Positions 1 to 64,000 of a stretch of 64,000 bases of DNA are shown here, in pieces. The translations under genes and the position numbers were made by a program. Below the pieces are notes generated by a model. That model did not search any database, was not told the origin of the DNA, and saw only the letters and a program-made list of their open reading frames with translations. Numbering within the stretch: position 1 is the stretch's first letter; the number at the start of each line of letters is the position of its first letter. Source of the DNA: Lachnospiraceae bacterium MD329 (GTDB taxonomy: Bacteria; Bacillota; Clostridia; UBA1381); assembly GCA_010206265.1 (NCBI GenBank), contig VIQV01000012.1:1-64000 (forward strand), in the 5' to 3' direction.

Positions 1-491
1 GGATGCAGTCTGTTCTTGTAAATCCCGTATTTATTGTTATATACTCCGTATCTCTTTACATTACAGCCATCGGGCGTATTTATACTATCGTCTACCATAT
101 CGATTTTCTTTATGAACACGCTTTCAAATACATCTGTAACTGCATCAGCAAAGGAATCATCGGTATTATCCGCTATCCATAACAAATCTCTTGCGTTAAT
201 CGCTTTCGTTATTTCTGCTATTCTAAATGTATTATAAGTGTTCAGACCGCATTGAAATAATATCTTTTCGATATCCCGTCTTTGGCTGCTGACAATTCTG
301 TCATCAAGAAATACTTTGAATTGTTCCTTTGACCAATGAGTAACCGAACTATCGGGATTTGTAAGCAATGCTCCCTGCTCACTTAAAAAGTCAACGCTAT
401 AATTAGAGTTGATTTCTGCTATAACATCATCTTTCCATTTTAAGTATTTCACATTGACCACCTCACAGCCGGTCTTGGTATTGATATCCAT
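1..491 (-). CDS. HipA-like kinase, N-terminal part only (cut by window edge)
   Basis: An open frame runs from an ATG at 491 off the left edge, giving about 163 residues with no stop. I recognise it by comparison with the HipA-like protein at 2436-3668. Both carry a W..DR.I..SR segment, then an L/I-x-W-I segment, then a near-identical stretch (NTPDGCNVKRY here, NTSDGCLKKRW there) just before the kinase-type strand. The kinase catalytic half lies outside the window, so activity cannot be judged. The start codon overlaps the stop of the upstream nuclease gene (TAATG), which suggests translational coupling. HipA proteins are Ser/Thr kinases, some of them persistence toxins. No HipB-type HTH partner is visible. 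The family call rests only on this internal comparison. Confidence 0.55.
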   Translation of the reverse strand, partial: MDINTKTGCEVVNVKYLKWKDDVIAEINSNYSVDFLSEQGALLTNPDSSVTHWSKEQFKVFLDDRIVSSQRRDIEKILFQCGLNTYNTFRIAEITKAINARDLLWIADNTDDSFADAVTDVFESVFIKKIDMVDDSINTPDGCNVKRYGVYNNKYGIYKNRLH

Positions 492-1507
492 TATGTTTTA
501 TCGCTATCATCCAGCTCTTTCATTGCCGTCTCAACCTGTCTGATAAGCTCTTCTTTATCAGGAATATAGTATGTGTATTTTGATGCGAATATCTGATTTT
601 CAAGTCCTCCCAATGCGTATTCAGCTACTACCTCTGACGCATTAGCACATAAAATTATACCTATCGGCTTTTCATCACCAACATCATTGACTTCTTTATC
701 ATAGTAATTCACATAGGCATTCATTTGTCCTATATTTTCCGGTTTCAAATTACCTATTTTTAAATCAATTAAAACATAAGCTTTTATAATTTTATTATAG
801 AAAACCATATCAACATAATAATGCGAATTTCCTATTGTAATACGCTGTTGAGAACCTACAAACATAAAACCTCTGCCAAGTTCAAGCAGGAAGTTTTCTA
901 TCTTATCTATCAACGCTCTTTCCAAATCTTTTTCTAACATTGGCTTATTTTCAGGAATACCTAAAAATTCAAACACATACGGTTCCTTAATTATATCACT
1001 TGGTGTGTTATATGTCACTCCTTGCTGTGCCAATTCCATGACTTTTTGTTTATTGGCTTTTCCATTTGATAACAATAATCTCTCAAATAATGATGTATCA
1101 ATCTGTCTCTTTAATTCCCTGACTGACCAATTGGAATTTATCGTTTCATTTTCATAGAATTTTCTCGCATCTGCATCTTCAACAGATAAAAGTTCACAAT
1201 AATGTGACCACGAGAGTCCAGACAGTGTCTGGACTGCAGGATATGTTAAATAAAACTTTTTCATATTAAATAAATTAGAGCGCGAAAATCCTTTTCCCAA
1301 TTCATTTGTAAGCCTTTTAGAAAGATCAGACATAAGCATTTTCTCATTATTTTTATCAACACCTTTTTCATATTCACAGAGTAATTTACCTATATTCCAA
1401 TATGCTGTTAATAATTCAGTATTTATTACACTGGACACTTTGTGTCTGGCATCTTCAAGTATAATTCTTATATCATCAATAATCTTATTGTCTATCAAAT
1501 CTGCCAT
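491..1507 (-). CDS. PDDEXK nuclease domain protein, DUF1016/YhcG family
   Basis: The 338-residue protein matches the DUF1016/YhcG layout. The N-terminal half is helical (YWNIGKLL and LSWSHYCELLSVED segments are typical). A C-terminal PD-(D/E)xK core follows at about 215-300: YVDMVFYN supplies the first acidic residue, LIDLKIG the D-x-K pair, and IGQMNAYVNYYD the downstream Q-x3-Y. The family is found in defence islands and mobile-element cargo and is thought to cut nucleic acid. I start at the ATG at 1507, where GGAGGG sits 8 bases upstream. The frame extends 25 codons further, but that extension is a poor N-terminus. The gene overlaps the downstream HipA-like gene by one base and lies 79 bp after the uncharacterised gene, so all are probably one transcript. 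Substrate unknown. Confidence 0.82.
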   Translation of the reverse strand: MADLIDNKIIDDIRIILEDARHKVSSVINTELLTAYWNIGKLLCEYEKGVDKNNEKMLMSDLSKRLTNELGKGFSRSNLFNMKKFYLTYPAVQTLSGLSWSHYCELLSVEDADARKFYENETINSNWSVRELKRQIDTSLFERLLLSNGKANKQKVMELAQQGVTYNTPSDIIKEPYVFEFLGIPENKPMLEKDLERALIDKIENFLLELGRGFMFVGSQQRITIGNSHYYVDMVFYNKIIKAYVLIDLKIGNLKPENIGQMNAYVNYYDKEVNDVGDEKPIGIILCANASEVVAEYALGGLENQIFASKYTYYIPDKEELIRQVETAMKELDDSDKT

Positions 1508-1586
1508 TGGTATTTCCCTCCAAATTCCAATTTTATATATTATAACACACTTTGCAAAAAAATACAATCCTTGAGCAAACAAAGGT

Positions 1587-2330
1587 TTATTCCCGAAGAT
1601 ACCGCACTATTATCCGCTTAAAAAATTCAAGCACAACAACTCTGTACATATGTTCATTGAAATCCTGATAAATCTTCGGTTTCTGTGTTTTATATAGAAT
1701 AACACTATAAAAACATTCCCTGAACAGCTCTCTTACAGGCTCTCCCCTGTTTTTCACTTCAGGAATATACCTGTTAATTTCATATCTTATATCATCTGGT
1801 TCGAGTTTCTGCACTATTACGTCATAGAGCATATGCCCTATATTTTCAGCTATGTACTTGGTTTTATCCGTATTTATATCTATTCTCGGAAGCAGTATAT
1901 TTATATTACTGCCTATAAATTGAATTTCGCCTTCTCTGTTATAGCTCTCTGCATCTGCTTCTGCTATATTAACCGTATGCTCAGCTTCTACGCAGCTCAT
2001 TAGCCCACACTTTTCTTCACATTCGCACAAAACCGTCTCAAATTCGGCTTTTGTTATCTGTTCGGTCATATCTTCATTAGCCTCTGCGAAGCCTTTACAA
2101 TTGTCCGCAAACTCCTCCAAAGCCTCTATGACTTCATCTCCCGTCTCGCATATAGACAGATATGAGGATAACAGTGTCAAATAATCATTTCCCTCCGCAT
2201 TTTCTACGGCTTCCTTTAGCCTGATGCACTTCTCGGTGTTGTCGCCCAAAGCTGACTCTCGGCAAAATCCCCTGATTAAATCAAGCAGTTTCAGCAGAGA
2301 TTTGGACTCTGTTATTTCATTTATAAGCAT
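1587..2330 (-). CDS. Uncharacterised protein in the HipA/nuclease cluster
   Basis: I do not recognise this 247-residue protein. The start at 2330 has a near-perfect GGAAGGAGG ribosome binding site; an upstream in-frame extension of 32 codons lacks one. The N-terminal two thirds are acidic and helical with paired cysteines (LCECEEKCG at about 130). The C-terminal third is rich in Tyr/Arg and Glu/Arg, with no obvious catalytic motif, signal peptide or membrane segment. It sits between the HipA-like kinase gene (105 bp upstream) and the nuclease gene (79 bp downstream), all on the same strand. An accessory or regulatory role in that cluster is the simplest guess, but nothing in the sequence proves it. 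Confidence 0.55.
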   Translation of the reverse strand: MLINEITESKSLLKLLDLIRGFCRESALGDNTEKCIRLKEAVENAEGNDYLTLLSSYLSICETGDEVIEALEEFADNCKGFAEANEDMTEQITKAEFETVLCECEEKCGLMSCVEAEHTVNIAEADAESYNREGEIQFIGSNINILLPRIDINTDKTKYIAENIGHMLYDVIVQKLEPDDIRYEINRYIPEVKNRGEPVRELFRECFYSVILYKTQKPKIYQDFNEHMYRVVVLEFFKRIIVRYLRE

Positions 2331-2435
2331 ATCTTTCCTCCTTCCAATAAAAAAGCGACTACCTGTATACGATAATCGCTTAATATATAATTTCCTATAT
2401 AGTGTTTTATCAATATGAGCTTTCATTTTCCGCCA

Positions 2436-3668
2436 TTACAAAGACAGATTATTTTCGTATGTTTCCGCAATATTTTCTTCAACATCACTTTCTATATCAT
2501 CTTCAACCTGAGTCTGGGATAAGGCTATTGTTTCAATATCGTTAATACGCTTTTCCACTGAGCTTATAATAGCCTGTTTCCTATTCTCATCCATATATTC
2601 TCCCGCTTGATTAAGTATTTGGGCTATTTCGTCGCCTATTCCATTGAGCCTATCAAACTTTATCCAATCAAATGACGACACGAGTTTAAGCTGCTCGGTA
2701 TGAGTTTTTTTAAATGGTTTACACTCAATTTCTTTTCCCGACACTATTTGATTTGAGCGTTTATCATACCCTAAAGATGAACCGCTGTCAAAAATCGGTG
2801 CTGCTCCAATCCATTCAAGGGTATTGGCATTGCGTACTAACCCAAAATTGTTCTGATGCCTGTCTTCATTTGCAATGATATAATCCAGAACAATCATTTG
2901 GTCAATTGAATGAACTATATTCTTTATACCTAATGCCTCGCAGCAATTCACATAGTGACGGTAAACAGACGTACTGTTATCTCTTTTCTGGGTTTGCATT
3001 ACTCTCCAAGCACTGACAAGCTCGGTATCTGCTGTTATAAAATCTTCACACACACTATACGGCTTATCTCCATCCCACATAACTTTATATGGTATATGCT
3101 CTATTCCTAAACATTCCATAATTCTTGTTGCTATAACCTCATTAAACGGCTGTTGCATAAACGGATTGCTTCCCCCTTTGACAAGGCAGCGTTTCCCGTC
3201 AATACTTTCCCATCGTTTCTTCAAACAGCCATCCGAAGTATTGTCAGGGGAACGGAAATCAAAATTTGCCGTTTCCGTTGTTTTACCAATCAGTACATCT
3301 CCTATATCCTCTGAGAATGGATTATCAAAGAAATTTATTTCTTTCCATGTAATATTCGTTTCTCTCGATCTAATCCAATATTGGTCTGATAAGCTCAGTC
3401 CAAAACAACGCATAAGCAATACTTTTGTGTTTGATAATTCAAAAACCTCTAATGCCTGTTTTATTCCTGAGCGGCTTGCAGGAATTGACCTGTCTATCCA
3501 CCACTCATTTAATGCTGCACGGTCTATAATATTCTTTTTTACCGCAATTCCAACAGGCAAATGTTCGGCACTATATAGCTCTCCTATCTTTTTTATATAT
3601 CCTGTAGTTTCGTCCAACTCCATTTCAGCAACACAAACTTCCTTATGCATTAAAGTATATCTCACCAT
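2436..3668 (-). CDS. HipA-like Ser/Thr kinase domain protein
   Basis: A 410-residue protein with a HipA_C-type kinase fold. A short N-terminal domain (1-130) leads to NTSDGCLKKRW and a Lys strand (CLVKGG, about 165). The catalytic loop is DYIIANEDRHQNNFG (about 275), a HipA-style N-x-D-R-H-x-x-N-F-G, and a metal-binding segment follows (PIFDSGSSLGYD, about 305). The key kinase residues look intact. The C-terminus is acidic and low complexity. The start is uncertain: GGAGGTG precedes ATG ATG GTG, and I choose the second ATG (5-base spacing); GTG at 3665 is equally possible. It heads the minus-strand cluster with the unknown protein, the DUF1016 nuclease and a second HipA-like protein. No HipB-like antitoxin is encoded beside it. 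Confidence 0.8.
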   Translation of the reverse strand: MVRYTLMHKEVCVAEMELDETTGYIKKIGELYSAEHLPVGIAVKKNIIDRAALNEWWIDRSIPASRSGIKQALEVFELSNTKVLLMRCFGLSLSDQYWIRSRETNITWKEINFFDNPFSEDIGDVLIGKTTETANFDFRSPDNTSDGCLKKRWESIDGKRCLVKGGSNPFMQQPFNEVIATRIMECLGIEHIPYKVMWDGDKPYSVCEDFITADTELVSAWRVMQTQKRDNSTSVYRHYVNCCEALGIKNIVHSIDQMIVLDYIIANEDRHQNNFGLVRNANTLEWIGAAPIFDSGSSLGYDKRSNQIVSGKEIECKPFKKTHTEQLKLVSSFDWIKFDRLNGIGDEIAQILNQAGEYMDENRKQAIISSVEKRINDIETIALSQTQVEDDIESDVEENIAETYENNLSL

Positions 3669-3763
3669 CATCACCTCCGTCATCATTTATTTATAAACAC
3701 GTCATAATTTATATTGGTAGTATATCACAATTTAAATATAAAATCAACCATTCTAAGTTTTTC

Positions 3764-3967
3764 CTATTTCTCTGATATGTACCGATATTCGTGCTTTGAT
3801 ATGCTTCTCGCTGATTTTACCTTGTGTCTGTCCTCCTCGCCGAGAAAACCGAGTTCTATCGCCTGTGTCACTATATCGTTTGAGTCGTTCAGAAACCCTT
3901 TGTATTTAAAGCAGATAACATCATCGCAGTCCCTGCCGTATGTAACCAATATCTCATAGTACCCCAT
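3764..3967 (-). CDS. Small hypothetical protein (67 aa)
   Basis: A 67-residue charged protein (begins MGYYEILVTYG, ends YRYISEK), not recognised. It starts 7 bases after the stop of the recombinase-tail gene and has only a weak ribosome binding site, so it would be translated by coupling. A motif GFLNDSNDIVTQAIELGFLG suggests a small helical domain. It may be a real accompanying ORF of a mobile element or the remains of one. Confidence 0.4.
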   Translation of the reverse strand: MGYYEILVTYGRDCDDVICFKYKGFLNDSNDIVTQAIELGFLGEEDRHKVKSARSISKHEYRYISEK

Positions 3968-3974
3968 ATCATTT

Positions 3975-4478
3975 TTAGGCGGCTTTTGCTAATTCCTTTT
4001 CATACGATATTCCGCCTATAAGCCATATGATGATTTTGTCTTGGGATACTACGTCTATCCGCTCTACCACAGCCCTTACCGTTTCATCATCAAACTCTGT
4101 CATCTGTTCGCTCATATGGTCTATCGCCTCGAATATCTGCTTCAGCCTTGCCTGTTCCGCTCCTTTCATCTGAATTTCCATTGTATGCTTCTTGTTTTCC
4201 TCTCTTAATTTCTTTGATTCCTGCATGATTTCCGCACATATCTCGTCAAGCTCGTCCGTTGTAATCTCGCCCGCTGAGTTCTTATACAGTGCGTCACGCA
4301 TTCTCTCGTTAAGCTTATCTATCTTATTGTTATTTTCCTCTATACTGAAAGGCTCGTTTGTCTTGCCGAGCAGTGCTGCGATATTGCATTTCACTATATC
4401 CCTTCTGTATTCATAATATTGTTCCTCTGAAACCTCATACAGATGTCCGTTCATTTTCCAATAATATTTCTTCGACAT
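3975..4478 (-). CDS. Serine-recombinase C-terminal-like protein (recombinase tail fragment)
   Basis: The 167-residue protein starts at 4478 behind GGAGGG with 7-base spacing. The middle is a long Lys/Glu coiled-coil (about 45-110). The end, FDDETVRAVVERIDVV followed by a beta hairpin and a final GGISYEKEL, resembles the C-terminal tail of large serine recombinases of clostridial integrative elements. The catalytic resolvase domain and zinc ribbon are missing. The N-terminus (KKYYWKMNGHLYEV) looks like the start of a different small mobile-element protein, so this may be a deletion fusion or a natural stand-alone accessory protein. It points to a former integrative element on this side of tRNA-Arg. 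Confidence 0.5.
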   Translation of the reverse strand: MSKKYYWKMNGHLYEVSEEQYYEYRRDIVKCNIAALLGKTNEPFSIEENNNKIDKLNERMRDALYKNSAGEITTDELDEICAEIMQESKKLREENKKHTMEIQMKGAEQARLKQIFEAIDHMSEQMTEFDDETVRAVVERIDVVSQDKIIIWLIGGISYEKELAKAA

Positions 4479-4741
4479 AATGATGCCCTCCAATTCAATT
4501 TTGCTTAGATTTTCAAATTGAATTGCATCACTACGGGTATCTAATATATACCAGACGCCAATGTTCTGTCCAGAATCCGACTAAATCGCAAAAAACGAAG
4601 AAATTATGCCATTTCTCAGCTATTCGCCAAAGATTTGATATGATTTCACAGTAATACAGACTTTCTTCCGCATTACAAGAAAATTCGCAGTCGGGATTAA
4701 AAAAATTTTGTTTGCTTTGTGTATTTGATGTATAAAAAGAA

Positions 4742-4788
4742 AAAAGCGATATATTATGTGTCAATAAGTCGCATAATATATCACTTTT
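4742..4788 (-). terminator. Strong hairpin, probable (bidirectional) terminator
   Basis: Arms of 17 bases (AAAAGCGATATATTATG and CATAATATATCACTTTT) pair fully, allowing one G-T, across a 13-base loop. Runs of T follow on the minus strand, and T also follows on the plus strand. It lies between the fragment region and the recombinase-tail gene. Confidence 0.6.
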
Positions 4789-4837
4789 AGCTTGATTTTC
4801 TGTTAAGTTGGCATTTTTCGCACTAAAGGGTAAATGG

Positions 4838-4875
4838 GCTGAGTATGTTAAAACTCTTTTTTTAGCACACTCAGC
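4838..4875. repeat. Inverted repeat GCTGAGT / ACTCAGC
   Basis: Seven-base perfect arms enclose 24 A/T-rich bases, just after the unassigned minus-strand frame. It could be a weak terminator or a recombination scar. No further evidence. Confidence 0.3.
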
Positions 4876-5025
4876 TCATCTCTGATATTTATTATATTGT
4901 ATCCGGCTCGTAGTTTTAAAACAGCAGCCATAAAAGTTGTAAATAAATATGCTTTCTCATCCATCGCTCTCAAATACCATAACATTCTATGGATTTTACA
5001 TCTGTACCTCTTTATATCTAAACCG

Positions 5026-5307
5026 CTATTGTGCCGCACTCAATGCCGCGCCTATAATTCCAGCATCATTAAACAGAGTGGCGGCTTCTATTTTTGTTTT
5101 CACTCGGTATTTGTTATAATCCCCTGCATAAACATATTCACGAAGCGGATTAAGCAGATAATCTCCCTCTTTGGATATTCCGCCGCCGATTAGAATTTTA
5201 CTTGGCTTAAATATATTTAATATAGAGATTAGTCCATATCTTACATACCGAATATATTGCTCTACCTCTGCCTTTGCGGTTCTATCTCCTACACATAAAT
5301 TACGGAA
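5026..5307 (-). pseudogene. ROK-family sugar kinase, C-terminal fragment
   Basis: The minus strand reads about 94 codons open from 5307 to a TAG at 5026, with no start codon or ribosome site. The translation includes GLISILNIFKPSKILIGGGIS, then LNPLREYVY and LFNDAGIIGAALSA. That is the standard end of ROK sugar kinases (glucokinase/NagK type), where the GGG-I/V-S turn and the terminal GAALxA helix are conserved. The N-terminal ATP site and the zinc motif are absent. A stop codon and the PHP fragment lie immediately upstream, so this is a remnant and not a gene in use. The family call is firm; the original substrate cannot be inferred. Confidence 0.75.
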
Positions 5308-5803
5308 TTATTATACTATCAGAAATCTGCAAAATCATATCCTGTGACTTAATTAACTGTGCTAAATTAAATGAATTTTTCGGCAAGCTTTTTGTTTTTA
5401 CATACGAAGTCCCTACTTGCTCCGGGTAATGTACATCGGTTCCACATAGCTTTAATTTATTTAGTCTTTCTGCGCATTGAGCTGCCTTGTTAATTCTCGA
5501 ATTGTGATGTATGTGCATATTAAATACTTCTATTCCATCAACAAATTCCATATTTATCTCTTTCATTCCATCACGAAAAGGATGCGCTTGCAAGATAACA
5601 TTTCTCTCATTTTTAAATTCTTTATAAAATGTTTCTATATCTTTATCCAAATATAGGCATGCCTTTTTAATGTCTGTTTTATCTATTCCATACACAAGAT
5701 AGTCATTCATTGACTCATTTTCAAATCGTATCTCCATACCAAGACATACTTTTAACTTATCACCTGCCGCTTCCGAAAATTCATCATATGCTTTATAGTA
5801 AAA
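5300..5803 (-). pseudogene. PHP-domain phosphoesterase, C-terminal fragment
   Basis: The open frame enters near 5803 (reading FYYKAYDEFSEAAGDKLKVC) and ends at 5300. PHP metallophosphoesterase features are clear: LGMEIRF (the G-x-E metal strand), DYLVYGID, ILQAHPFRDG (the HPxR metal motif), VDGIEVFN, and CGTDVHYPEQVG (D-x-H metal pair). The first PHP motif (HxH) is missing, so it is N-terminally truncated. An ATG at 5737 would give a 145-residue product but lies mid-domain. The 5' end overlaps, in another frame, the tail of the GH36-like ORF, so two unrelated fragments have been joined directly. A functional enzyme is unlikely. Confidence 0.72.
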
Positions 5804-6687
5804 TTTCGCATAATGGACGGATTATTGTAATATATCTCATGGTCGGAAACACTCTGCAAGTCCATATACTTTATGAAGCCATAGTCTGCGCGCATTGCAC
5901 CGCTCGAACAACTCTCTATTATCATATCGGGATATTTTTTCTTAACCTGCTCTATAAACCTCAAAAATTCTGCTCTATGCTCTGCCAATCCCTGACTAAG
6001 ACTGTCCGCACCGTCACAGCCTATGCAAAGGTTGTGGTTATAGTCGTTTTTGATATACCTCACACCCATTGAATAAAGGCAGTCCACAGCGTCCATTGTG
6101 TAATTACGCACTTCTTCACATCTAAAATCAAGAAACGCTCTGTTTCCGCCTATTATAACCCCATTTCGTCTGAGCAAACAATCCTTGAGCGCCTTATACA
6201 CTTCAGATGTTGAAGAACACGATTCCATTTTTATAAGACTGTCAGGCAGAGAAATGTTCGTCAATGAACGGCAGTCCTGAAAAGTAGCATATACAAACTC
6301 CGTCAAGCCATTTCCGAGCGTAACATCTTTAAGCGCCGTACAGCCTTTGAAAATAGTTTGATTGAGATATGTGGTATCATTGCCAATCGTAACACTCTTT
6401 AATGTCTTGCAATCACGGAACAGATTGTGTCCTATTTTCAGTACACCATCTCCGATAGCTGCCTTTTCCACACCGCAATCCTTAAACGGTGACTCCGCAT
6501 ATAAATATGTTTCACCGTGTCCGCTGCGTGTTTGATATATTTCCATACTTTTTGTTTCGGGATGATAAAAATATTGAATACCGCCGTTGATAAGCTCCGT
6601 ATTCTTAAATTCAGCCAATGCTGTTTGACCGCATAATAGCATCATTATCAAAGAAACGAGTAAGCATATATACATATGCTTTTTCAT
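5752..6687 (-). CDS. Secreted chimeric ORF: BspA-type LRR region joined to an alpha-galactosidase (GH36) fragment
   Basis: The 311-residue ORF has a strong ribosome site (AAGGAGGGCG) and a signal peptide (residues 1-25, hydrophobic core then LAEF). Residues 35-135 carry three or four LRR_5/BspA-like repeats (LKSVTIGN, LKDVTLGN, LTNISLPD). From about 145 it switches to the GH36 catalytic core: RAFLDFR, YIKNDYN with the nucleophile Asp, IIESCSSGAMRADYG, and QSVSDHEIYYN with the acid/base Asp. It stops soon after the acid/base region, so the barrel is incomplete. GH36 enzymes remove alpha-linked galactose. Both halves are recognisable but unnatural together, so I read it as an in-frame deletion fusion. 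It may be expressed but is probably not catalytic. Confidence 0.65.
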   Translation of the reverse strand: MKKHMYICLLVSLIMMLLCGQTALAEFKNTELINGGIQYFYHPETKSMEIYQTRSGHGETYLYAESPFKDCGVEKAAIGDGVLKIGHNLFRDCKTLKSVTIGNDTTYLNQTIFKGCTALKDVTLGNGLTEFVYATFQDCRSLTNISLPDSLIKMESCSSTSEVYKALKDCLLRRNGVIIGGNRAFLDFRCEEVRNYTMDAVDCLYSMGVRYIKNDYNHNLCIGCDGADSLSQGLAEHRAEFLRFIEQVKKKYPDMIIESCSSGAMRADYGFIKYMDLQSVSDHEIYYNNPSIMRNFTIKHMMNFRKRQVIS

Positions 6688-6726
6688 AAAAACGCCCTCC
6701 TTTTCAAATATTTATAATTACATACC

Positions 6727-6756
6727 AGAAAAGCAATCCTTGAGGATTGCTTTTCT
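6727..6756 (-). terminator. Hairpin terminator after the SLH fragment
   Basis: A perfect 13-base stem (AGAAAAGCAATCC / GGATTGCTTTTCT) with a 4-base loop, 15 bases after the SLH stop. The stem ends in TTTTCT, so it could act in either direction. Confidence 0.65.
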
Positions 6757-6771
6757 GATTATGTACGGCAA

Positions 6772-7806
6772 TTATTTTACCCAAGTTTCACTGTCGGAAG
6801 ATACCGCAGCCTTATGTGTATTCGCTGACTCCATAATGGAGTAATAGCCCCAATGCTCGTTGTTTTTCAGGTCTGTAAATTTATTGAGCGTTGACACATT
6901 CTTATCTATATACTCCTTGTCGGGAATTCTGAGAGTTGCATGATTTACAACTGTTACAACCTCGGCGCGTGTAATATTATTATCGCCCTTGAATGTTCCG
7001 TCAGCATATCCGTTGAGCCAGCCGATATTTTTAGCGTATGCAATATCATCATACGCCCAATATTTCTTGCTTACATCTGTATATTTTACAGTGTAGCCGC
7101 CCTTTTTCACTTCATTGAACAGTGAATAATAGCGTACTGACATAGCTACAAACTCAGCCCTTGTGACAGGCACGTCCGGTCTGAATGTTTTATCCTCATA
7201 GCCCTCAATGATATGATATTTTGCCAGATAACCGATATAGTCTGCATACCAGCCGTTTTTATCAATATCCGTAAATGATGATTTACCGCTGATGCTCTCG
7301 CCTTTCTCATCCGAAATCAGTCTTGCGAATATTGCCGCCGCTTCTGCTCTTGACATATCTCCGTCAGGCAGGAATGTACCGTCAGGGTAGCCTACAATAT
7401 ATGCTTTATGCTCTGAGGAAGGCAGTACAAGCTTGCCGTTCTTGTCAGTTGTTCCGTTTGACGTGCCGTCTTTTTTATCCTTTAGGATAACAGCAATGTT
7501 TTCAGCGGCTTTGCCTTTATTATCTGTTACTGTGATGGTATAGTAGTTTTTACCGTCAAGCGCTGTTCCCTGCGGAAGTGTCAGCGTTATTTTATCGTCC
7601 TTTACGGATTTGTTTACATTTACGCTTTTGCCGTCCTTATCTGTAACCTTGACGTTATATGTGGTTCTTACATAACCACCGCCTCCGCCTCCGCCGGAGC
7701 TGCCGCCTGACGAAGAACCTCCGCCGCCGTTTGATGTCTTAACGGGAACTGTAATTTTTCCGTTTGCGTTTGTTGCCTGCGATGCCGTCTTTTTATCCTT
7801 ATAGTC
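6772..7806 (-). pseudogene. S-layer homology (SLH) anchor protein, C-terminal fragment
   Basis: About 344 codons are open to a stop at 6772. In order: a Gly/Ser-rich linker, an immunoglobulin-like or CNA-type beta segment (YNVKVTDKDGK...), and three SLH repeats (YPDGTFLPDGDMSRAEAAAI, YEDKTFRPDVPVTRAEFVAM, YADGTFKGDNNITRAEVVTV). SLH triplets bind pyruvylated cell-wall polymer and anchor surface enzymes. No credible start exists: the only in-frame ATG (7974) lies inside tRNA-Arg, and the frame passes through the tRNA terminator. The real N-terminal catalytic or binding part was lost at a junction near 7806, next to a tRNA T-arm-like sequence. A fragment of a large surface protein. Confidence 0.75.
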
Positions 7807-7809
7807 AAC

Positions 7810-7823
7810 GGTTCGAGTCCTGT
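7810..7823 (+). repeat. tRNA T-arm-like sequence at the SLH break point (possible att remnant)
   Basis: GGTTCGAGTCCTGT on the plus strand matches the T-arm of the neighbouring tRNA-Arg (GGTTCGACTCCTGT, minus strand, 7950-7963) at 13 of 14 bases, in inverted orientation. It lies exactly where the SLH coding sequence loses homology. Tyrosine integrases commonly use T-arm/3' tRNA sequence as attachment core, so this may be a scar; chance similarity to a conserved tRNA element is the alternative. Confidence 0.4.
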
Positions 7824-7898
7824 ACAAATACCCCTGACAGTAAATGAAACGCCGATTATTCAGAGGGTATCCGAAACCCTCAAAAACCGCATAAGAAA

Positions 7899-7933
7899 GC
7901 GTGACGAGCTTACTGACAGTAAAATCGTCACGC
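7899..7933 (-). terminator. Terminator of tRNA-Arg
   Basis: GCGTGACGA and TCGTCACGC form a 9-bp stem whose loop carries a smaller ACTG/CAGT stem. It lies 5 bases beyond the CCA end of the tRNA and is followed on the minus strand by TTTCTT. Confidence 0.65.
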
Positions 7934-7938
7934 CGTTT

Positions 7939-8015
7939 TGGCGCACCTGACAGGAGTCGAACCTGCGGCACCAAGAATCGGAATCTTGTGCTCTATCCAG
8001 CTGAGCTACAGGTGC
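7939..8015 (-). tRNA. tRNA-Arg (anticodon CCG), CCA encoded
   Basis: A complete cloverleaf reads on the minus strand: acceptor GCACCTG/CAGGTGC, D-arm GCTC...GAGC, anticodon stem CAAGA/TCTTG with loop TTCCGAT giving anticodon CCG (Arg, codon CGG), T-arm GCAGG-TTCGACT-CCTGT, discriminator G, and an encoded CCA. It has its own promoter and terminator. Its 3' end points into the degraded accessory island, the usual geometry for a tRNA used as an integration site. Confidence 0.95.
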
Positions 8016-8023
8016 ATAACGAC

Positions 8024-8052
8024 ATTTTACCATAAGCAACCCATATTGTCAA
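8024..8052 (-). promoter_or_regulatory. Promoter of tRNA-Arg
   Basis: TTGACA (8047-8052) and TAAAAT (8024-8029) on the minus strand with a 17-base spacer. The -10 box lies about 8 bases before the mature tRNA 5' end. Confidence 0.75.
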
Positions 8053-11000
8053 TCAATAAATGAACTCAACTGCACTTCCCGTTTTAGAACGCTTTACAAT
8101 TATTTTCTTATCAATTCTATCCTTTAATTCCGAAATATGTGATATTATCCCTACCATATGATTACTCTCGGAAAGGGACATAAGCACCTCTATCGCCTGT
8201 TCAAGTGATTCATCATCCAAAACCCCAAAACCCTCGTCAATAAATATTGCCTCCGGTCTTACTGCACGGCTGTTTCTTTGTATAATCTCTGACAGTCCAA
8301 GCGCCATACACATCGAAGCCTTAAAAGACTCTCCGCCCGATAATGATTTTACATCACGCACTTTTCCCGTATAATTATCGAGCACATCTATTTCCAGTCC
8401 TACTCTGGCTTTTAAATTATCGCTTATATCACGTCGTTTAAGCTCAAACCGTCCGTTCGTCATATACGAAAAACGTTTATTTGCCTCTTCTAAAATCATT
8501 TTAAAATATGCCGCCTGAATATACTGTTCAAACGCAATTTTCTGCCTTTGTTCCAATTCCCCCGACGCAGTCTTTGACAGTTTCTGCAGTATTGAACAAC
8601 AATTTTCTCTTTCACGCATTTTTTCAGAAAGCTCTCTTACTCTTGCAAAAGCACGTTTATTTAACGCCGCTCTGCTCTTTATTTCATCTGAATTTTTATT
8701 TATTTCATCTGCCTGCGAATCCAGTTCCGATTTTCTTCTGTTCAAATCATCTATATCCACAGTTTTATTCTTATCTACTGTACCTTCCAGAAGTTTTATA
8801 CGCTCTTTGCAGGCAGTAAGCCGAGATGTATAGCTATCAATTTCCTCCTTAAAAGTTTCTGCCTCCGCCTCATTTAAAACCTGTTTTTCAATGTCCTCTT
8901 CTGACGGTAATTGAAACTTATCCATAAGCAGTTTTACCTGTTCATTTTTAATTTTTAATTTTTCCTGCTCAACATTAAGCAGTTTTTCATTACTCTCTGC
9001 AACCGCGCTTGCTTCACTAATTGTTTGTGAGCATTTATTAAAGTCCTCCTGCGACTTATTAAAAAGCTCTTCAAGGCGTTCATATTCCGACTGTAATTTA
9101 TTCAGCATTTCACTTGCCGTATCCGCATTATCACAGGAAACAAGTTGTTTTAATGCAGAAATTTTACTTCTGCAGTCGTTTATTGCCTCATTATAATCTT
9201 TCACATTCTGCGATACTGTTTCTGCCTTTTCTTTCAGCTTTTCAATGCGCTCATTGCTCTTTGCCTCTTCACCCCTTAAACGTTCAAGTGTTTTAATTTT
9301 TTCATCTGTCTGATTCATCATTCTCTCAGCATTATCAAGTTCAATTTTAACACCTGATGAAACAATATCAAGCAAATATTGTATTTCTCCCTCACTGCCG
9401 CTTATTTCATAAAGCGATGCTTTGATTCCGCTTTCTGTTTTCTCATACTCTCTCTTTTTTTCCGCCGCCTCAGACGATAATTTCTTTACTTTATCCGACC
9501 ACATTTCCACGTCAGCTTTTAAACTGTCAAGCTGTTCACGGTTAGGCGCCAAAATATTTTTTTCCGCCAGACGAGGGTGTTCACGCGAACCGCAGACAGG
9601 ACACATATCACCGTCGGAAAGTCCCTCCGCCATAATCCCTGCCTGCTCACGTAAAAACAAACTGTAATCTTCATTATATTTATCGGATTTCAGCATATAT
9701 TCACGTTCTGTTTTCAAATATTGCTCCTTTAATTTTTCATAATTCTTTTTTAATTCGTTAAGACCTATGAATTCATCATATAAAGCCTCTATTCTGTCAC
9801 TTTTCTTTTTAACCGCGTCAAATTCACGGCACACTCGTTCTTTCTCCGATTCTGCCGTTTTTAACTCTTCTATCAGGTTTATCAGTTTTTCATTTTTTAT
9901 TATCTCTTCTTTTAAATCTTTCTCTGTTTCAGCAAGTTCTTTGTCTGAAATTTTATATAACTCATTATTTTTATCTAATGTCTTGTTTATAGTATTAATT
10001 TCTGTCCAATAACCTGTTTCATTTTTTAAGTTGTGCACCTTTTTTAAAAGTTCAGAACGTTCGCCTTCTTTTGCTTTTTCATTTTCATATACATTTTTAA
10101 GAGTATCATATTTTTTTGTATTCTCACTTATAACATTTTTCTTTTCATCAATAATTGCACTGATACGTTCTATGCTTTCTCTTCGCTCTTTCATCTGTCT
10201 ATACACTGGAAAAAGCTCTGCGCTGACCTTTTCAGACAATGAAAGAATAGCCTTTTTCTCATTAATTTCATCTGAACGCATTGTTAATTTTTCAAACGCG
10301 GACATTTCTTCCGAAAGAGCTTGAAGTAACTCATTATTTTTTTGAACCGCACTGATTTCCTGTGACAACCTCTCGCTTTCTTTTCTCAATCTCTGCTCAT
10401 TATCTTTACTTTCACTTAATATTTTTTCATCTTCATTTATCAAACCTTCCATGCTTTCGAGGAATTCACCGGCATTAACCGCACTGTATTCATTATCCGC
10501 CGCAGAACCTTTTATTGCCGAATCAGTTTCCGCTTTAATACGTTCATACTCACGGCGCTCCTCATTATATCGTTTCTTAAGCTTGTCCTGAAAAGCACGG
10601 TAAAAATCAGTATCGAATATATCTCTGAAAATACGTCCGCGTTCCTCTGTTCCTGCAAGCAGCAATTTAAGAAAATCCCCCTGAGCTAAAAGAACAATCT
10701 GTGTAAACTGACTGCAGTCCATTCCAAGCAATTCTGTAACCGCGCTGTTTACCTCTTTTACACCTGATTTTATACTTCCGTCAGGATATATAAGTTCCGC
10801 ATTAGGTAATACGTCCGTAACCTTACCCTCACGTTTATAACGAGGATTTCTGTAAATTTTATATATCTCTCCCTGATAAAGGAATTCCAATTCTACAAAC
10901 GTTTTTACATCACTCGCCGCAAAATCACTCCTAAGCATTGTATTCTCACGCCTGTCAGTTGACGCTCTTCCGTACAGCGCAAATGTAATCGCGTCAAAAA

Positions 11001-11127
11001 CCGTTGTTTTTCCGGCTCCTGTATCACCTGTAATTATATATAGTCCATTCTGATATTTCTCAAAGTCTATTACTGTTTCACGCGCATACGGACCAAACGC
11101 GCTCATTATCATTTTTAACGGTTTCAT
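8053..11127 (-). CDS. sbcC: Exonuclease subunit SbcC (Rad50-like ATPase)
   Basis: A 1024-residue SMC/Rad50-type protein, the normal length for SbcC. With SbcD it forms an ATP-dependent nuclease that opens DNA hairpins and processes double-strand ends. Visible features: N-terminal FGPY segment and Walker A GDTGAGKTT (about 34-42), the SbcC LLAQGDFLKLL Q-loop region, long coiled coils (about 180-480 and 560-860), the zinc-hook CPVCG followed by REHP (about 505), ABC signature LSGGESFKAS (about 930) and Walker B AIFIDEGFGVLD (about 960). Its ATG overlaps the sbcD stop (TAATG), so the two are coupled. The stop codon lies next to the tRNA-Arg promoter. Confidence 0.96.
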   Translation of the reverse strand: MKPLKMIMSAFGPYARETVIDFEKYQNGLYIITGDTGAGKTTVFDAITFALYGRASTDRRENTMLRSDFAASDVKTFVELEFLYQGEIYKIYRNPRYKREGKVTDVLPNAELIYPDGSIKSGVKEVNSAVTELLGMDCSQFTQIVLLAQGDFLKLLLAGTEERGRIFRDIFDTDFYRAFQDKLKKRYNEERREYERIKAETDSAIKGSAADNEYSAVNAGEFLESMEGLINEDEKILSESKDNEQRLRKESERLSQEISAVQKNNELLQALSEEMSAFEKLTMRSDEINEKKAILSLSEKVSAELFPVYRQMKERRESIERISAIIDEKKNVISENTKKYDTLKNVYENEKAKEGERSELLKKVHNLKNETGYWTEINTINKTLDKNNELYKISDKELAETEKDLKEEIIKNEKLINLIEELKTAESEKERVCREFDAVKKKSDRIEALYDEFIGLNELKKNYEKLKEQYLKTEREYMLKSDKYNEDYSLFLREQAGIMAEGLSDGDMCPVCGSREHPRLAEKNILAPNREQLDSLKADVEMWSDKVKKLSSEAAEKKREYEKTESGIKASLYEISGSEGEIQYLLDIVSSGVKIELDNAERMMNQTDEKIKTLERLRGEEAKSNERIEKLKEKAETVSQNVKDYNEAINDCRSKISALKQLVSCDNADTASEMLNKLQSEYERLEELFNKSQEDFNKCSQTISEASAVAESNEKLLNVEQEKLKIKNEQVKLLMDKFQLPSEEDIEKQVLNEAEAETFKEEIDSYTSRLTACKERIKLLEGTVDKNKTVDIDDLNRRKSELDSQADEINKNSDEIKSRAALNKRAFARVRELSEKMRERENCCSILQKLSKTASGELEQRQKIAFEQYIQAAYFKMILEEANKRFSYMTNGRFELKRRDISDNLKARVGLEIDVLDNYTGKVRDVKSLSGGESFKASMCMALGLSEIIQRNSRAVRPEAIFIDEGFGVLDDESLEQAIEVLMSLSESNHMVGIISHISELKDRIDKKIIVKRSKTGSAVEFIY

Positions 11128-12245
11128 TACTCTTCCTCCCCGCCGCTTATTTCATTCATATATTTTTTTACTATTTCCGTTTCTCTCTCATTCAGCGGTT
11201 CACCGTTTTGAAGTTCATAAAACTCTCTAAACAATTCCATAGGGTTCTTTACATCTAATCCTTTAGCCTCAAAAACTCCTGTTTCATTTTGAATATGCTT
11301 TTCAAATTCAAGCTGCATAACATTCGGATATACATTTCGAACCTTTTCCATTGCGTCAATAACACTGTCATTATCGGTCAGCGTTATATGAAGATAGTCA
11401 TACCTGTCTTCACTTTCCCTTATCTCTTTAGAAAGAATTTTTTCCATACTTCCTTTAATACATCTCATATTGTGACGCGGTACAAGCTGCAATTTTTTCA
11501 CAGAAAAATCATCGCTGTCAATTATAGTAAGCGATTTATCATAATTCGCCTCGGAAAACGAATATTTAAGAGGAGAGCCGCAGTATCGTATATTTTCACG
11601 GAGTGACTGCGGTCTGTGAATATGTCCGAGTGCCGTATAATCAAAAGCATCAAAAATATCTGCGTCTATATTGTCAATTCCTCCTACAGAGATTGTTTCA
11701 GAATCGCTCTGATATGTTTCCGCACCTATTGCAGTTACAAACTGATGTGCAAGAATAATATTCTTTTCTGCTTTATCTATAGCATTTTCACGTATTACTG
11801 TTGAAAATGCGTCATTATAGGTGGTGACCTCAGGATAAAACTTTCTGACAATAGGAGGCTTTAAAAACGGCAGCATATGAAATCTGACATCGTCTATTTT
11901 TTTTGTGTGCACGGTGCCGTCAAATACTGAATAAATATGTACACCGTTATTTTGCATAATCTTACTGCCAAAGCCAAGACGTTCGGGCGAATCGTGGTTA
12001 CCGCTTATTATAAGCACGGGTATATTCATAAGAGTTATTTCCGTCAGAAATCCGTCAAACACCTCTACCGCCTCAACTGTCGGTATTGATTTATCATAAA
12101 CGTCGCCCGAAATTAAAACAACGCTTACATCCTCTTTTTTTATTGCTGATAATATTTTATCAAATATATACAGCTGATCGCTGAGCATAGAAAATTCGTT
12201 AACCTTCTTTCCTATATGTAAATCAGATAAATGTGCAATTTTCAT
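11127..12245 (-). CDS. sbcD: Exonuclease subunit SbcD (Mre11-like nuclease)
   Basis: A 372-residue calcineurin-like metallophosphoesterase. Metal motifs are in order: LSDLHIGK (D-x-H, residues 5-12), ISGDVYDKS (GD, about 47), ISGNHDSPERL (GNHD, about 82), ILAHQFV (about 160) and ALGHIHRPQ (GHxH, about 215). It is the nuclease partner of SbcC in repair of DNA ends and palindromes. It is the first gene of the sbcDC operon, preceded by AAGAAGG and a TTGACT-N17-TACAAT promoter, and overlaps sbcC by one base. Confidence 0.95.
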   Translation of the reverse strand: MKIAHLSDLHIGKKVNEFSMLSDQLYIFDKILSAIKKEDVSVVLISGDVYDKSIPTVEAVEVFDGFLTEITLMNIPVLIISGNHDSPERLGFGSKIMQNNGVHIYSVFDGTVHTKKIDDVRFHMLPFLKPPIVRKFYPEVTTYNDAFSTVIRENAIDKAEKNIILAHQFVTAIGAETYQSDSETISVGGIDNIDADIFDAFDYTALGHIHRPQSLRENIRYCGSPLKYSFSEANYDKSLTIIDSDDFSVKKLQLVPRHNMRCIKGSMEKILSKEIRESEDRYDYLHITLTDNDSVIDAMEKVRNVYPNVMQLEFEKHIQNETGVFEAKGLDVKNPMELFREFYELQNGEPLNERETEIVKKYMNEISGGEEE

Positions 12246-12281
12246 TGATTGTACCTTCTTTTTTAGTCTTTACTTACATCA

Positions 12282-12310
12282 ATTGTACCTTTTATACAGT
12301 TGAAAGTCAA
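12282..12310 (-). promoter_or_regulatory. Promoter of sbcDC
   Basis: TTGACT (12305-12310) and TACAAT (12282-12287) on the minus strand, 17 bases apart, upstream of the sbcD start at 12245. Confidence 0.6.
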
Positions 12311-12338
12311 TATAACTACCAAAAATATCAAATAATAT

Positions 12339-12367
12339 TTGACAGAAGTTTGAAAATGATGTATACT
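12339..12367 (+). promoter_or_regulatory. Promoter of the SCP2-domain gene
   Basis: A perfect TTGACA (12339-12344), 17-base spacer, and TATACT (12362-12367). About 60 bases of leader separate it from the start codon. It is divergent from the sbcD promoter. Confidence 0.75.
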
Positions 12368-12435
12368 ATGCTTAGTTATACAAATAATAATAGGGACTGA
12401 CAGATTCTTCTGTCTAAATGAAAGGGGTATCACAG

Positions 12436-12927
12436 ATGACATTCGAACAGGCATTTTCAAAAATCAAAGAGAAATTTGATAAGGCTGATGCAAAAGGTAT
12501 CGCGGATTTTGCTATTCAGGTAACATTAACTGATGAAGACTGCGGCGGAACCTTCTATGCGGAACTCAAAGACGGTCAGCTTAATGTTGAACCATATGAT
12601 TACCGTGACAACGATGCAGTTCTTAATATTTCAAAGTCAGCACTTTTAGCTGTTCTATCAGGCAGATCAAGTCTTGATAAGGCAGTTGCAAACGGCGACG
12701 CTTATGTACAGGGCGATGCATCAAAAATTGCTGATTGGAAAAAGACAATAAAGAGTGCCCCCGCTAAAAAGACTGCGGCTAAAAAGCCGGTAAAAAAAAC
12801 TACAGCTGCTAAAGCTCCTGCTAAAAAGACTGCAGCTCCCAAAAAAACTACAGTTAAAAAGACTGCGGCTAAAACAACCTCCGCAGAACCTGTAAAAACT
12901 ACAGCTAAAAAAACAAAAAAGAACTAA
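12436..12927 (+). CDS. SCP2 sterol-binding-domain protein with Lys/Ala-rich tail
   Basis: A 163-residue protein in two parts. Residues 1-100 match the SCP2 lipid-binding fold (TFEQAFSKIKEKF start; YAELKDGQLNVEP and LNISKSALLAVLSGRSSLDKAVANGD segments). Residues 105-163 are almost entirely K, A, T and P in PAKKTAAKK-type repeats, resembling the basic tail of histone H1. I start at the ATG at 12436, 9 bases after AAAGGGG; an upstream in-frame ATG (12418) lies inside that ribosome site. SCP2 domains bind fatty-acyl lipids; the tail could bind nucleic acid, polyphosphate or anionic membrane. Monocistronic, with its own promoter and terminator. Confidence 0.82.
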   Translation: MTFEQAFSKIKEKFDKADAKGIADFAIQVTLTDEDCGGTFYAELKDGQLNVEPYDYRDNDAVLNISKSALLAVLSGRSSLDKAVANGDAYVQGDASKIADWKKTIKSAPAKKTAAKKPVKKTTAAKAPAKKTAAPKKTTVKKTAAKTTSAEPVKTTAKKTKKN

Positions 12928-12936
12928 GTTTTCTTT

Positions 12937-12964
12937 AAACCGTCTGTTTACAGGCGGTTTTTTT
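12937..12964 (+). terminator. Terminator of the SCP2-domain gene
   Basis: AAACCGTCTG / CAGGCGGTTT with a TTTA loop followed by a run of T. Confidence 0.85.
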
Positions 12965-12979
12965 GTACAATGATTTTTA

Positions 12980-13008
12980 TTGACATAATTAGCGCAATAA
13001 TATATAAT
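12980..13008 (+). promoter_or_regulatory. Promoter of the phosphorelay operon
   Basis: TTGACA (12980-12985), 17-base spacer, TATAAT (13003-13008): a full consensus. The start codon follows at 13103. Confidence 0.75.
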
Positions 13009-13102
13009 AAAATTATGGTTGTATGTCCGTTTTTTATGGTTATATACAATATTTATCAATTAATAATTTCATTATTATTTATTTTAATGAAAGGACTGTA
13101 TT

Positions 13103-14623
13103 ATGAGCAGAGAAAATGATTTAAGACAGAAAATTCTTATTGTGGACGATTCCGAAATGAACCGCGCAATTTTATCAGAAATGCTTAATGACGATTACGA
13201 TATAGAAGAGGCAGAAAACGGTTCACAGGCTGTCGCTATACTTCAAAAGAGCGGTGACGAAATATCACTCGTTCTGCTTGACATTGTAATGCCTGAGCTT
13301 GATGGTTACGGCGTTCTTGAAATAATGAACAAAAAACGCTGGATTGAGGATATTCCTGTTATTATGATTTCTGCGGAAAACTCTACTTCGTCTATTGACC
13401 GCGCATATGAGTTAGGTGTTACAGACTTTATTGCGCGTCCTTTTGACGCTCTTATTGTTCGGCGACGTGTTGTTAATACTCTTCTGCTTTACGCAAAACA
13501 AAAAAAACTCTCTGAAATGGTTTCTGACCAGATTTATGAAAACGAAAAAAACAGCAATATGATGATTACTATTTTAAGTCATATTGTTGAATTCAGAAAT
13601 GGCGAAAGCGGATTACATATTCTGCACGTTCAGACAATTACGGATATTCTCTTAAAAAGACTTGTGCAAATAACAGACAAATACAAATTATCGGCTTCTG
13701 ATATGTCTTTAATAAGCACCGCGTCAGCTCTTCACGACATTGGTAAAATATCAATTTCCGATGAAATCCTGAATAAACCGGGCAGGCTTACCGACGAGGA
13801 ATTTACGATTATGAAAACACACTCCTCGGTCGGAGCTGAAATGTTAAATGAAATGCCGTTTTACACCAATGAACCGCTCGTTAAAATTGCATATGAAATT
13901 TGCCGCTGGCATCACGAGCGTTATGACGGACGCGGTTATCCTGACGGTCTTACAGGAGATGAAATACCTATTTCCGCTCAGATTGTCGCTATTGCCGACG
14001 TATACGATGCGCTGACCAGTGAACGTGTTTATAAAAAAGCTTTTTCACACGACAAAGCTATGGATATGATTTTAAACGGTGAATGCGGTTCTTTTAATCC
14101 GATAATACTTAAATGTTTAAAAGATTCGGCTGCCGCTATAAAAAATGAGCTTTTAAAAAATACCGTTGCTTCGCCCGATGAACAGGAACTAAAAAATCTC
14201 GAAAACGTCCTGCTCAGTCACGACGAATTATCCACAACAAAACGTACAATGAATCTACTTAATATTGAGCGTATTAAAAATGATTTCTTTACTGACGTTT
14301 TAAACGAAATAACTTTTGAATATGTGTCGGCTCCGCCTACGCTTACGCTGTCTAAATCAGCCTCTGACGCTTTAGGTCTTGACACATTTATTATGAATCC
14401 GCTCAACAATGAACAGGTACTAAATATGATGGATTCAATGGATTTGAAAAACGTTTCGCGTACAATTCACGATACTACCCCCGAAAATCCGACTGTTGAA
14501 TATACCTGTAAAGTTAAAATCAACGGTGAACTTAAAGAAAAACGTCTTATCTGCAGGTCGGTTTGGTCTATTGACAGAACACCCCAGTATATCGGTGTTA
14601 TCGGTATAGTTATTGACATATAG
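13103..14623 (+). CDS. Response regulator with HD-GYP domain (cyclic-di-GMP phosphodiesterase type)
   Basis: A 506-residue protein. Residues 8-130 are a receiver domain (VDDSE acidic pair, phospho-Asp in LVLLDIVMPELDG, conserved Lys region FIARPFD altered to Arg). Residues 150-340 are an HD-GYP domain: ALHDIGKISI supplies HD, then KTHSSVGAEML, and WHHERYDGRGYPDGL supplies the GYP signature. Residues 400-506 look like a degenerate PAS-type sensor. HD-GYP enzymes degrade cyclic-di-GMP. The receiver has Arg where the Lys of K-P is usual, which may alter signalling. First gene of an operon with an Hpt protein (11 bp after) and a hybrid histidine kinase, so it probably receives phosphate from that kinase through Hpt. 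Confidence 0.88.
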   Translation: MSRENDLRQKILIVDDSEMNRAILSEMLNDDYDIEEAENGSQAVAILQKSGDEISLVLLDIVMPELDGYGVLEIMNKKRWIEDIPVIMISAENSTSSIDRAYELGVTDFIARPFDALIVRRRVVNTLLLYAKQKKLSEMVSDQIYENEKNSNMMITILSHIVEFRNGESGLHILHVQTITDILLKRLVQITDKYKLSASDMSLISTASALHDIGKISISDEILNKPGRLTDEEFTIMKTHSSVGAEMLNEMPFYTNEPLVKIAYEICRWHHERYDGRGYPDGLTGDEIPISAQIVAIADVYDALTSERVYKKAFSHDKAMDMILNGECGSFNPIILKCLKDSAAAIKNELLKNTVASPDEQELKNLENVLLSHDELSTTKRTMNLLNIERIKNDFFTDVLNEITFEYVSAPPTLTLSKSASDALGLDTFIMNPLNNEQVLNMMDSMDLKNVSRTIHDTTPENPTVEYTCKVKINGELKEKRLICRSVWSIDRTPQYIGVIGIVIDI

Positions 14624-14634
14624 GAGGAATGAAT

Positions 14635-14985
14635 ATGAATTTAAAAGAATGTTATGCCGCCTTTGGTGGTGATTATGACGGGGTTATTAAACGTCTTATG
14701 ACTGAAACTCTTGTCAAAAAATTTCTGCTGAAATTTCCGCAGGACGCAAGCTATGACCTGCTTATAAATTCACTTGACAATGCAAACTTTGACGAGGCTT
14801 TCCGTGCCGCTCATACAATCAAAGGAATTTGTCAAAATCTTGGTATTGATTCTCTTTTAGACTCTGTTTCTCCGCTGACAGAAGAACTAAGGGACGGAAA
14901 AGGCAGTTTTTCTGCGGAACTTCTGGATAAGGTAAAAAAAGATTATCAAAATGTTATTTCCGCAATTAATGAGCTTGACGCCTAA
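14635..14985 (+). CDS. Hpt-domain phosphotransfer protein
   Basis: A 116-residue single Hpt domain. The phospho-accepting His lies in AAHTIKGICQNLG (about 62), the standard H-x-x-K-G motif. The start is the second of two near ATGs (14635), 7 bases after GGAGG; the first is only one base from it. It sits between the HD-GYP regulator and the hybrid kinase and supplies the missing Hpt step of the phosphorelay. Confidence 0.88.
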   Translation: MNLKECYAAFGGDYDGVIKRLMTETLVKKFLLKFPQDASYDLLINSLDNANFDEAFRAAHTIKGICQNLGIDSLLDSVSPLTEELRDGKGSFSAELLDKVKKDYQNVISAINELDA

Positions 14986-15009
14986 AATTCTAAAGACGAG
15001 GTGATTTTT

Positions 15010-17601
15010 TTGAAACATATAGAAAAATTTGATGACAATTATCAGAAACATCTAAAGAAAAAAACTACACATTTCCTAATTGCCAGCCTTATTATTATGA
15101 TTATTGTATGTGTTGGCGTGCTGTCTTTTTTCGCGCTTATTATGAATGCTAAAAACCGTGACGCTATAGGTGATGTCGGAGATATTTATATGCACGGTAT
15201 GAGCGAAAGAATATCCTATCACTTTGACACAACAATTACACTTCGTATCGCTCAGGTCGAAACGATAATGCACGACGTGTCGGCAGAAATGCTTAACAAT
15301 AATCATTCAAACATAGATAGGCTTATTACAGACGGAAAACAGCGTGATTTTGATTCCCTTGCATTTTACGGCAAAGACGGAAATTTTGAATTTTTATACG
15401 GCACACCGTTTGAGCTTATCGACCCTCTTCCATTTCTTGCATCAATTAAAAACGGTGAAAAAAAAGTTGCCGTTGCCAACAATGCCAACGAAGAAAAAAT
15501 GGTTCTTATAGGTATTCCCGCAAACTATCAGATGTCAAACGACGAAAACTCAATTGCATTAGTCGCAGCAGTTTCCGCAGACTACATAAACAACATATTA
15601 TCTCTTGACGAAAATAATTCTCTTACTTATTCTCATATTATTCGCCGTGACGGAACTTATGTTATAAGAAATCTCGACTCCTACAGTGAAAATTATTTCA
15701 CACGAATGATGGATACTTTTTATGATTTACACGGCAAAAATGCCGATGAATATGTAACTGAACTTCAGGCGGCAATGGAAAAAGACGAAGATTATTCAGC
15801 CATTATGCAAATGGGTGGTGAGCGCAGACACCTTTACTGCACACATCTCCCCTATTCAGAATGGTATCTTGTAACAGTAATGCCCTACGGTACTCTTGAC
15901 AAAACAATAAACGCTCTGAGTGAACAAATCCTGATATTCCTTCTGGCAGGAATAATAATTATACTGTTAGTCCTGTCCGTTATATTTACAAAATATTTCA
16001 AAATGACACAGACACAAATTCAGGATTTAGATACCACAAGACAAGCTGCTATCAGCGCAAACAAAGCAAAGAGCGATTTCCTGTCAAATATGAGCCACGA
16101 TATAAGAACGCCTATGAATGCAATTGTCGGTATGACCGCAATTGCTACCACCAACATAAACGACAGACAACAGGTTCAAAACTGTCTTAAAAAAATTGCT
16201 CTGTCCAGCAAACACCTTCTCGGACTTATTAATGATATTCTCGATATGTCCAAAATCGAAAGCGGCAAACTTACGCTTTCAATGGAGCAGATTTCCCTGC
16301 GCGATATTATGGATAGTATTGTCAGTATTGTTCAGCCTCAGGTTAAGATTAAAAACCAGAAATTTGATGTGTTTATCTATAATATCGAAAGCGAAAACGT
16401 TTACTGTGACAGCGTCAGATTAAATCAGGTGCTTTTAAACCTATTATCAAACGCAATTAAATTCACTCCAGACGGCGGTTCAATATCTGTTACGCTATAC
16501 GAAGAACAATCTCCCAAAGGCGAAGATTTTGTCCGTATACAATTGTTTATTAAAGACACCGGTATCGGTATGTCACCCGAATTTAAAGAAAAAGTATTTG
16601 AATCATTTGCGCGTGAAGACAGTAAGCGTGTGCATAAGACCGAAGGTACCGGTCTTGGTATGGCTATTACCAAATATATTATTGACGCAATGGATGGTTC
16701 AATAGCCGTTGAAAGTGAATCCGGCAAGGGTACTGAATTCCACGTTACGCTTGATTTAGAAAAAGCAACGGCGCCTATTGAAGAAATGATTCTTCCCGAC
16801 TGGAATATGCTTGTCGTAGATGATGATACGCAGCTATGTGAAAGCACAGTCGAAATGCTTAAAGAAATTGGTATGAAAGCTGACTGGACACTTGACGGTG
16901 AATCTGCATTAAAAATGATTGCCGAAAGACATAGAAAAAATAACGATTATAAAGTTATTCTTCTTGACTGGAAACTTCCTGGCATTGACGGGCTTGAAAC
17001 AGCACGCCGTATCCGCAACCAAGTTGGAAATGACTTCTCTATACTGCTGATTTCAGCATACGACTGGTCTGATATAGAAAGCGAGGCTCGCGAGGCAGGT
17101 GTTGACGGATTTATCTCAAAACCGCTCTTCAAGTCAACACTATTCTACGGTTTAAAACAATTCACCGATAATTCTGATACTACCCAAAACAAGCCTTCCG
17201 AATCCTCAAAACAGGATTTATCAGGAATACGAATCTTAGTAGCAGAGGATAACGACCTAAACTGGGAAATTGCCAATGAACTGCTGACAGCACAATTCGG
17301 TCTTGAACTTGAAAGAGCCGAAAACGGTCAGATATGCGTTGACAAAATGGCAAATTCACCTATTGGATATTATAACGCCATTCTGATGGATATAAGAATG
17401 CCTGTTATGACAGGATATGACGCCACAAAGGAAATACGAAAGCTCAACCGTGACGACTCTAATTTACCGATTATAGCAATGACAGCAGACGCATTTTCTG
17501 AGGACGCAAAAAAATGTATTGAATGCGGAATGAATGAACATATTGCCAAACCAATAGACACTGATGAAATATTCAGAGCATTAAAAAAATATATTAAATA
17601 A
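15010..17601 (+). CDS. Membrane hybrid sensor histidine kinase with two receiver domains
   Basis: An 863-residue protein. A transmembrane helix (about 20-45) and a second (about 300-325) enclose a Cache-like extracellular sensor. HisKA follows with SNMSHDIRTPMNAIVG (phospho-His in SHD), then HATPase_c (LNLLSNAIKFT, DTGIGMSPE, GTGLGMAI), then two receivers, both with phospho-Asp (LLDWKLPGIDG at about 655, LMDIRMPVMTG at about 795) and Lys (ISKPL, IAKPI). The start is a TTG at 15010 set 6 bases after GAGGTGA; an in-frame GTG nine bases earlier is part of that ribosome site. The kinase feeds the Hpt protein and then the HD-GYP regulator upstream. Signal unknown. Confidence 0.9.
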   Translation: MKHIEKFDDNYQKHLKKKTTHFLIASLIIMIIVCVGVLSFFALIMNAKNRDAIGDVGDIYMHGMSERISYHFDTTITLRIAQVETIMHDVSAEMLNNNHSNIDRLITDGKQRDFDSLAFYGKDGNFEFLYGTPFELIDPLPFLASIKNGEKKVAVANNANEEKMVLIGIPANYQMSNDENSIALVAAVSADYINNILSLDENNSLTYSHIIRRDGTYVIRNLDSYSENYFTRMMDTFYDLHGKNADEYVTELQAAMEKDEDYSAIMQMGGERRHLYCTHLPYSEWYLVTVMPYGTLDKTINALSEQILIFLLAGIIIILLVLSVIFTKYFKMTQTQIQDLDTTRQAAISANKAKSDFLSNMSHDIRTPMNAIVGMTAIATTNINDRQQVQNCLKKIALSSKHLLGLINDILDMSKIESGKLTLSMEQISLRDIMDSIVSIVQPQVKIKNQKFDVFIYNIESENVYCDSVRLNQVLLNLLSNAIKFTPDGGSISVTLYEEQSPKGEDFVRIQLFIKDTGIGMSPEFKEKVFESFAREDSKRVHKTEGTGLGMAITKYIIDAMDGSIAVESESGKGTEFHVTLDLEKATAPIEEMILPDWNMLVVDDDTQLCESTVEMLKEIGMKADWTLDGESALKMIAERHRKNNDYKVILLDWKLPGIDGLETARRIRNQVGNDFSILLISAYDWSDIESEAREAGVDGFISKPLFKSTLFYGLKQFTDNSDTTQNKPSESSKQDLSGIRILVAEDNDLNWEIANELLTAQFGLELERAENGQICVDKMANSPIGYYNAILMDIRMPVMTGYDATKEIRKLNRDDSNLPIIAMTADAFSEDAKKCIECGMNEHIAKPIDTDEIFRALKKYIK

Positions 17602-17603
17602 CC

Positions 17604-17665
17604 ATAGAGGACAGCTAAGCTGTCCTCTATAAAAAAACCACCTTGAAATTTTTCAAGGTGGTTTT
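17604..17665. terminator. Two tandem hairpins between convergent operons
   Basis: Hairpin 1 is ATAGAGGACAGC/GCTGTCCTCTAT (17604-17630). Hairpin 2 is AACCACCTTGAAA/TTTCAAGGTGGTT (17636-17663) with T runs on both sides. Hairpin 2 with seven T on the minus strand ends tsf; together they close the kinase transcript. Confidence 0.8.
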
Positions 17666-17674
17666 AAAGTTCAA

Positions 17675-18571
17675 TTATTTAATCATCGACGCAACTTCCG
17701 CTGCAAAGTCATCTTCACGCTTTTCAAGTCCTTCGCCTGTTTCAAAACGAACAAACTGCTTAAGTGTGATATTTCCTACGCTCTCAACGTACTTAGCAAC
17801 AGTTTCCTTATTTGTTGCCTTAACGTATTCCTGCTCTAAAAGACATACTTCTTTTAATTCCTTTGCAAGACGTCCTGTAATCATCTTTTCAATGATTTCA
17901 TCAGGCTTAGACGCATTTTTCGGGTCATTCTTCAGCTGAGCAATAAGAATTTCCTTTTCGTGGTCTTTATATTCCTGAGGAACATCATCACTTGAAAGAT
18001 ACTTCGGATTTAGAGCTGCAACCTGCATTGCAACATTTTTCAAACATTCTTTTACAGCGTCATTATTCTCAGCGTCTGCCTCAACAAGTACACCAATCTT
18101 ACCTGCTGCGTGAATATATTCAACAACAGCGCCTGTTGTTTCAATTCTTGCAAAACGTCTGATATTCATATTCTCGCCGATTTTAGCGATTTTAGCTGTA
18201 AGAAGCTCGCCTACTGTAGTATCTCCGCACTTTGTATCTTTTAGAGCCTCAACATCAGCAGGATTTTCCTTTGCTATTGTCTTTGCAACTTCAGATACAA
18301 ACTCCTGAAATTCATCATTCTTAGCAACGAAGTCAGTTTCAGCGTTTACCTCAACAAGTACGCCGACATTACCGTCAACATAAGCTTTTACTATACCTTC
18401 TGCCGCAATTCTGCCTGCCTTTTTAGCAGCTGTTGCAAGTCCCTTTTCTCTCAAAAACTCAACAGCCTTATCTTTATCACCGTTAGTTTCTGTAAGAGCT
18501 TTCTTACAATCCATCATACCGCAGCCTGTTATTTCTCTGAGTTCTTTTACGTCTTTAGCTGTAAATGCCAT
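17675..18571 (-). CDS. tsf: Elongation factor Ts
   Basis: 298 residues, standard length. The N-terminal UBA-like helix (VKELREITGCGMMDCKKALTE) and the TDFVAKN motif of the EF-Tu contact (about 80) are present, with a full C-terminal dimerisation region (KEVCLLEQEYVK). It recycles EF-Tu by GDP release. Start behind AGGAGG. It is second in the rpsB-tsf operon, 20 bp after rpsB, as in most bacteria. Confidence 0.97.
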   Translation of the reverse strand: MAFTAKDVKELREITGCGMMDCKKALTETNGDKDKAVEFLREKGLATAAKKAGRIAAEGIVKAYVDGNVGVLVEVNAETDFVAKNDEFQEFVSEVAKTIAKENPADVEALKDTKCGDTTVGELLTAKIAKIGENMNIRRFARIETTGAVVEYIHAAGKIGVLVEADAENNDAVKECLKNVAMQVAALNPKYLSSDDVPQEYKDHEKEILIAQLKNDPKNASKPDEIIEKMITGRLAKELKEVCLLEQEYVKATNKETVAKYVESVGNITLKQFVRFETGEGLEKREDDFAAEVASMIK

Positions 18572-18591
18572 TCTGATTATCCTCCTATATA

Positions 18592-19347
18592 TTATTCCTC
18601 TGTTACTTCTGCCTCTGTTTCCTCAACGTCATCATTAACTGCAAGTGCCGCTACAGCGTCCTCGCCCTGTCTGCCTTCGATAATAGCATTAGCCATTGTT
18701 GAAGCAATTAATTTTACGGCTCTGATAGCGTCATCATTACCCGGAATTACATAATCAACTTCATCAGGGTCACAGTTTGTATCAACGATAGCAACAACAG
18801 GAATACCAAGCTTTTTAGCCTCTGCAATAGCTATCTTTTCTTTTCTCGGGTCTACAACGAACATTGCGCCCGGAATTCTCTTCATTTCCTTGATACCGCC
18901 AAGATACTTTTCAAGCTTGTCTCTCTGAGCCTTAAGCTTTATTACCTCTTTCTTCGGCAGCATTGAGAAGGTGTCGTCCTCCTCCATCTTATTGATTTGA
19001 GCAAGTCTTTCAATTCTCTTCTGGATTGTCTTGAAGTTAGTAAGCATACCGCCAAGCCATCTTGCGTTTACATAGTACATACCAACTCTTTCAGCCTCTT
19101 CTTTAATAGAGTCCTGAGCCTGTTTCTTTGTACCTACAAAAAGAATATCATCGCCTGCTGCGGCAATATCTCTTATGAAATAGTATGCCTCTTCAACCTT
19201 CTTAACTGTCTTCTGAAGGTCAATGATATAAATACCATTTCTCTCTGTGAAGATGTACTCTGCCATTTTAGGGTTCCATCTTCTTGTCTGGTGTCCGAAA
19301 TGGACGCCTGCCTCTAAAAGCTGTTTCATTGAAATTACGTTTGCCAT
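18592..19347 (-). CDS. rpsB: 30S ribosomal protein S2
   Basis: 251 residues. Family motifs: [19 protein letters not shown] near the N-terminus, [36 protein letters not shown] and [15 protein letters not shown]. An acidic C-terminal tail ([13 protein letters not shown]) is common in clostridia. It has a consensus ribosome site (AAGGAGG) and a structured leader upstream. First gene of rpsB-tsf. Confidence 0.97.
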
Positions 19348-19376
19348 TTTATTTCCTCCTTGTTTTTTGTTTCCTC

Positions 19377-19438
19377 CATCTGCCTCAACTTACGCAAAAA
19401 CTCCGGCAAAAGAGCAACCTTCGCGTAATCCTCAGATG
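19377..19438 (-). ncRNA. Structured 5' leader of rpsB (candidate S2 autoregulatory element)
   Basis: In the minus-strand transcript, CATCTG (19433-19438) pairs with CAGATG (19377-19382). Inside these, across an asymmetric internal loop, TTACGC (19423-19428) pairs with GCGTAA (19390-19395), leaving a 27-base apical region. The structure ends 8 bases before a first AGGAGG-like segment. It fits a ribosomal-protein binding leader, but I cannot assign it to a known family. Confidence 0.5.
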
Positions 19439-19460
19439 TGCGTATTTTTCATACCGATAT

Positions 19461-19489
19461 ATTTTACCACAATATTATGAAAAAATCAA
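19461..19489 (-). promoter_or_regulatory. Promoter of rpsB-tsf
   Basis: TTGATT (19484-19489) and TAAAAT (19461-19466) on the minus strand with 17-base spacing, about 110 bases before rpsB. The efp promoter has the same two hexamers and spacing. Confidence 0.65.
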
Positions 19490-19546
19490 GTATTTTTTAC
19501 CGTTTTTTCAAAAAAACAGTCTGAATATCTCAGACTGTTTTCAAAT

Positions 19547-21064
19547 TTAATCGCTTACCCATTCTCCGACGCTGTCACTCGTAACTGCCGACCTGTTTCC
19601 GTTAAAATCAGCCAGATAAAGTTTCGAGCTTGCATTATCGACTATATAAACATCACTGCCGATAACTTCAAAGCTTTTCACTGCCCTGTCATACAGTTTA
19701 ATACTGTTTGTCGCGTCAAGATTATCCAGATACAAACCGTTATGTGATGTAAACATCTGACCATTAACAATTTTCATATCATCAGCATAACCTATATATA
19801 TTTCATTACTTCCATCAAGATTAACTCGGTATATTTCCTTTCTGAACGGGTGCCTGTAATATATCATATTATCCCATTTAGCCAGAAGATCAATATCCAT
19901 CCACGACGGGTCACCCTCGTGCACAAGGTGCAGGCCGCTTCCGTCAAGATTTACACTGTAAATATCCTGTCCTCGTTCAGGATTCAGATAAATAACCTGA
20001 TTGGTAACCTGCTGTTCTTTAAAAATAAGAGAATTTCCCTTACTTATCGTAGTAGCATTTGAACCGTCCAAATCCATTCTTATAATATTCCCGTACCAGA
20101 AACCGTCCTCCATAAGGATATAATCACCATAGAACACACAATTAAACGGTCTCAATGCAGGCTCGTCCCCTGTAGCAATAGTAATAACAGACGTGCCGTC
20201 AAGCGTAATACCGTACATTTTATTGTCATTATCAAGATTGAAATATATGTAATCTCTGTATTTTTTCGGATACTGAACTGCATTGTCAGTAATTCTTTCT
20301 ATTTCTCCGCTTTCAATATTCACTCTGTACAAAACGCCGTAGTTACGCTTTACAGCCTCCAACTGCTGATAGTATATATACCCTCCGTCAATATCAAGCA
20401 TATCCGACGAGCTTTTTACCAGCACTCGTTCCTCTGTATTTTCGCCTGCCTGATAAATATAATTATTTTCTTTTGCCTGATAAAACACATCTCCGTCATA
20501 TACTTTCAGATTATACGCTGTTTTATCCGACAGCTTATGCCTGAATTGACCGTTCTTGCCGACCATATACAGTCTGCCGAAATCGGACAGTGACGTATAA
20601 TAAACATTTCCGCCCTCATTAATTCTGCTGTCAATTACAACCCTATTATTATCACCGTCCCACGAAACCTTTGCTCCGAGCATTTCAGAAACAGCTCTCA
20701 CAGGCACGAAAGTGCGGTCATCAATTATACGCGCAGGCACATCAATATGTATAGTGTCAACCCAGACTTCTTCATCGTCTGAATTTTTAATACCCGTGCC
20801 TATTTCAGAACTGTCTATAGGTATACACATAAACTCTCTGCCCCGTTCTACCCATACAGTTCTGTCGTCACCGTTCCAGAATACCTGTACTCCAAGCGCC
20901 TCAAATATAGCGCGCATTGGTACAAGCACACGCTCATCAATATTTACCGGTGATACTTCGCACTCCAGCAACTCGTTATCAATATAAATTTCTACATTTT
21001 CTGCCGCTGTTGCAGGAAGTGATATTGTCAATACAGCAAGCAGCAATATAAGAAACCGTTTCAT
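19547..21064 (-). CDS. Secreted stalk-domain (copper amine oxidase N-like) protein with DUF5050-type beta-propeller
   Basis: A 505-residue protein. Signal peptide at 1-21 (FLILLLAVLTISLPATAA). Residues 25-150 contain a pair of stalk-domain motifs (ERVLVPMRAIFEALGVQVFW and DRTFVPVRAVSEMLGAKVSW) typical of clostridial cell-surface proteins. Residues 160-490 are a WD-like repeat region (IYYQ, VIYLN, MIYYRHPF and similar at roughly 45-residue intervals, each followed by a (L/M)DGS or VNLDGS loop), matching DUF5050. The function of these proteins is unknown; surface or peptidoglycan-associated binding is likely. It is last in the gltA-wecG-tmk-stalk series and starts directly after the tmk stop. 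Confidence 0.8.
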   Translation of the reverse strand: MKRFLILLLAVLTISLPATAAENVEIYIDNELLECEVSPVNIDERVLVPMRAIFEALGVQVFWNGDDRTVWVERGREFMCIPIDSSEIGTGIKNSDDEEVWVDTIHIDVPARIIDDRTFVPVRAVSEMLGAKVSWDGDNNRVVIDSRINEGGNVYYTSLSDFGRLYMVGKNGQFRHKLSDKTAYNLKVYDGDVFYQAKENNYIYQAGENTEERVLVKSSSDMLDIDGGYIYYQQLEAVKRNYGVLYRVNIESGEIERITDNAVQYPKKYRDYIYFNLDNDNKMYGITLDGTSVITIATGDEPALRPFNCVFYGDYILMEDGFWYGNIIRMDLDGSNATTISKGNSLIFKEQQVTNQVIYLNPERGQDIYSVNLDGSGLHLVHEGDPSWMDIDLLAKWDNMIYYRHPFRKEIYRVNLDGSNEIYIGYADDMKIVNGQMFTSHNGLYLDNLDATNSIKLYDRAVKSFEVIGSDVYIVDNASSKLYLADFNGNRSAVTSDSVGEWVSD

Positions 21065-21736
21065 TTATAAAAGCTCCCTTACTATTGAATATATATCCTC
21101 GTGAATCTCATCTACACTTCTTATCTGTCCGTCTTTTATGCAGGAAATACGTTTCCAGTTAAATTTCTTTGCTACAAACATTGCATTTTCATAGCTTTTT
21201 TCCAGATATGAAAAATCACTTTCGTGTATATCTTTTTTATCATCGCCGTTAGACTTATTTAACCTGCCTGACATAAGCTCCGCGCCGTATTCAGGAGGCA
21301 TATCAAGAAATATAGTTACATCGGGACGCGGAAGATTATATATTCCGTACTCCAAATCGTCCAGCCACATAAGGAATTTTTCCTTTTCGTCTGTATCATT
21401 TATTTTACTTGCCTGATGAATAAGATTTGATGAAACATATCTGTCGGCAAGAATAATAGTACCTCTGTTATAATCCGTGCCCCAGTCGGTCCTGTAGGTT
21501 GCAAAACGGTCTGCGGCAAAAAGTGTTGACGTCGCATACGCATTTACGTCGGACGGATTTTCACCAAACTCACCGTTTAAATACATTTTCACAAGTATCG
21601 ACGACGGTTTGTCATATGCAGGAAACGACACCATTTTCACTTCCCTGCCCTCTTTTTCAAGACGCGACAGCAGAAGTGTTGTCTGTGTCTGTTTGCCGCT
21701 TGCGTCAACGCCGTCTATAGCTATAAGTTTCCCCAT
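21065..21736 (-). CDS. tmk: Thymidylate kinase
   Basis: A 223-residue dTMP kinase. P-loop GVDASGKQTQ (7-16), LADRYVSSNLIHQASK (DRY motif with the dTMP-binding segment, about 97) and the LID region near LMSGRLNKS. It phosphorylates dTMP to dTDP for DNA synthesis. The gene lies 2 bp after the WecG-type gene and is immediately followed by the stalk-protein gene. Confidence 0.94.
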   Translation of the reverse strand: MGKLIAIDGVDASGKQTQTTLLLSRLEKEGREVKMVSFPAYDKPSSILVKMYLNGEFGENPSDVNAYATSTLFAADRFATYRTDWGTDYNRGTIILADRYVSSNLIHQASKINDTDEKEKFLMWLDDLEYGIYNLPRPDVTIFLDMPPEYGAELMSGRLNKSNGDDKKDIHESDFSYLEKSYENAMFVAKKFNWKRISCIKDGQIRSVDEIHEDIYSIVRELL

Positions 21737-21738
21737 AA

Positions 21739-22482
21739 TTAATCCTGCTCCTGCTTATACTTCTTCCCTTTTATTACAACAGTAGCCGCAAATTTAGGCA
21801 GCTCCATCATACGTCCTATGCGCCAAGGCTCCTTACATAGTCTGTAAAACCATTCAAGTCCGAGCTTACAGAATATATCGGGCGCACGCTCAACACGTCC
21901 TGCAAAAACATCAAGGCTGCCGCCTATTCCCATCGCAGCTTTAACCTTTAGCTTATCTCTGTGTTTATTAATCCATTCCTCTTGTTTAGGCGCTCCCAAA
22001 CACACAAATACTATATCTGCGCCTGAATTGTTGATTTCCTCTACAATTTTATCTTCCTCGTCTGCATTAAAATAACCGTTACGCATACCGGTTATTTTAA
22101 GACCGCTGTAATCTTTAAGCAGTTTTTCCGCAGCCTCCTCGGCTACTCCCGGCTTACCGCCGAATAAAAACAATTTATAATCGGTTTCTTTCAGCTTATC
22201 CAAAACCAGACGCGCTATGTCATAACCTGCCGCGCGTTCGGATATTCTGTTTTTCAGTATACGCGAGGCATAGACAACGCCTATTCCGTCAGCCGTTAAT
22301 AGGTCTGCGCTGTTCAGTAAATCAGCAAATTCAGCATTTTTATATGCGTGCATTATTATTTCTGAGTTTGGGGTAAAAACCGTATGCAGTCTATCCTCGT
22401 TGAAAAAGCTCATAATTTTGTCCGCCGCCTCGGCAGTTGTTACTTTATCAACATTTACTCCAAGTATATTTACCTTATCCAT
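21739..22482 (-). CDS. WecG/TagA/CpsF-family glycosyltransferase (GT26)
   Basis: A 247-residue protein. LLTADGIGVVYASRIL (about 82) and VCLGAPKQEEWI (about 160) are the two signature motifs of GT26. The family adds N-acetylmannosamine or N-acetylmannosaminuronic acid to undecaprenyl-PP-GlcNAc in wall teichoic acid, enterobacterial common antigen or capsule assembly. Start behind AAAGGTGA. No linked wall-polymer genes are present, so its product is unclear; a secondary-polymer linkage that could anchor SLH proteins is possible. Confidence 0.9.
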   Translation of the reverse strand: MDKVNILGVNVDKVTTAEAADKIMSFFNEDRLHTVFTPNSEIIMHAYKNAEFADLLNSADLLTADGIGVVYASRILKNRISERAAGYDIARLVLDKLKETDYKLFLFGGKPGVAEEAAEKLLKDYSGLKITGMRNGYFNADEEDKIVEEINNSGADIVFVCLGAPKQEEWINKHRDKLKVKAAMGIGGSLDVFAGRVERAPDIFCKLGLEWFYRLCKEPWRIGRMMELPKFAATVVIKGKKYKQEQD

Positions 22483-22503
22483 TAACGTTCACCTTTCCGT
22501 AAA

Positions 22504-23868
22504 TTATCTTTTATCAATATTGACATATTCCTTCTTTCTGAACATTGACTTATACGCAGGACGGATAATACGTCCGCAGCCGATTACCTCCTCAAGTCTA
22601 TGCGCGCACCAGCCGACAATACGCGAAATTGCAAACAGCGGTGTATACATATCTGCAGGTATTCCAAGCATTTTATAAACAAAACCTGAATACATATCAA
22701 CATTTGCACACATAACTTTTTCATTCTTCTTTACCTCAGCAAAAACCTGAGGTGTAAGGCGTTCTATATCACAATAAAGTTTATATTCCTTTTCAAATTC
22801 CGTATGGGTTTTTAAAAGTTCTTCTGCTTTTTCTTTTAAAAGAACGCAACGAGGGTCGCTGTATGTATAAATTGCGTGACCCATTCCGTAAATAAGACCG
22901 GACCCGTCAAATGCCTCTTTTCTAAGTATTTTTGCAAGATATGCTTTCAGCTCATTTTCATCGTCCCAGTTTTTAACGTTTTCTTTAATATCATCAACCA
23001 TTCCCATAACTTTAGCATTTGCGCCCCCGTGCTTAGGTCCTTTCAAAGAACCTATTGCCGCGGAAATAGCTGAATATGTATCTGTATCTGACGAAGATAT
23101 AACTCTTGTGGTAAAGGCAGAATTGTTACCGCCGCCGTGCTCTGCGTGTATCATCAGCAACGTGTCGAGCATTTCTGCCTCCTCAATCGTATACTTATTA
23201 TCAGGTCTTATCATATACAGCAGATTTTCTGCCGTTGACAAATGCTGCTGCGGTGTATGCAGATACAAGCTGTTTCCGTCGTGATAATGACTTTTCGCCT
23301 GATAACCGTATGCCGCCATAACAGGCAGACGCGCAATCAGCTCAATTGACTGACGCAGTATATTACCCACCGTTATTTCATCAGGATTTGAATCATAAGA
23401 ATAGGACGCAAGCACTGTACGCGCCATTTTATTCATTATATTTGTACTCGGCGCCTTTAAAATCATATCCTCGGCAAAACCGTCCGGCAGATTCCTCAAT
23501 GTACCTATAAGCTCCGAAAAATCAGTAAGCGTTTTCTTGTCAGGAAGATGACCGAACAACAACAGATACGCTACTTCCTCAAAACCGAAACGTTTTTCAT
23601 TTTCGCAGTTTTTCACAATGTCGGTAATATCATAGCCGCGGTACTTCAAATGTCCCTCCATAGGGATTTTTTCTCCGTCGTCTATAAAATAGCCTTGCAC
23701 TGTGCCGACTGACGTCAGCCCTGCCATAACACCTGTTCCGTCGTCGTTTCTCAGACCTCTTTTAACACGGTACTGCTTAAAAAGCTCCTTTGAAAACGGC
23801 TTATAAACACCTGCCGCCTTTTCCTGAAACCTCTCCTGTAATCGTATTCTTTCCGTTTCTGTCAACAT
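22504..23868 (-). CDS. gltA: Citrate synthase
   Basis: A 454-residue type I-like citrate synthase. Active-site elements: HAEHGGGNNSAFTTRV with the first His, SLKGPKHGGANAKVMGM, and GLIYGMGHAIYTYSDPR with the second His and Asp. A long N-terminus with KYRGYDI (about 80) is typical. It condenses oxaloacetate and acetyl-CoA and probably feeds 2-oxoglutarate/glutamate synthesis in an anaerobe; no aconitase or isocitrate dehydrogenase lies nearby. It starts 34 bp after the topoisomerase gene. Confidence 0.95.
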   Translation of the reverse strand: MLTETERIRLQERFQEKAAGVYKPFSKELFKQYRVKRGLRNDDGTGVMAGLTSVGTVQGYFIDDGEKIPMEGHLKYRGYDITDIVKNCENEKRFGFEEVAYLLLFGHLPDKKTLTDFSELIGTLRNLPDGFAEDMILKAPSTNIMNKMARTVLASYSYDSNPDEITVGNILRQSIELIARLPVMAAYGYQAKSHYHDGNSLYLHTPQQHLSTAENLLYMIRPDNKYTIEEAEMLDTLLMIHAEHGGGNNSAFTTRVISSSDTDTYSAISAAIGSLKGPKHGGANAKVMGMVDDIKENVKNWDDENELKAYLAKILRKEAFDGSGLIYGMGHAIYTYSDPRCVLLKEKAEELLKTHTEFEKEYKLYCDIERLTPQVFAEVKKNEKVMCANVDMYSGFVYKMLGIPADMYTPLFAISRIVGWCAHRLEEVIGCGRIIRPAYKSMFRKKEYVNIDKR

Positions 23869-23902
23869 ATCACTGCCACTTCCTTTCTTACCTTGGTTAC
23901 AA

Positions 23903-26113
23903 TCAAATCAGACTTATCTGGGTATCCTCCTTTTTAAGTCCTCCGCCTGCCGCGGGAATATTCTTGGTTCTGTAACGCTCTACATCTTCAATTCCACTAT
24001 CTTCCGCGCTTGTCACACGCACTACCTTTGCTCCCTTTTTCCTAAGCGTCATAGCCTGAACGCCCTGTGTGCTTTTGGTTGCCTTTAATGGGATTTTCTC
24101 TGTATTTAAGCATAAAATCCTGTTATTGTCCGACATCAGAACTACGTCCGTATCTTCATCAATTAAACGTATATCGCATATCGGCGACTTATTGCCGTAT
24201 GCTCCGATAAGCTTTTTACGATTGGTTTTTGTTTCATAGTTATTAAGCGCAACCTTCGCCATTTTACCGTTTTCAAACGTGAACAGCATATTTCCGCTGT
24301 AATCTGTAGTAACTACAATATACAATATTTTTTCGTCTTCATCAAGTCCAAGCATAACAGGCAAATATTCTCCCATTGTACTTACCTTTGCGTCCGCAAG
24401 GTCATAAGTACGCATTTTATAAGCGGCGCATTTGTTTGAAAAGAATATCATCTCTGATTTATTGACCGACTCAATTGTCTGTAAAATCTCGTCGCCCTCT
24501 TTCAGCTTATGCTCAGTTGTGCTTGAACGCAGTGAAACTGCCGAAATCTTTTTAATATAGTTTTCACGCGTAAAGAATACGGTCAGCGGATAATCGTCTA
24601 TATTTTCCGTTTCCTTGTATTCCGTTATTTCCTCTCCGCTTATAAGCGTGGTTTTCCTGTCTGAGCCGTATTTTTTCGCAATTTGAGCGAGCTGTTCGGC
24701 TATAAGCGCCTTTACTTCGTTATCATCACCGAGAATACGGTTCAGATTTTCAAGTTCCTCCATAAGTTTTTCTATATCGTTTGTTCTGTTTATAATATAT
24801 TCCTTATTCAAATTACGGAGCTTTATTTCTGCGATATACTCAGCCTGTATCTTGTCAATATCAAAACCGTCCATCAAATTAGGAACAACGTCAGCCTCTT
24901 TTTCTGTATGACGTATAATTGACACTGCTTTGTCAATGTCAAGCAAAATTTTCTTCAACCCTGTTAAAAGGTGCAGTCTTTCACTCTTTTTCTCAATATC
25001 GTATTTTATTCCGTTTTTGATACACTCCATTCTGAAACTTATCCAGTTTAACAGAATATCACGAACGCCCAACACTATCGGACGAGCCTTTATCAGAACA
25101 TTAAAGTTACAGCTGAATGCGTCCTCAAGCGGAGTCATTTTATACAGCTTTGTCATCAGCATATCAGGGTCAGTTCCGCGCTTTAAGTCTATCGCTATTT
25201 TAAAGCCTTCCAAACCGGTTTCATCACGCGCATCCGAAATTTCTTTTAGCTTATTCGCCTTTACAAGCTCCATTATCTTACCGATTATCGCCTCAACCGT
25301 AGTTGTATACGGTATTTGAGTGATTTCAATACAGTTATTGTCTTTATCGTAGCTGTATTTTGCTCTAAGACGGAAACTTCCGCGTCCTGTTTCATAAATG
25401 CGGCGCATTTCACTCTCAGAATATATAAGCTCCGCTCCCATAGAAAAATCAGGCGCAGGCATATATTTCATAACATCAGCCTTTTCATTCTTTAAAAGAG
25501 CTGACGTTGCCTTGCAGACCTCGCGCAGATTAAACGAGCATATATTGCTTGCCATACCTACCGCAATACCCTGATTTGGATTTACAAGTATATTCGGGAA
25601 TGAAACAGGCAAAAGCGTCGGCTCCTGCATTTCTCCGTCATAGTTATCAACAAATTCAACGGTATTCTTATTTATATCCCCAAAAAGCTCCTGACATATC
25701 GGCTCCAGACGCACCTCCGTATATCTTGCCGCCGCATACGCCATATCGCGCGAATACTGCTTACCGAAGTTACCCTTTGATTCAACAAGCGGGTGCAGCA
25801 GAGCCTCGTGTCCGCGCGTAAGACGTACCATAGTTTCGTATATGGCAGAATCTCCGTGCGGATTGAGTTTCATTGTCTGTCCGACAACGTTTGCCGATTT
25901 CGTCAGCTTGCCTCCGAGAAGTCCCATCTTATACATTGTATACAAAAGCTTTCTATGAGCAGGCTTTAATCCGTCAATCTCCGGAATAGCTCTTGACACG
26001 ATAACGCTCATCGCATAAGGCATAAAATTCTTTTCAATTGTTTCTGTAATCGGCTCTTCCGCTATCGGCGCCTCAATTATTACTTCATCTACAGTTTTCT
26101 TCTTTCTTGCCAT
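23903..26113 (-). CDS. DNA topoisomerase type IIA, subunit A (GyrA/ParC-like)
   Basis: A 736-residue protein. Breakage-reunion core: FMPYAMSVIVSRAIPEIDGLKP start, PHGDSAIYETMVRLTRG, and catalytic Tyr in AAARYTEVRL (about 120). The tower and coiled coil follow at 330-480 and a reduced C-terminal beta-pinwheel at about 500-700. No GyrA box (QRRGGKG) is seen, so a decatenase or topoisomerase IV-like activity is more likely than supercoiling. It pairs with the subunit B gene 18 bp upstream. This pair probably exists beside canonical gyrAB elsewhere; I cannot verify that. Confidence 0.9.
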   Translation of the reverse strand: MARKKKTVDEVIIEAPIAEEPITETIEKNFMPYAMSVIVSRAIPEIDGLKPAHRKLLYTMYKMGLLGGKLTKSANVVGQTMKLNPHGDSAIYETMVRLTRGHEALLHPLVESKGNFGKQYSRDMAYAAARYTEVRLEPICQELFGDINKNTVEFVDNYDGEMQEPTLLPVSFPNILVNPNQGIAVGMASNICSFNLREVCKATSALLKNEKADVMKYMPAPDFSMGAELIYSESEMRRIYETGRGSFRLRAKYSYDKDNNCIEITQIPYTTTVEAIIGKIMELVKANKLKEISDARDETGLEGFKIAIDLKRGTDPDMLMTKLYKMTPLEDAFSCNFNVLIKARPIVLGVRDILLNWISFRMECIKNGIKYDIEKKSERLHLLTGLKKILLDIDKAVSIIRHTEKEADVVPNLMDGFDIDKIQAEYIAEIKLRNLNKEYIINRTNDIEKLMEELENLNRILGDDNEVKALIAEQLAQIAKKYGSDRKTTLISGEEITEYKETENIDDYPLTVFFTRENYIKKISAVSLRSSTTEHKLKEGDEILQTIESVNKSEMIFFSNKCAAYKMRTYDLADAKVSTMGEYLPVMLGLDEDEKILYIVVTTDYSGNMLFTFENGKMAKVALNNYETKTNRKKLIGAYGNKSPICDIRLIDEDTDVVLMSDNNRILCLNTEKIPLKATKSTQGVQAMTLRKKGAKVVRVTSAEDSGIEDVERYRTKNIPAAGGGLKKEDTQISLI

Positions 26114-26131
26114 TGCTTTCTCCTACATTCC

Positions 26132-28150
26132 TTATGATATATCTACCATTTCCATATATTCAGCGCCGTTATCGGCTATATATTCCTTACGGTCGGTAAT
26201 ATTGTCACCGAGCAGAACGTCAAACATTCTTGCCGTACGCTCCGCATTTTCAGGCGTTACACGTATAAGCCGTCTTGTTGAAGGGTGCATTGTCGTAAGG
26301 CTCATCATTTCGGGCTGATTCTCGCCAAGTCCTTTTGAACGTTTTATATCTATTTCTCCCTTTTCCTTTGACAAGCCCTCCTGCTCAAGCTTTAACATTA
26401 TTTCTTCTTTCTCGCTGTCAGTATAAGCAAAGAAGGTTTCGTCCTTACGCTTTGTTTTTGTAATTGTTATTTCATAAAGCGGCGATTCCGCTATATAGAC
26501 CTTACCTTTTTCAATAAGCGTCGGCATAAGGCGGTAAATCATTGTTAAAAGCATTGTGCGGATATGGAATCCGTCAACGTCCGCATCTGTACAGATAATA
26601 ACCTTATCCCACCGCAGATTATCAAGGCTAAAGCTCTCTATCCCCTTATGATTCGACGTTTTTATCTCAACTCCGCAGCCGAGCACCTTTACAAGATCTG
26701 TTATAATTTCACTTTTAAAAATTCTCGGATAATCGGCTTTAAGACAATTAAGGATTTTACCGCGTATCGGCATTATCGCCTGAAAAGACGCGTCGCGCGC
26801 CAGCTTACACGAACCGAGAGCCGAATCACCCTCAACAATATAAACCTCACGCCTTGAAATATCCTTACTGCGGCAATCTACAAACTTTTCAACCCTGTTT
26901 GTAATATCCATAGTACCCGTGAGTTTTTTCTTAATATCAATCCTTGCTTTTTCGGCATTCTCACGGCTCTTTTTATTTACCATTACCTGATTTGCAATCT
27001 TTTCGGCGTCAGTTTTATTCTCTATAAAATACACCTCAAGCTGCTGGCGCAGGAAATCGGTCATTGCCTCCTGAATAAACTTATTGTTTATCGCTTTTTT
27101 AGTCTGGTTTTCATAACTCGTCTGCGTTGAAAACGAATTTATAACAAGTGCAAGACAATCTGCAACGTCGTTAAACGTTATTTTGGTATCGTTTTTATTA
27201 TATTTATCATTCTGTTTCATATAGCGGTCAATCGCGTATACAAACGCGTTTTTTACAGCTCTGTCGGGAGAACCGCCGTGTTCAAGGAAACTTGAGTTAT
27301 GATAATATTCAAGCATATTTACTTTATTGGAGAAACAGAAAGCGACCTGCATTTTCATTCTGTAATCTTCTTTATCCGCTCTGTCGCGTCCTTCTCGCTC
27401 CGTTTCCCAAGTTTCAACAGTTGTAAAGCCTTCCTCACCAACAGTTTCCTTAACGTAGTCAACGATACCGTTTTCATAGTAATACTCGAACATCTCAATA
27501 CCCGTTTCGGTTTCGTTGTACAAAACAAATTTAAGTCCTGCATTTACCATTGCCTGTTTATTTAAAACGTCTTGAAAAAATTCAAGCGGTATTGCTATAT
27601 CGGTAAATACCTCTGTATCGGGTTTCCACTTCTGTACTGTTCCTGTCTGTATACTACGGGTTTCAGTCTTTTGCAGTCCGCCTATATTTTCACCTTTTTC
27701 AAAATGCAGTGTATACTGCGTTTTATCCCGCACCACAGTTACGTCCATATATTCACTGCTGTACTGCGTCGCACACGCGCCAAGTCCGTTTAAACCAAGG
27801 CTGTACTCATACATACCGCCCTTGTTGTTGTCATACTTACCGCCTGCATAAAGCTCACAATACACAAGTTCCCAGTTAAAACGGTCCTCGCTCTCATTAT
27901 AATCAAGCGGTACTCCGCGTCCGTGGTCACGCACCTCTATCGAATTGTCCATAAAACGAGTAACCTCAATAAGATTACCGTAACCCTCGCGCGCTTCGTC
28001 AATGGAGTTTGATAATATTTCAAAAAAAGAATGCTCACAGCCTTCAAGCCCGTCTGAGCCGAAAATTACAGCCGGACGTTTTCTTACTCTGTCCGCGCCT
28101 TTAAGACTTGTTATGCTGTCATTTCCGTATTCCTGCTTTTTTCTTGGCAT
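26132..28150 (-). CDS. DNA topoisomerase type IIA, subunit B (GyrB/ParE-like) with variant toprim motif
   Basis: A 672-residue protein. GHKL ATPase motifs: ILSNSIDEAREG (N-box), EVRDHGRGVPLDY, and GLNGLGACATQYSSE (ATP lid). Toprim metal site: VEGDSALGSCKLARD (about 430) and CTDADVDGFHIRTMLL (about 520). Canonical GyrB/ParE has EGDSAGGSAKQGRD, so GG is replaced by LG and the QGR by LAR, while the catalytic Glu and DxD are kept. With subunit A it forms a second clostridial type IIA topoisomerase. The operon starts from TTGACA-N18-TATAAT at 28207-28236. Confidence 0.9.
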   Translation of the reverse strand: MPRKKQEYGNDSITSLKGADRVRKRPAVIFGSDGLEGCEHSFFEILSNSIDEAREGYGNLIEVTRFMDNSIEVRDHGRGVPLDYNESEDRFNWELVYCELYAGGKYDNNKGGMYEYSLGLNGLGACATQYSSEYMDVTVVRDKTQYTLHFEKGENIGGLQKTETRSIQTGTVQKWKPDTEVFTDIAIPLEFFQDVLNKQAMVNAGLKFVLYNETETGIEMFEYYYENGIVDYVKETVGEEGFTTVETWETEREGRDRADKEDYRMKMQVAFCFSNKVNMLEYYHNSSFLEHGGSPDRAVKNAFVYAIDRYMKQNDKYNKNDTKITFNDVADCLALVINSFSTQTSYENQTKKAINNKFIQEAMTDFLRQQLEVYFIENKTDAEKIANQVMVNKKSRENAEKARIDIKKKLTGTMDITNRVEKFVDCRSKDISRREVYIVEGDSALGSCKLARDASFQAIMPIRGKILNCLKADYPRIFKSEIITDLVKVLGCGVEIKTSNHKGIESFSLDNLRWDKVIICTDADVDGFHIRTMLLTMIYRLMPTLIEKGKVYIAESPLYEITITKTKRKDETFFAYTDSEKEEIMLKLEQEGLSKEKGEIDIKRSKGLGENQPEMMSLTTMHPSTRRLIRVTPENAERTARMFDVLLGDNITDRKEYIADNGAEYMEMVDIS

Positions 28151-28206
28151 ACTTAATTTCCTTCCCTTTCCTTCAAGATATAGAAGTCTTATCTTACATT
28201 TTATTA

Positions 28207-28236
28207 ATTATACTACTATATGTACTGTTTTGTCAA
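28207..28236 (-). promoter_or_regulatory. Promoter of the topoisomerase operon
   Basis: TTGACA (28231-28236) and TATAAT (28207-28212) on the minus strand with an 18-base spacer, about 57 bases before the start codon. Confidence 0.7.
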
Positions 28237-28455
28237 ATGCGGTAAGATTAAATGATTGTTACAATTTTGTTATTTTTTCTGTTCTTTTATACTATTTTTA
28301 TAATTATATTTTACCTCTTTTGTACCCTTTTGTAAAGTGGTGTATTATAACGAAACAACCACATAGCCACTATATTTTTTGAGTGTATGAGCCAATTTCA
28401 AGTGGTGTAGAGTGTTGAGGCTTTTTCTGATGTTTTCTATTGTTTGAGAAAAATC

Positions 28456-28480
28456 TGTCCATTTCTTGTCCATTTTTCTA
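28456..28480 (+). repeat. Left copy of the element-flanking direct repeat (possible attL)
   Basis: Contains TGTCCAT twice (TGTCCAT-N3-TTGTCCAT) followed by T's. It matches 31555-31579 at 21 of 25 bases, in the same orientation, 3.1 kb away and on the far side of the integrase remnant. Both copies are followed by TAAAATA and a hairpin. Confidence 0.5.
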
Positions 28481-28497
28481 TTTAATAATATAATGTA

Positions 28498-28529
28498 AAA
28501 TAGTCCTACTATTAAAGTAAGGACTATTT
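28498..28529 (-). terminator. Terminator at the left element edge
   Basis: A 10-bp perfect stem AAATAGTCCT / AGGACTATTT with a 12-base loop; TTTTACATT follows on the minus strand. Confidence 0.65.
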
Positions 28530-28599
28530 CGCTTGTCATATATATTATAATATAACTTTTGTATGCTGTCAAATTTTATTTATGCGGCGGCGGTAAGTG

Positions 28600-28938
28600 T
28601 TATTGAATAGTTTTTGTTTTACTGCTACTAACACCCCACATTATACCTATAACAATAGATATAATTACTATTGTTATTGATGTAAATGTATAAAATCCTC
28701 CATAGTGAGGAATAAGAATTGGAACAACATTTAATAGTGCATAACTACCCCATATAATAAATATTGTATTATATTTTCTAAATTCTATTTTTAATTTCAT
28801 TTTAAATTTTACGTACAGTAACAATCCTATTATAATCAGTATAGGAGCTAAACAAAGAAACCAACAAAGAAAATCATTATAATCTAATATATAATAAATA
28901 TCAAAAGTATTATGTATAATAGCATAACTACCCCACAT
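28600..28938 (-). pseudogene. Membrane-protein fragment joined to the integrase remnant
   Basis: A 112-residue frame with three or four hydrophobic helices and no ribosome site. The reading frame continues upstream of its ATG into the end of the integrase (DIQRHKTAFIMWGSYAIIH). That segment repeats internally as EFRKYNTIFIIWGSYALLN, so the protein was built of a duplicated membrane unit and has lost its N-terminus. Family unknown. The junction near 28955 truncates both genes. Confidence 0.5.
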
Positions 28939-28951
28939 TATAAAAGCAGTT

Positions 28952-29683
28952 TTATGTCTTTGAATGTCCTAACCTCTTTGACACTGTTACAATATCCACC
29001 CCTTTATTTATAAGCACACTTGCCTGACTGTGACGGAATTTGTGCGGATAGATGTGCGGTAAATTATGTTTCTTTTCAAGCTGTTTAAAAAAGTGTAATA
29101 TATTATGCGGACACATAGGAAGTCCGTTTTCTCTTGTAAATACATAATCAGTTTCAGTCCATTCATCATCTAATGCGTAGGCTATTTTCGCCTGTTCCTC
29201 TTTCCACTGCTTTAATACGTCCATAACGTCCTGCGGCACACTTACATATCTGTTTTCATTTGTCTTTAATGTATCACTGTATATCCCCTTATCAGGTAAA
29301 TAAAGCAAGTTGTTACACAAATACAATTCGTTATTTTCAAAGTTCACTGATTTCCATTGTAGACGCTTTAATATTTTTTTATAGTGATAAATTGTGGTAG
29401 GTTTAATGCCGCCTTTCTCTTTTAAGTCAATAACATAATTTGCGTATTCCTCAAAAGTCTGTTTTTCGGTTGATACTGTACCATTGTGACAGTTTTCCTC
29501 AAACAGTGTTACCACTCTGTTTAATTCCTTTTGTATTTTCTTATCGCTCAAACCTTTTGGCACTTTCCACGTCATACTATATGGCTTTAGCTTTTTTCCG
29601 TCTGCGTTACGACCTCTATATACTTGAATTTGATATGAGATTATCTCACCATTTTTATTTTTTCGTGGTATGGTAGTAGCCAT
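28952..29683 (-). pseudogene. Tyrosine integrase (Tn916/phage type) with internal and C-terminal deletion
   Basis: A 243-codon frame behind a good GGGAGTG ribosome site. The N-terminal arm-binding domain (SYQIQVYRGRNADGKK) and the start of the core-binding domain (TFEEYANYVI...GGIKPTTIYHYKKILKRL) are present. The frame then jumps straight to QWKSVNFENNELYL, which is the middle of the catalytic domain. About 110 residues including the first catalytic Arg are missing. PHKFRHSQASVL (HxxR box) is present, but it ends at KRLGHSKT, before the active Tyr. Both losses make it inactive. Similar full-length integrases drive clostridial conjugative transposons. Confidence 0.85.
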
Positions 29684-29920
29684 TATGTATCACTCCCTAA
29701 GTACCCCCCACCCTTAAATGACTTTTTTATCTCTCATATAGTGGTGGGTGGTGTCGTATTGTTGTGTATCACTGTATATTATTATACACTCTTAAAGGTT
29801 CATATGTCAATTATCATACTATACAAAAGGACATATAAAACATTGTGCAATAGGCAAGTTGAAAATCGGCTATAAATGTGTTATAATATAGCCATACTAA
29901 AGCAAGGCAGGTGCGTTGAT
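29684..29920. promoter_or_regulatory. Divergent regulatory region between integrase and XRE gene
   Basis: An AT-rich 237 bases holding the integrase ribosome site, a C-rich run (29701-29713), an inverted GTGTAT...ATACAC pair around 29763-29790, and the plus-strand promoter TTGAAA (29859-29864) N17 TATAAT (29882-29887). That promoter fixes the XRE start downstream of 29894. Confidence 0.55.
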
Positions 29921-30124
29921 GTGGGTAAAATAGTCTATAATAACATTCTTGAAAAGCTGGGCGAAAAAGGTCTTACCACTTACAAAATACGCAAGCAGAA
30001 AATTATAGCTGAAAGTACGCTCCAGCACATAAGAGAAAACAAGAGTATAACCACTGACGCAATAGCGAAAATTTGTGAAGTCCTTGACTGTCAGCCAGGT
30101 GATATTTTGCGGTATGAAAAATGA
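29921..30124 (+). CDS. Small XRE-family HTH regulator (67 aa)
   Basis: A Cro/CI-type helix-turn-helix in one domain: the AESTLQHIRENKSITTDAIAKICEVL helices and the QPGDILRY ending are typical of the HTH_26 group. I start at the GTG (29921), 9 bases after AGGCAGG, because the earlier in-frame ATG (29876) lies inside the -10 region and cannot be transcribed. A terminator hairpin follows. It probably regulates the element's recombination genes. Confidence 0.75.
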   Translation: MGKIVYNNILEKLGEKGLTTYKIRKQKIIAESTLQHIRENKSITTDAIAKICEVLDCQPGDILRYEK

Positions 30125-30144
30125 CCTTTAACCACTTGAATTTC

Positions 30145-30180
30145 GGTAGTTATACTTAGGATAACTACCATTTTTCATTT
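30145..30180 (+). terminator. Terminator of the small XRE gene
   Basis: GGTAGTTAT / ATAACTACC (9-bp stem, 7-base loop) followed by ATTTTTCATTTT. Confidence 0.75.
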
Positions 30181-30688
30181 TCACAACCAGTAAAAGTACC
30201 GAAATCTTAATCGGAGGAGTAAATATAAATTCGGTGTGATTTACTCCTATTAAGTGTTAGAAGTCATAAAATTCATAATAATGTGATTTATTATTTTAAT
30301 ATACACCTAAAGACTAAGTTACAATTTTTCACGTCCACAACCAGTAAGAATGATAACCCTTATTTTTAGGGTGAGGGCGGCAAAAAAAGTTTATAGTCCT
30401 TTTTATATAGTAAATAAAGTAAAGACAAATATAATAACTACTATAATAACAATAATAGTATCAGTAATAATAAATAACCTCTTTAACCACTCATACCACT
30501 AAATCACTATAACCACTATAACCGCCTGTATTTATTGTGTTATTACCCACTTGAACTATTACTCTTATGAATTATTATCCTTATAAACTATTATCCTCTT
30601 GAATTACTACCCACTTGAACTTGGACAGTCCTCACACAATTAAGGACTGTCATTTGAGGTCAAGGGAGGTCATACAGGTCAAGGTGAT
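30181..30688. other. Non-coding, repeat-rich region of the element (possible origin or recombination site)
   Basis: No gene. It holds a direct repeat CACAACCAGTAA (30182-30193 and 30336-30347), a 10-bp palindrome AGGAGTAAAT/ATTTACTCCT (30215-30248), AACCACTATA-type repeats (about 30482-30520), a 16-bp tandem array (30546-30625), an inverted repeat GACAGTCCT/AGGACTGTC (30624-30651) and three AGGTCA copies at 9-10 bp spacing (30657-30681). Confidence 0.6.
30546..30625 (+). repeat. Five tandem 16-bp iteron-like repeats
   Basis: Units begin at 30546, 30562, 30578, 30594 and 30610. Each is close to YCC-N2-TTGAA-Y-TAYTA (for example CCCACTTGAACTATTA, TCCTCTTGAATTACTA). Period 16 is exact; the sequence is imperfect. 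It is followed directly by the GACAGTCCT inverted repeat. Such arrays bind Rep, integrase or relaxosome proteins in known elements; the ligand here is unknown. Confidence 0.65.
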
Positions 30689-30898
30689 TTACTTTTCTTG
30701 TCCTTTTAAGTAGTCCTTTAAAGCTATGCGGTTTATCAGGAATTTTACGCCTGTTTCTACATAAGGTATTTTTCCATCTTTTATATACTTCCGTATATAA
30801 TACTCTGAAATACCAGTGTATTCGGCGGCTTCTTTGACTGATAAATACAGTTTCTTTTTGTTGCCGCTGTTATTCTTTGGCGATTTTATTTTAATCAT
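30689..30898 (-). CDS. Excisionase-like HTH DNA-binding protein (69 aa)
   Basis: LYLSVKEAAEYTGISEYYIRKYIKDGKIPYVETGVKFLIN is the MerR-like excisionase fold, followed by ALKDYLKGQ. The N-terminus is Lys/Asn-rich. Start at the ATG (30898) 6 bases after GAGGTG; the GTG nine bases upstream is within that site. Such proteins direct excision by the partner integrase, which is broken here. It is transcribed divergently from the XRE gene at 31071. Confidence 0.8.
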   Translation of the reverse strand: MIKIKSPKNNSGNKKKLYLSVKEAAEYTGISEYYIRKYIKDGKIPYVETGVKFLINRIALKDYLKGQEK

Positions 30899-30969
30899 TT
30901 TTAACACCTCGCTTTCTTTTTTATTTGTTTATATTGTATCGTATCATCAAAGGATTTTCCACCGCAGGA

Positions 30970-30988
30970 TTGGCATATTGTATGCCAA
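30970..30988. promoter_or_regulatory. Palindromic operator in the xis/XRE divergent region
   Basis: TTGGCATA-TTG-TATGCCAA, 8-bp perfect arms with a 3-base spacer, followed by a related half site (AATGGCACA). It lies between the divergent excisionase and XRE genes and near the -35 of the latter, so it is a good candidate for the XRE repressor site. Confidence 0.6.
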
Positions 30989-31008
30989 CAATGGCACATT
31001 TACTATAT

Positions 31009-31037
31009 TTGACATAATCAAAGTATTGTGTTATACT
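31009..31037 (+). promoter_or_regulatory. Promoter of the XRE regulator gene
   Basis: TTGACA (31009-31014), 17-base spacer, TATACT (31032-31037). The start codon follows at 31071. Confidence 0.75.
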
Positions 31038-31070
31038 TCTATTAAATAAAAGTCATATGAGGTGTTATGT

Positions 31071-31475
31071 ATGAGCGAGGGAGAAAGAAATGCTACGTTT
31101 AAGCAACGACTAAAACAATTACGTAAACAACAAGAACTTACACAGGAACAGTTAGCTGAAAAAATACATATCTCGCTACATACTGTACAAAGGTGGGAAA
31201 GCGGAAAATCACTACCTGCCGTTGATATTTTATTAACACTTTCACAATTCTTTAATGTAAGCACTGACTATTTAACGGGAGTAAGTAATCGTAAAAAGTC
31301 AAGTAACAGTAAGGTCGCAGTAAAGAAAAAAGTAGCAGAAACGAAAAATACAATTTATGATGAATTTGACGGACTTGACAGACTTTTAGGTGTGAATGGA
31401 CAAACAACATCAGGACAAGCGATAGACTATAATACAGTTGTAGAGGAAACACCACCCAAAAAAGATTTTAAATGA
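31071..31475 (+). CDS. XRE-family transcriptional regulator (134 aa)
   Basis: A Cro/CI HTH at the N-terminus: FKQRLKQLRKQQELTQEQLA, then HISLHTVQRWESGKSLPAVD and FNVSTDYLTG, the usual phage/ICE repressor pattern. The remaining 65 residues are Lys-rich then acidic with no recognised domain. Start at the ATG (31071), 6 bases after GAGGTG. Divergent from the excisionase gene with a palindrome between, so it probably represses excision. Confidence 0.82.
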   Translation: MSEGERNATFKQRLKQLRKQQELTQEQLAEKIHISLHTVQRWESGKSLPAVDILLTLSQFFNVSTDYLTGVSNRKKSSNSKVAVKKKVAETKNTIYDEFDGLDRLLGVNGQTTSGQAIDYNTVVEETPPKKDFK

Positions 31476-31554
31476 ATGAGATTTTAAATGACATCTGTCA
31501 ATATACATAATTCACACATTGACACCATATATAAAACAGTGATTTTTTAAGAGT

Positions 31555-31579
31555 TGTCCATCTTTTGTCCATTTTTTAA
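31555..31579 (+). repeat. Right copy of the element-flanking direct repeat (possible attR)
   Basis: TGTCCAT-N3-TTGTCCAT then T's, 21 of 25 identical to 28456-28480 in the same orientation. TAAAATA follows in both copies. Interpreted with the integrase remnant as the outer limits of an element of about 3.1 kb. Confidence 0.5.
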
Positions 31580-31601
31580 TGAAAATAAGGTAAAATAAAA
31601 A

Positions 31602-31642
31602 CCAGTGTCAATCACCAAAAATGGCTTAAACACTGGCTTTTT
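31602..31642 (+). terminator. Terminator at the right element edge
   Basis: CCAGTGT / ACACTGG stem with a 21-base loop, followed by CTTTTTTAC. Confidence 0.65.
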
Positions 31643-31809
31643 TACTTTTATAGATATTATTTTTTTAAAGATTACTTTATTTTTTATAAAAGAAAGGCTT
31701 GACTGATACAAAAATCATTCATTGTGCAAAAAAATAATTTTACTATTGTTTTGCCATAATTTTTGTGATAAAATTGTATTATTAGTATATTAGTGAGGTT
31801 TTTTTTATA

Positions 31810-32328
31810 ATGAATTCCGCATATGTTTATTTACAGCTTTATAAATTATTTGATAATGTTACTCCCGTTTCAGTTGACTGCGGTCAGTTGTGCGGCAAAG
31901 CCTGCTGCAAGGGCGAGGACTCAGGTATGTTTCTTTTCCCCGGAGAAAAAGCTGTATTTTCTATACTCAATCCCGACTGGATTAAAATTGAACAGACTGA
32001 TTTTACTTATAAATATAACGGAAAAACCTGCTCCGTTCCGCTTGCAATGTGCAGCGGCGAATGTAACCGTTACGAGCGTCCGCTTGCGTGCAGGATTTTT
32101 CCGCTTACGCCGTACATTAATAAAAACGGCAGATTAGAGATTATTACAGACCCGCGCGGCAAAGGTATCTGTCCTATGGCAAAAGCATTTTTTATTGATG
32201 ATTTTGACCCTGTATTTGTGAAAAACATAAAAAAGGCATTTACCCTGCTTTGCAAAAACAAACGTTTTTATGCGTTTATGCAGGCATATTCCGCACACCT
32301 TGATGAATTTAACCGATTTTATAAATAG
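31810..32328 (+). CDS. YkgJ-family cysteine-cluster protein
   Basis: A 172-residue protein with the cysteine pattern of the YkgJ (CxxCxxCC) family: CGQLCGKACC near residue 25, then CSGEC, RPLACRIFPL and GICPMA. The family is predicted to bind zinc or an iron-sulfur cluster; its reaction is unknown. Start behind GAGG with a promoter just upstream. It lies 15 bp before the VanW gene and is probably cotranscribed. Confidence 0.82.
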   Translation: MNSAYVYLQLYKLFDNVTPVSVDCGQLCGKACCKGEDSGMFLFPGEKAVFSILNPDWIKIEQTDFTYKYNGKTCSVPLAMCSGECNRYERPLACRIFPLTPYINKNGRLEIITDPRGKGICPMAKAFFIDDFDPVFVKNIKKAFTLLCKNKRFYAFMQAYSAHLDEFNRFYK

Positions 32329-32343
32329 AAAGGACTATATAAA

Positions 32344-34044
32344 ATGTACGACGACGATATAAATGACGACTTCAGCTTTGACGATGAGGAGGACGACGAA
32401 ATAAACGGCAGTGAGAGTGAAAGCGCCGCTGAGGAACCTGAAACCGAACCTGTTTCAGACGACTATGACATTGACGTTCCCGATATGTACGCTATGGCTG
32501 AAAGCAGACGCGCTGAAATGGCTCAGCGTAAAAAAGAGCGTGAAAAACGTGAGCGTAAAATGAAACGGAATGAGTTTTTTACAAAAATCCGCGTCCCTTC
32601 TATTGTAACACTACTTATTCTTTTAGGCGCTTTTACAGGTATATTTGCGTACGCACTTATGTCTATCACACCCGACAGGGTTATGAACAATGTATATATA
32701 AATGATATTGATGTTAGTAATCTTACATACGATGAAGTTCTTACTGCAATAGAAGATACATATTTATTTGAAAATGCTCATATTACGCTTGCCTGCGGCG
32801 ATAAAACCTTCAGTATGGCAGGAGAAGATATAGGTCTTGCGGCAATCCCTGAGGAAACCGCAAAAAAAGCAATTAACTATTGTAAAACAAACAATTTCCT
32901 TATTAATGGTCTTGCGGCTATGAAACTTCTTGTTAAATCTCATATAATCGTTCCTGCTCCAAGCGTGGACGACGATATGCTTGACGCTAAGCTAAATGAA
33001 TTTGGAAATATTGTTCTGGGCGAACTGAAACAGCATTACGTTGAATACGGCGACGACGGTTATTTAACCGTATATTCGGGGCAAACAGGCTATGACGGAA
33101 ATGTATTTCCTGCTCACGAGGCTACAAAAAATGCTCTATTAGATGAGGTTTTTTCAAACATACGGGTAGAATATGCCAGCGCGCCTCCCGACACTATGAC
33201 ACTTGAAAGCTTTGACGCGCTCGTATACAAAGACCCTGTTAACGCTCGCTATGAAATAGCAGGAAATGAAGTTACGGTTGTCCCCGGTGAAACAGGACGT
33301 TACATAGACAAAGATGTTGTTGCGCCATTTATGCAAAGCATTTACGAGGGCTGTGAGCCGGTAAAAATACCCTACCACGTTTCACCGCCCGACACCAACG
33401 CGCAGACACTTCGCGACAAGCTGTTTAATGCTACTCTTGCGACTTATTCGACCGCTTACGGCGGCTCAACGTCAAACCGCTGTGCTAATATTGCACGCGC
33501 GGCAAGCCTTATAAACGGCAAGGTTTTAGCTCCCGGAGATGTGTTTTCATTTAACAACACCGTAGGACGCAGAACTGTTGACAACGGCTTTTATACAGCC
33601 AAGGAATACATCGACGGAAAAAGCGTTGACGGTATCGGCGGCGGCACCTGCCAAGTCAGCAGTACGCTTTACAGCGCGGTATTATATGCTGATATGGCAA
33701 TAGTGGAACGCCTTAATCATATGATGTCTGTAGGTTACATACCTCTCGGTCAGGATGCAACCGTAGCCGACGACGGCGTTGATTTTAAATTTAAAAACAG
33801 CAGTGATTATCCTGTTAAAGTCTGTGCGTCAACAAGCGGTTCGACTATTACAATAAGCATTGTGGGTACTGCGTGGGACCCTCCGAGAGAAGTTAAAATT
33901 TCAAATTCCTCCTCGCAGTCAGGTAAAAACACGGTGGTACATTCTACACGATATGTCTACTCAAACGGTACACTCATTTCAACCGATACACTGAATACAA
34001 GCACATATATGCCGCACGAACCTGACCCGACACCAACACCGTAA
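32344..34044 (+). CDS. VanW-family membrane protein with peptidoglycan-binding-like domain
   Basis: A 566-residue protein. An acidic cytoplasmic N-terminus (1-60, Asp/Glu-rich, then a Lys/Arg stretch), a single transmembrane helix (about 83-104, VTLLILLGAFTGIFAYAL), an extracellular region with a YoaR-like/PG-binding fold (about 115-340), then the VanW domain at 365-530 (APGDVFSFNNTVGRRT, GGGTCQVSSTLYSAVLYA, DVDFKFKNSSDYPVKV-like). VanW accompanies vancomycin-resistance loci but most chromosomal members are of unknown cell-envelope function. A proline-rich C-terminal tail follows. Not a resistance marker by itself. Confidence 0.88.
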   Translation: MYDDDINDDFSFDDEEDDEINGSESESAAEEPETEPVSDDYDIDVPDMYAMAESRRAEMAQRKKEREKRERKMKRNEFFTKIRVPSIVTLLILLGAFTGIFAYALMSITPDRVMNNVYINDIDVSNLTYDEVLTAIEDTYLFENAHITLACGDKTFSMAGEDIGLAAIPEETAKKAINYCKTNNFLINGLAAMKLLVKSHIIVPAPSVDDDMLDAKLNEFGNIVLGELKQHYVEYGDDGYLTVYSGQTGYDGNVFPAHEATKNALLDEVFSNIRVEYASAPPDTMTLESFDALVYKDPVNARYEIAGNEVTVVPGETGRYIDKDVVAPFMQSIYEGCEPVKIPYHVSPPDTNAQTLRDKLFNATLATYSTAYGGSTSNRCANIARAASLINGKVLAPGDVFSFNNTVGRRTVDNGFYTAKEYIDGKSVDGIGGGTCQVSSTLYSAVLYADMAIVERLNHMMSVGYIPLGQDATVADDGVDFKFKNSSDYPVKVCASTSGSTITISIVGTAWDPPREVKISNSSSQSGKNTVVHSTRYVYSNGTLISTDTLNTSTYMPHEPDPTPTP

Positions 34045-34099
34045 TGCAGTTTGCATAAAGCAGATAACAATAATTTTTAATATTTTATCAATTTACCCC

Positions 34100-34128
34100 T
34101 TGCAAACTTTTTATATCTATGATAAAAT
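34100..34128 (+). promoter_or_regulatory. Promoter of the gatCAB-aspS operon
   Basis: TTGCAA (34100-34105), 17-base spacer, TAAAAT (34123-34128). Predicted start near 34135, leaving an 88-base leader. Confidence 0.6.
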
Positions 34129-34138
34129 ATAGTAAATT

Positions 34139-34195
34139 GTACAGCAAAGACGTTGTATGGCAGATTCACTTCTGCTGTACGCGTCTTTTATTTTT
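34139..34195 (+). promoter_or_regulatory. Candidate transcription attenuator before gatC
   Basis: AAAGACG (34146-34152) pairs with CGTCTTT (34182-34188), enclosing GTA/TAC and GCAGA/TCTGC, and is followed by TATTTTTA: a terminator-like hairpin between promoter and gene. The competing pair GTACAGCA (34139-34146) with TGCTGTAC (34173-34180) would disrupt it. The leader is too short and lacks the conserved motifs for a T-box. Confidence 0.5.
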
Positions 34196-34221
34196 ACTAA
34201 ATACAGAACGGAGAATAAGTT

Positions 34222-34500
34222 ATGTTTAATTCAGATTTAACCAAACACCTCGCAGAGCTTTCAAAAATCAGTTTCACTGATGACGAGCTTGAGAAAATGA
34301 CAGAGGATATGACAAGCATTATCGCCGTTATGGATAAGGTCTGCGAATTTGACACGACAATAAAACCATATGCGCTTGACGCTGTCAATTATAATGACCT
34401 TCGCACTGACGACGCGCAAAATTCCTACCCTACCGAAAGCATTATTGCCAACGCAAAAAATGTCAAGAACAATAGCTTTGTTGTTCCAAAGGTAGTGTAA
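34222..34500 (+). CDS. gatC: Asp-tRNA(Asn)/Glu-tRNA(Gln) amidotransferase subunit C
   Basis: A 92-residue GatC: LTKHLAELSKISFTDDELEKM and the D-x-x-x-R-x-D DDLRTDD-like segment (YNDLRTDDAQNSYP) are typical. It links GatA and GatB and stabilises the complex. Ribosome site CGGAGA. First gene of gatCAB-aspS. Confidence 0.92.
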   Translation: MFNSDLTKHLAELSKISFTDDELEKMTEDMTSIIAVMDKVCEFDTTIKPYALDAVNYNDLRTDDAQNSYPTESIIANAKNVKNNSFVVPKVV

Positions 34501-34522
34501 TTGAAGAAAGGACGTATTTAAA

Positions 34523-35959
34523 ATGGCTTTAAAGCAACTTCGCGAAATGCTTGACCGCAAGGAAATCAGCGCTGTTGAGCTTACGCAGGAATATCTTGAT
34601 AAAATAGAAAGCAAAGATAAAACAATAAACAGTTATATAACCGTCTGTCCCGACAGTGCAATTGAGGAGGCAAAAGCGGCTCAGGCGCTTATTGACAGCG
34701 GAAACACCTCTGCATTAACAGGCATTCCCTTATCTGTAAAAGACAACATCTGCACTATGGACGTAAAAACAACGTGCGCCTCAAAAATGCTTGAGGATTT
34801 TGTCCCTCCATACGACGCGTTCGTTATGGAAAAATTAAAATCACAAAATGCTGTAATGCTCGGCAAAACCAATATGGACGAATTTGCAATGGGCGGTTCG
34901 TCACAAACTTCATATTTCGGCGGAGTGAAAAATCCTTATGATGTAACACGTGTTTCAGGAGGTTCGTCAGGAGGCGCGGCGGCAAGTGTAGCGGCTGATT
35001 TATGCGCTGCAGCGCTTGGCTCAGATACAGGCGGCAGTGTCCGCCAACCTGCGTCATTCTGTGGTGTTACAGGCTTAAAACCCACATACGGAACTGTTTC
35101 ACGCTGGGGGCTTATCGCTTTTGCCTCCTCTCTCGACCAAATAGGAATACTTGCAAAATCCGCTGAGGATACAGGTTATATGCTCAACTGTATATATGGC
35201 TATGATGAAAACGACGCTACATCTTCCAAAAATTCAAGCGGCGCTTATACCTCGCTTATAGACAGTGATATTAAACGCTTTAAAATAGGAGTTCCTAAAG
35301 AATTTTTCGGCGAAGGTTTAAATGACGAAGTAAAAACCGCAGTGCTTGACGCAGTTGAATATTATAAAAATCTCGGCTGTGAAATCGTTGATGTTTCGCT
35401 TCCTTCTCTTGAATATGCAGTATCGGCATATTACCTCATTTCATCAGCCGAGGCGGCAAGTAATCTGTCACGTTTTGACGGTATTAAATACGGTTTCAGA
35501 AGCAGTCTTGGAGAGGATTTCGGAGAGCTTATTAAAAACTCTCGCCGTGAAGGTTTCGGCGACGAGGTAAAACGCAGAATTATGCTCGGCAACTATGCAT
35601 TATGTTCGGGATACTATGACGCCTACTACAAAAATGCGACGCGTATACGCACACAGTTAAAGTCCGAATATGCGTCAATTTTTGAAAAATGCGACGTAAT
35701 ACTTACCCCCACCGCGCCAACCACTGCTTACAAAATCGGCGAGCAGGAAAATGACCCTGTAAAAATGTATCTTTCTGATATTTATACCGTAACTGTAAAC
35801 ATAGCAGGACTTCCTGCAATTTCCGCTCCTTGCGGTTACGACAAAAACGGTATGCCTATTGGTATGAGCCTTATCGGCAAAGCCTTTAACGAAAAAACGA
35901 TTATTGCGCTGTGCGACCGTTTTCAGCGCGATTTTAAAGAAAGGGAGGCGGTAATATGA
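34523..35959 (+). CDS. gatA: Asp-tRNA(Asn)/Glu-tRNA(Gln) amidotransferase subunit A
   Basis: A 478-residue amidase-signature enzyme. Catalytic triad: Lys in LSVKDNICT (about 71), cis-Ser/Ser in GSDTGGSVRQPAS (about 170), with the glycine/serine stretch VSGGSSGGAAASVAADL. It releases ammonia from glutamine for transfer to misacylated tRNA. It overlaps gatB by 4 bases (ATGA). Confidence 0.96.
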   Translation: MALKQLREMLDRKEISAVELTQEYLDKIESKDKTINSYITVCPDSAIEEAKAAQALIDSGNTSALTGIPLSVKDNICTMDVKTTCASKMLEDFVPPYDAFVMEKLKSQNAVMLGKTNMDEFAMGGSSQTSYFGGVKNPYDVTRVSGGSSGGAAASVAADLCAAALGSDTGGSVRQPASFCGVTGLKPTYGTVSRWGLIAFASSLDQIGILAKSAEDTGYMLNCIYGYDENDATSSKNSSGAYTSLIDSDIKRFKIGVPKEFFGEGLNDEVKTAVLDAVEYYKNLGCEIVDVSLPSLEYAVSAYYLISSAEAASNLSRFDGIKYGFRSSLGEDFGELIKNSRREGFGDEVKRRIMLGNYALCSGYYDAYYKNATRIRTQLKSEYASIFEKCDVILTPTAPTTAYKIGEQENDPVKMYLSDIYTVTVNIAGLPAISAPCGYDKNGMPIGMSLIGKAFNEKTIIALCDRFQRDFKEREAVI

Positions 35960-37374
35960 GGTATCAGCCTGTAATAGGACTTGAAATTCACGCAGAGCTT
36001 TTGACTGATTCAAAGGTATTCTGTACTTGTAAGAACGAGTTTGGAGGAAATGAAAACACACGCGTATGTCCGCGCTGTTCAGGACTTCCCGGAACACTGC
36101 CTCTGATAAATAAAGGCGCAGTACGTCTTGCCGCAAAGGCAGGCTTTGCAACAGATTGTACCATAAACAACTACAGCGCGTTTGACAGAAAAAATTACTT
36201 CTACCCCGATTTACCAAAAGCTTATCAGATTACCCAGTTTGAGTACCCTATTTGTACTGACGGGCATATTACTGTAATTGGCGGCAAGGATATACGTATA
36301 AACCGTATACACATTGAAGAGGACGCCGGAAAACTTGTTCACGACGACTACGAGGGTATTTCAATGGCGGATTATAACCGCTGCGGCGTTCCTCTTATTG
36401 AAATTGTAACAGAGCCTGATTTCCGAACAATTGAGGAGGTTCAGGACTTTGTCGAACAAATTGCCCTGCGCCTGAAATACGCGGGCGTATGTGACGCGAG
36501 AATGGAACAAGGGTCTATGCGTGTTGATGTTAATATCTCTATTATGCCTGCAGGTTCATCAGAATTCGGTACACGCGCCGAGATTAAAAACCTTAATTCA
36601 CTCAAAGCAATCGGACGCGCAATTGAATACGAAATCAAACGTCAATCCGAAATTCTTGACAACGGCGGTACTGTTGTACAGGAAACGCGCCGTTATAACG
36701 ATAACCACGGCGATACAAAGGCATTGCGTTCAAAAGAAGAGGCTCACGACTATCGTTATTTCCCCGAACCCGATATTCCGCCCGTACTGCTGTCTGATGA
36801 AGATATTGCAGAAATCAAAAATTCAATGCCTGAAATGCCTCAGACGCGTTTTAATCGTTACACGCAGGAATACAAACTTCCCTATGATGACGCGAAACTG
36901 ATTATTTCTTCAAAAGAATTTTCGGATTTTTATGACGAAGCGGTTAAAATAAATCCCGATTATAAGCAGATTTCGAACTTAATGCTGGTGGAGCTTAACA
37001 GAAATCTTAACGATTCGGAAAAAACAATTTCAGATGTTACCTTCTCCCCTGCCGATTTGGCAGAGCTTGTAAAAATGAGTTCTGACGGCATTGTGTCAAA
37101 AAATGCGGCAAAGGATATTCTTAAAATTATGTTCACAAACGGCGGCAAACCGCAGGATATTGCAAAAGAACACGGATTTATTATGGATAACGACACGTCC
37201 GGTATTGAGGAAATTATAAATAAGGTTCTTTCGGAAAATCCCGAAAGTGTGGAAAGCTTTAAGAACGGAAACCAAAAAATATTCGGATTTCTGATGGGAC
37301 AGGTAATCAGACTTGCAGGCAACGGCGCAAATCCTAAGCTTGCAAAGGATTTATTGACAGAAAAATTAAAATAA
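35956..37374 (+). CDS. gatB: Asp-tRNA(Asn)/Glu-tRNA(Gln) amidotransferase subunit B
   Basis: A 472-residue GatB. The N-terminal kinase/amidotransferase cradle shows VIGLEIHAELLT, VCPRCSGLPG (Zn ligands with the earlier C-x-C, CTCKN), DRKNYFYPDLPKAYQITQ and RIHIEEDAGKLVHD. The helical and YqeY-like tail runs to the end. It activates the tRNA-bound carboxylate with ATP. Start overlaps the gatA stop. Confidence 0.96.
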   Translation: MRYQPVIGLEIHAELLTDSKVFCTCKNEFGGNENTRVCPRCSGLPGTLPLINKGAVRLAAKAGFATDCTINNYSAFDRKNYFYPDLPKAYQITQFEYPICTDGHITVIGGKDIRINRIHIEEDAGKLVHDDYEGISMADYNRCGVPLIEIVTEPDFRTIEEVQDFVEQIALRLKYAGVCDARMEQGSMRVDVNISIMPAGSSEFGTRAEIKNLNSLKAIGRAIEYEIKRQSEILDNGGTVVQETRRYNDNHGDTKALRSKEEAHDYRYFPEPDIPPVLLSDEDIAEIKNSMPEMPQTRFNRYTQEYKLPYDDAKLIISSKEFSDFYDEAVKINPDYKQISNLMLVELNRNLNDSEKTISDVTFSPADLAELVKMSSDGIVSKNAAKDILKIMFTNGGKPQDIAKEHGFIMDNDTSGIEEIINKVLSENPESVESFKNGNQKIFGFLMGQVIRLAGNGANPKLAKDLLTEKLK

Positions 37375-37387
37375 GAGGTGATTAATT

Positions 37388-38698
37388 ATGCAAAGAATAG
37401 ACGGTCAGCAGCTTATCGGTGAAATAACGCTTGAAGACTTGGAACGTTCCTTGGACAGTTCCGTGACCTTCAGTGCGTGTGTACACAAACTGAGAAAAAT
37501 GAGCGGTTTTACTTTCGTTATACTTCGCACGGGTAAATACATTTTACAATCTGTCTACACTCCCAAACAGTGTACAGACAGCATTAGCGAGCTTTGCGAG
37601 GGCGCTTATATAACAGTTACGGGCATTGTAAAAAAAGAGGTGCGCGCAAACTACGGCTATGAAATAACTCTTACATCGTTTGAATTGCTGTCAAAGCCTG
37701 CTGAGGAATATCCATTGCACGTTTCATCAAAAAAACTTGGCTGTTCTATCGAAACCTCAATGGCACACCGCAGTGTTGCTCTAAGACATCCACAGGAAAG
37801 AGCAGTATTTAAAATCAGCGAGGGCGTTGTTTCTGGCTTTCGTGAATTTATGCTGTCACAAGGCTTTACCGAAATTCATACTCCGAAAATTGTTGCCGCT
37901 GGCGCAGAGGGCGGAGCGAATATTTTTAAACTGAAATACTTTGACAAAGACGCTTATCTCGCCCAAAGTCCTCAATTCTACAAACAAACCTGCGTTGCAT
38001 TTTTTGACCGCGTATTTGAAATAGCCCCCGTTTACCGCGCGGAAAAGCACAATTCCACACGTCATCTTAACGAGTATATAGGACTTGACTTTGAAATGGC
38101 TTTTATAAACGATATGCACGACGTAATGGCTATGGAAACTGCAATGCTCAAATATGTAATTGAATATCTTTCAAAAAACTACAGTCACGAGCTTGAAATG
38201 CTTAATGCTGAACTGCCAGTTATAGACGAAATCCCCTGCGTTACATTTTTTGAGGCTCTTGACATTCTCGGTAAGTCACATAATCAGTTTGACCTTGACC
38301 CTACAGATGAAGTCAAACTGTGTGACTACGCAAAAGAACAATTTAACAGTGAGTTTATATTTGTCGAGAAATTCCCGGGTCTAAAGCGCCCCTTCTACGC
38401 AATGGATTCTAAGGACGACCCAAAGCTTGCAGAAAGCTTTGACCTGCTGTTCCGAGGACTTGAAATCACAACGGGCGGTCAGAGGATACACGATTACAAT
38501 GAACAGGTTGAAAAGCTGCGCCGCTATCATATTGAACCCGAAGAACTCGGCTCATATATTGATATTCACCGTTACGGTATGCCGCCGCACGGCGGTCTGG
38601 GTATTGGTCTTGAACGTGTTGTTATGAAACTTCTTGGACTTAGCAATATACGTGAGGCAAGCCTTTTCCCAAGAGACATTCATCACCTTGACCCGTGA
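37388..38698 (+). CDS. aspS: Aspartyl-tRNA synthetase, short archaeal-type (probably non-discriminating)
   Basis: A 436-residue class II synthetase. OB-fold anticodon-binding domain (20-110), motif 2 at YRAEKHNSTRHLNEYIGLDFEM (quoted part within the tRNA/ATP site, about 220), motif 3 GLGIGLERVVMKLLGL (about 405). It lacks the GAD insertion of the usual 590-residue bacterial AspRS, so it is the archaeal/eukaryal kind (AspRS2). Its place directly after gatCAB suggests it charges tRNA(Asn) with Asp for amidation. It has its own ribosome site (AGAGGTG, 13 bp after gatB). Non-discrimination is inferred from context, not proven. Confidence 0.88.
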   Translation: MQRIDGQQLIGEITLEDLERSLDSSVTFSACVHKLRKMSGFTFVILRTGKYILQSVYTPKQCTDSISELCEGAYITVTGIVKKEVRANYGYEITLTSFELLSKPAEEYPLHVSSKKLGCSIETSMAHRSVALRHPQERAVFKISEGVVSGFREFMLSQGFTEIHTPKIVAAGAEGGANIFKLKYFDKDAYLAQSPQFYKQTCVAFFDRVFEIAPVYRAEKHNSTRHLNEYIGLDFEMAFINDMHDVMAMETAMLKYVIEYLSKNYSHELEMLNAELPVIDEIPCVTFFEALDILGKSHNQFDLDPTDEVKLCDYAKEQFNSEFIFVEKFPGLKRPFYAMDSKDDPKLAESFDLLFRGLEITTGGQRIHDYNEQVEKLRRYHIEPEELGSYIDIHRYGMPPHGGLGIGLERVVMKLLGLSNIREASLFPRDIHHLDP

Positions 38699-38757
38699 TA
38701 ATACAAATTGCATAATTATATATTTGTTATTTTATTCTAAATTTTACAACTTGCATA

Positions 38758-38785
38758 TTGACAAAAGATTAAATAGTGATATAAT
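38758..38785 (+). promoter_or_regulatory. Promoter of glnN
   Basis: TTGACA (38758-38763), 16-base spacer, TATAAT (38780-38785). Confidence 0.7.
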
Positions 38786-38836
38786 TAAATATGTAATTAG
38801 TAGTTTTACAATTCAATAGCTGATTTTTGATAAGAC

Positions 38837-38877
38837 AAAGGTGTTTTATATTGATAAAAATATAATTCACCTTTTTT
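38837..38877 (+). promoter_or_regulatory. Leader hairpin with U-tract before glnN
   Basis: AAAGGTG / CACCTTT with an inner TATATT-AATATA stem, followed by TTTT. It stands between the promoter and the glnN start and looks like an intrinsic terminator or attenuator. A 50-base leader follows, to the AGGAGG site. Confidence 0.5.
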
Positions 38878-38931
38878 TCATAACACGGTAAAAATTAGCT
38901 TGCTCTAACAAATTTTTAGGAGGTTTTTAAA

Positions 38932-41007
38932 ATGAGTAATGTAACAGAAATTTTCGGCAGCAAGGTTTTCAACCTGCCGACAATGAAGGAACGTCTTCCG
39001 AAGGATATTTACAAATCACTTGTAAAAACCATCAATGACGGTACCAAACTCGACCTTAATGTAGCAAATGCTGTTGCTCACGCAATGAAAGAATGGGCAT
39101 TGGAAAACGGTTGTACTCACTATACGCACTGGTTTCAGCCTATGACCGGTCTGACAGCGGAAAAGCACGATTCTTTTATTCAGCCGACTGACGACAGAAC
39201 CGTTATTATGGAATTTTCAGGCAAAGAGCTTGTTATGGGCGAGCCTGACGCGTCATCATTCCCTTCGGGCGGTTTAAGAGCCACCTTTGAGGCAAGGGGC
39301 TATACGGCTTGGGATCCGACCTCATTCGCTTTTATTAAAGACCATTCTCTTTATATACCTACCTCCTTTGTTTCATACACAGGTGAAGTTCTTGATAAAA
39401 AGACTCCTCTTTTACGTTCGGAAGCGGCAATTGATAAGGCTGCGAAAAAAGTACTTAATCTATTTGGCAAAAATCCAAAGAGAGTTGTCGCATATGTAGG
39501 ACCCGAACAGGAATATTTCCTTGTGGACAAAAAGCTTAGAAACAAGCGTAAAGACTTACTTTTGACAGGCAGAACACTGTTTGGCGCAAAACCTGCAAAG
39601 GGTCAGGAAATGGACGACCACTACTTCGGTCAGATTAAAGAACGCGTTGCTGACTTTATGAAAGAGGTTGACGAAGAATTATGGAAACTTGGTGTTCTTG
39701 CAAAAACAAAACATAACGAGGTTGCTCCTGCTCAGCACGAAATTGCCCCTATTTTCTCAACCACCAACATTTCAACCGACCACAACCAGCTCACTATGGA
39801 AGTTCTAAAAAAAGTTGCAAACCATCACGGTTTATATTGTCTTTTACACGAAAAGCCTTATGAGGGTATTAACGGTTCGGGCAAGCACAATAACTGGTCA
39901 ATAGGCACTTCTGATGGTGAACTTCTGTTAAAACCCGGTAAAAAACCTGAAGAAAATGTACAGTTTCTTCTGTTCCTTGCAGCCGTTATAAAGGCGGTTG
40001 ACGATTATTCAGATATTCTGAGAGTATCTGTTGCTACGGCAGGAAACGACCATAGACTTGGCGCAAATGAAGCGCCCCCTGCTATTATATCAATCTATTT
40101 AGGCGACCAGCTTGCCGCTGTAGTTGACCAGTTAAAAGAGGGCAAGGGCGTTAAGTATGACGCAGGCAAGCTTATTGAAACAGGTGTTGAATCACTTCCC
40201 GACATTGAGAAAGATACTACGGACAGAAACAGAACCTCTCCTTTCGCATTTACAGGCAATCGTTTTGAGTTCCGCGCACCCGGTTCAAGACAGTCAATCG
40301 GCGGTATCAATATTGTTCTTAACACAATCGTTGCGGAAACACTTACGGAAATTGCTGAAAAGCTCAAAGACAGCAAGGATTTACACAAGGACGCACTCGA
40401 AACCGCAATTAGAATCTTTAAAGACCACGAAAGAATTATTTTTAACGGTAACGGATACAGTGACGAATGGGTTAAGGAGGCTGAAAAGAGAGGTCTTTAT
40501 AATCTCCAGACAACACCTGATGCTATGCCATACTTTGTTACTCAAAAGTCTATTGACCTGTTCACAAAACAGGAAGTATTTACAGAAGTTGAGGTTAAGA
40601 CGCGCGGTGAGATTATGATGGAGGACTACAACAACACACTTCATTTTGAAATGCTTACTATGCTTGAAATGGCTAAGCAGGAAATCCTCCCTGCCTGTCT
40701 GAAATACACAAAGTTCGTAACTGACGACCTCGCCTCAAAGAAGGCTCTCGGCATTGGCGCTCCGAAGGAGCTTAGCAAAGCAAAAACTCTTACTGCTCTT
40801 ACAGAGGAGCTTATGACAAGAATTGACGCTTTAGACGCTAAAACATCTGTTCCGGAAACCGACGCTTACGCTATCGGTATGTACTATAAAGAGCAGGTTA
40901 TCCCTGCTATGGAACAGCTCCGCGAAACAGCTGATACACTTGAAACTATAGTAGCTAAAGAATTTTGGCCATTCCCGACATACACTGATTTACTTTATCT
41001 TGTATAA
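38932..41007 (+). CDS. glnN: Glutamine synthetase type III
   Basis: A 691-residue GSIII, close to the family's usual ~700 residues and unlike the 450-residue GSI. Conserved segments: THYTHWFQPMTG, GGLRATFEARGYTAWDP, YVGPEQEYFLVD, KHNEVAPAQHEIAPIF, ISTDHNQLTMEVL, and GNDHRLGANEAPPAI. It makes glutamine from glutamate and ammonia and supplies the amide donor used by GatCAB encoded just upstream. Good AGGAGG ribosome site; ends at a hairpin terminator. It has its own promoter. Confidence 0.95.
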   Translation: MSNVTEIFGSKVFNLPTMKERLPKDIYKSLVKTINDGTKLDLNVANAVAHAMKEWALENGCTHYTHWFQPMTGLTAEKHDSFIQPTDDRTVIMEFSGKELVMGEPDASSFPSGGLRATFEARGYTAWDPTSFAFIKDHSLYIPTSFVSYTGEVLDKKTPLLRSEAAIDKAAKKVLNLFGKNPKRVVAYVGPEQEYFLVDKKLRNKRKDLLLTGRTLFGAKPAKGQEMDDHYFGQIKERVADFMKEVDEELWKLGVLAKTKHNEVAPAQHEIAPIFSTTNISTDHNQLTMEVLKKVANHHGLYCLLHEKPYEGINGSGKHNNWSIGTSDGELLLKPGKKPEENVQFLLFLAAVIKAVDDYSDILRVSVATAGNDHRLGANEAPPAIISIYLGDQLAAVVDQLKEGKGVKYDAGKLIETGVESLPDIEKDTTDRNRTSPFAFTGNRFEFRAPGSRQSIGGINIVLNTIVAETLTEIAEKLKDSKDLHKDALETAIRIFKDHERIIFNGNGYSDEWVKEAEKRGLYNLQTTPDAMPYFVTQKSIDLFTKQEVFTEVEVKTRGEIMMEDYNNTLHFEMLTMLEMAKQEILPACLKYTKFVTDDLASKKALGIGAPKELSKAKTLTALTEELMTRIDALDAKTSVPETDAYAIGMYYKEQVIPAMEQLRETADTLETIVAKEFWPFPTYTDLLYLV

Positions 41008-41014
41008 AAATATT

Positions 41015-41040
41015 AAAAGGACTGCATAAGCAGTCCTTTT
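41015..41040. terminator. Terminator between glnN and the convergent XRE operon
   Basis: AAAAGGACTGC / GCAGTCCTTTT with a 4-base loop; T's follow on both strands, so it serves both sides. Confidence 0.88.
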
Positions 41041-41044
41041 ATTT

Positions 41045-41254
41045 TTAGTCAAAATAAAATAAATCCTCAAATTTTTTGTCCAATGCAATACATAATATTA
41101 AAGCTAATTTTGCTGTTGGGTTAAACTGCCCTGTTTCAATTGAACTGATAGTATTTCTTGAAACACCTACCAACTCAGCCAACTGACTTTGTGACATTCC
41201 CTGCCCAGTTCTGACATCTTTCAAACGGTTCCTCAATACAAGCTCTTTGTCCAT
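41045..41254 (-). CDS. XRE-family HTH regulator (69 aa)
   Basis: A compact Cro/CI repressor: RLKDVRTGQGMSQSQLAELV, then GVSRNTISSIETGQFNPTAKLALIL, and KKFEDLFYF at the end, the classic small autoregulator form. It starts 2 bp after the membrane-protein stop. Two TGACAAG-N4-CTTGTCA operators overlap the operon promoter, so self-repression is expected. Confidence 0.88.
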   Translation of the reverse strand: MDKELVLRNRLKDVRTGQGMSQSQLAELVGVSRNTISSIETGQFNPTAKLALILCIALDKKFEDLFYFD

Positions 41255-41256
41255 AC

Positions 41257-41568
41257 TTACCTCACAACCATAATTATATGACTAACAAGAAATCCTGCCG
41301 CCATTAGAATTGATACAATTCCTACTGCCAACGAGTTTTTATTTTTTCTCACCCTATATCGTCCAAACATTTCAAACGCCAGATATGTCCAGTACATTGC
41401 GAACAGGCTTGAATTATTTTGCTCGTATATACGATTAAAAACAAGTAATGCGAGATATAGCAGTGTCATACCTGTAATACCGTACAAACGCCCTTTTTCC
41501 AGCGCAAATTCCACACCTTCGTCTTTCTTTTCTGCTCTGCTTTTTTCAAGAATTTCTTCTTTCTTCAT
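41257..41568 (-). CDS. Small membrane protein, DUF6442-like, paired with the XRE regulator
   Basis: A 103-residue protein. The first 28 residues are charged (KKEEILEKSRAEKKDEGVEF) and are followed by three hydrophobic segments (about 31-47, 53-70 with FEMFGRYR, and 80-98). HTH plus such a small membrane protein is a recurrent pair in clostridia and bacilli; its function is unknown. Ribosome site AAAGGAG directly after operator 1. Confidence 0.7.
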   Translation of the reverse strand: MKKEEILEKSRAEKKDEGVEFALEKGRLYGITGMTLLYLALLVFNRIYEQNNSSLFAMYWTYLAFEMFGRYRVRKNKNSLAVGIVSILMAAGFLVSHIIMVVR

Positions 41569-41586
41569 AATAATCGCTCCTTTCTA

Positions 41587-41638
41587 TGACAAGTTTTCTT
41601 GTCATAGAAATTATATCACTGCCAAGTACACTTGTCAA
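41587..41638 (-). promoter_or_regulatory. Promoter with two matched operators for the XRE/membrane pair
   Basis: Minus-strand TTGACA (41633-41638), 17-base spacer, TATAAT (41610-41615). Operator 1 is TGACAAG-TTTT-CTTGTCA (41587-41604), extended to 13-bp perfect arms from 41581 to 41610. Operator 2 is TGCCAAG-TACA-CTTGTCA (41620-41637). Their centres are 33 bp apart, three helical turns, and they bracket the -10 and overlap the -35. Confidence 0.8.
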
Positions 41639-41669
41639 GATTATTTTGCAAAGTTTTCTCTGCAAAAAC

Positions 41670-42308
41670 TTATATAAGAAATCCAAATGGAGAAATCATT
41701 CTGAATACAACTGCAATTACAATCGACATCACTATAACTGCAGCAAGTCTTTTAGGCGACTTATACAGCACTGCTATACCTGCTATCCACACAAGCACCT
41801 CCAACGGTGACGACATATTAAAATACGTCAAACTAAAATAAAACGCCTGCAGGAACAATACTGCTATTATTACCGAGGAAATAACCACTGCAATTTTCCC
41901 TCTGCCTCTTGCATACCAGCAAATAAATGCAAGAACAGGCGATATTACCGTAAGACCTGCCCATAACATAAAATAAGCCCTATCAGGATAAAATCCTGCA
42001 AAAATTCTTGTATACGCATAATAGCCTGCTAACATTCCGACAAAAAACAGAAACACATTAACTGCCGCCCTTAACGGCGTTTTACTGTATACAGCTATAA
42101 CCACGGCAAGAAAATACCATATAGCAATTCTGCCGAAAAAGTTACTTAAATCAATTATTTCCATAAAATAGGGCAGTTCATTTGATGGTGTACAATCCAG
42201 AAATTTCGAAAACACTCCCATACCTATACCAAACAGCAATACAAAAAACGTATTAACAAACTGCCTTTTAAGTGAAATATGTACCGGCTTTCTGATATTA
42301 TGAAACAT
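41670..42308 (-). CDS. DUF6518-like multi-pass membrane protein
   Basis: A 212-residue protein with six or seven transmembrane helices. The upstream 20 codons lie inside the fumarase-beta-like gene and lack a ribosome site, so I start at the ATG at 42308, one base after its stop, with GGGAG 7 bases upstream. No catalytic motif is visible. Cotranscribed with the fumarase-beta-like and HAD genes. Function unknown. Confidence 0.65.
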   Translation of the reverse strand: MFHNIRKPVHISLKRQFVNTFFVLLFGIGMGVFSKFLDCTPSNELPYFMEIIDLSNFFGRIAIWYFLAVVIAVYSKTPLRAAVNVFLFFVGMLAGYYAYTRIFAGFYPDRAYFMLWAGLTVISPVLAFICWYARGRGKIAVVISSVIIAVLFLQAFYFSLTYFNMSSPLEVLVWIAGIAVLYKSPKRLAAVIVMSIVIAVVFRMISPFGFLI

Positions 42309-42309
42309 T

Positions 42310-42861
42310 CTATATCTCCCTATACTGAGCTTGTCCCATCTCATATAAGTCATTGCCCTTGCAGTCAATCAAAACAACCAATGGCAAATCCTCAACTTCA
42401 AGACGGCGTATCGCCTCTGTTCCCAGATCATCATACGCAATCACTTCGGCTTTCTTTATACTCTCTGCAATAAGAGCACCTGCGCCGCCTATCGCTCCGA
42501 AGTAAACAACGGTATTGCGTTTCATTGCCTCTACCACCTCAGGATTTCTCGCGCCTTTGCCTATCATTGCTCCAAGTCCGTTATCTAAAAGAATCGGTGT
42601 ATATGCGTCCATTCTGCCTGCGGTTGTAGGTCCGCAGGAACCAATTACTTCTCCCGGTTTTGCAGGACATGGACCTGCATAATAAATCACCTGATTATTG
42701 AGCTCAATCGGAAATGGTTCGCCGTTTTTGAAATTACGTGTCATTCTTTCGTGTGCCGCGTCACGCGCAGTATAAATCACACCTGACAATAAAACACTGT
42801 CCCCAGCCTTTAAATCTTTGATTATCTCCTTTGTTAAAGGAGCCGTTATTTTCTTCTCCAT
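42310..42861 (-). CDS. Fumarase/tartrate dehydratase beta-subunit-like protein (Fe-S hydratase family)
   Basis: A 183-residue protein matching the class I fumarase C-terminal (beta) domain: LTKEIIKDLKAGDSVLLSG, YTARDAAHERM, IYYAGPCPAKPGEVIGSCGPTTAGRMD, MIGKGARNP, FGAIGGAGALIAESI. In two-subunit fumarases the beta subunit carries the substrate site and the alpha subunit the 4Fe-4S cluster. No alpha subunit lies nearby; upstream is a HAD hydrolase and downstream a membrane protein. Either the partner is elsewhere or the protein has another role. It starts directly at the HAD stop (TAAATG). Confidence 0.85.
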   Translation of the reverse strand: MEKKITAPLTKEIIKDLKAGDSVLLSGVIYTARDAAHERMTRNFKNGEPFPIELNNQVIYYAGPCPAKPGEVIGSCGPTTAGRMDAYTPILLDNGLGAMIGKGARNPEVVEAMKRNTVVYFGAIGGAGALIAESIKKAEVIAYDDLGTEAIRRLEVEDLPLVVLIDCKGNDLYEMGQAQYREI

Positions 42862-43884
42862 TTAAACTTCCTCCACAAAATCAAGTACACTGTTTAATAT
42901 ATATGCCGCTTTAAGATTTTCAAAATATTTTCTCGCTTTTTCCCCCTGTATTCCCGTTAAAACGGCGCAGAAGTCCGCTCCCATAGCCTGAGCCGCCAGT
43001 ATATCGGCTCCGGCGTCACCGACAACCAATGTTGTTTTAATTTTATTCTTATTGTAATTGCCGCCTATGAGTTTCTTGTCGTCGTAATCTGTACCGTAAA
43101 GAGCCTTTAAAAACATATACGGGTGCGGTTTTGTAAACGTACTGTTTAACTTCTTTTCAGCCACAATTACATTATTGTAATTGCATAATCCGTCTTTTGC
43201 AAAATACTGCCTTATTCCCCAATCCTCAAGCGGCTGTATCATTTCTACATACGGTCTGCCTGTCCCCGTGCAGATACGCTTACTTTCACTTAACAACTCA
43301 ATCATTTTTGTAAGTCTATCTTTATCTACAATGGGCTGTTCATTATGCAGCAAACCTCTTTTTCTGCCGTGCATAGAACGGTTGCCGATAAGTTCATCAC
43401 CAAGAAACCATTCCTGAAAAAGTGTGTGCATAGTCTGCCACATAAGATTATTGCGGCGCACCCAGTCATAGTCAAATCCGGTCATGTCAGACGCGCTTTT
43501 TGCCAATTCATCATATGCGTCTAATATATTATCAGGCAATGTTTTTGCCAAAGAAAGTACGTCTGCAAAATCACCGTCATACTCCCTGCCGTTGCATATC
43601 CACGCCAAAAGCACTGTGACATATCCCAAATCCCAGTTTGAATTTACACCCTTACTTTTTAGCACGCTTATTATTTCGTCATTACAAAATACTCGTGAGC
43701 GTATTTCCTTTAAATGCTGCTCTGCCCATTCAGTATCAATACTTGTTTCTCCGTCACGGTTCCATTTAAGATATTCCCAAACTGTAAGCGCAGCGCAGTT
43801 CCAGTAATTTTGTTCACTTGTAATGACACCGTCCATATCAAAGATTACAGTATTATATTTATCAAGAAATTTTGCCAGTTTCAT
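42862..43884 (-). CDS. HAD-superfamily hydrolase with large cap
   Basis: A 340-residue HAD phosphatase. Motif I YNTVIFDMDGVIT (nucleophile Asp and +2 Asp), motif II ICTGTGRP, motif III Lys in the region NSTFTKPHPYM, motif IV VVGDAGADILAAQAMG. A cap of about 160 residues is inserted after motif I (WICNGREYDGDF, FQEWFLGDELIG). I start at the ATG at 43884, after AAGAGGT; the longer frame enters the terminator hairpin. Substrate unknown. It follows a terminator after hisB-like and leads the fumarase-beta-like and membrane genes. Confidence 0.82.
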   Translation of the reverse strand: MKLAKFLDKYNTVIFDMDGVITSEQNYWNCAALTVWEYLKWNRDGETSIDTEWAEQHLKEIRSRVFCNDEIISVLKSKGVNSNWDLGYVTVLLAWICNGREYDGDFADVLSLAKTLPDNILDAYDELAKSASDMTGFDYDWVRRNNLMWQTMHTLFQEWFLGDELIGNRSMHGRKRGLLHNEQPIVDKDRLTKMIELLSESKRICTGTGRPYVEMIQPLEDWGIRQYFAKDGLCNYNNVIVAEKKLNSTFTKPHPYMFLKALYGTDYDDKKLIGGNYNKNKIKTTLVVGDAGADILAAQAMGADFCAVLTGIQGEKARKYFENLKAAYILNSVLDFVEEV

Positions 43885-43902
43885 TTTTACCTCTTTTAAA
43901 AC

Positions 43903-43929
43903 AGGGACACTAAAATTTTTAGTGTCCCT
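43903..43929 (-). terminator. Terminator between the hisB-like gene and the HAD gene
   Basis: AGGGACACTAAAA / TTTTAGTGTCCCT, perfect palindrome, followed on the minus strand by GTTTTAAAA. Confidence 0.75.
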
Positions 43930-43934
43930 AATAA

Positions 43935-44552
43935 TCATTCAATTACCCATTCAATCTTACCTGCAACTCCTGCCGTTCTTCCCTTTCGCTCCTCTGAAAC
44001 CATAAGTGTACGGTTCAGTGCAATTCCGAAAGCACGGTAAATCGCTTCCCATATATGATGTCCGTTATGACCTTTAATCAAATCAACGTGGAGCGTGCAC
44101 ATTGCTCCCTGAGCAAAGCCTTCAAGAAATGTTTCCAAGTTCTCGGAATTCATTCCTTCCACGCACTCTCCAACCCCGATACTGTTAAAATCAATATCGC
44201 AGTATGCACGTTCCTCAAAACTTACTGCACACTGTGCCTTTGCCTCATCAATTATTCCTACAGCGTCGCCATATCCCTGCACACCGTCTGTACTAAGTAT
44301 GTATTCACGCACTGCTTTACCTAAAGCTATTCCCAAGTCCTCTGCAATAACGTGGGTAAGAACGAACTTGTCCAGTTTTACATTGACCTCAATATTAAAA
44401 CCGCCTCGCCAAGCAATATGTTCAATCATATGGTTAAGAAACGTTATGCCGGTATTAATATATTCGCGATAATTCGATTTTAACGGAGAAAAATCAAGTA
44501 TTACTGTCATTTCCGATTCTGTTGTTTTCCGTATTACTTTTATTGGTTTCAT
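43935..44552 (-). CDS. HisB-like (imidazoleglycerol-phosphate dehydratase family) protein with altered metal site
   Basis: A 205-residue protein of the HisB fold: GITFLNHMIEHIAWRGGF, AEDLGIALGKAV, GIIDEAKAQCAVSFE, and GHNGHHIWEAIYRAFGIAL. The second HHxxE metal motif is intact. The first, DDHHTVED in true HisB, is LTHVIAED here, so one His is lost; the usual His before GGF is Arg. Histidine biosynthesis by this protein is therefore doubtful. Paired with the HisD-like gene (2 bp apart) downstream of dnaJ. No other his genes are in view. Function may be divergent. Confidence 0.75.
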   Translation of the reverse strand: MKPIKVIRKTTESEMTVILDFSPLKSNYREYINTGITFLNHMIEHIAWRGGFNIEVNVKLDKFVLTHVIAEDLGIALGKAVREYILSTDGVQGYGDAVGIIDEAKAQCAVSFEERAYCDIDFNSIGVGECVEGMNSENLETFLEGFAQGAMCTLHVDLIKGHNGHHIWEAIYRAFGIALNRTLMVSEERKGRTAGVAGKIEWVIE

Positions 44553-44553
44553 T

Positions 44554-45852
44554 TTACTTTCTCTCCTTAACGGCTAAACCGTGAGTATCAAAACCTTCAA
44601 CCTTTGAAATTCTGTACGCATATTCACGAACATTTTCAAAACCTTCCTTAGAGGCATAACCTACCGATGAACGTTTCAAAAAGTCCTGTACAGATACAGA
44701 TGAATAAGTCTTTGCAAATCCGCCTGTCGGCAGTATGGCATTCGGTCCGAGCACAAAATTGCATAGTGTTACAGGTGTGTAATCTCCAAGCAGAATTTCA
44801 CCTGCATTTTTAATTTTAGGAAGTGTGTCAAACGGTTTTTCCGTCATTACTTCCATATGTTCAGGTGCGTAATCGTTGACAAAGTCAATTGACTCATCAA
44901 GTGAATTTGTTAATATAACACCGCCATAGGTTGTCAGATTTGTTTCTATAAATTCTTTTCTTTTAGGCGAAATCTTTTCAAGCTGACGGTCTACAATAGG
45001 TATTACCTTATCAACAAGTTCACGCGAATGAGTAACAAGCAGCGCCGCGCTGTCGGGACCGTGCTCTGCCTCTATCATCCAGTCAAGCGCAACCTTTTCA
45101 GGGTCTGCCTTTTCATCAGCAAGTACGATTATTTCGCTCGGACCTGCCGGAAGTCCCGCGTCAATATGATTTGCAAGAACTCTCTTTGCTGCCGTCGCAT
45201 AACTGTTGCCGGGACCTATTATTTTATGACACTTCGGAATAGTTTCCGTGCCATATGCTACAGCCGCAACCGCCTGAATACCGCCAACCTTATAAATTTC
45301 TGTTATACCGATAATTTTAGCCGCCGCTAAAATTGCGTCATCAACCTCACCTTTCTCATTCGGCGGAGTTACAACGACAATTTTAGGCACCTTTGCCACA
45401 ACGGCAGGAATACCAAGCATACACATTACCGAAGGGAACGAACCTTTTCCGTGCGGAACATAAAGACAAACGTCAACAATAGGAGTAGTTTTTTCGCCTA
45501 CCATAAGACCGTCGTCCACCATTGTAAACCACATTTCCTCAGGGAGCTGTTTTTCGTGGAAATCATAGATATTCTTATACGCATATTCAATCGCCTCACG
45601 CGTTTCTGCGTCAAGGCGGTTGTATCCTGCCTCTATTTCCTCAGGCTTTACCTTTAACGTGTCTTTAGTAAGCTGTACGCGGTCAAATTTAGCTGTATAT
45701 TCAAGTACCGCCTCATCTCCGCGTGCTCTTATATCGTCAGATACCTCTTTTGCAAGTTTCATCTGCTCTGTAATATCCAGTTCGGCACGTTTCATTATAA
45801 AGTCGTATTGCTCCTTGGTCATTTTTGAAAGTTCGTAAATATTTGGTTGCAT
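44554..45852 (-). CDS. HisD-like (histidinol dehydrogenase family) protein with altered zinc ligands
   Basis: A 432-residue protein of normal HisD length. NAD-domain and barrel motifs fit: VDVCLYVPHGKGSFPSVMCM, KVGGIQAVAAVAYGTE, IIGPGNSYATAAKR, GPSEIIVLAD. Against E. coli HisD the catalytic pair (NDYAPEHM) is kept, but ligand Gln259 is Glu (IEAEHG for SQAEHG), ligand Asp360 is Asn (CNFVLGPN for GDYASGTN), and His367 is Ala. His262 and His419 remain. The family also contains dehydrogenases of other alcohols (HpsN). It starts 22 bp after dnaJ and is probably read from the dnaJ promoter. Confidence 0.78.
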   Translation of the reverse strand: MQPNIYELSKMTKEQYDFIMKRAELDITEQMKLAKEVSDDIRARGDEAVLEYTAKFDRVQLTKDTLKVKPEEIEAGYNRLDAETREAIEYAYKNIYDFHEKQLPEEMWFTMVDDGLMVGEKTTPIVDVCLYVPHGKGSFPSVMCMLGIPAVVAKVPKIVVVTPPNEKGEVDDAILAAAKIIGITEIYKVGGIQAVAAVAYGTETIPKCHKIIGPGNSYATAAKRVLANHIDAGLPAGPSEIIVLADEKADPEKVALDWMIEAEHGPDSAALLVTHSRELVDKVIPIVDRQLEKISPKRKEFIETNLTTYGGVILTNSLDESIDFVNDYAPEHMEVMTEKPFDTLPKIKNAGEILLGDYTPVTLCNFVLGPNAILPTGGFAKTYSSVSVQDFLKRSSVGYASKEGFENVREYAYRISKVEGFDTHGLAVKERK

Positions 45853-45873
45853 ATTAGCTCTTTCCCTTCTCGA

Positions 45874-46998
45874 TTATTTCATAAAGTTTTTAATTTTATC
45901 GTACCAGTTTTTCTTCTGTTTATAATTCTTATCCTCGTCAAAGTCTTTGAGAAGTTCTTTTTGTTTTTGGGTAAGATTACGCGGTATTTCAATCTCAACA
46001 GTTACATACTGGTCACCGCGCGATTTACTTCTCAAATACGGGATTCCCTTCCCTTTCATTCTGAAACGGGTACCTGCCTGCGTTCCCTCTGGAATAGTCA
46101 ACTCAACACAGCCGCCGTCAATAGTCGGTACTTTCACATTTGCGCCGAGCGCTGCCTCAACAAAGCTGATAGGCATATTTATGAACACATCATTCCCGCG
46201 ACGCTGGAAGATGTCGTGCGGACGTACACGCACTGTAATAAGTAAATCACCGTTTGGCCCGCCTTTGCTGCCTGCCTCGCCCTTTCCCGAAAGCTGAATT
46301 GTCTGGTTATCATCAATACCGGAAGGTATCTGAACCTCGATTGTTTTATTGCGTCTTACAGCACCTGTTCCGCGACATTCCCTGCAAGGCTCTTTTATAA
46401 TCTTACCTTCTCCGTTACACTGCGGACACGTCGTTTCCGTAGTCATATAACCAAGAATAGTTCTCTGCTGGGTCTTTACGCGCCCGGTACCGTTACAGTG
46501 CGAACACGTTGTAACAGTCGTACCTTTTTTAGCTCCTGTTCCGCCGCATTCCTCGCATTTTTCCTGCGTTTGAATATTCATCTTCTTGGTACAGCCAAAC
46601 GCCGCCTCTTCAAAACTTATATCAATAACTCTGCGTATATCATTTCCGCGTCTCGGACCGTTTCTGCGTCCTCCGCCGAATCCGCCTCCAAAACCTCCGA
46701 ATATGTCACCGAATATATCTCCGAAGTCAAATCCTGCGCCGCCATAGCCTCCGCCGGCGCCAAAATTAGGGTCTACTCCTGCGTGACCGAACTGGTCGTA
46801 CTTCGACTTTTTATCTGAATCCGAAAGCACCTGATATGCCTCGTTTACCTCCTTGAACTTCTCCTCAGCCTCTTTATTGCCCGGATTAAGGTCAGGATGG
46901 TATTTTTTACTCATTTTTCGGAATGCTTTTTTTATTTCATCGTCTGAGGCGCTCTTCTGCACACCCAGAACTTCATAATAATCTCTTTTTTCCGCCAT
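45874..46998 (-). CDS. dnaJ: Chaperone DnaJ
   Basis: A 374-residue type I DnaJ. J-domain with HPD ([11 protein letters not shown], about 38), Gly/Phe region ([11 protein letters not shown]), and four zinc repeats [24 protein letters not shown] and CRECRGTG (about 145-205), then the C-terminal substrate domain. It stimulates DnaK. Start at the ATG (46998) after AGGTGAAAATA. Unlike many operons it has its own promoter beyond the dnaK terminator. Confidence 0.97.
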
Positions 46999-47018
46999 TA
47001 TTTTCACCTGCCTACAAT

Positions 47019-47047
47019 ATTATACTATATTTGAGTCCGTTTGTAAA
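47019..47047 (-). promoter_or_regulatory. Promoter of dnaJ (and hisD-/hisB-like genes)
   Basis: TTTACA (47042-47047), 17-base spacer, TATAAT (47019-47024) on the minus strand. No CIRCE copy is visible beside it. Confidence 0.65.
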
Positions 47048-47056
47048 CCCTTAAAA

Positions 47057-47076
47057 GGACGGACATTTGTCCGTCC
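47057..47076 (-). terminator. Terminator after dnaK
   Basis: GGACGGACA / TGTCCGTCC with a 2-base loop, followed by CTTTTAAGGG on the minus strand. Confidence 0.8.
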
Positions 47077-47086
47077 CATAAGATGA

Positions 47087-48940
<1,854 letters not shown>

Positions 48941-48988
48941 TCAATTTAATATATTTTAATGATTTTTTATTTACTATTTATATAGGTT

Positions 48989-49516
48989 TTAATTAGCCAC
49001 TTTTACCATTGAATGTCTGACTACACGATTATCTTTATATATGTAACCCTTCATCAATTCTTCAACAACGGTATTATCATCTATGGTTTCGTCCTCAATG
49101 TGCATAACGGCATTGTGCAAATTAGGGTCAAACTGTTCTCCTTCTGCCTCAATCGGTTTTACGCCTAACTTCTGAATAGAATCGTTAAACTGCTTTAACA
49201 CCATTTCTACTCCCTCTTTAAGCTTCACCGCGTCTTCGGATTCAACCTCAGTTTTAAGCGCTCGTTCCAGATTATCACCTATTGCAAGCATTTCTGCAAC
49301 TGCGTCTATTATGGCGTCACCATATCTCATATCCTTTTCACGCTGAGTACGTTTCTGGAAATTATCAAATTCAGCGTACAGCCTCATATATTTGTCGGTC
49401 TGCTCCTTTAGCTTATCTTCAAGAGTTTCCTCTTCTTCAACCTCGGCGCTCTCCTGAGTTTCTTCTATATTATCTTCTGAAAGCTCCTCGTTTAATTCTT
49501 CATTATTCTTATTCAT
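48989..49516 (-). CDS. grpE: Nucleotide exchange factor GrpE
   Basis: A 175-residue GrpE. An acidic coiled-coil N-terminus, then DKYMRLYAEFDNFQKRTQREK (quoted as part of the long helix), and the beta-wing GVKPIEAEGEQFDPNLHNAV with MKGYIYKDNRVVRHSMVKVA at the end. Releases ADP from DnaK. Start at the ATG (49516) after AAAGGAG; the ATG nine codons earlier overlaps the hrcA stop. Confidence 0.95.
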   Translation of the reverse strand: MNKNNEELNEELSEDNIEETQESAEVEEEETLEDKLKEQTDKYMRLYAEFDNFQKRTQREKDMRYGDAIIDAVAEMLAIGDNLERALKTEVESEDAVKLKEGVEMVLKQFNDSIQKLGVKPIEAEGEQFDPNLHNAVMHIEDETIDDNTVVEELMKGYIYKDNRVVRHSMVKVAN

Positions 49517-49532
49517 TCGATTACTCCTTTCC

Positions 49533-50570
49533 TCATTCGCCATTCATATAATAGCGGAGTATTTTATCTATTTCACTTGAAATAAGGTCAAGACTTGCAA
49601 ACACTTTTGCATAATTCATTCGTTTGGGTCCTATTACGGCAAGCTTACCTGCCGTCTTTTCACCCAGTGAATAATTCATACTTACAAGCGAACAATCTTT
49701 CATTATTTCAAAATCATTTTCTTTTCCTATCTTAGCCTCTATACCGTCACTGCTGCTCGATTCAATAAGTTTTTTCAGATTCTCTTTATCTTCTAAAAAC
49801 GTAAAAATCTCCTGAGCCTTATCGACATCACTGTATTCCGGATATTTCAGTATTGACTTTGCATTGTTGACATATATCTCGGTTTCGTTATCCTCTGTTA
49901 TCGTGTCATAAACAAAATGCATTATGTCTATGAGTGTCTTTGCCGACAAGGGCACCCTGTTTTCAATCTGGGACTGAATAGACTGTATTTTATCAAACGT
50001 TATCTGAGCCGCGTGAAGTCCTGACAGGTTCTGATTTAATATCTCAGCAATTTCACGGCAGGATATTTCGTCAAGGTCAACATTCATAACCTGACTTCTT
50101 ACTGTACGTGTTACAACAATCAGCATTGCCGTTCGGTCTGAAATCATTACAAGATCAATCTTTTTTATCTTAAAATCAGGCTCCTTAGGCGATGTTATAA
50201 CAGTGGTATAATCAGTAAGACTCGACGCGATAGCACCTGCATACCGTATAATCTTTTCTAGACGGCTTACACGGTTTTCAAGGACGTTCTGCAATTCAAT
50301 TATTGCCTCTATACCGATTTTATAGTCCTGCATAAGCGAATTGACATAAAATCTATATCCCTCGTCCGAAGGTATACGTCCGGCTGAAGTATGAGGCTGA
50401 ATAAGATATCCCATCTCCTCCAAATCCGCCATCTCATTTCTTATAGTGGCGCTGGAAAGTCCGAGATTTTCCTTTTTGGAAATTGCCCTTGAACCTACAG
50501 GCTCCGCAGTGCCTATATATTCGTCAATGATTGCTTGCAGGATTTTTTGTTTTCTGTCGCTTAAATCCAT
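49533..50570 (-). CDS. hrcA: Heat-inducible repressor HrcA
   Basis: A 345-residue HrcA: winged-helix N-terminus (LSDRKQKILQAIIDEYIG, TAEPVGSRAISK, SSATIRNEMADLEEMGYL) and the GAF-like/dimer C-terminus. It represses its own operon through CIRCE, found 42 bp upstream. I use the ATG at 50570; the TTG two codons earlier is less likely. First gene of hrcA-grpE-dnaK. Confidence 0.96.
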   Translation of the reverse strand: MDLSDRKQKILQAIIDEYIGTAEPVGSRAISKKENLGLSSATIRNEMADLEEMGYLIQPHTSAGRIPSDEGYRFYVNSLMQDYKIGIEAIIELQNVLENRVSRLEKIIRYAGAIASSLTDYTTVITSPKEPDFKIKKIDLVMISDRTAMLIVVTRTVRSQVMNVDLDEISCREIAEILNQNLSGLHAAQITFDKIQSIQSQIENRVPLSAKTLIDIMHFVYDTITEDNETEIYVNNAKSILKYPEYSDVDKAQEIFTFLEDKENLKKLIESSSSDGIEAKIGKENDFEIMKDCSLVSMNYSLGEKTAGKLAVIGPKRMNYAKVFASLDLISSEIDKILRYYMNGE

Positions 50571-50611
50571 ATACAATCATTCCTTTCCTCTATTTTATTG
50601 CGAACATTTTG

Positions 50612-50638
50612 TTAGCACTCATTCGGTTTGAGTGCTAA
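50612..50638 (-). promoter_or_regulatory. CIRCE operator
   Basis: TTAGCACTC-N9-GAGTGCTAA, the exact CIRCE consensus, between the hrcA promoter and start codon. HrcA binds it to repress the heat-shock operon. Confidence 0.97.
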
Positions 50639-50645
50639 CAAGTAT

Positions 50646-50674
50646 AAGATACCACTATTAACCTCGGTTGTCAA
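50646..50674 (-). promoter_or_regulatory. Promoter of hrcA-grpE-dnaK
   Basis: TTGACA (50669-50674), 17-base spacer, TATCTT (50646-50651) on the minus strand, followed directly by CIRCE. Confidence 0.7.
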
Positions 50675-50709
50675 GCACTTCTTCAAACTTTTCATAATTT
50701 ATTAACAAT

Positions 50710-51807
50710 TTACACAAATTCACACAAAATTGAGTTTGAAACGTCTATTCCGCGAGGCGTCAACGCATATCTTCCGTTGTCATACGTCATAAGTCCCATA
50801 CTTATAAATTTGTTAAGCTCTGCTCCATACAGTCTGTCAAATTTTTTGCCGAACTTTTCTAAAAATACATTTTCATCTATTCCCGAAATCATACGCAAGC
50901 CTGTAATTATAAATTCCGATATTCTGTCCTGCTCTGTAAGAATCACCTTTTCACGCGGCGCTCCCTGCAAATATGCTTTTATGTCAGAAGTATTAAAATA
51001 TCTATTCTTTCCGTCATACGAATGTGCCGCGGCGCCAAGTCCGATATACTTTTCGGCTGTCCAATATTTTATATTATGCCTGCATTCAAAGCCGCTTACA
51101 GCAAAATTAGATATTTCATACTGTAAAAATCCGTTACTTTTCAAAATATCCGCCGCTGTATTATACATACTGCGTTCAGTGTCCTCGTCGGGTATATCCA
51201 GCACGCCTGCGTCATATTCCTTGGCAATCGGCGTTCCTTCCTCAATTATCAGACTATACGCCGATATATGCTTTACAGGCAGTTCTGCAACTGTCTTTAA
51301 CGTCGACATAAGGCTCTGTTCCGTCTGTGAAGGCAGAGCGGTCATAAGGTCAACATTAATATTATCAAATCCCATTTTTTTCAAATGACAAATTGTATTA
51401 TATGCCGTTTCAGCGTTATGTATTCGCCCAATCCGCCTTAGCTCATTATCATTAAACGACTGGACTCCGACACTTATTCTGTTCACACCTCCGCCAAGAG
51501 CCGAACTTATCTTATCATCATCAAGCGTACCGGGATTTGCCTCAATTGTAAATTCATATTCATTGCTTATATCAAATAAATTAAAACACATACCAACAAT
51601 TCTTCTGAGCTGTTTTGCCGTCAATACGGTTGGTGTACCGCCGCCGATAAATACAGTATCAATCTTTTCACCGCAAAACCGACGTGCCTCATTTTCAAGC
51701 GCGTCTATATATTGGTCTGTCAGATTCTCCATTCCGGAAAAAGATACAAAATCGCAATACTTACATTTCTGCTTACAAAACGGTATATGAATATATAGTC
51801 CTGTCAT
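50710..51807 (-). CDS. hemW: Radical SAM protein HemW (heme chaperone)
   Basis: A 365-residue radical SAM enzyme. LYIHIPFCKQKCKYCDFVSF gives the CxxxCxxC cluster (residues 10-20), FIGGGTPTVL and IEANPG the SAM site, YEISNFA and HNIKYW the HemW-specific motifs. Often misnamed coproporphyrinogen III oxidase; the extra cysteine CDF is present but the HemN N-terminal extension is absent, so HemW is preferred. A hairpin terminator lies just before its ribosome site. Confidence 0.9.
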   Translation of the reverse strand: MTGLYIHIPFCKQKCKYCDFVSFSGMENLTDQYIDALENEARRFCGEKIDTVFIGGGTPTVLTAKQLRRIVGMCFNLFDISNEYEFTIEANPGTLDDDKISSALGGGVNRISVGVQSFNDNELRRIGRIHNAETAYNTICHLKKMGFDNINVDLMTALPSQTEQSLMSTLKTVAELPVKHISAYSLIIEEGTPIAKEYDAGVLDIPDEDTERSMYNTAADILKSNGFLQYEISNFAVSGFECRHNIKYWTAEKYIGLGAAAHSYDGKNRYFNTSDIKAYLQGAPREKVILTEQDRISEFIITGLRMISGIDENVFLEKFGKKFDRLYGAELNKFISMGLMTYDNGRYALTPRGIDVSNSILCEFV

Positions 51808-51823
51808 TTATTATTCCTTTCAC

Positions 51824-51850
51824 AAAAAAGGAGCTGTTTATCAGCTCCCC
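51824..51850 (-). terminator. Terminator after the CD1247-like gene, directly before hemW
   Basis: GGAGCTG / CAGCTCC with a 5-base loop followed by TTTTTT on the minus strand. The hemW ribosome site begins 3 bases later, so hemW is read by readthrough or from an undetected internal promoter. Confidence 0.75.
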
Positions 51851-51860
51851 TGTAATTTTA

Positions 51861-52340
51861 TCAGTTTTCGCTATGATGACATTCTCCATCGTCACAATCA
51901 CATTCAAACTCAAGCTCGATTTCCTCGTGACAATTAGGACATATAATAGCATTGTCGTCATCTATCATATCAAAATCAATCATAACGTCCTCACCGCAGC
52001 CCGGACACTGAATTTCAAAATAATCATCGCCTTCGCCGCTCTCGTAATCGTCGTCATAATCACCGAAAAACTCTTCGCTGTCATCCTCGTCATAGTCCTC
52101 GCTGTCAAATTCATCATCACCATAGACATCATCAGCCATTGCAAACACGCACTCGTCAAGCTCGTCAACAACGTCTTCCACATCATATACTCTGTCGTCT
52201 ATTTCCTCAATAGCGTCAGCCATTTCACCCATAACTTCAAGCAATTTCATAATGAGCTTGCCCTCGTCGCTTTTCGGGCTTATATCAAGACCGTCCGCAT
52301 AACCTTTAAGGTACGAAACCTTTTTAATTAAATCTTTCAT
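51861..52340 (-). CDS. CD1247-family zinc-ribbon protein
   Basis: A 159-residue protein. The N-terminal domain (LIKKVSYLKGYADGLDIS, KLIMKLLEVMGEMADAIEEID) matches the CD1247 N-terminal domain of Firmicutes. The middle is an Asp/Glu tract. The end is a zinc ribbon: CPGCGEDV and ICPNCHEE pairs, then a Cys/His tail (CDCDDGECHH). Function unknown; a regulatory or nucleic-acid role is plausible. It lies 39 bp after efp on one transcript. Confidence 0.8.
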   Translation of the reverse strand: MKDLIKKVSYLKGYADGLDISPKSDEGKLIMKLLEVMGEMADAIEEIDDRVYDVEDVVDELDECVFAMADDVYGDDEFDSEDYDEDDSEEFFGDYDDDYESGEGDDYFEIQCPGCGEDVMIDFDMIDDDNAIICPNCHEEIELEFECDCDDGECHHSEN

Positions 52341-52379
52341 AAGTATACCTGTTAAATCCTTTCAAATAATCTCAGCAGA

Positions 52380-52940
52380 TTATTTAACTCTTTCCATATA
52401 CTCTCCTGTTCTTGTATCAACTCTGATTACCTCGTTTATATCAACAAACAAAGGTACCTGAATTGTTGCGCCTGTTTCAAGCGTTGCCGGCTTTGTTGCG
52501 TTAGTTGAAGTATTTCCCGCAAAACCGGGCTCTGTTTCTGTAATCTGTAATTCTACAAAAGTAGGCGGTTCAACACCGAAAACATTACCCTTGTATGACA
52601 TTACCTTACATACGTCATTTTCCTTGACAAACTTCATCTGCTCTTCAATCTCACCTTTAGCGATATCAAGCATATCAAAAGTTTCATTATCCATAAAGTG
52701 ATAGAAATCATCATCTCCGTATGAATATGCCATATCCTTTCTGTCAATATGTGCTTCTTCAAACTTTTCTGTAGGTCTGAAAGTTTTTTCAACAACACCG
52801 CCGCTTATTATATTCTTTAGCTTTGTTCTTACGAATGCTGCTCCCTTTCCCGGCTTAACGTGCTGAAATTCGACAATCTGATATACGTTTCCCTCGTGCT
52901 CAAAGGTTCTTCCGTTTCTAAAATCGCCTGCTGTAATCAT
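52380..52940 (-). CDS. efp: Elongation factor P
   Basis: A 186-residue EF-P. The KOW-like first domain has [18 protein letters not shown], with the modification-loop lysine in GKGAAF. OB domains follow ([28 protein letters not shown] end). It relieves ribosome stalling at polyproline. Ribosome site GGAGGA. Own promoter upstream. Confidence 0.95.
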
Positions 52941-52984
52941 AAATATATCCTCCTAAATCTTTTGTGATTTAATCTAATACTTAT

Positions 52985-53013
52985 ATTTTAATATATTTTC
53001 CAAAAAAAATCAA
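52985..53013 (-). promoter_or_regulatory. Promoter of efp
   Basis: TTGATT (53008-53013), 17-base spacer, TAAAAT (52985-52990): the same hexamers and spacing as the rpsB promoter. Confidence 0.65.
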
Positions 53014-53055
53014 GATATTAGTAAAAATAATTATAATTTTTTTCTATATATGAAA

Positions 53056-53076
53056 AATACTCCCTAAGGAGCATTT
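53056..53076 (-). terminator. Small hairpin before the palindromic element
   Basis: A short CTCC-CTAA-GGAG hairpin followed by TATTTTTC on the minus strand. Weak. Confidence 0.35.
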
Positions 53077-53085
53077 ATTATATTC

Positions 53086-53173
53086 ATTACAAGGTATATA
53101 CAGTAACAAGGATAGGGAGAGAGAAAGTTCCTTGGGTGGAAGGGTAACAAGATTTTAGTATATACCCTGTAAT
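53086..53173. repeat. 88-bp element with 16-base inverted ends
   Basis: ATTACAAGGTATATAC and GTATATACCCTGTAAT pair with one mismatch across a 56-base centre that itself contains two GTAACAAG copies. It is either a small mobile palindromic repeat or a structured RNA between fucI and efp. It encodes no protein. Confidence 0.55.
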
Positions 53174-53194
53174 CAATACAATATTATTATGAAC

Positions 53195-53220
53195 GGATAT
53201 GCGGCAAAAGCCGCATATCC
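53195..53220 (-). terminator. Terminator of the carbohydrate cluster (after fucI)
   Basis: GGATATGCGGC / GCCGCATATCC, perfect 11-bp stem with 4-base loop, 12 bases after the fucI stop; the downstream T-run is poor. Confidence 0.65.
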
Positions 53221-53231
53221 AATATTCATTT

Positions 53232-55013
53232 TTATCTGTACATAGGTCCGTAGTTTTTACAAGCCGCATAGTCTGCCGCCTGTGCGTCCTCCGTTCCGAA
53301 TGATGACCAAACGTGCGGACGGTATACCTTTTCATCAGCTACATTATGCATTGTTACAGGAATCCTGAGCATTGAGCATAGTGTTATTAAATCTGCTCCA
53401 ACGTGTCCGCCTACAGTAACGCCGTGATTAGCTCCCCAGTTTGCCATTACACTGTATACGTCAGTAAACGCACCTGTACCTGTTAAAACAGGCGCAAACC
53501 AAGTTGTCGGCCAGGTCGGGTCTGTACGCTTGTCAAGCTTATCGTGAACATCGTCGTCAAGGTTACAGGTATAACCTTCTGCTATCTGAATAACAGGTCC
53601 TATTCCCTCGACAAGATTTACTCTCAGCATTGTAACAGGCATTTCCGCCTTTGTTCTGAAATGGCTTGAAAATCCGCCGCCTCTGAAATACTCATAATCG
53701 GCTCTGCACCAATCTGTGGCCTCAATGCACGCTTTTATATCTTCGTCAGTCATATTCCACCATTCTTTTTGAGTACCGTTACCATTTTTGTCCTTAGACG
53801 CTCCCGTACAGTCAAGCGCAGTTGCACCGGAATTTATAAGATGAATTATTCCCTGTTCTGCCTTGCCGGTAAGCTCTTTGCCAGTAACACGTTTAACAGC
53901 CTCAGGTGACCAGTATGTACGAACGTCGTGGAATGCAGGAGCTTTACCTGTAACAAGCGTGGCAAGCAGCATTGAAATACCGTTTAACGTATCATTCTCA
54001 GTTGCAAACGGCGTAGGCATTTTCTTGCCGTTCCAGTTAAATGACGACGCCATAATTGCCTCTGTAAAATCAGCATTCGGCAGCCAGTCTGTCCAGTTGC
54101 GCTGTCCCTGAAAACCGCCTACTATGGCATTCTTGCCAAGTGATTCCTCGTGCCAGCCCATTTCGGCAAGCTTTTCATTTCCGTAGAGAATATCATTTAC
54201 GATTATTGTAAATTTAGCGATAAACTCCCAATCCTTATCAGCAGGAACTACTTTTGATTTTGTAATAATTTCAGGGAAATTCTTGCCTGAATTTTTATCA
54301 AAGCCTTCAGGACAGTTTTCCTTTATCCATTTAAGCGCTTTTTCATACTCGTCCTTATCATATATACCCAGAGTTATTCTTCTAAGTATTTCTGTAAGGT
54401 CAACAAATTCAGCTCTTATACCGAGATACTTCTGCATAAAAGACATATCGCAGTATGAGCCTGCAATACCCATTGATACACCGCCAAGGTTTACATATGA
54501 CTTATTCTTCATCTGTCCTACTGCAATTGCGCCCTTTGCCCAGCGTATCATCTTTTCCGCAACATCTTCGGGAACAGTGTTATCATCAATATCCTGTACG
54601 TCGTGACCGTACATTGAAAATGCAGGAAGTCCTCTCTGTGCGAATGCCGCCATAACAGCAGCCAGATAAACCGCACCCGGACGCTCCGTTCCGTTAAATC
54701 CCCATACAGCCTTTACCGTATCCGAGCTCAAATCCATAGTTTCCGAGCCGTAGCACCAACACGGAGTAACTGCAAGTGACGCACACACATTCTGTGTTGA
54801 AAAATAATCATTGCACTTTGCCGCCTCTGCGCCTGAACCGATTGTACACGGTGAAATTACACATTCAACAGGCATTCCGTCCTGATAATGCACATTGCTT
54901 TCAATCAGCTCCTTCGCCGCCTTTGCCATTGCCATTGTCTTTTCTTCAAGACTTTCTCTTACACCGCCCCAGCGGCCGTCAATTGTAGGTCTTATTCCTA
55001 TTCTTGGTTTCAT
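53232..55013 (-). CDS. fucI: L-fucose isomerase
   Basis: A 593-residue protein, the E. coli FucI length. Family segments: PRIGIRPTIDGRWGGVRESLE at the start, GGFQGQRNWTDWLPN, MPTPFATENDTLNGISML, and a C-terminal H-rich WGANHGVTVGGHVGADL. It converts L-fucose (also D-arabinose) to L-fuculose using Mn2+. It is last in the cluster. No fuculokinase or aldolase lies in view. Confidence 0.93.
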   Translation of the reverse strand: MKPRIGIRPTIDGRWGGVRESLEEKTMAMAKAAKELIESNVHYQDGMPVECVISPCTIGSGAEAAKCNDYFSTQNVCASLAVTPCWCYGSETMDLSSDTVKAVWGFNGTERPGAVYLAAVMAAFAQRGLPAFSMYGHDVQDIDDNTVPEDVAEKMIRWAKGAIAVGQMKNKSYVNLGGVSMGIAGSYCDMSFMQKYLGIRAEFVDLTEILRRITLGIYDKDEYEKALKWIKENCPEGFDKNSGKNFPEIITKSKVVPADKDWEFIAKFTIIVNDILYGNEKLAEMGWHEESLGKNAIVGGFQGQRNWTDWLPNADFTEAIMASSFNWNGKKMPTPFATENDTLNGISMLLATLVTGKAPAFHDVRTYWSPEAVKRVTGKELTGKAEQGIIHLINSGATALDCTGASKDKNGNGTQKEWWNMTDEDIKACIEATDWCRADYEYFRGGGFSSHFRTKAEMPVTMLRVNLVEGIGPVIQIAEGYTCNLDDDVHDKLDKRTDPTWPTTWFAPVLTGTGAFTDVYSVMANWGANHGVTVGGHVGADLITLCSMLRIPVTMHNVADEKVYRPHVWSSFGTEDAQAADYAACKNYGPMYR

Positions 55014-55035
55014 TTTATCTACTTCCTTTCTTTTA

Positions 55036-56199
55036 TTATATACTTGAATATATTACATTTCTAAGTCTTGGCTGATAGTATTCTTCCTGCGGATTAAGCA
55101 TATGATGAGCATAAAATACAGCTAAATTCAAATCCGGATCTATCAGTATATTTGCGCCTGCCGCGCCGCCCCAGCCAAATTCGCCTATCGAACCGTTCGA
55201 GCCTGCCGCGGCTCTGTCAACCATTGTCCTTACGCCAAGACCGTAGCCGTAGCCGGCAAGCCGGCGCCAGTTATATCCCTTCATCTGCTCGCTGTTTAAC
55301 TGATTTGTTCTTAACAACTCAACAGTGCCAGAGCCGATTATCCTGTTGTTGTTTACCCCAAGGCCTTTGTTTGCAAGCGCTGCCGCAAATTTTGCATAAT
55401 CCTTTACAGTTGTGATTATTCCTGCTCCGCCGCTATCATATTCTTCTCCCGGCACCAGCGAATTGCCACCTCCTGTGTTCTTGATAACACCTCTGCTGTT
55501 CTGACTGTTTTGCAGAGTAACAATGTCTTTTTCTCCGCCTGTATCATAAATATACTGCTGTGCCATACGATTTTTTATCTCGTCTGACGCGTGATAACAG
55601 GAATATTTCATATCCAAAGGTTCAAATATATTCTGCTTTACATATTCCGAAAAACGTTTTCCCGAAATCACCTCTACAACAGCGGCAAGAATATCGTGGC
55701 ATAAGCTGTAGCCCCAGCTCTCACCAGGTTCAAACTGCAGCGGGTCTTTTGCGATACATTTTACAACAGTCTGCGTGTCCATTTTTCCGCCCGTTATTTC
55801 TTTTGCCTTTTTAAATGCGTCGGTATCCATATTATAGGTTAACCCTGCCGTCATTGTAAACAGATTACGCAGTGTAATTGGATTCTTTGCCTTTTCTATT
55901 CGTTCTCCGCTTTTTACATACATTTCTTTAAATTCGGGAATATACTCATACAACGGGTCGCTTAACAAGAATTTTCCCTGTTCATATAGCTGCAAAGCCG
56001 CTGTTACCGTAGCAACCTTTGAACACGAATAAATATTTATATTTTCTTCGCCTGTCATCTTTATCTTATTTTCCAAATCAGAATATCCCGAACTGTATTC
56101 GAACACTTTCTGACCGTCCTTATAGACCACCGCGCTGTTACCGGGAATAATCCAATCAGTCAGACTGTCCATAAAGTTTTTTAAATTTTTAAAATCCAT
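55036..56199 (-). CDS. Serine hydrolase, beta-lactamase class C/EstB-like
   Basis: A 387-residue protein. SCSK (about 58) is the S-x-x-K nucleophile and base, YSLCHD (about 165) the Tyr motif, and SGAGGIT or WGGAAG later. No signal peptide, and the Asn of the YSN motif is Leu, as in EstB-type esterases, so penicillin hydrolysis is unlikely. In a polysaccharide locus it may remove acyl or acetyl esters. Cytoplasmic. Confidence 0.82.
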   Translation of the reverse strand: MDFKNLKNFMDSLTDWIIPGNSAVVYKDGQKVFEYSSGYSDLENKIKMTGEENINIYSCSKVATVTAALQLYEQGKFLLSDPLYEYIPEFKEMYVKSGERIEKAKNPITLRNLFTMTAGLTYNMDTDAFKKAKEITGGKMDTQTVVKCIAKDPLQFEPGESWGYSLCHDILAAVVEVISGKRFSEYVKQNIFEPLDMKYSCYHASDEIKNRMAQQYIYDTGGEKDIVTLQNSQNSRGVIKNTGGGNSLVPGEEYDSGGAGIITTVKDYAKFAAALANKGLGVNNNRIIGSGTVELLRTNQLNSEQMKGYNWRRLAGYGYGLGVRTMVDRAAAGSNGSIGEFGWGGAAGANILIDPDLNLAVFYAHHMLNPQEEYYQPRLRNVIYSSI

Positions 56200-56211
56200 A
56201 ATACCTCCGAT

Positions 56212-58470
56212 TTAAATAACTATGCTGACATCTTTATCCGACTCAGGTATGAATACTTTTTCATTTTTAGTGATTGTAATATCATACATATGTCCTCGAA
56301 ATACCCTCGTAATCTTAGCAGGCAGCATTTCGTCCGCAAGACACGGGTCAATTTCAAGTCCATCCCATTTTGCGCGTATACCAAACATATACTGAGTAAC
56401 CGCAATATACATCCAAGCCGCAGTTCCTGTAAGCCACGACACGTTTGCAAGTCCGAATTTATCGCTTTCAGGTCCGAAAATATTTGATGCGTACACATAA
56501 GGCTCCGCCTTATAACGCCATTCGCCTGCCTTTTGCTGTGCTATCATCGGTAAAAGCTGATGATAATACTTATAGGCTCTTTCCGGATGTTTTAATATAC
56601 ATTCCGCAATAATTGCCCACGTATTTGCGTGGCAGAACACACTGCCGTTTTCTCCGCAGCCTTTATTGTAATATGTAAGCGGATCTTCCTTTGTCGGATA
56701 ATCCTGCATTGACGGATGTATTTTTTTTATTCCAAGTTCAGTATCAAGATACTTGTTTACATTGTCCATAGCGGTGTTTCCGTTATCACCCATACCGCTT
56801 ATTACAGACCAGCTCTGCGTGTTAAGCCATATTTTCGCCTGAGGCTCTTTTTCACTTCCTATGTAGCGACCCTCGTCTGTTATACAACGTATATACCACT
56901 TACCGTCCCACGCCTTTTCGTTAACAAGCTTTTTCTGAGTTTCATATATATCAAGGTACTTTTGGCTGTCCTCACCTTTAAGCGCGGCAATTTCAGCTAT
57001 CATTCTCAAAACAGTTCCGAACTGCATAGATGTCCATATACTCTCGCCCTTACCTTTACGGCACACCTTATAAAGCATATCGTTCCAGTCAGAAGAAAGC
57101 ATAAGCGGAAATCCGTTTTTACCGAGGCTTGCCATACAGAAACCAATTGATTTCTTGATATGCTCCCACACCGTTGCGCTGCCTCCGTCATAAAAATCCA
57201 CAACTTCGTCAAGATAATCAAGAATGCCTTCCTCCATAATTATATGGTAGCAGGTCATTACGAGCCATAAGTGATTATCACTGTGAATACGCGTTACAGG
57301 TTCCCAGCCTTCCGTCGGGAAACAATAGTGATTGCAGTGACCATCCTGATACTGCTGTGTAAACAAAAGATTCAGTTTATTTTTCGCTCTTCTAAGGTCA
57401 AACGGTACCATTGCCAAAATATCCTGAGCCGTATCTCTTACTCCGACGCCGCGGAAAGTTCCCGTTGCATAATAGCTTATATTACGCGAAAACTGGAAAT
57501 TACGCTCCGCCTGATACGGGTTCCATATATTTATCATTGTCTGAGCGTCTTTATCAGGTATTTCACACTGGAATTTACCAAGATAATTGTCCCACTGTTC
57601 CTTTAGTCTGTTATATGATTTATTAACAAAATCCTTTTCCCTGCAATGACTAACGCTCTTTTTTATATCCTCCTCCGTCATTGCCGTACCAAGAAAAATA
57701 TTTACTGTCTTTTCCTCTCCTGCTTTAAGCTCTATATCAATCTGAAGAGCAAAACACGGGTCGCCGCCGTAAAGAGTTGAGTTTGTACATTTTCCCGTTT
57801 CAACATTCTGAGGATTTTCCTCACTTCTGTAAGCTCCTACAAATTCATCACGGTCACAATCAAATGCCGTAACCTCCGTATCCGCCGCAAAGTATACAAG
57901 CGGTGTTTCGTTTGGTCGGGGCTGATCCTCCACTCCGTATTTATATACCAGAATATCTTCAAGATTATATGCGGTAAGCTGATGTTTGTTATAACACTGC
58001 CACTGTAATTCGCGCATAAATTCCATCATACCCAGTTCTACATAAGGGAAAACAGAAATCTTTTTGTCACTGTCCGATTTTATTTTCAGACTCCATATAA
58101 GAGCGTTTTCATATTCGCCCACAAAATATGTACTGTTAACCGCCAAACCATTCTTCTTAGCCTCAAAACGAGTATATCCCATACCGTGCGTTGAGCTCCA
58201 CTCATCAGGCTTTACCTTACACGGTTCGTTTGTCGGACACCATATATCTGCACCGTCCTTAATGTATGTATAAAAACCGCTTCTGTCAGTCGGAAGATGG
58301 AAAAAACGATAGTGGTTTATTCTCCATATCTGCGGTGATTTATAGAATGCCACTCCTCCGCCTGCCTGAGAAATCATAGTATGGAATGTACCGTTTGAAA
58401 GGTAGTTCATCCACGGTGTCGGTGTATTATATTTATCAAAAGTTATTTCCCTGTTATTAAATTTATACAT
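56212..58470 (-). CDS. GH94-like glycoside phosphorylase (cellobiose-phosphorylase family)
   Basis: A 752-residue protein. GVGVRDTAQDILAM (about 335-350), DWNDMLYK with the general-acid Asp (about 465), and RYKAEPYVYA (phosphate-binding end) fit GH94 (former GT36). These enzymes cleave beta-glycosides with inorganic phosphate. The substrate cannot be told from sequence. Intact frame, no signal peptide. It starts 2 bp after the DUF4886 gene's stop. Confidence 0.88.
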   Translation of the reverse strand: MYKFNNREITFDKYNTPTPWMNYLSNGTFHTMISQAGGGVAFYKSPQIWRINHYRFFHLPTDRSGFYTYIKDGADIWCPTNEPCKVKPDEWSSTHGMGYTRFEAKKNGLAVNSTYFVGEYENALIWSLKIKSDSDKKISVFPYVELGMMEFMRELQWQCYNKHQLTAYNLEDILVYKYGVEDQPRPNETPLVYFAADTEVTAFDCDRDEFVGAYRSEENPQNVETGKCTNSTLYGGDPCFALQIDIELKAGEEKTVNIFLGTAMTEEDIKKSVSHCREKDFVNKSYNRLKEQWDNYLGKFQCEIPDKDAQTMINIWNPYQAERNFQFSRNISYYATGTFRGVGVRDTAQDILAMVPFDLRRAKNKLNLLFTQQYQDGHCNHYCFPTEGWEPVTRIHSDNHLWLVMTCYHIIMEEGILDYLDEVVDFYDGGSATVWEHIKKSIGFCMASLGKNGFPLMLSSDWNDMLYKVCRKGKGESIWTSMQFGTVLRMIAEIAALKGEDSQKYLDIYETQKKLVNEKAWDGKWYIRCITDEGRYIGSEKEPQAKIWLNTQSWSVISGMGDNGNTAMDNVNKYLDTELGIKKIHPSMQDYPTKEDPLTYYNKGCGENGSVFCHANTWAIIAECILKHPERAYKYYHQLLPMIAQQKAGEWRYKAEPYVYASNIFGPESDKFGLANVSWLTGTAAWMYIAVTQYMFGIRAKWDGLEIDPCLADEMLPAKITRVFRGHMYDITITKNEKVFIPESDKDVSIVI

Positions 58471-58471
58471 A

Positions 58472-59209
58472 TTATATCCTCCTGTACTGCTCTGCTGCTT
58501 TATGAGCGCAGGTCTGTGCCGTTTTTTTATCCTGTTCTGTTACAGGTTCATCAAATTCTGCAAAGCTGTTATCTGCACAATTTTTACCCGTCAGAGTTTC
58601 ATACCACACATATCCAAGCGCCAAACGTCCAAGTCCCAATGACGCGTGGAAGGTATCTCGGTGAATATGCCCTGCGCCTGCCTTTATTAAATTCTGAAAC
58701 GTTTCACCGCCCGGAATAAGCTCCATACCGCCCAGTTTCTGAGCTGCTTTCGCATATGCCGATTTCAAGTCATCAAACATTTCTGTTTGATTTTTATATC
58801 CAAGCTCTTTTGTAAGCCTGTCACTATCCTGCTCATACGCCCACGTCTGATGGAGCATAATTTTTGATTTAGGCGCGTGTATGCGTACATAATCTGCAAG
58901 CGCTCCCAGATACGGCTGATATGTATTGTAATCAATACTCAGACTGCTTGCCTGCTGTAATGTTACAACGTCCCACACATCACTTTGAAGTGCCTGACGT
59001 ATCGATACCTTAATACCTGTTCTTTCGCCGTTAAATTCAAAATCATAATCCGCCGCGTCATTATGCATATTGGCATAATGTCTTGACAGAGGACAGCCCC
59101 CTATAAACAGGTTCACCGTTTTCATTTCTGTCACGTCAGCTTTCGCTATATTATGCAGATAACGCATAGCGTCGCTTGAAAAGCTGTTTCCTATCGCCAA
59201 TACCTTCAT
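58472..59209 (-). CDS. DUF4886 SGNH-type hydrolase
   Basis: A 245-residue protein. LAIGNSFSSDAMRYLH (GNSFS nucleophile block), LQQASSLSID, and RDTFHASLGLGRLALGYVW (D-x-x-H) fit the DUF4886/SGNH hydrolase fold. A carbohydrate deacetylase or esterase role is likely in this cluster. No signal peptide. Confidence 0.82.
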   Translation of the reverse strand: MKVLAIGNSFSSDAMRYLHNIAKADVTEMKTVNLFIGGCPLSRHYANMHNDAADYDFEFNGERTGIKVSIRQALQSDVWDVVTLQQASSLSIDYNTYQPYLGALADYVRIHAPKSKIMLHQTWAYEQDSDRLTKELGYKNQTEMFDDLKSAYAKAAQKLGGMELIPGGETFQNLIKAGAGHIHRDTFHASLGLGRLALGYVWYETLTGKNCADNSFAEFDEPVTEQDKKTAQTCAHKAAEQYRRI

Positions 59210-59223
59210 TTTTCAAATCCCTT

Positions 59224-61185
59224 TCATTCAAATACTGCCATCTGGTGACATTCCAATTTTTTTATCTGTGCCGTAACTCGTCCGTTTTCATAAGTAAACG
59301 GAATCTCCTCCATCTGGGGAGCAAGATAAACACGGCTTATATTTTTATCGGTTCTTATACTTACCGATACATCATATACAGGCAGTATATCCTCTATTAT
59401 TTCAACTCCGTTTCCGCGCTTTACAGGACTTGCATAAAGCAAGTGACATATCTGTCTGCTATTCTGCTCCATAAGCGTTGCAACTCCCTGCGCGGGAAGA
59501 TTTGTTATAAGAGTTTTTCTTTCCCCAAGCAGTCTGTCAAGCGCAAAAACCGTTATTTGCTTTAAATGTATTTCTCCGCTTACGGCATAATCATTAAAGA
59601 TATCCCAAGCGATATATATTCCGTCCTGTCCTTCGGTCATTCCTGCTCCTCCGTATTCGCCGCTGTTCGGCGTATGCTGATGTGAGCAGAAATGTTTATA
59701 TGAACGGTTAAAGTACGGATTTTCACGTGCACCAAGCTCTGTACCGATACATCGTACTCTTTCACCGCTGCCGTACATCACATATCCCGTATCACCCATA
59801 CCATCAATTTTTACAGATGGTCTGAAATAATCAGGTCTGTACGGACTTTCCTTAACCCACTCTGCGCCAAGGTCAAGACAAAATTCATTCTTATCCTCAT
59901 ATAAAGCTGATTTTCCCGTAGCAAGTATCTTACCGCCGTTTTGGCAGAATTGTTTTAATTTCATCGCAAATTTCTCGTCTGCTCTTATTACATCAGGCAG
60001 TATGACCACCTTATATTTATCAAGCTCCGTTTCAAAATCTGCCACGTCAAACAGATACTTTCCTTCGAGCAAAATCCTGCTTACACCGCTGCCCGAATCA
60101 TCTACCTGCGTCATCTGACCCGTACTTAACTCACGGCTGTATGCCTCCGGCGCTATTACGGCAATATCTGCCACAGCTGTAACATTATCAAGCCAAGGTT
60201 CTTTCTCCTTCAACTCTGAATACGCGCGTCCTATCAAGTCATATGTAACCATATCCATTTCACCATTCGGAGCTAACTGGTCGCCTATTGAACATTTTGC
60301 TCCGTTTGCCGCAGCCAATGACACCTCATATCTGAGCGCATTTGGGTGCTTAAAACCCCCGAATTCTCCCCAAGAGCTATGGAATTTACCTGTCATACCA
60401 AGATATTCTATATCCAAGCCCTGACAGTATCTCGCTGAAAACGGAAAATGATCATAACCCCATCCGCCCGTAGGCAGACTCTCAATCTCCAAATGTGTGT
60501 TATAGTGAGCCAAATCACGCCTGCCCTGACGAATATGTCCCCCGTTATGAAACAGCGGAAGTCCCTTTTTATACTTATCAACCGCCGCGCGTGTTTTTTC
60601 GGCATATCTCTTATACACCATTTCTGAGTGCTCCAGAACCGCTTTTTCATCATATGGGTCCATTCCCATTGCAGTACGCTCCGCTATACAACTCTGACAA
60701 TAGCACGGCTGAACACCGACAATATCAAGGAATATTCCGTCAGCGTCATAATTTTTGCATACCTCTTCAATCTGTTCTATTAAATAATCCAGATACGGAG
60801 AAGACATACAAAGCTTATGATAACCTGCTTCAGTAAAATCCTTTGCCCACATTGTAGACTCGTCTTTATTTCTGACAAGCCATTCACGGTGACGGCGAGC
60901 TGTTTTTTCGTCCAGCCCTGCCGATATATATACAGGCGTCTTTACTCCTATCTCGTGTGCCGCCTCAATCTGCGCCCCCAGCAAGTCAAAATTAAGATGA
61001 GGATGCATTTCATTAGTTTTTGTCGGGTGATACGACCACCCGTGATGGCATTTTGCAAACAATGTAACAGAATTTACGCAACCTTTTTTTAGCGCCGCCT
61101 GAAACTGTTCCTTATTAAATTTTTCTCCTATATTCTCTATCATTTCACTTGTGTGAAAATCAAGATTTACTTGTCTGAAATTCAA
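59224..61185 (-). CDS. GHL6/beta-galactosidase-trimerisation-type glycosidase (possible GH151 alpha-L-fucosidase)
   Basis: A 653-residue protein. VNLDFHTSE at the start, VTLFAKCHHGWSYHPT, YDADGIFLDIVG (barrel active-site strand) and a glutamine-amidotransferase-like trimerisation domain (about 335-480) match 'hypothetical glycosyl hydrolase 6' (GHL6) plus beta-galactosidase trimerisation proteins, the architecture of GH151. GH151 members are alpha-L-fucosidases, which would suit fucI in the cluster. The start is a TTG at 61185; AAGGAG lies 11 bases upstream, and an out-of-frame ATG...TGA of four codons overlaps it (TTGA). The TTG is chosen because the conserved N-terminus follows. Confidence 0.8.
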   Translation of the reverse strand: MNFRQVNLDFHTSEMIENIGEKFNKEQFQAALKKGCVNSVTLFAKCHHGWSYHPTKTNEMHPHLNFDLLGAQIEAAHEIGVKTPVYISAGLDEKTARRHREWLVRNKDESTMWAKDFTEAGYHKLCMSSPYLDYLIEQIEEVCKNYDADGIFLDIVGVQPCYCQSCIAERTAMGMDPYDEKAVLEHSEMVYKRYAEKTRAAVDKYKKGLPLFHNGGHIRQGRRDLAHYNTHLEIESLPTGGWGYDHFPFSARYCQGLDIEYLGMTGKFHSSWGEFGGFKHPNALRYEVSLAAANGAKCSIGDQLAPNGEMDMVTYDLIGRAYSELKEKEPWLDNVTAVADIAVIAPEAYSRELSTGQMTQVDDSGSGVSRILLEGKYLFDVADFETELDKYKVVILPDVIRADEKFAMKLKQFCQNGGKILATGKSALYEDKNEFCLDLGAEWVKESPYRPDYFRPSVKIDGMGDTGYVMYGSGERVRCIGTELGARENPYFNRSYKHFCSHQHTPNSGEYGGAGMTEGQDGIYIAWDIFNDYAVSGEIHLKQITVFALDRLLGERKTLITNLPAQGVATLMEQNSRQICHLLYASPVKRGNGVEIIEDILPVYDVSVSIRTDKNISRVYLAPQMEEIPFTYENGRVTAQIKKLECHQMAVFE

Positions 61186-61209
61186 CCTTTTGCCATCTCC
61201 TTCCCAATG

Positions 61210-62976
61210 TTATTTTAAATCTATCGAATAAATTTCAGCCTGTTCGTTGCCGTTAGTCTGCGTAAGAGTAAAGCGTACTGCTTTTGCTTTTTCTCCAACC
61301 TTAACCATAACAAGCCTTTGATGATTGTTTTCTATACCATTAATTTCACGCCATACATTATCCGCACTACATAGCTCAATTTTCATACTCTTAACAAGTG
61401 TTTTGGGAACATTGAGCGCAGGCGCGTTTTTTTGTATATTACACACAGTAATTTTCTCCGGAATATACTCTCCTGCTCCTGTTGTTTCCCTGTTAAGGTC
61501 GCTGTTAAACACAAGCCGAATTTCACTTATCGGATATTCTCTGTCATATTCGAATGTTATGGTATCGCCTGTCTTTCCCGTCCAGCAATTATCATCGCCG
61601 TCTATCGTCCTTTCCAGTCCGTTCAAAAGCTTTTCTGCATTATTGCCTGTAGACGTGATAACCGCACTTTTTGTAAGGTCTGACATTTCCATTCTGTTAA
61701 ACGGCAGATAACATCCGTCGTACATAAGCGCCTGCTTTAATGCGTCTATATGCTTTTCTCCGACTTCACGAGGAGTTATACTCTCTTTAACGGCAATGGA
61801 CGCCGCCGTTCCGACAGCCTGACCTAAAAGAGCGCAGGTTGCCATTACTCTTGACGCGCTCATAGCTGTATGCGTAACACTGATATTACGTCCTGCGAAA
61901 TAAAGATTTTCTATATTTTTTGAATAAACACATCTATACGGTATTCCGAACGGTGACGGTGCAGGGTGGAATATATTCGGCTTTTCCCTTGTATTAATTC
62001 CTGCAGGGTTATGGTCGTCCATTGTCCATCCGCCATACGCTATTATATCGTCAAAACGACCCTCACTTCTGACGTCATTCTGATTCATTATGTAGTCACC
62101 AACATATCTTCGACTTTCGCGTTTACCCGGTAAAAATCCTACAAAGTCAAGTTCCCAGTTGGCCGCGTCATATTCACCGCTGTTTTTTACAAAATCCCAT
62201 ATACCATAGGCAACGCTTATCAGCTCATCACGAATCTGCTCGGTATCGTGAATTGTATCGCCTTCACCGCCAAGCTCCATATACCAGTAATTTTCGTCCG
62301 GATCATTCATATCCGGCAAACGATAAGGCAAATCCTCCTTTGTAAATTTACGCGCCCACTCCGGTGCTATAAATTTATGCTTTTTATCCGTTTCGCGCGC
62401 CTGAATAAGGCAAGACAGTCCCATTGTCTTTTTATCAGCTGTTTCGGGAGCTATATCCTCATTAAATTCACTTCTGCTTTCACGTCCCCACCTATATTCG
62501 GCACCTGAAAGCGGAGCAAGTATACTGTCACCCGAACAGTCGGCAAAATAATCAGCCTCGACAATGTGGTAACACTGAGTAGTTGTTTGCCAGCCCGTAA
62601 TACTTTTTATTTTTGAACCGTTCATTTCTATATCATTACAGGAGCAGTTCAGAATCGAAGTAATATTTTCTTCATTTTTTATAAGTTCAAACAGGATAGC
62701 GTCCCACATAGGATAACGTCTGTACGGATTTCTATAGAGGTTCTCAAGAGCAATTTCCTCAATAATACCTGTTTCCCTGTTATTGTCACCGTGAGCGCCG
62801 CACACCCACATTCTTATTTCACTTGACGCATTGCCGCCGTATACAGGTCGGTCGTGCATAAGAGCAACCTTTATACCGCGTCTTGCCGCTGCCACCGCCG
62901 CACACATACCTGCCAGTCCGCCGCCGACAACACACAAATCAACCTTATGGCTGACAGTTCTTAGATTACTGTTCAT
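61210..62976 (-). CDS. FAD-dependent oxidoreductase with C-terminal beta-sandwich
   Basis: A 588-residue protein. VDLCVVGGGLAGMCAAVAAARR (GxGxxG FAD site), then YGGNASSEIRMWV and PYRCVYSKNIENLYFAGR, matches the FAD_oxidored (PF12831) family. The last 130 residues (FEYDREYPISEIRLVFN...) resemble a discoidin-like carbohydrate-binding sandwich. Such enzymes recur in polysaccharide loci, possibly opening or oxidising sugars; the substrate is unknown. No signal peptide. It overlaps the heparinase stop by 11 bases. Confidence 0.82.
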   Translation of the reverse strand: MNSNLRTVSHKVDLCVVGGGLAGMCAAVAAARRGIKVALMHDRPVYGGNASSEIRMWVCGAHGDNNRETGIIEEIALENLYRNPYRRYPMWDAILFELIKNEENITSILNCSCNDIEMNGSKIKSITGWQTTTQCYHIVEADYFADCSGDSILAPLSGAEYRWGRESRSEFNEDIAPETADKKTMGLSCLIQARETDKKHKFIAPEWARKFTKEDLPYRLPDMNDPDENYWYMELGGEGDTIHDTEQIRDELISVAYGIWDFVKNSGEYDAANWELDFVGFLPGKRESRRYVGDYIMNQNDVRSEGRFDDIIAYGGWTMDDHNPAGINTREKPNIFHPAPSPFGIPYRCVYSKNIENLYFAGRNISVTHTAMSASRVMATCALLGQAVGTAASIAVKESITPREVGEKHIDALKQALMYDGCYLPFNRMEMSDLTKSAVITSTGNNAEKLLNGLERTIDGDDNCWTGKTGDTITFEYDREYPISEIRLVFNSDLNRETTGAGEYIPEKITVCNIQKNAPALNVPKTLVKSMKIELCSADNVWREINGIENNHQRLVMVKVGEKAKAVRFTLTQTNGNEQAEIYSIDLK

Positions 62977-64000
62977 CTTTATCCTCTCCCGATAAATTTA
63001 TTTCAAACTTTATTTCCTTTTCCATATCTGCCATACACTCTAAATCTGCCGTATACACAGTTTTATATGTATCATAATTTGCTGCAAAGGTCTTTTCCGA
63101 TATTGTACAGTTAAAAATATCGGTATCATAACTCATATATATACCGCCCGCCTTCAGACCGTCGTCAAAGACTTCCGGCTTTTCCTCAAACACAAAATGC
63201 TCTGTTATAATGTTTTGGTCTTTATTGAATTTTACGTTATCTGTTATAATAATTTTATCACTGAAAAATTCAAAGGTTCTTACTAACTTTTGCAGAGAAT
63301 TATCATCATATGCTTTTTCAAATTCTATTACAAGCCTGTTATTATCCGCTTCAAGTATCTTACCGAAACGCATTTCCCCTTCCTTCTGGGAATTTCCGTT
63401 AATGACAGGCACACTATGCGCCAAAGCAGATGGAGCAAAATATTCATATCTTTTTTCGCTGAAATAGTCTGCCGTATATTCACCTCTGCCGGGGTCTGTA
63501 ATAATACTTCTTCCGTTTACATTCAGCAAAAATGAACCTACATCGTTATGATTATGTGATTCATTGTTTCTGCCTGCTTTTGCAGCAAACTCATATGCTC
63601 CGCAAGTCTTTACATACCACTGAGCGTCTTTAAAATATTCAAAAGAACTTCGTTCTGTTTTCTCTGATTTTTCAGTTCTTCCGCGCCAGACAAAATCGCG
63701 GATAAGATGAGCAAACCGATAACAGGTATCACCGTCAAAATTCAGTGCACTGCTATTGTCAGGCACAATTACTCCATTATATTTATGAGCCAAAAAATTC
63801 ATAAGCCCGTATCGGTGCATAAATTTATTTCCGCAGTCTGAAAAACTAACTGTTTTATTATTTTTAAAATAAATTTTCTGCGGAAACAATGCAATATTTC
63901 TTACCTTCGGATTTTCAAACAAATTTTCCTCTCCGCCCGTGTATTCATACAAAAGCTGTGCAAAATATGTAAAATATCCAAAGCCATAAATCCAATAGTT
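62966..64000 (-). CDS. Heparinase II/III-family lyase, C-terminal part (5' end outside window)
   Basis: The frame is open to the right edge (reading NYWIYGFGYFTYFAQLLYEY) and ends at 62966: 344 codons. The C-terminal beta-sandwich fits heparinase II/III: NNESHNHNDVGSFLLNVNG (His/Asn metal and catalytic region), DPGRGEYTADYF, APSALAHSVPVINGNSQ. Polysaccharide lyases of this fold cut acidic polysaccharides. It is the upstream member of the seven-gene cluster and overlaps the FAD gene. Confidence 0.85.
   Translation of the reverse strand, partial: NYWIYGFGYFTYFAQLLYEYTGGEENLFENPKVRNIALFPQKIYFKNNKTVSFSDCGNKFMHRYGLMNFLAHKYNGVIVPDNSSALNFDGDTCYRFAHLIRDFVWRGRTEKSEKTERSSFEYFKDAQWYVKTCGAYEFAAKAGRNNESHNHNDVGSFLLNVNGRSIITDPGRGEYTADYFSEKRYEYFAPSALAHSVPVINGNSQKEGEMRFGKILEADNNRLVIEFEKAYDDNSLQKLVRTFEFFSDKIIITDNVKFNKDQNIITEHFVFEEKPEVFDDGLKAGGIYMSYDTDIFNCTISEKTFAANYDTYKTVYTADLECMADMEKEIKFEINLSGEDKDEQ

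Follow-up and report, generated by a model that had tools for sequence, protein, structure and literature searches.

A variant hisD-hisB pair that replaces the canonical enzymes in a clostridial family and may end histidine biosynthesis by a reordered route

Results

Organization of the locus

The window analyzed here, a 64,000-nucleotide stretch of contig VIQV01000012.1 from Lachnospiraceae bacterium MD329 (GCA_010206265.1), carries on its minus strand, in order, dnaK, dnaJ (47007-45874), a hisD-like gene (45852-44554), a hisB-like gene (44552-43935), the gene of a HAD-superfamily hydrolase (43938-42862), that of a fumarase beta-type subunit (42861-42310), and a membrane ORF (41670-42368) that overlaps the end of the fumarase gene and has a weak match to DUF6518. 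The hisD-like and hisB-like ORFs are both intact and encode proteins of 432 and 205 aa, respectively. The HisD-like protein was recognized by Pfam Histidinol_dh (PF00815; 5.9e-151) and by TIGR00069 hisD, scoring 471.4 bits where the cut-off is 243.8. The HisB-like protein matched Pfam IGPD (PF00475; 4.7e-41), its 140.7 bits exceeding the cut-off of 27, and it differs from IGPD proper in that it falls under the cut-off of every NCBIfam HisB model, its top score being 134.9 bits compared with 189. The nearest solved structures are those of ordinary HisD and IGPD. The HAD ORF (PF13242/PF00702), in which DxD, K, and GDxxxD motifs were read by eye, is a candidate phosphatase of the late histidine branch, and the fumarase subunit, of the FumA C-terminus/TtdB type, scored above the cut-off of NF005310.

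Comparison of 69 clostridial loci, some of them incomplete, disclosed hisD and hisB together in all 69; 54 of the loci also had a HAD homologue, 50 had the fumarase beta gene, and 34 had dnaJ. The conserved core is hisD-hisB, which the HAD and fumarase genes often accompany; dnaJ adjoins it in certain lineages. A first-pass annotation of this DNA had placed the pair in a transcript starting at dnaJ, followed by a HAD phosphatase and an orphan fumarase subunit. dnaJ does precede the pair here, yet this arrangement is restricted to some lineages, and a function linked to dnaJ was rejected, as roughly half of the loci have the pair beside other genes. The HAD and fumarase neighbors were confirmed, while the term orphan did not hold: the genome contains an alpha-type match at a separate site (contig C4:473-1186). 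It was obtained with one joined query, canonical HisC plus the alpha half of E. coli FumA, whose matches were separated by query coordinates. In view of this match, and of the 19 of 69 loci (some incomplete) where the beta gene was not found, the orphan fumarase was rejected as a pathway component; the beta gene is a frequent neighbor that probably lies outside the pathway.

Active site of the variant HisD

A comparison with the HisD enzymes of E. coli (1KAE) and Medicago (5VLB-5VLD) revealed the same family and length and the retention of Glu326, His327, the Zn ligands His262 and His419, and Glu414, against three substitutions, Gln259 to Glu (window residue 261), Asp360 to Asn (365), and His367 to Ala (372), all in E. 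coli numbering. These exchanges, and the conserved Glu326-His327, had already been noted from the window alone and are real: every one of the 79 HisD sequences of the variant type has Glu259, Asn360, and Ala367, with the catalytic Glu326-His327 and the imidazole-binding Glu414 invariant. In the plant enzyme, Zn is held by Gln299, His302, Asp401, and His460, which correspond to E. coli residues 259, 262, 360, and 419, while imidazole is bound by Glu455 (Glu414 in E. coli); His408 (His367) is no Zn ligand, and its backbone carbonyl alone contacts the substrate (PMC5585171). Instead of this canonical set of Gln, His, Asp, and His, all 79 variant sequences have Glu, His, Asn, and His. The side chains of Glu259 and Asn360 could still coordinate Zn, with the charge kept. 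Since Glu414 and the catalytic Glu326/His327 are preserved and the swapped Glu/Asn ligands would retain both charge and coordination, the substrate of variant HisD likely contains imidazole.

The HisD fold is shared by HpsN, a sulfopropanediol 3-dehydrogenase, which illustrates that the fold permits the four-electron oxidation of an amine-free alcohol; HpsN keeps the Gln and Asp Zn ligands, whereas the variant HisD keeps the imidazole-binding Glu414 (PMC11382572). An assignment of the window protein as an HpsN-type sulfonate dehydrogenase was rejected, as the motif G-R-Y-A/S-H (PMC11382572) is absent and HGKGSF stands at its position.

Active site of the variant HisB

In Medicago IGPD, Mn1 is coordinated by His141, Glu145, His213, and His238 of the neighboring subunit, Mn2 by His115, His142, His237, and Glu241, and the phosphate is bound by Arg167 and Arg189 (PMC10978614). 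Compared with this enzyme (HISN5) and E. coli HisB, the window protein is of the same fold family and keeps Arg189 and seven of the eight Mn ligands. The motif DDHHTVED is changed to LTHVIAED, which puts Val68 in the place of the Mn ligand His142 (Medicago numbering), and the histidine of the A-x-H motif is Arg49. Both changes agree with the first-pass annotation, which did not mention two others, Arg167 to Gly and Lys245 to Arg. The Arg that precedes (Y/F)G was taken as Arg167 because a spacing of 22 separates it from Arg189. Further differences from IGPD are a Trp before the second Glu ligand, giving an HHxWE motif, and a new C-terminus devoid of the STKG-type ending.

The same pattern was found in 77 variant HisB sequences. 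His142 is Val or Leu in 77 of 77 and Arg167 is lost from every one (75 Gly, 2 Ser), which leaves Arg189 of the phosphate-binding pair; Lys245 and the A-x-H histidine are both replaced by Arg, and position 240 is Trp. His115, His141, Glu145, His237, His238, Glu241, and Arg189 are invariant, and His213 is lost in 18 of the 77. The HisB proteins devoid of His213, with Phe, Gln, or Ser instead, belong to Monoglobus-type genomes (e.g., L132, 5989-6609).

Because the substitutions are fixed in 79/79 HisD and 77/77 HisB sequences, they are not due to chance. The statement that they hit metal-binding residues is correct for Gln259 and Asp360 of HisD (Zn) and for His142 of HisB (Mn). It does not extend to His367, judging by the plant enzyme, and it overstates the effect, given that Glu and Asn can still bind Zn and that HisB gives up one Mn ligand of eight, not the whole site. 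The conserved loss of Arg167 points to an unphosphorylated alcohol; of the alcohol/phosphate substrate first suggested for the pair, the alcohol would thus stand and the phosphate would not.

The pair in its genome and across the host family

The window genome (2.74 Mb, 91% complete) was searched with profiles for a second, canonical hisD or hisB, and none was found; the variant proteins are its sole PF00815 and PF00475 matches. The pair had been described as standing without other his genes, which is true of the window but not of the genome. The latter encodes HisG and two HisA/HisF-type proteins on contig C45, within the clusters hisZ-hisG-hisA and hisH-hisF (gene names by eye from translations), and HisI on contig C23, so that the upstream genes hisG, hisI, hisA, hisF, and hisH are all present. 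The first-pass annotation had regarded a lone hisD and hisB in a histidine prototroph as speaking against its own view, and the genomic half of that situation is what we observed, a sole pair in a genome with upstream his genes. HisC was not detected in this 91% complete genome, where the top match to the model was a generic aminotransferase with 131 bits against a cut-off of 276.55.

HisB is present in 62 of 70 host-family genomes, as the variant in 44 (63-76% identical to the window protein) and as the canonical form in 18 (about 30%). HisD splits in the same way, with mostly 84-95% versus about 40% identity to window HisD, and the variant lies in a clade separate from the canonical HisD of the family. 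Variant and canonical HisB occur together in none of the 62 genomes, and Petroclostridium sp. X23, whose genome is complete, has the variant pair only. As the two types never share a host-family genome, in a comparison made mostly on draft assemblies, and as strain X23 is variant-only, the variant pair is a replacement of the canonical enzymes and not a supplement to them. HisI is kept with either type (43 of 44 variant and 17 of 18 canonical genomes).

The neighboring late steps follow the same division. Among the host-family genomes tested, the cut-off of the HisC model was exceeded in five of five canonical genomes versus none of 14 with the variant, and the PHP histidinol phosphatase HisJ scored above its cut-off in 17 of 18 canonical versus 6 of 44 variant genomes. 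With the HisC query, 13 of 22 variant genomes gave no HisC-like match, among them Ructibacterium and three Monoglobus genomes; HisC-like proteins persist in Petroclostridium and some other variant genomes.

Relatives in other phyla and tandem HisB proteins

Five loci in MAGs of Desulfobacteraceae, Desulfobacterales, Thioploca, and Methylococcaceae (L141, L143, L146, L150, and L151) have a fused HAD-HisB-HisB gene and then hisD. Their HisD proteins are 52-54% identical to window HisD and carry Glu259, Asn360, and Ala367; this sulfur-bacterial HisD and the window group form one clade with 100/100 support. A HisC-like gene is located between the fused gene and hisD in L141, L143, L150, and L151, and by eye a HisZ/HisS-like gene follows hisD in L141 and L151. 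The fusion recalls the bifunctional HisB of E. coli, a HAD histidinol phosphatase joined to IGPD, in that HAD and dehydratase are linked, in one chain in the sulfur-bacterial relatives. It differs in that the window has separate genes and that the fused relatives hold two half-degenerate HisB domains sharing one ligand set.

Two-domain HisB proteins of the variant family were also found in L142 (a Parcubacterium), L147 (a Woesearchaeon), and L148 (a pseudomonadotan), beside hisG, hisH, hisF, and hisIE-type genes. HisD of these three has Arg at position 259 and keeps Asp360 and His367; the HisB and HisD changes are therefore not strictly coupled. In an unrooted tree, a 100/100 branch splits canonical HisB from the variant, tandem, and alpha forms. 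HisD and HisB have diverged together, each into its own clade (100/100), as the coordinated divergence proposed at the outset would have it.

The N-terminal domain of the tandem proteins retains His115, His237, His238, and Glu241 but no longer has the HHxxED region; the C-terminal domain retains His141, Glu145, Arg189, and usually His213 and lacks the other ligands. Position 142 is Val in all tandem proteins. Taken together, the two domains hold the seven-ligand set of the single-domain window HisB, which suggests that they complement each other in one composite metal site. The recurrence of the same ligand set in two architectures gives good support to a functional site and argues against decay. 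Tandem chains measure about 640-700 aa as HAD-HisB-HisB (L141, L143-L146, L149-L151) and about 420 aa as HisB-HisB (L142, L147, L148).

The his operons of L142 and L148 contain an aspartate/methionine-class aminotransferase in place of HisC. In L143, L147, and L151, the HisC-like proteins miss the HisC cut-off by only a little. Those of L141, L143, L150, and L151 have Phe at the position of E. coli Tyr110, which is occupied by Tyr in histidinol-phosphate aminotransferases and by Phe in aromatic ones (PMC4703992).

Discussion

A role in histidine biosynthesis and a possible reordered branch

The first-pass annotation assigned the pair to a pathway other than histidine biosynthesis. Our data do not support this: the pair is the sole hisD/hisB beside upstream his genes, it replaces the canonical pair across the family, and the same HisD site and HisB family recur in his clusters of other phyla. 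We consider it highly probable on these comparisons that the variant pair makes histidine, and the searches of the genome and the family, which returned the sole pair together with upstream his genes, led us to reject a pathway unrelated to histidine as the principal interpretation. A chemistry unlike the textbook steps is likely.

Textbook histidine biosynthesis is one fixed route that ends with HisB, HisC, a phosphatase, and HisD. The absence of a recognizable HisC and of HisJ from most variant genomes, the aspartate- and aromatic-type aminotransferases, and the lost phosphate Arg suggest that the late branch could be reordered with transamination last, a reading to which we give an even chance. 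HisZG, HisI, HisA, and HisHF would lead to imidazole-glycerol phosphate, which a phosphatase (the adjacent HAD or another) would convert to imidazole glycerol. Variant HisB, with its changed phosphate pocket and seven-ligand metal site, would dehydrate imidazole glycerol to imidazole acetol. Variant HisD, holding the imidazole on Zn, would then oxidize the terminal alcohol to the acid in two NAD+ steps (four electrons), yielding imidazole pyruvate. The substrates of aspartate-type and aromatic aminotransferases are 2-oxo acids, and a general 2-oxo-acid aminotransferase would turn imidazole pyruvate into L-histidine. With transamination shifted from the middle to the end, HisC would be dispensable. 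We infer every chemical step of this branch from the sequence comparisons. That clostridia share such a second, reordered branch with sulfur bacteria, Parcubacteria, Woesearchaeota, and other groups, with dephosphorylation first, dehydration and four-electron oxidation acting on imidazole intermediates that carry no phosphate, transamination of imidazole pyruvate last, and a variant HisB, either single-domain or tandem with one composite metal site, working with variant HisD, is a wider proposal that we put a little below an even chance.

Several observations count against the reordered branch. The second phosphate Arg, Arg189, is kept; HisC-like proteins occur in some variant genomes, and those of L143, L147, and L151 nearly reach the HisC cut-off; 15 of 69 loci have no adjacent HAD homologue; Candidatus Formimonas has its variant pair beside a sugar-type transporter in addition to canonical his genes; HisD carries Arg259 in L142, L147, and L148; and a search for histidine T-boxes in the window and in 22 loci, the majority with the variant pair, gave no hit at the gathering threshold.

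A conservative reading, which we regard as a real but lesser possibility, is that the textbook order is retained by diverged enzymes. HisB would act on imidazole-glycerol phosphate, a general aminotransferase would take the HisC step, the HAD protein would serve as histidinol phosphatase, and HisD would oxidize L-histidinol, the changes affecting metal or kinetics only. All arguments for a histidine role apply to it equally. Variant HisB retains Arg189 and usually seven of eight Mn ligands, HisD keeps Glu414, Glu326, His327, His262, and His419 with Glu259 and Asn360 still capable of Zn binding, and histidinol phosphatases of the HAD type have been described (PMC5516325). What it leaves unexplained is the loss of Arg167 from every variant HisB, the loss of HisC and HisJ alongside the variant, and the aspartate-type aminotransferase in two tandem-HisB his operons.

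It is unlikely that the pair works outside histidine biosynthesis, as first proposed, in a pathway whose substrate would be an imidazole- or sugar-type alcohol, with the last histidine steps performed by unrelated, unrecognized enzymes or by none. Such a use has a parallel in Candidatus Formimonas and L119, where the same HisD and HisB types occur with a HisB paralogue, a sugar-type ABC transporter, and dehydrogenases, Formimonas having canonical his genes in addition. However, 44 family genomes and Petroclostridium have no HisB/HisD besides this pair, and HisI is kept in 43 of the 44; canonical and variant forms are mutually exclusive in the family; and related forms reside in his clusters. 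Decay is far less probable still: the loss of one HisB Mn ligand and the missing HisC and HisJ could be taken for inactive remnants in a histidine auxotroph, but the variant HisD proteins are full-length and 84-95% identical across genera of the family, 77-79 sequences show no variation in the catalytic and most of the ligand residues, and the tandem forms keep the same ligand set over two domains.

Significance

If the reordered branch is correct, variant HisB and HisD replacing the canonical pair, with HisC and the usual phosphatase lost, would constitute a real alternative ending of histidine biosynthesis. Such a branch could explain some seemingly missing histidine genes, and predictions of auxotrophy would have to be revised for many gut bacteria not yet in culture. 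In the GapMind survey, HisN was the commonest low-confidence step (PMC7311316). The tandem HisB with complementary half-sites is, in addition, a clear example from nature of how an enzyme, once duplicated, can split one metal site over two domains. In the open-access literature, we found no description of the variant pair or of a biosynthetic imidazole-pyruvate route, which is weak evidence of novelty.

Additional observations

Candidatus Formimonas possesses the variant pair and a HisB paralogue beside a sugar-type transporter, plus canonical his genes. In this genome and in a Bacillota MAG (L114, 145-6615, and L119, 100-5949, respectively), the second HisB-like paralogue (~33% identical) adjoins variant hisD-hisB and the sugar-type ABC transporter; a further HisD with Lys at 259 lies upstream in Formimonas (L183). 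The arrangement in L114 and L119 looks like a catabolic use of the variant enzymes, and the Formimonas context thus suggests that at least one lineage may employ the variant family for something else.

In Petroclostridium-type loci (L103, 1470-3872; L106, 1856-4544), a polar amino-acid-type ABC transporter, identified by eye, is positioned directly upstream of variant hisD, and histidine is a possible substrate of it. Variant HisD is also unusually conserved in sequence, being ~95% identical to that of relatives whose DnaK and DnaJ are ~91% and ~75% identical, respectively, compared with about 75-85% for canonical HisD within related genera.
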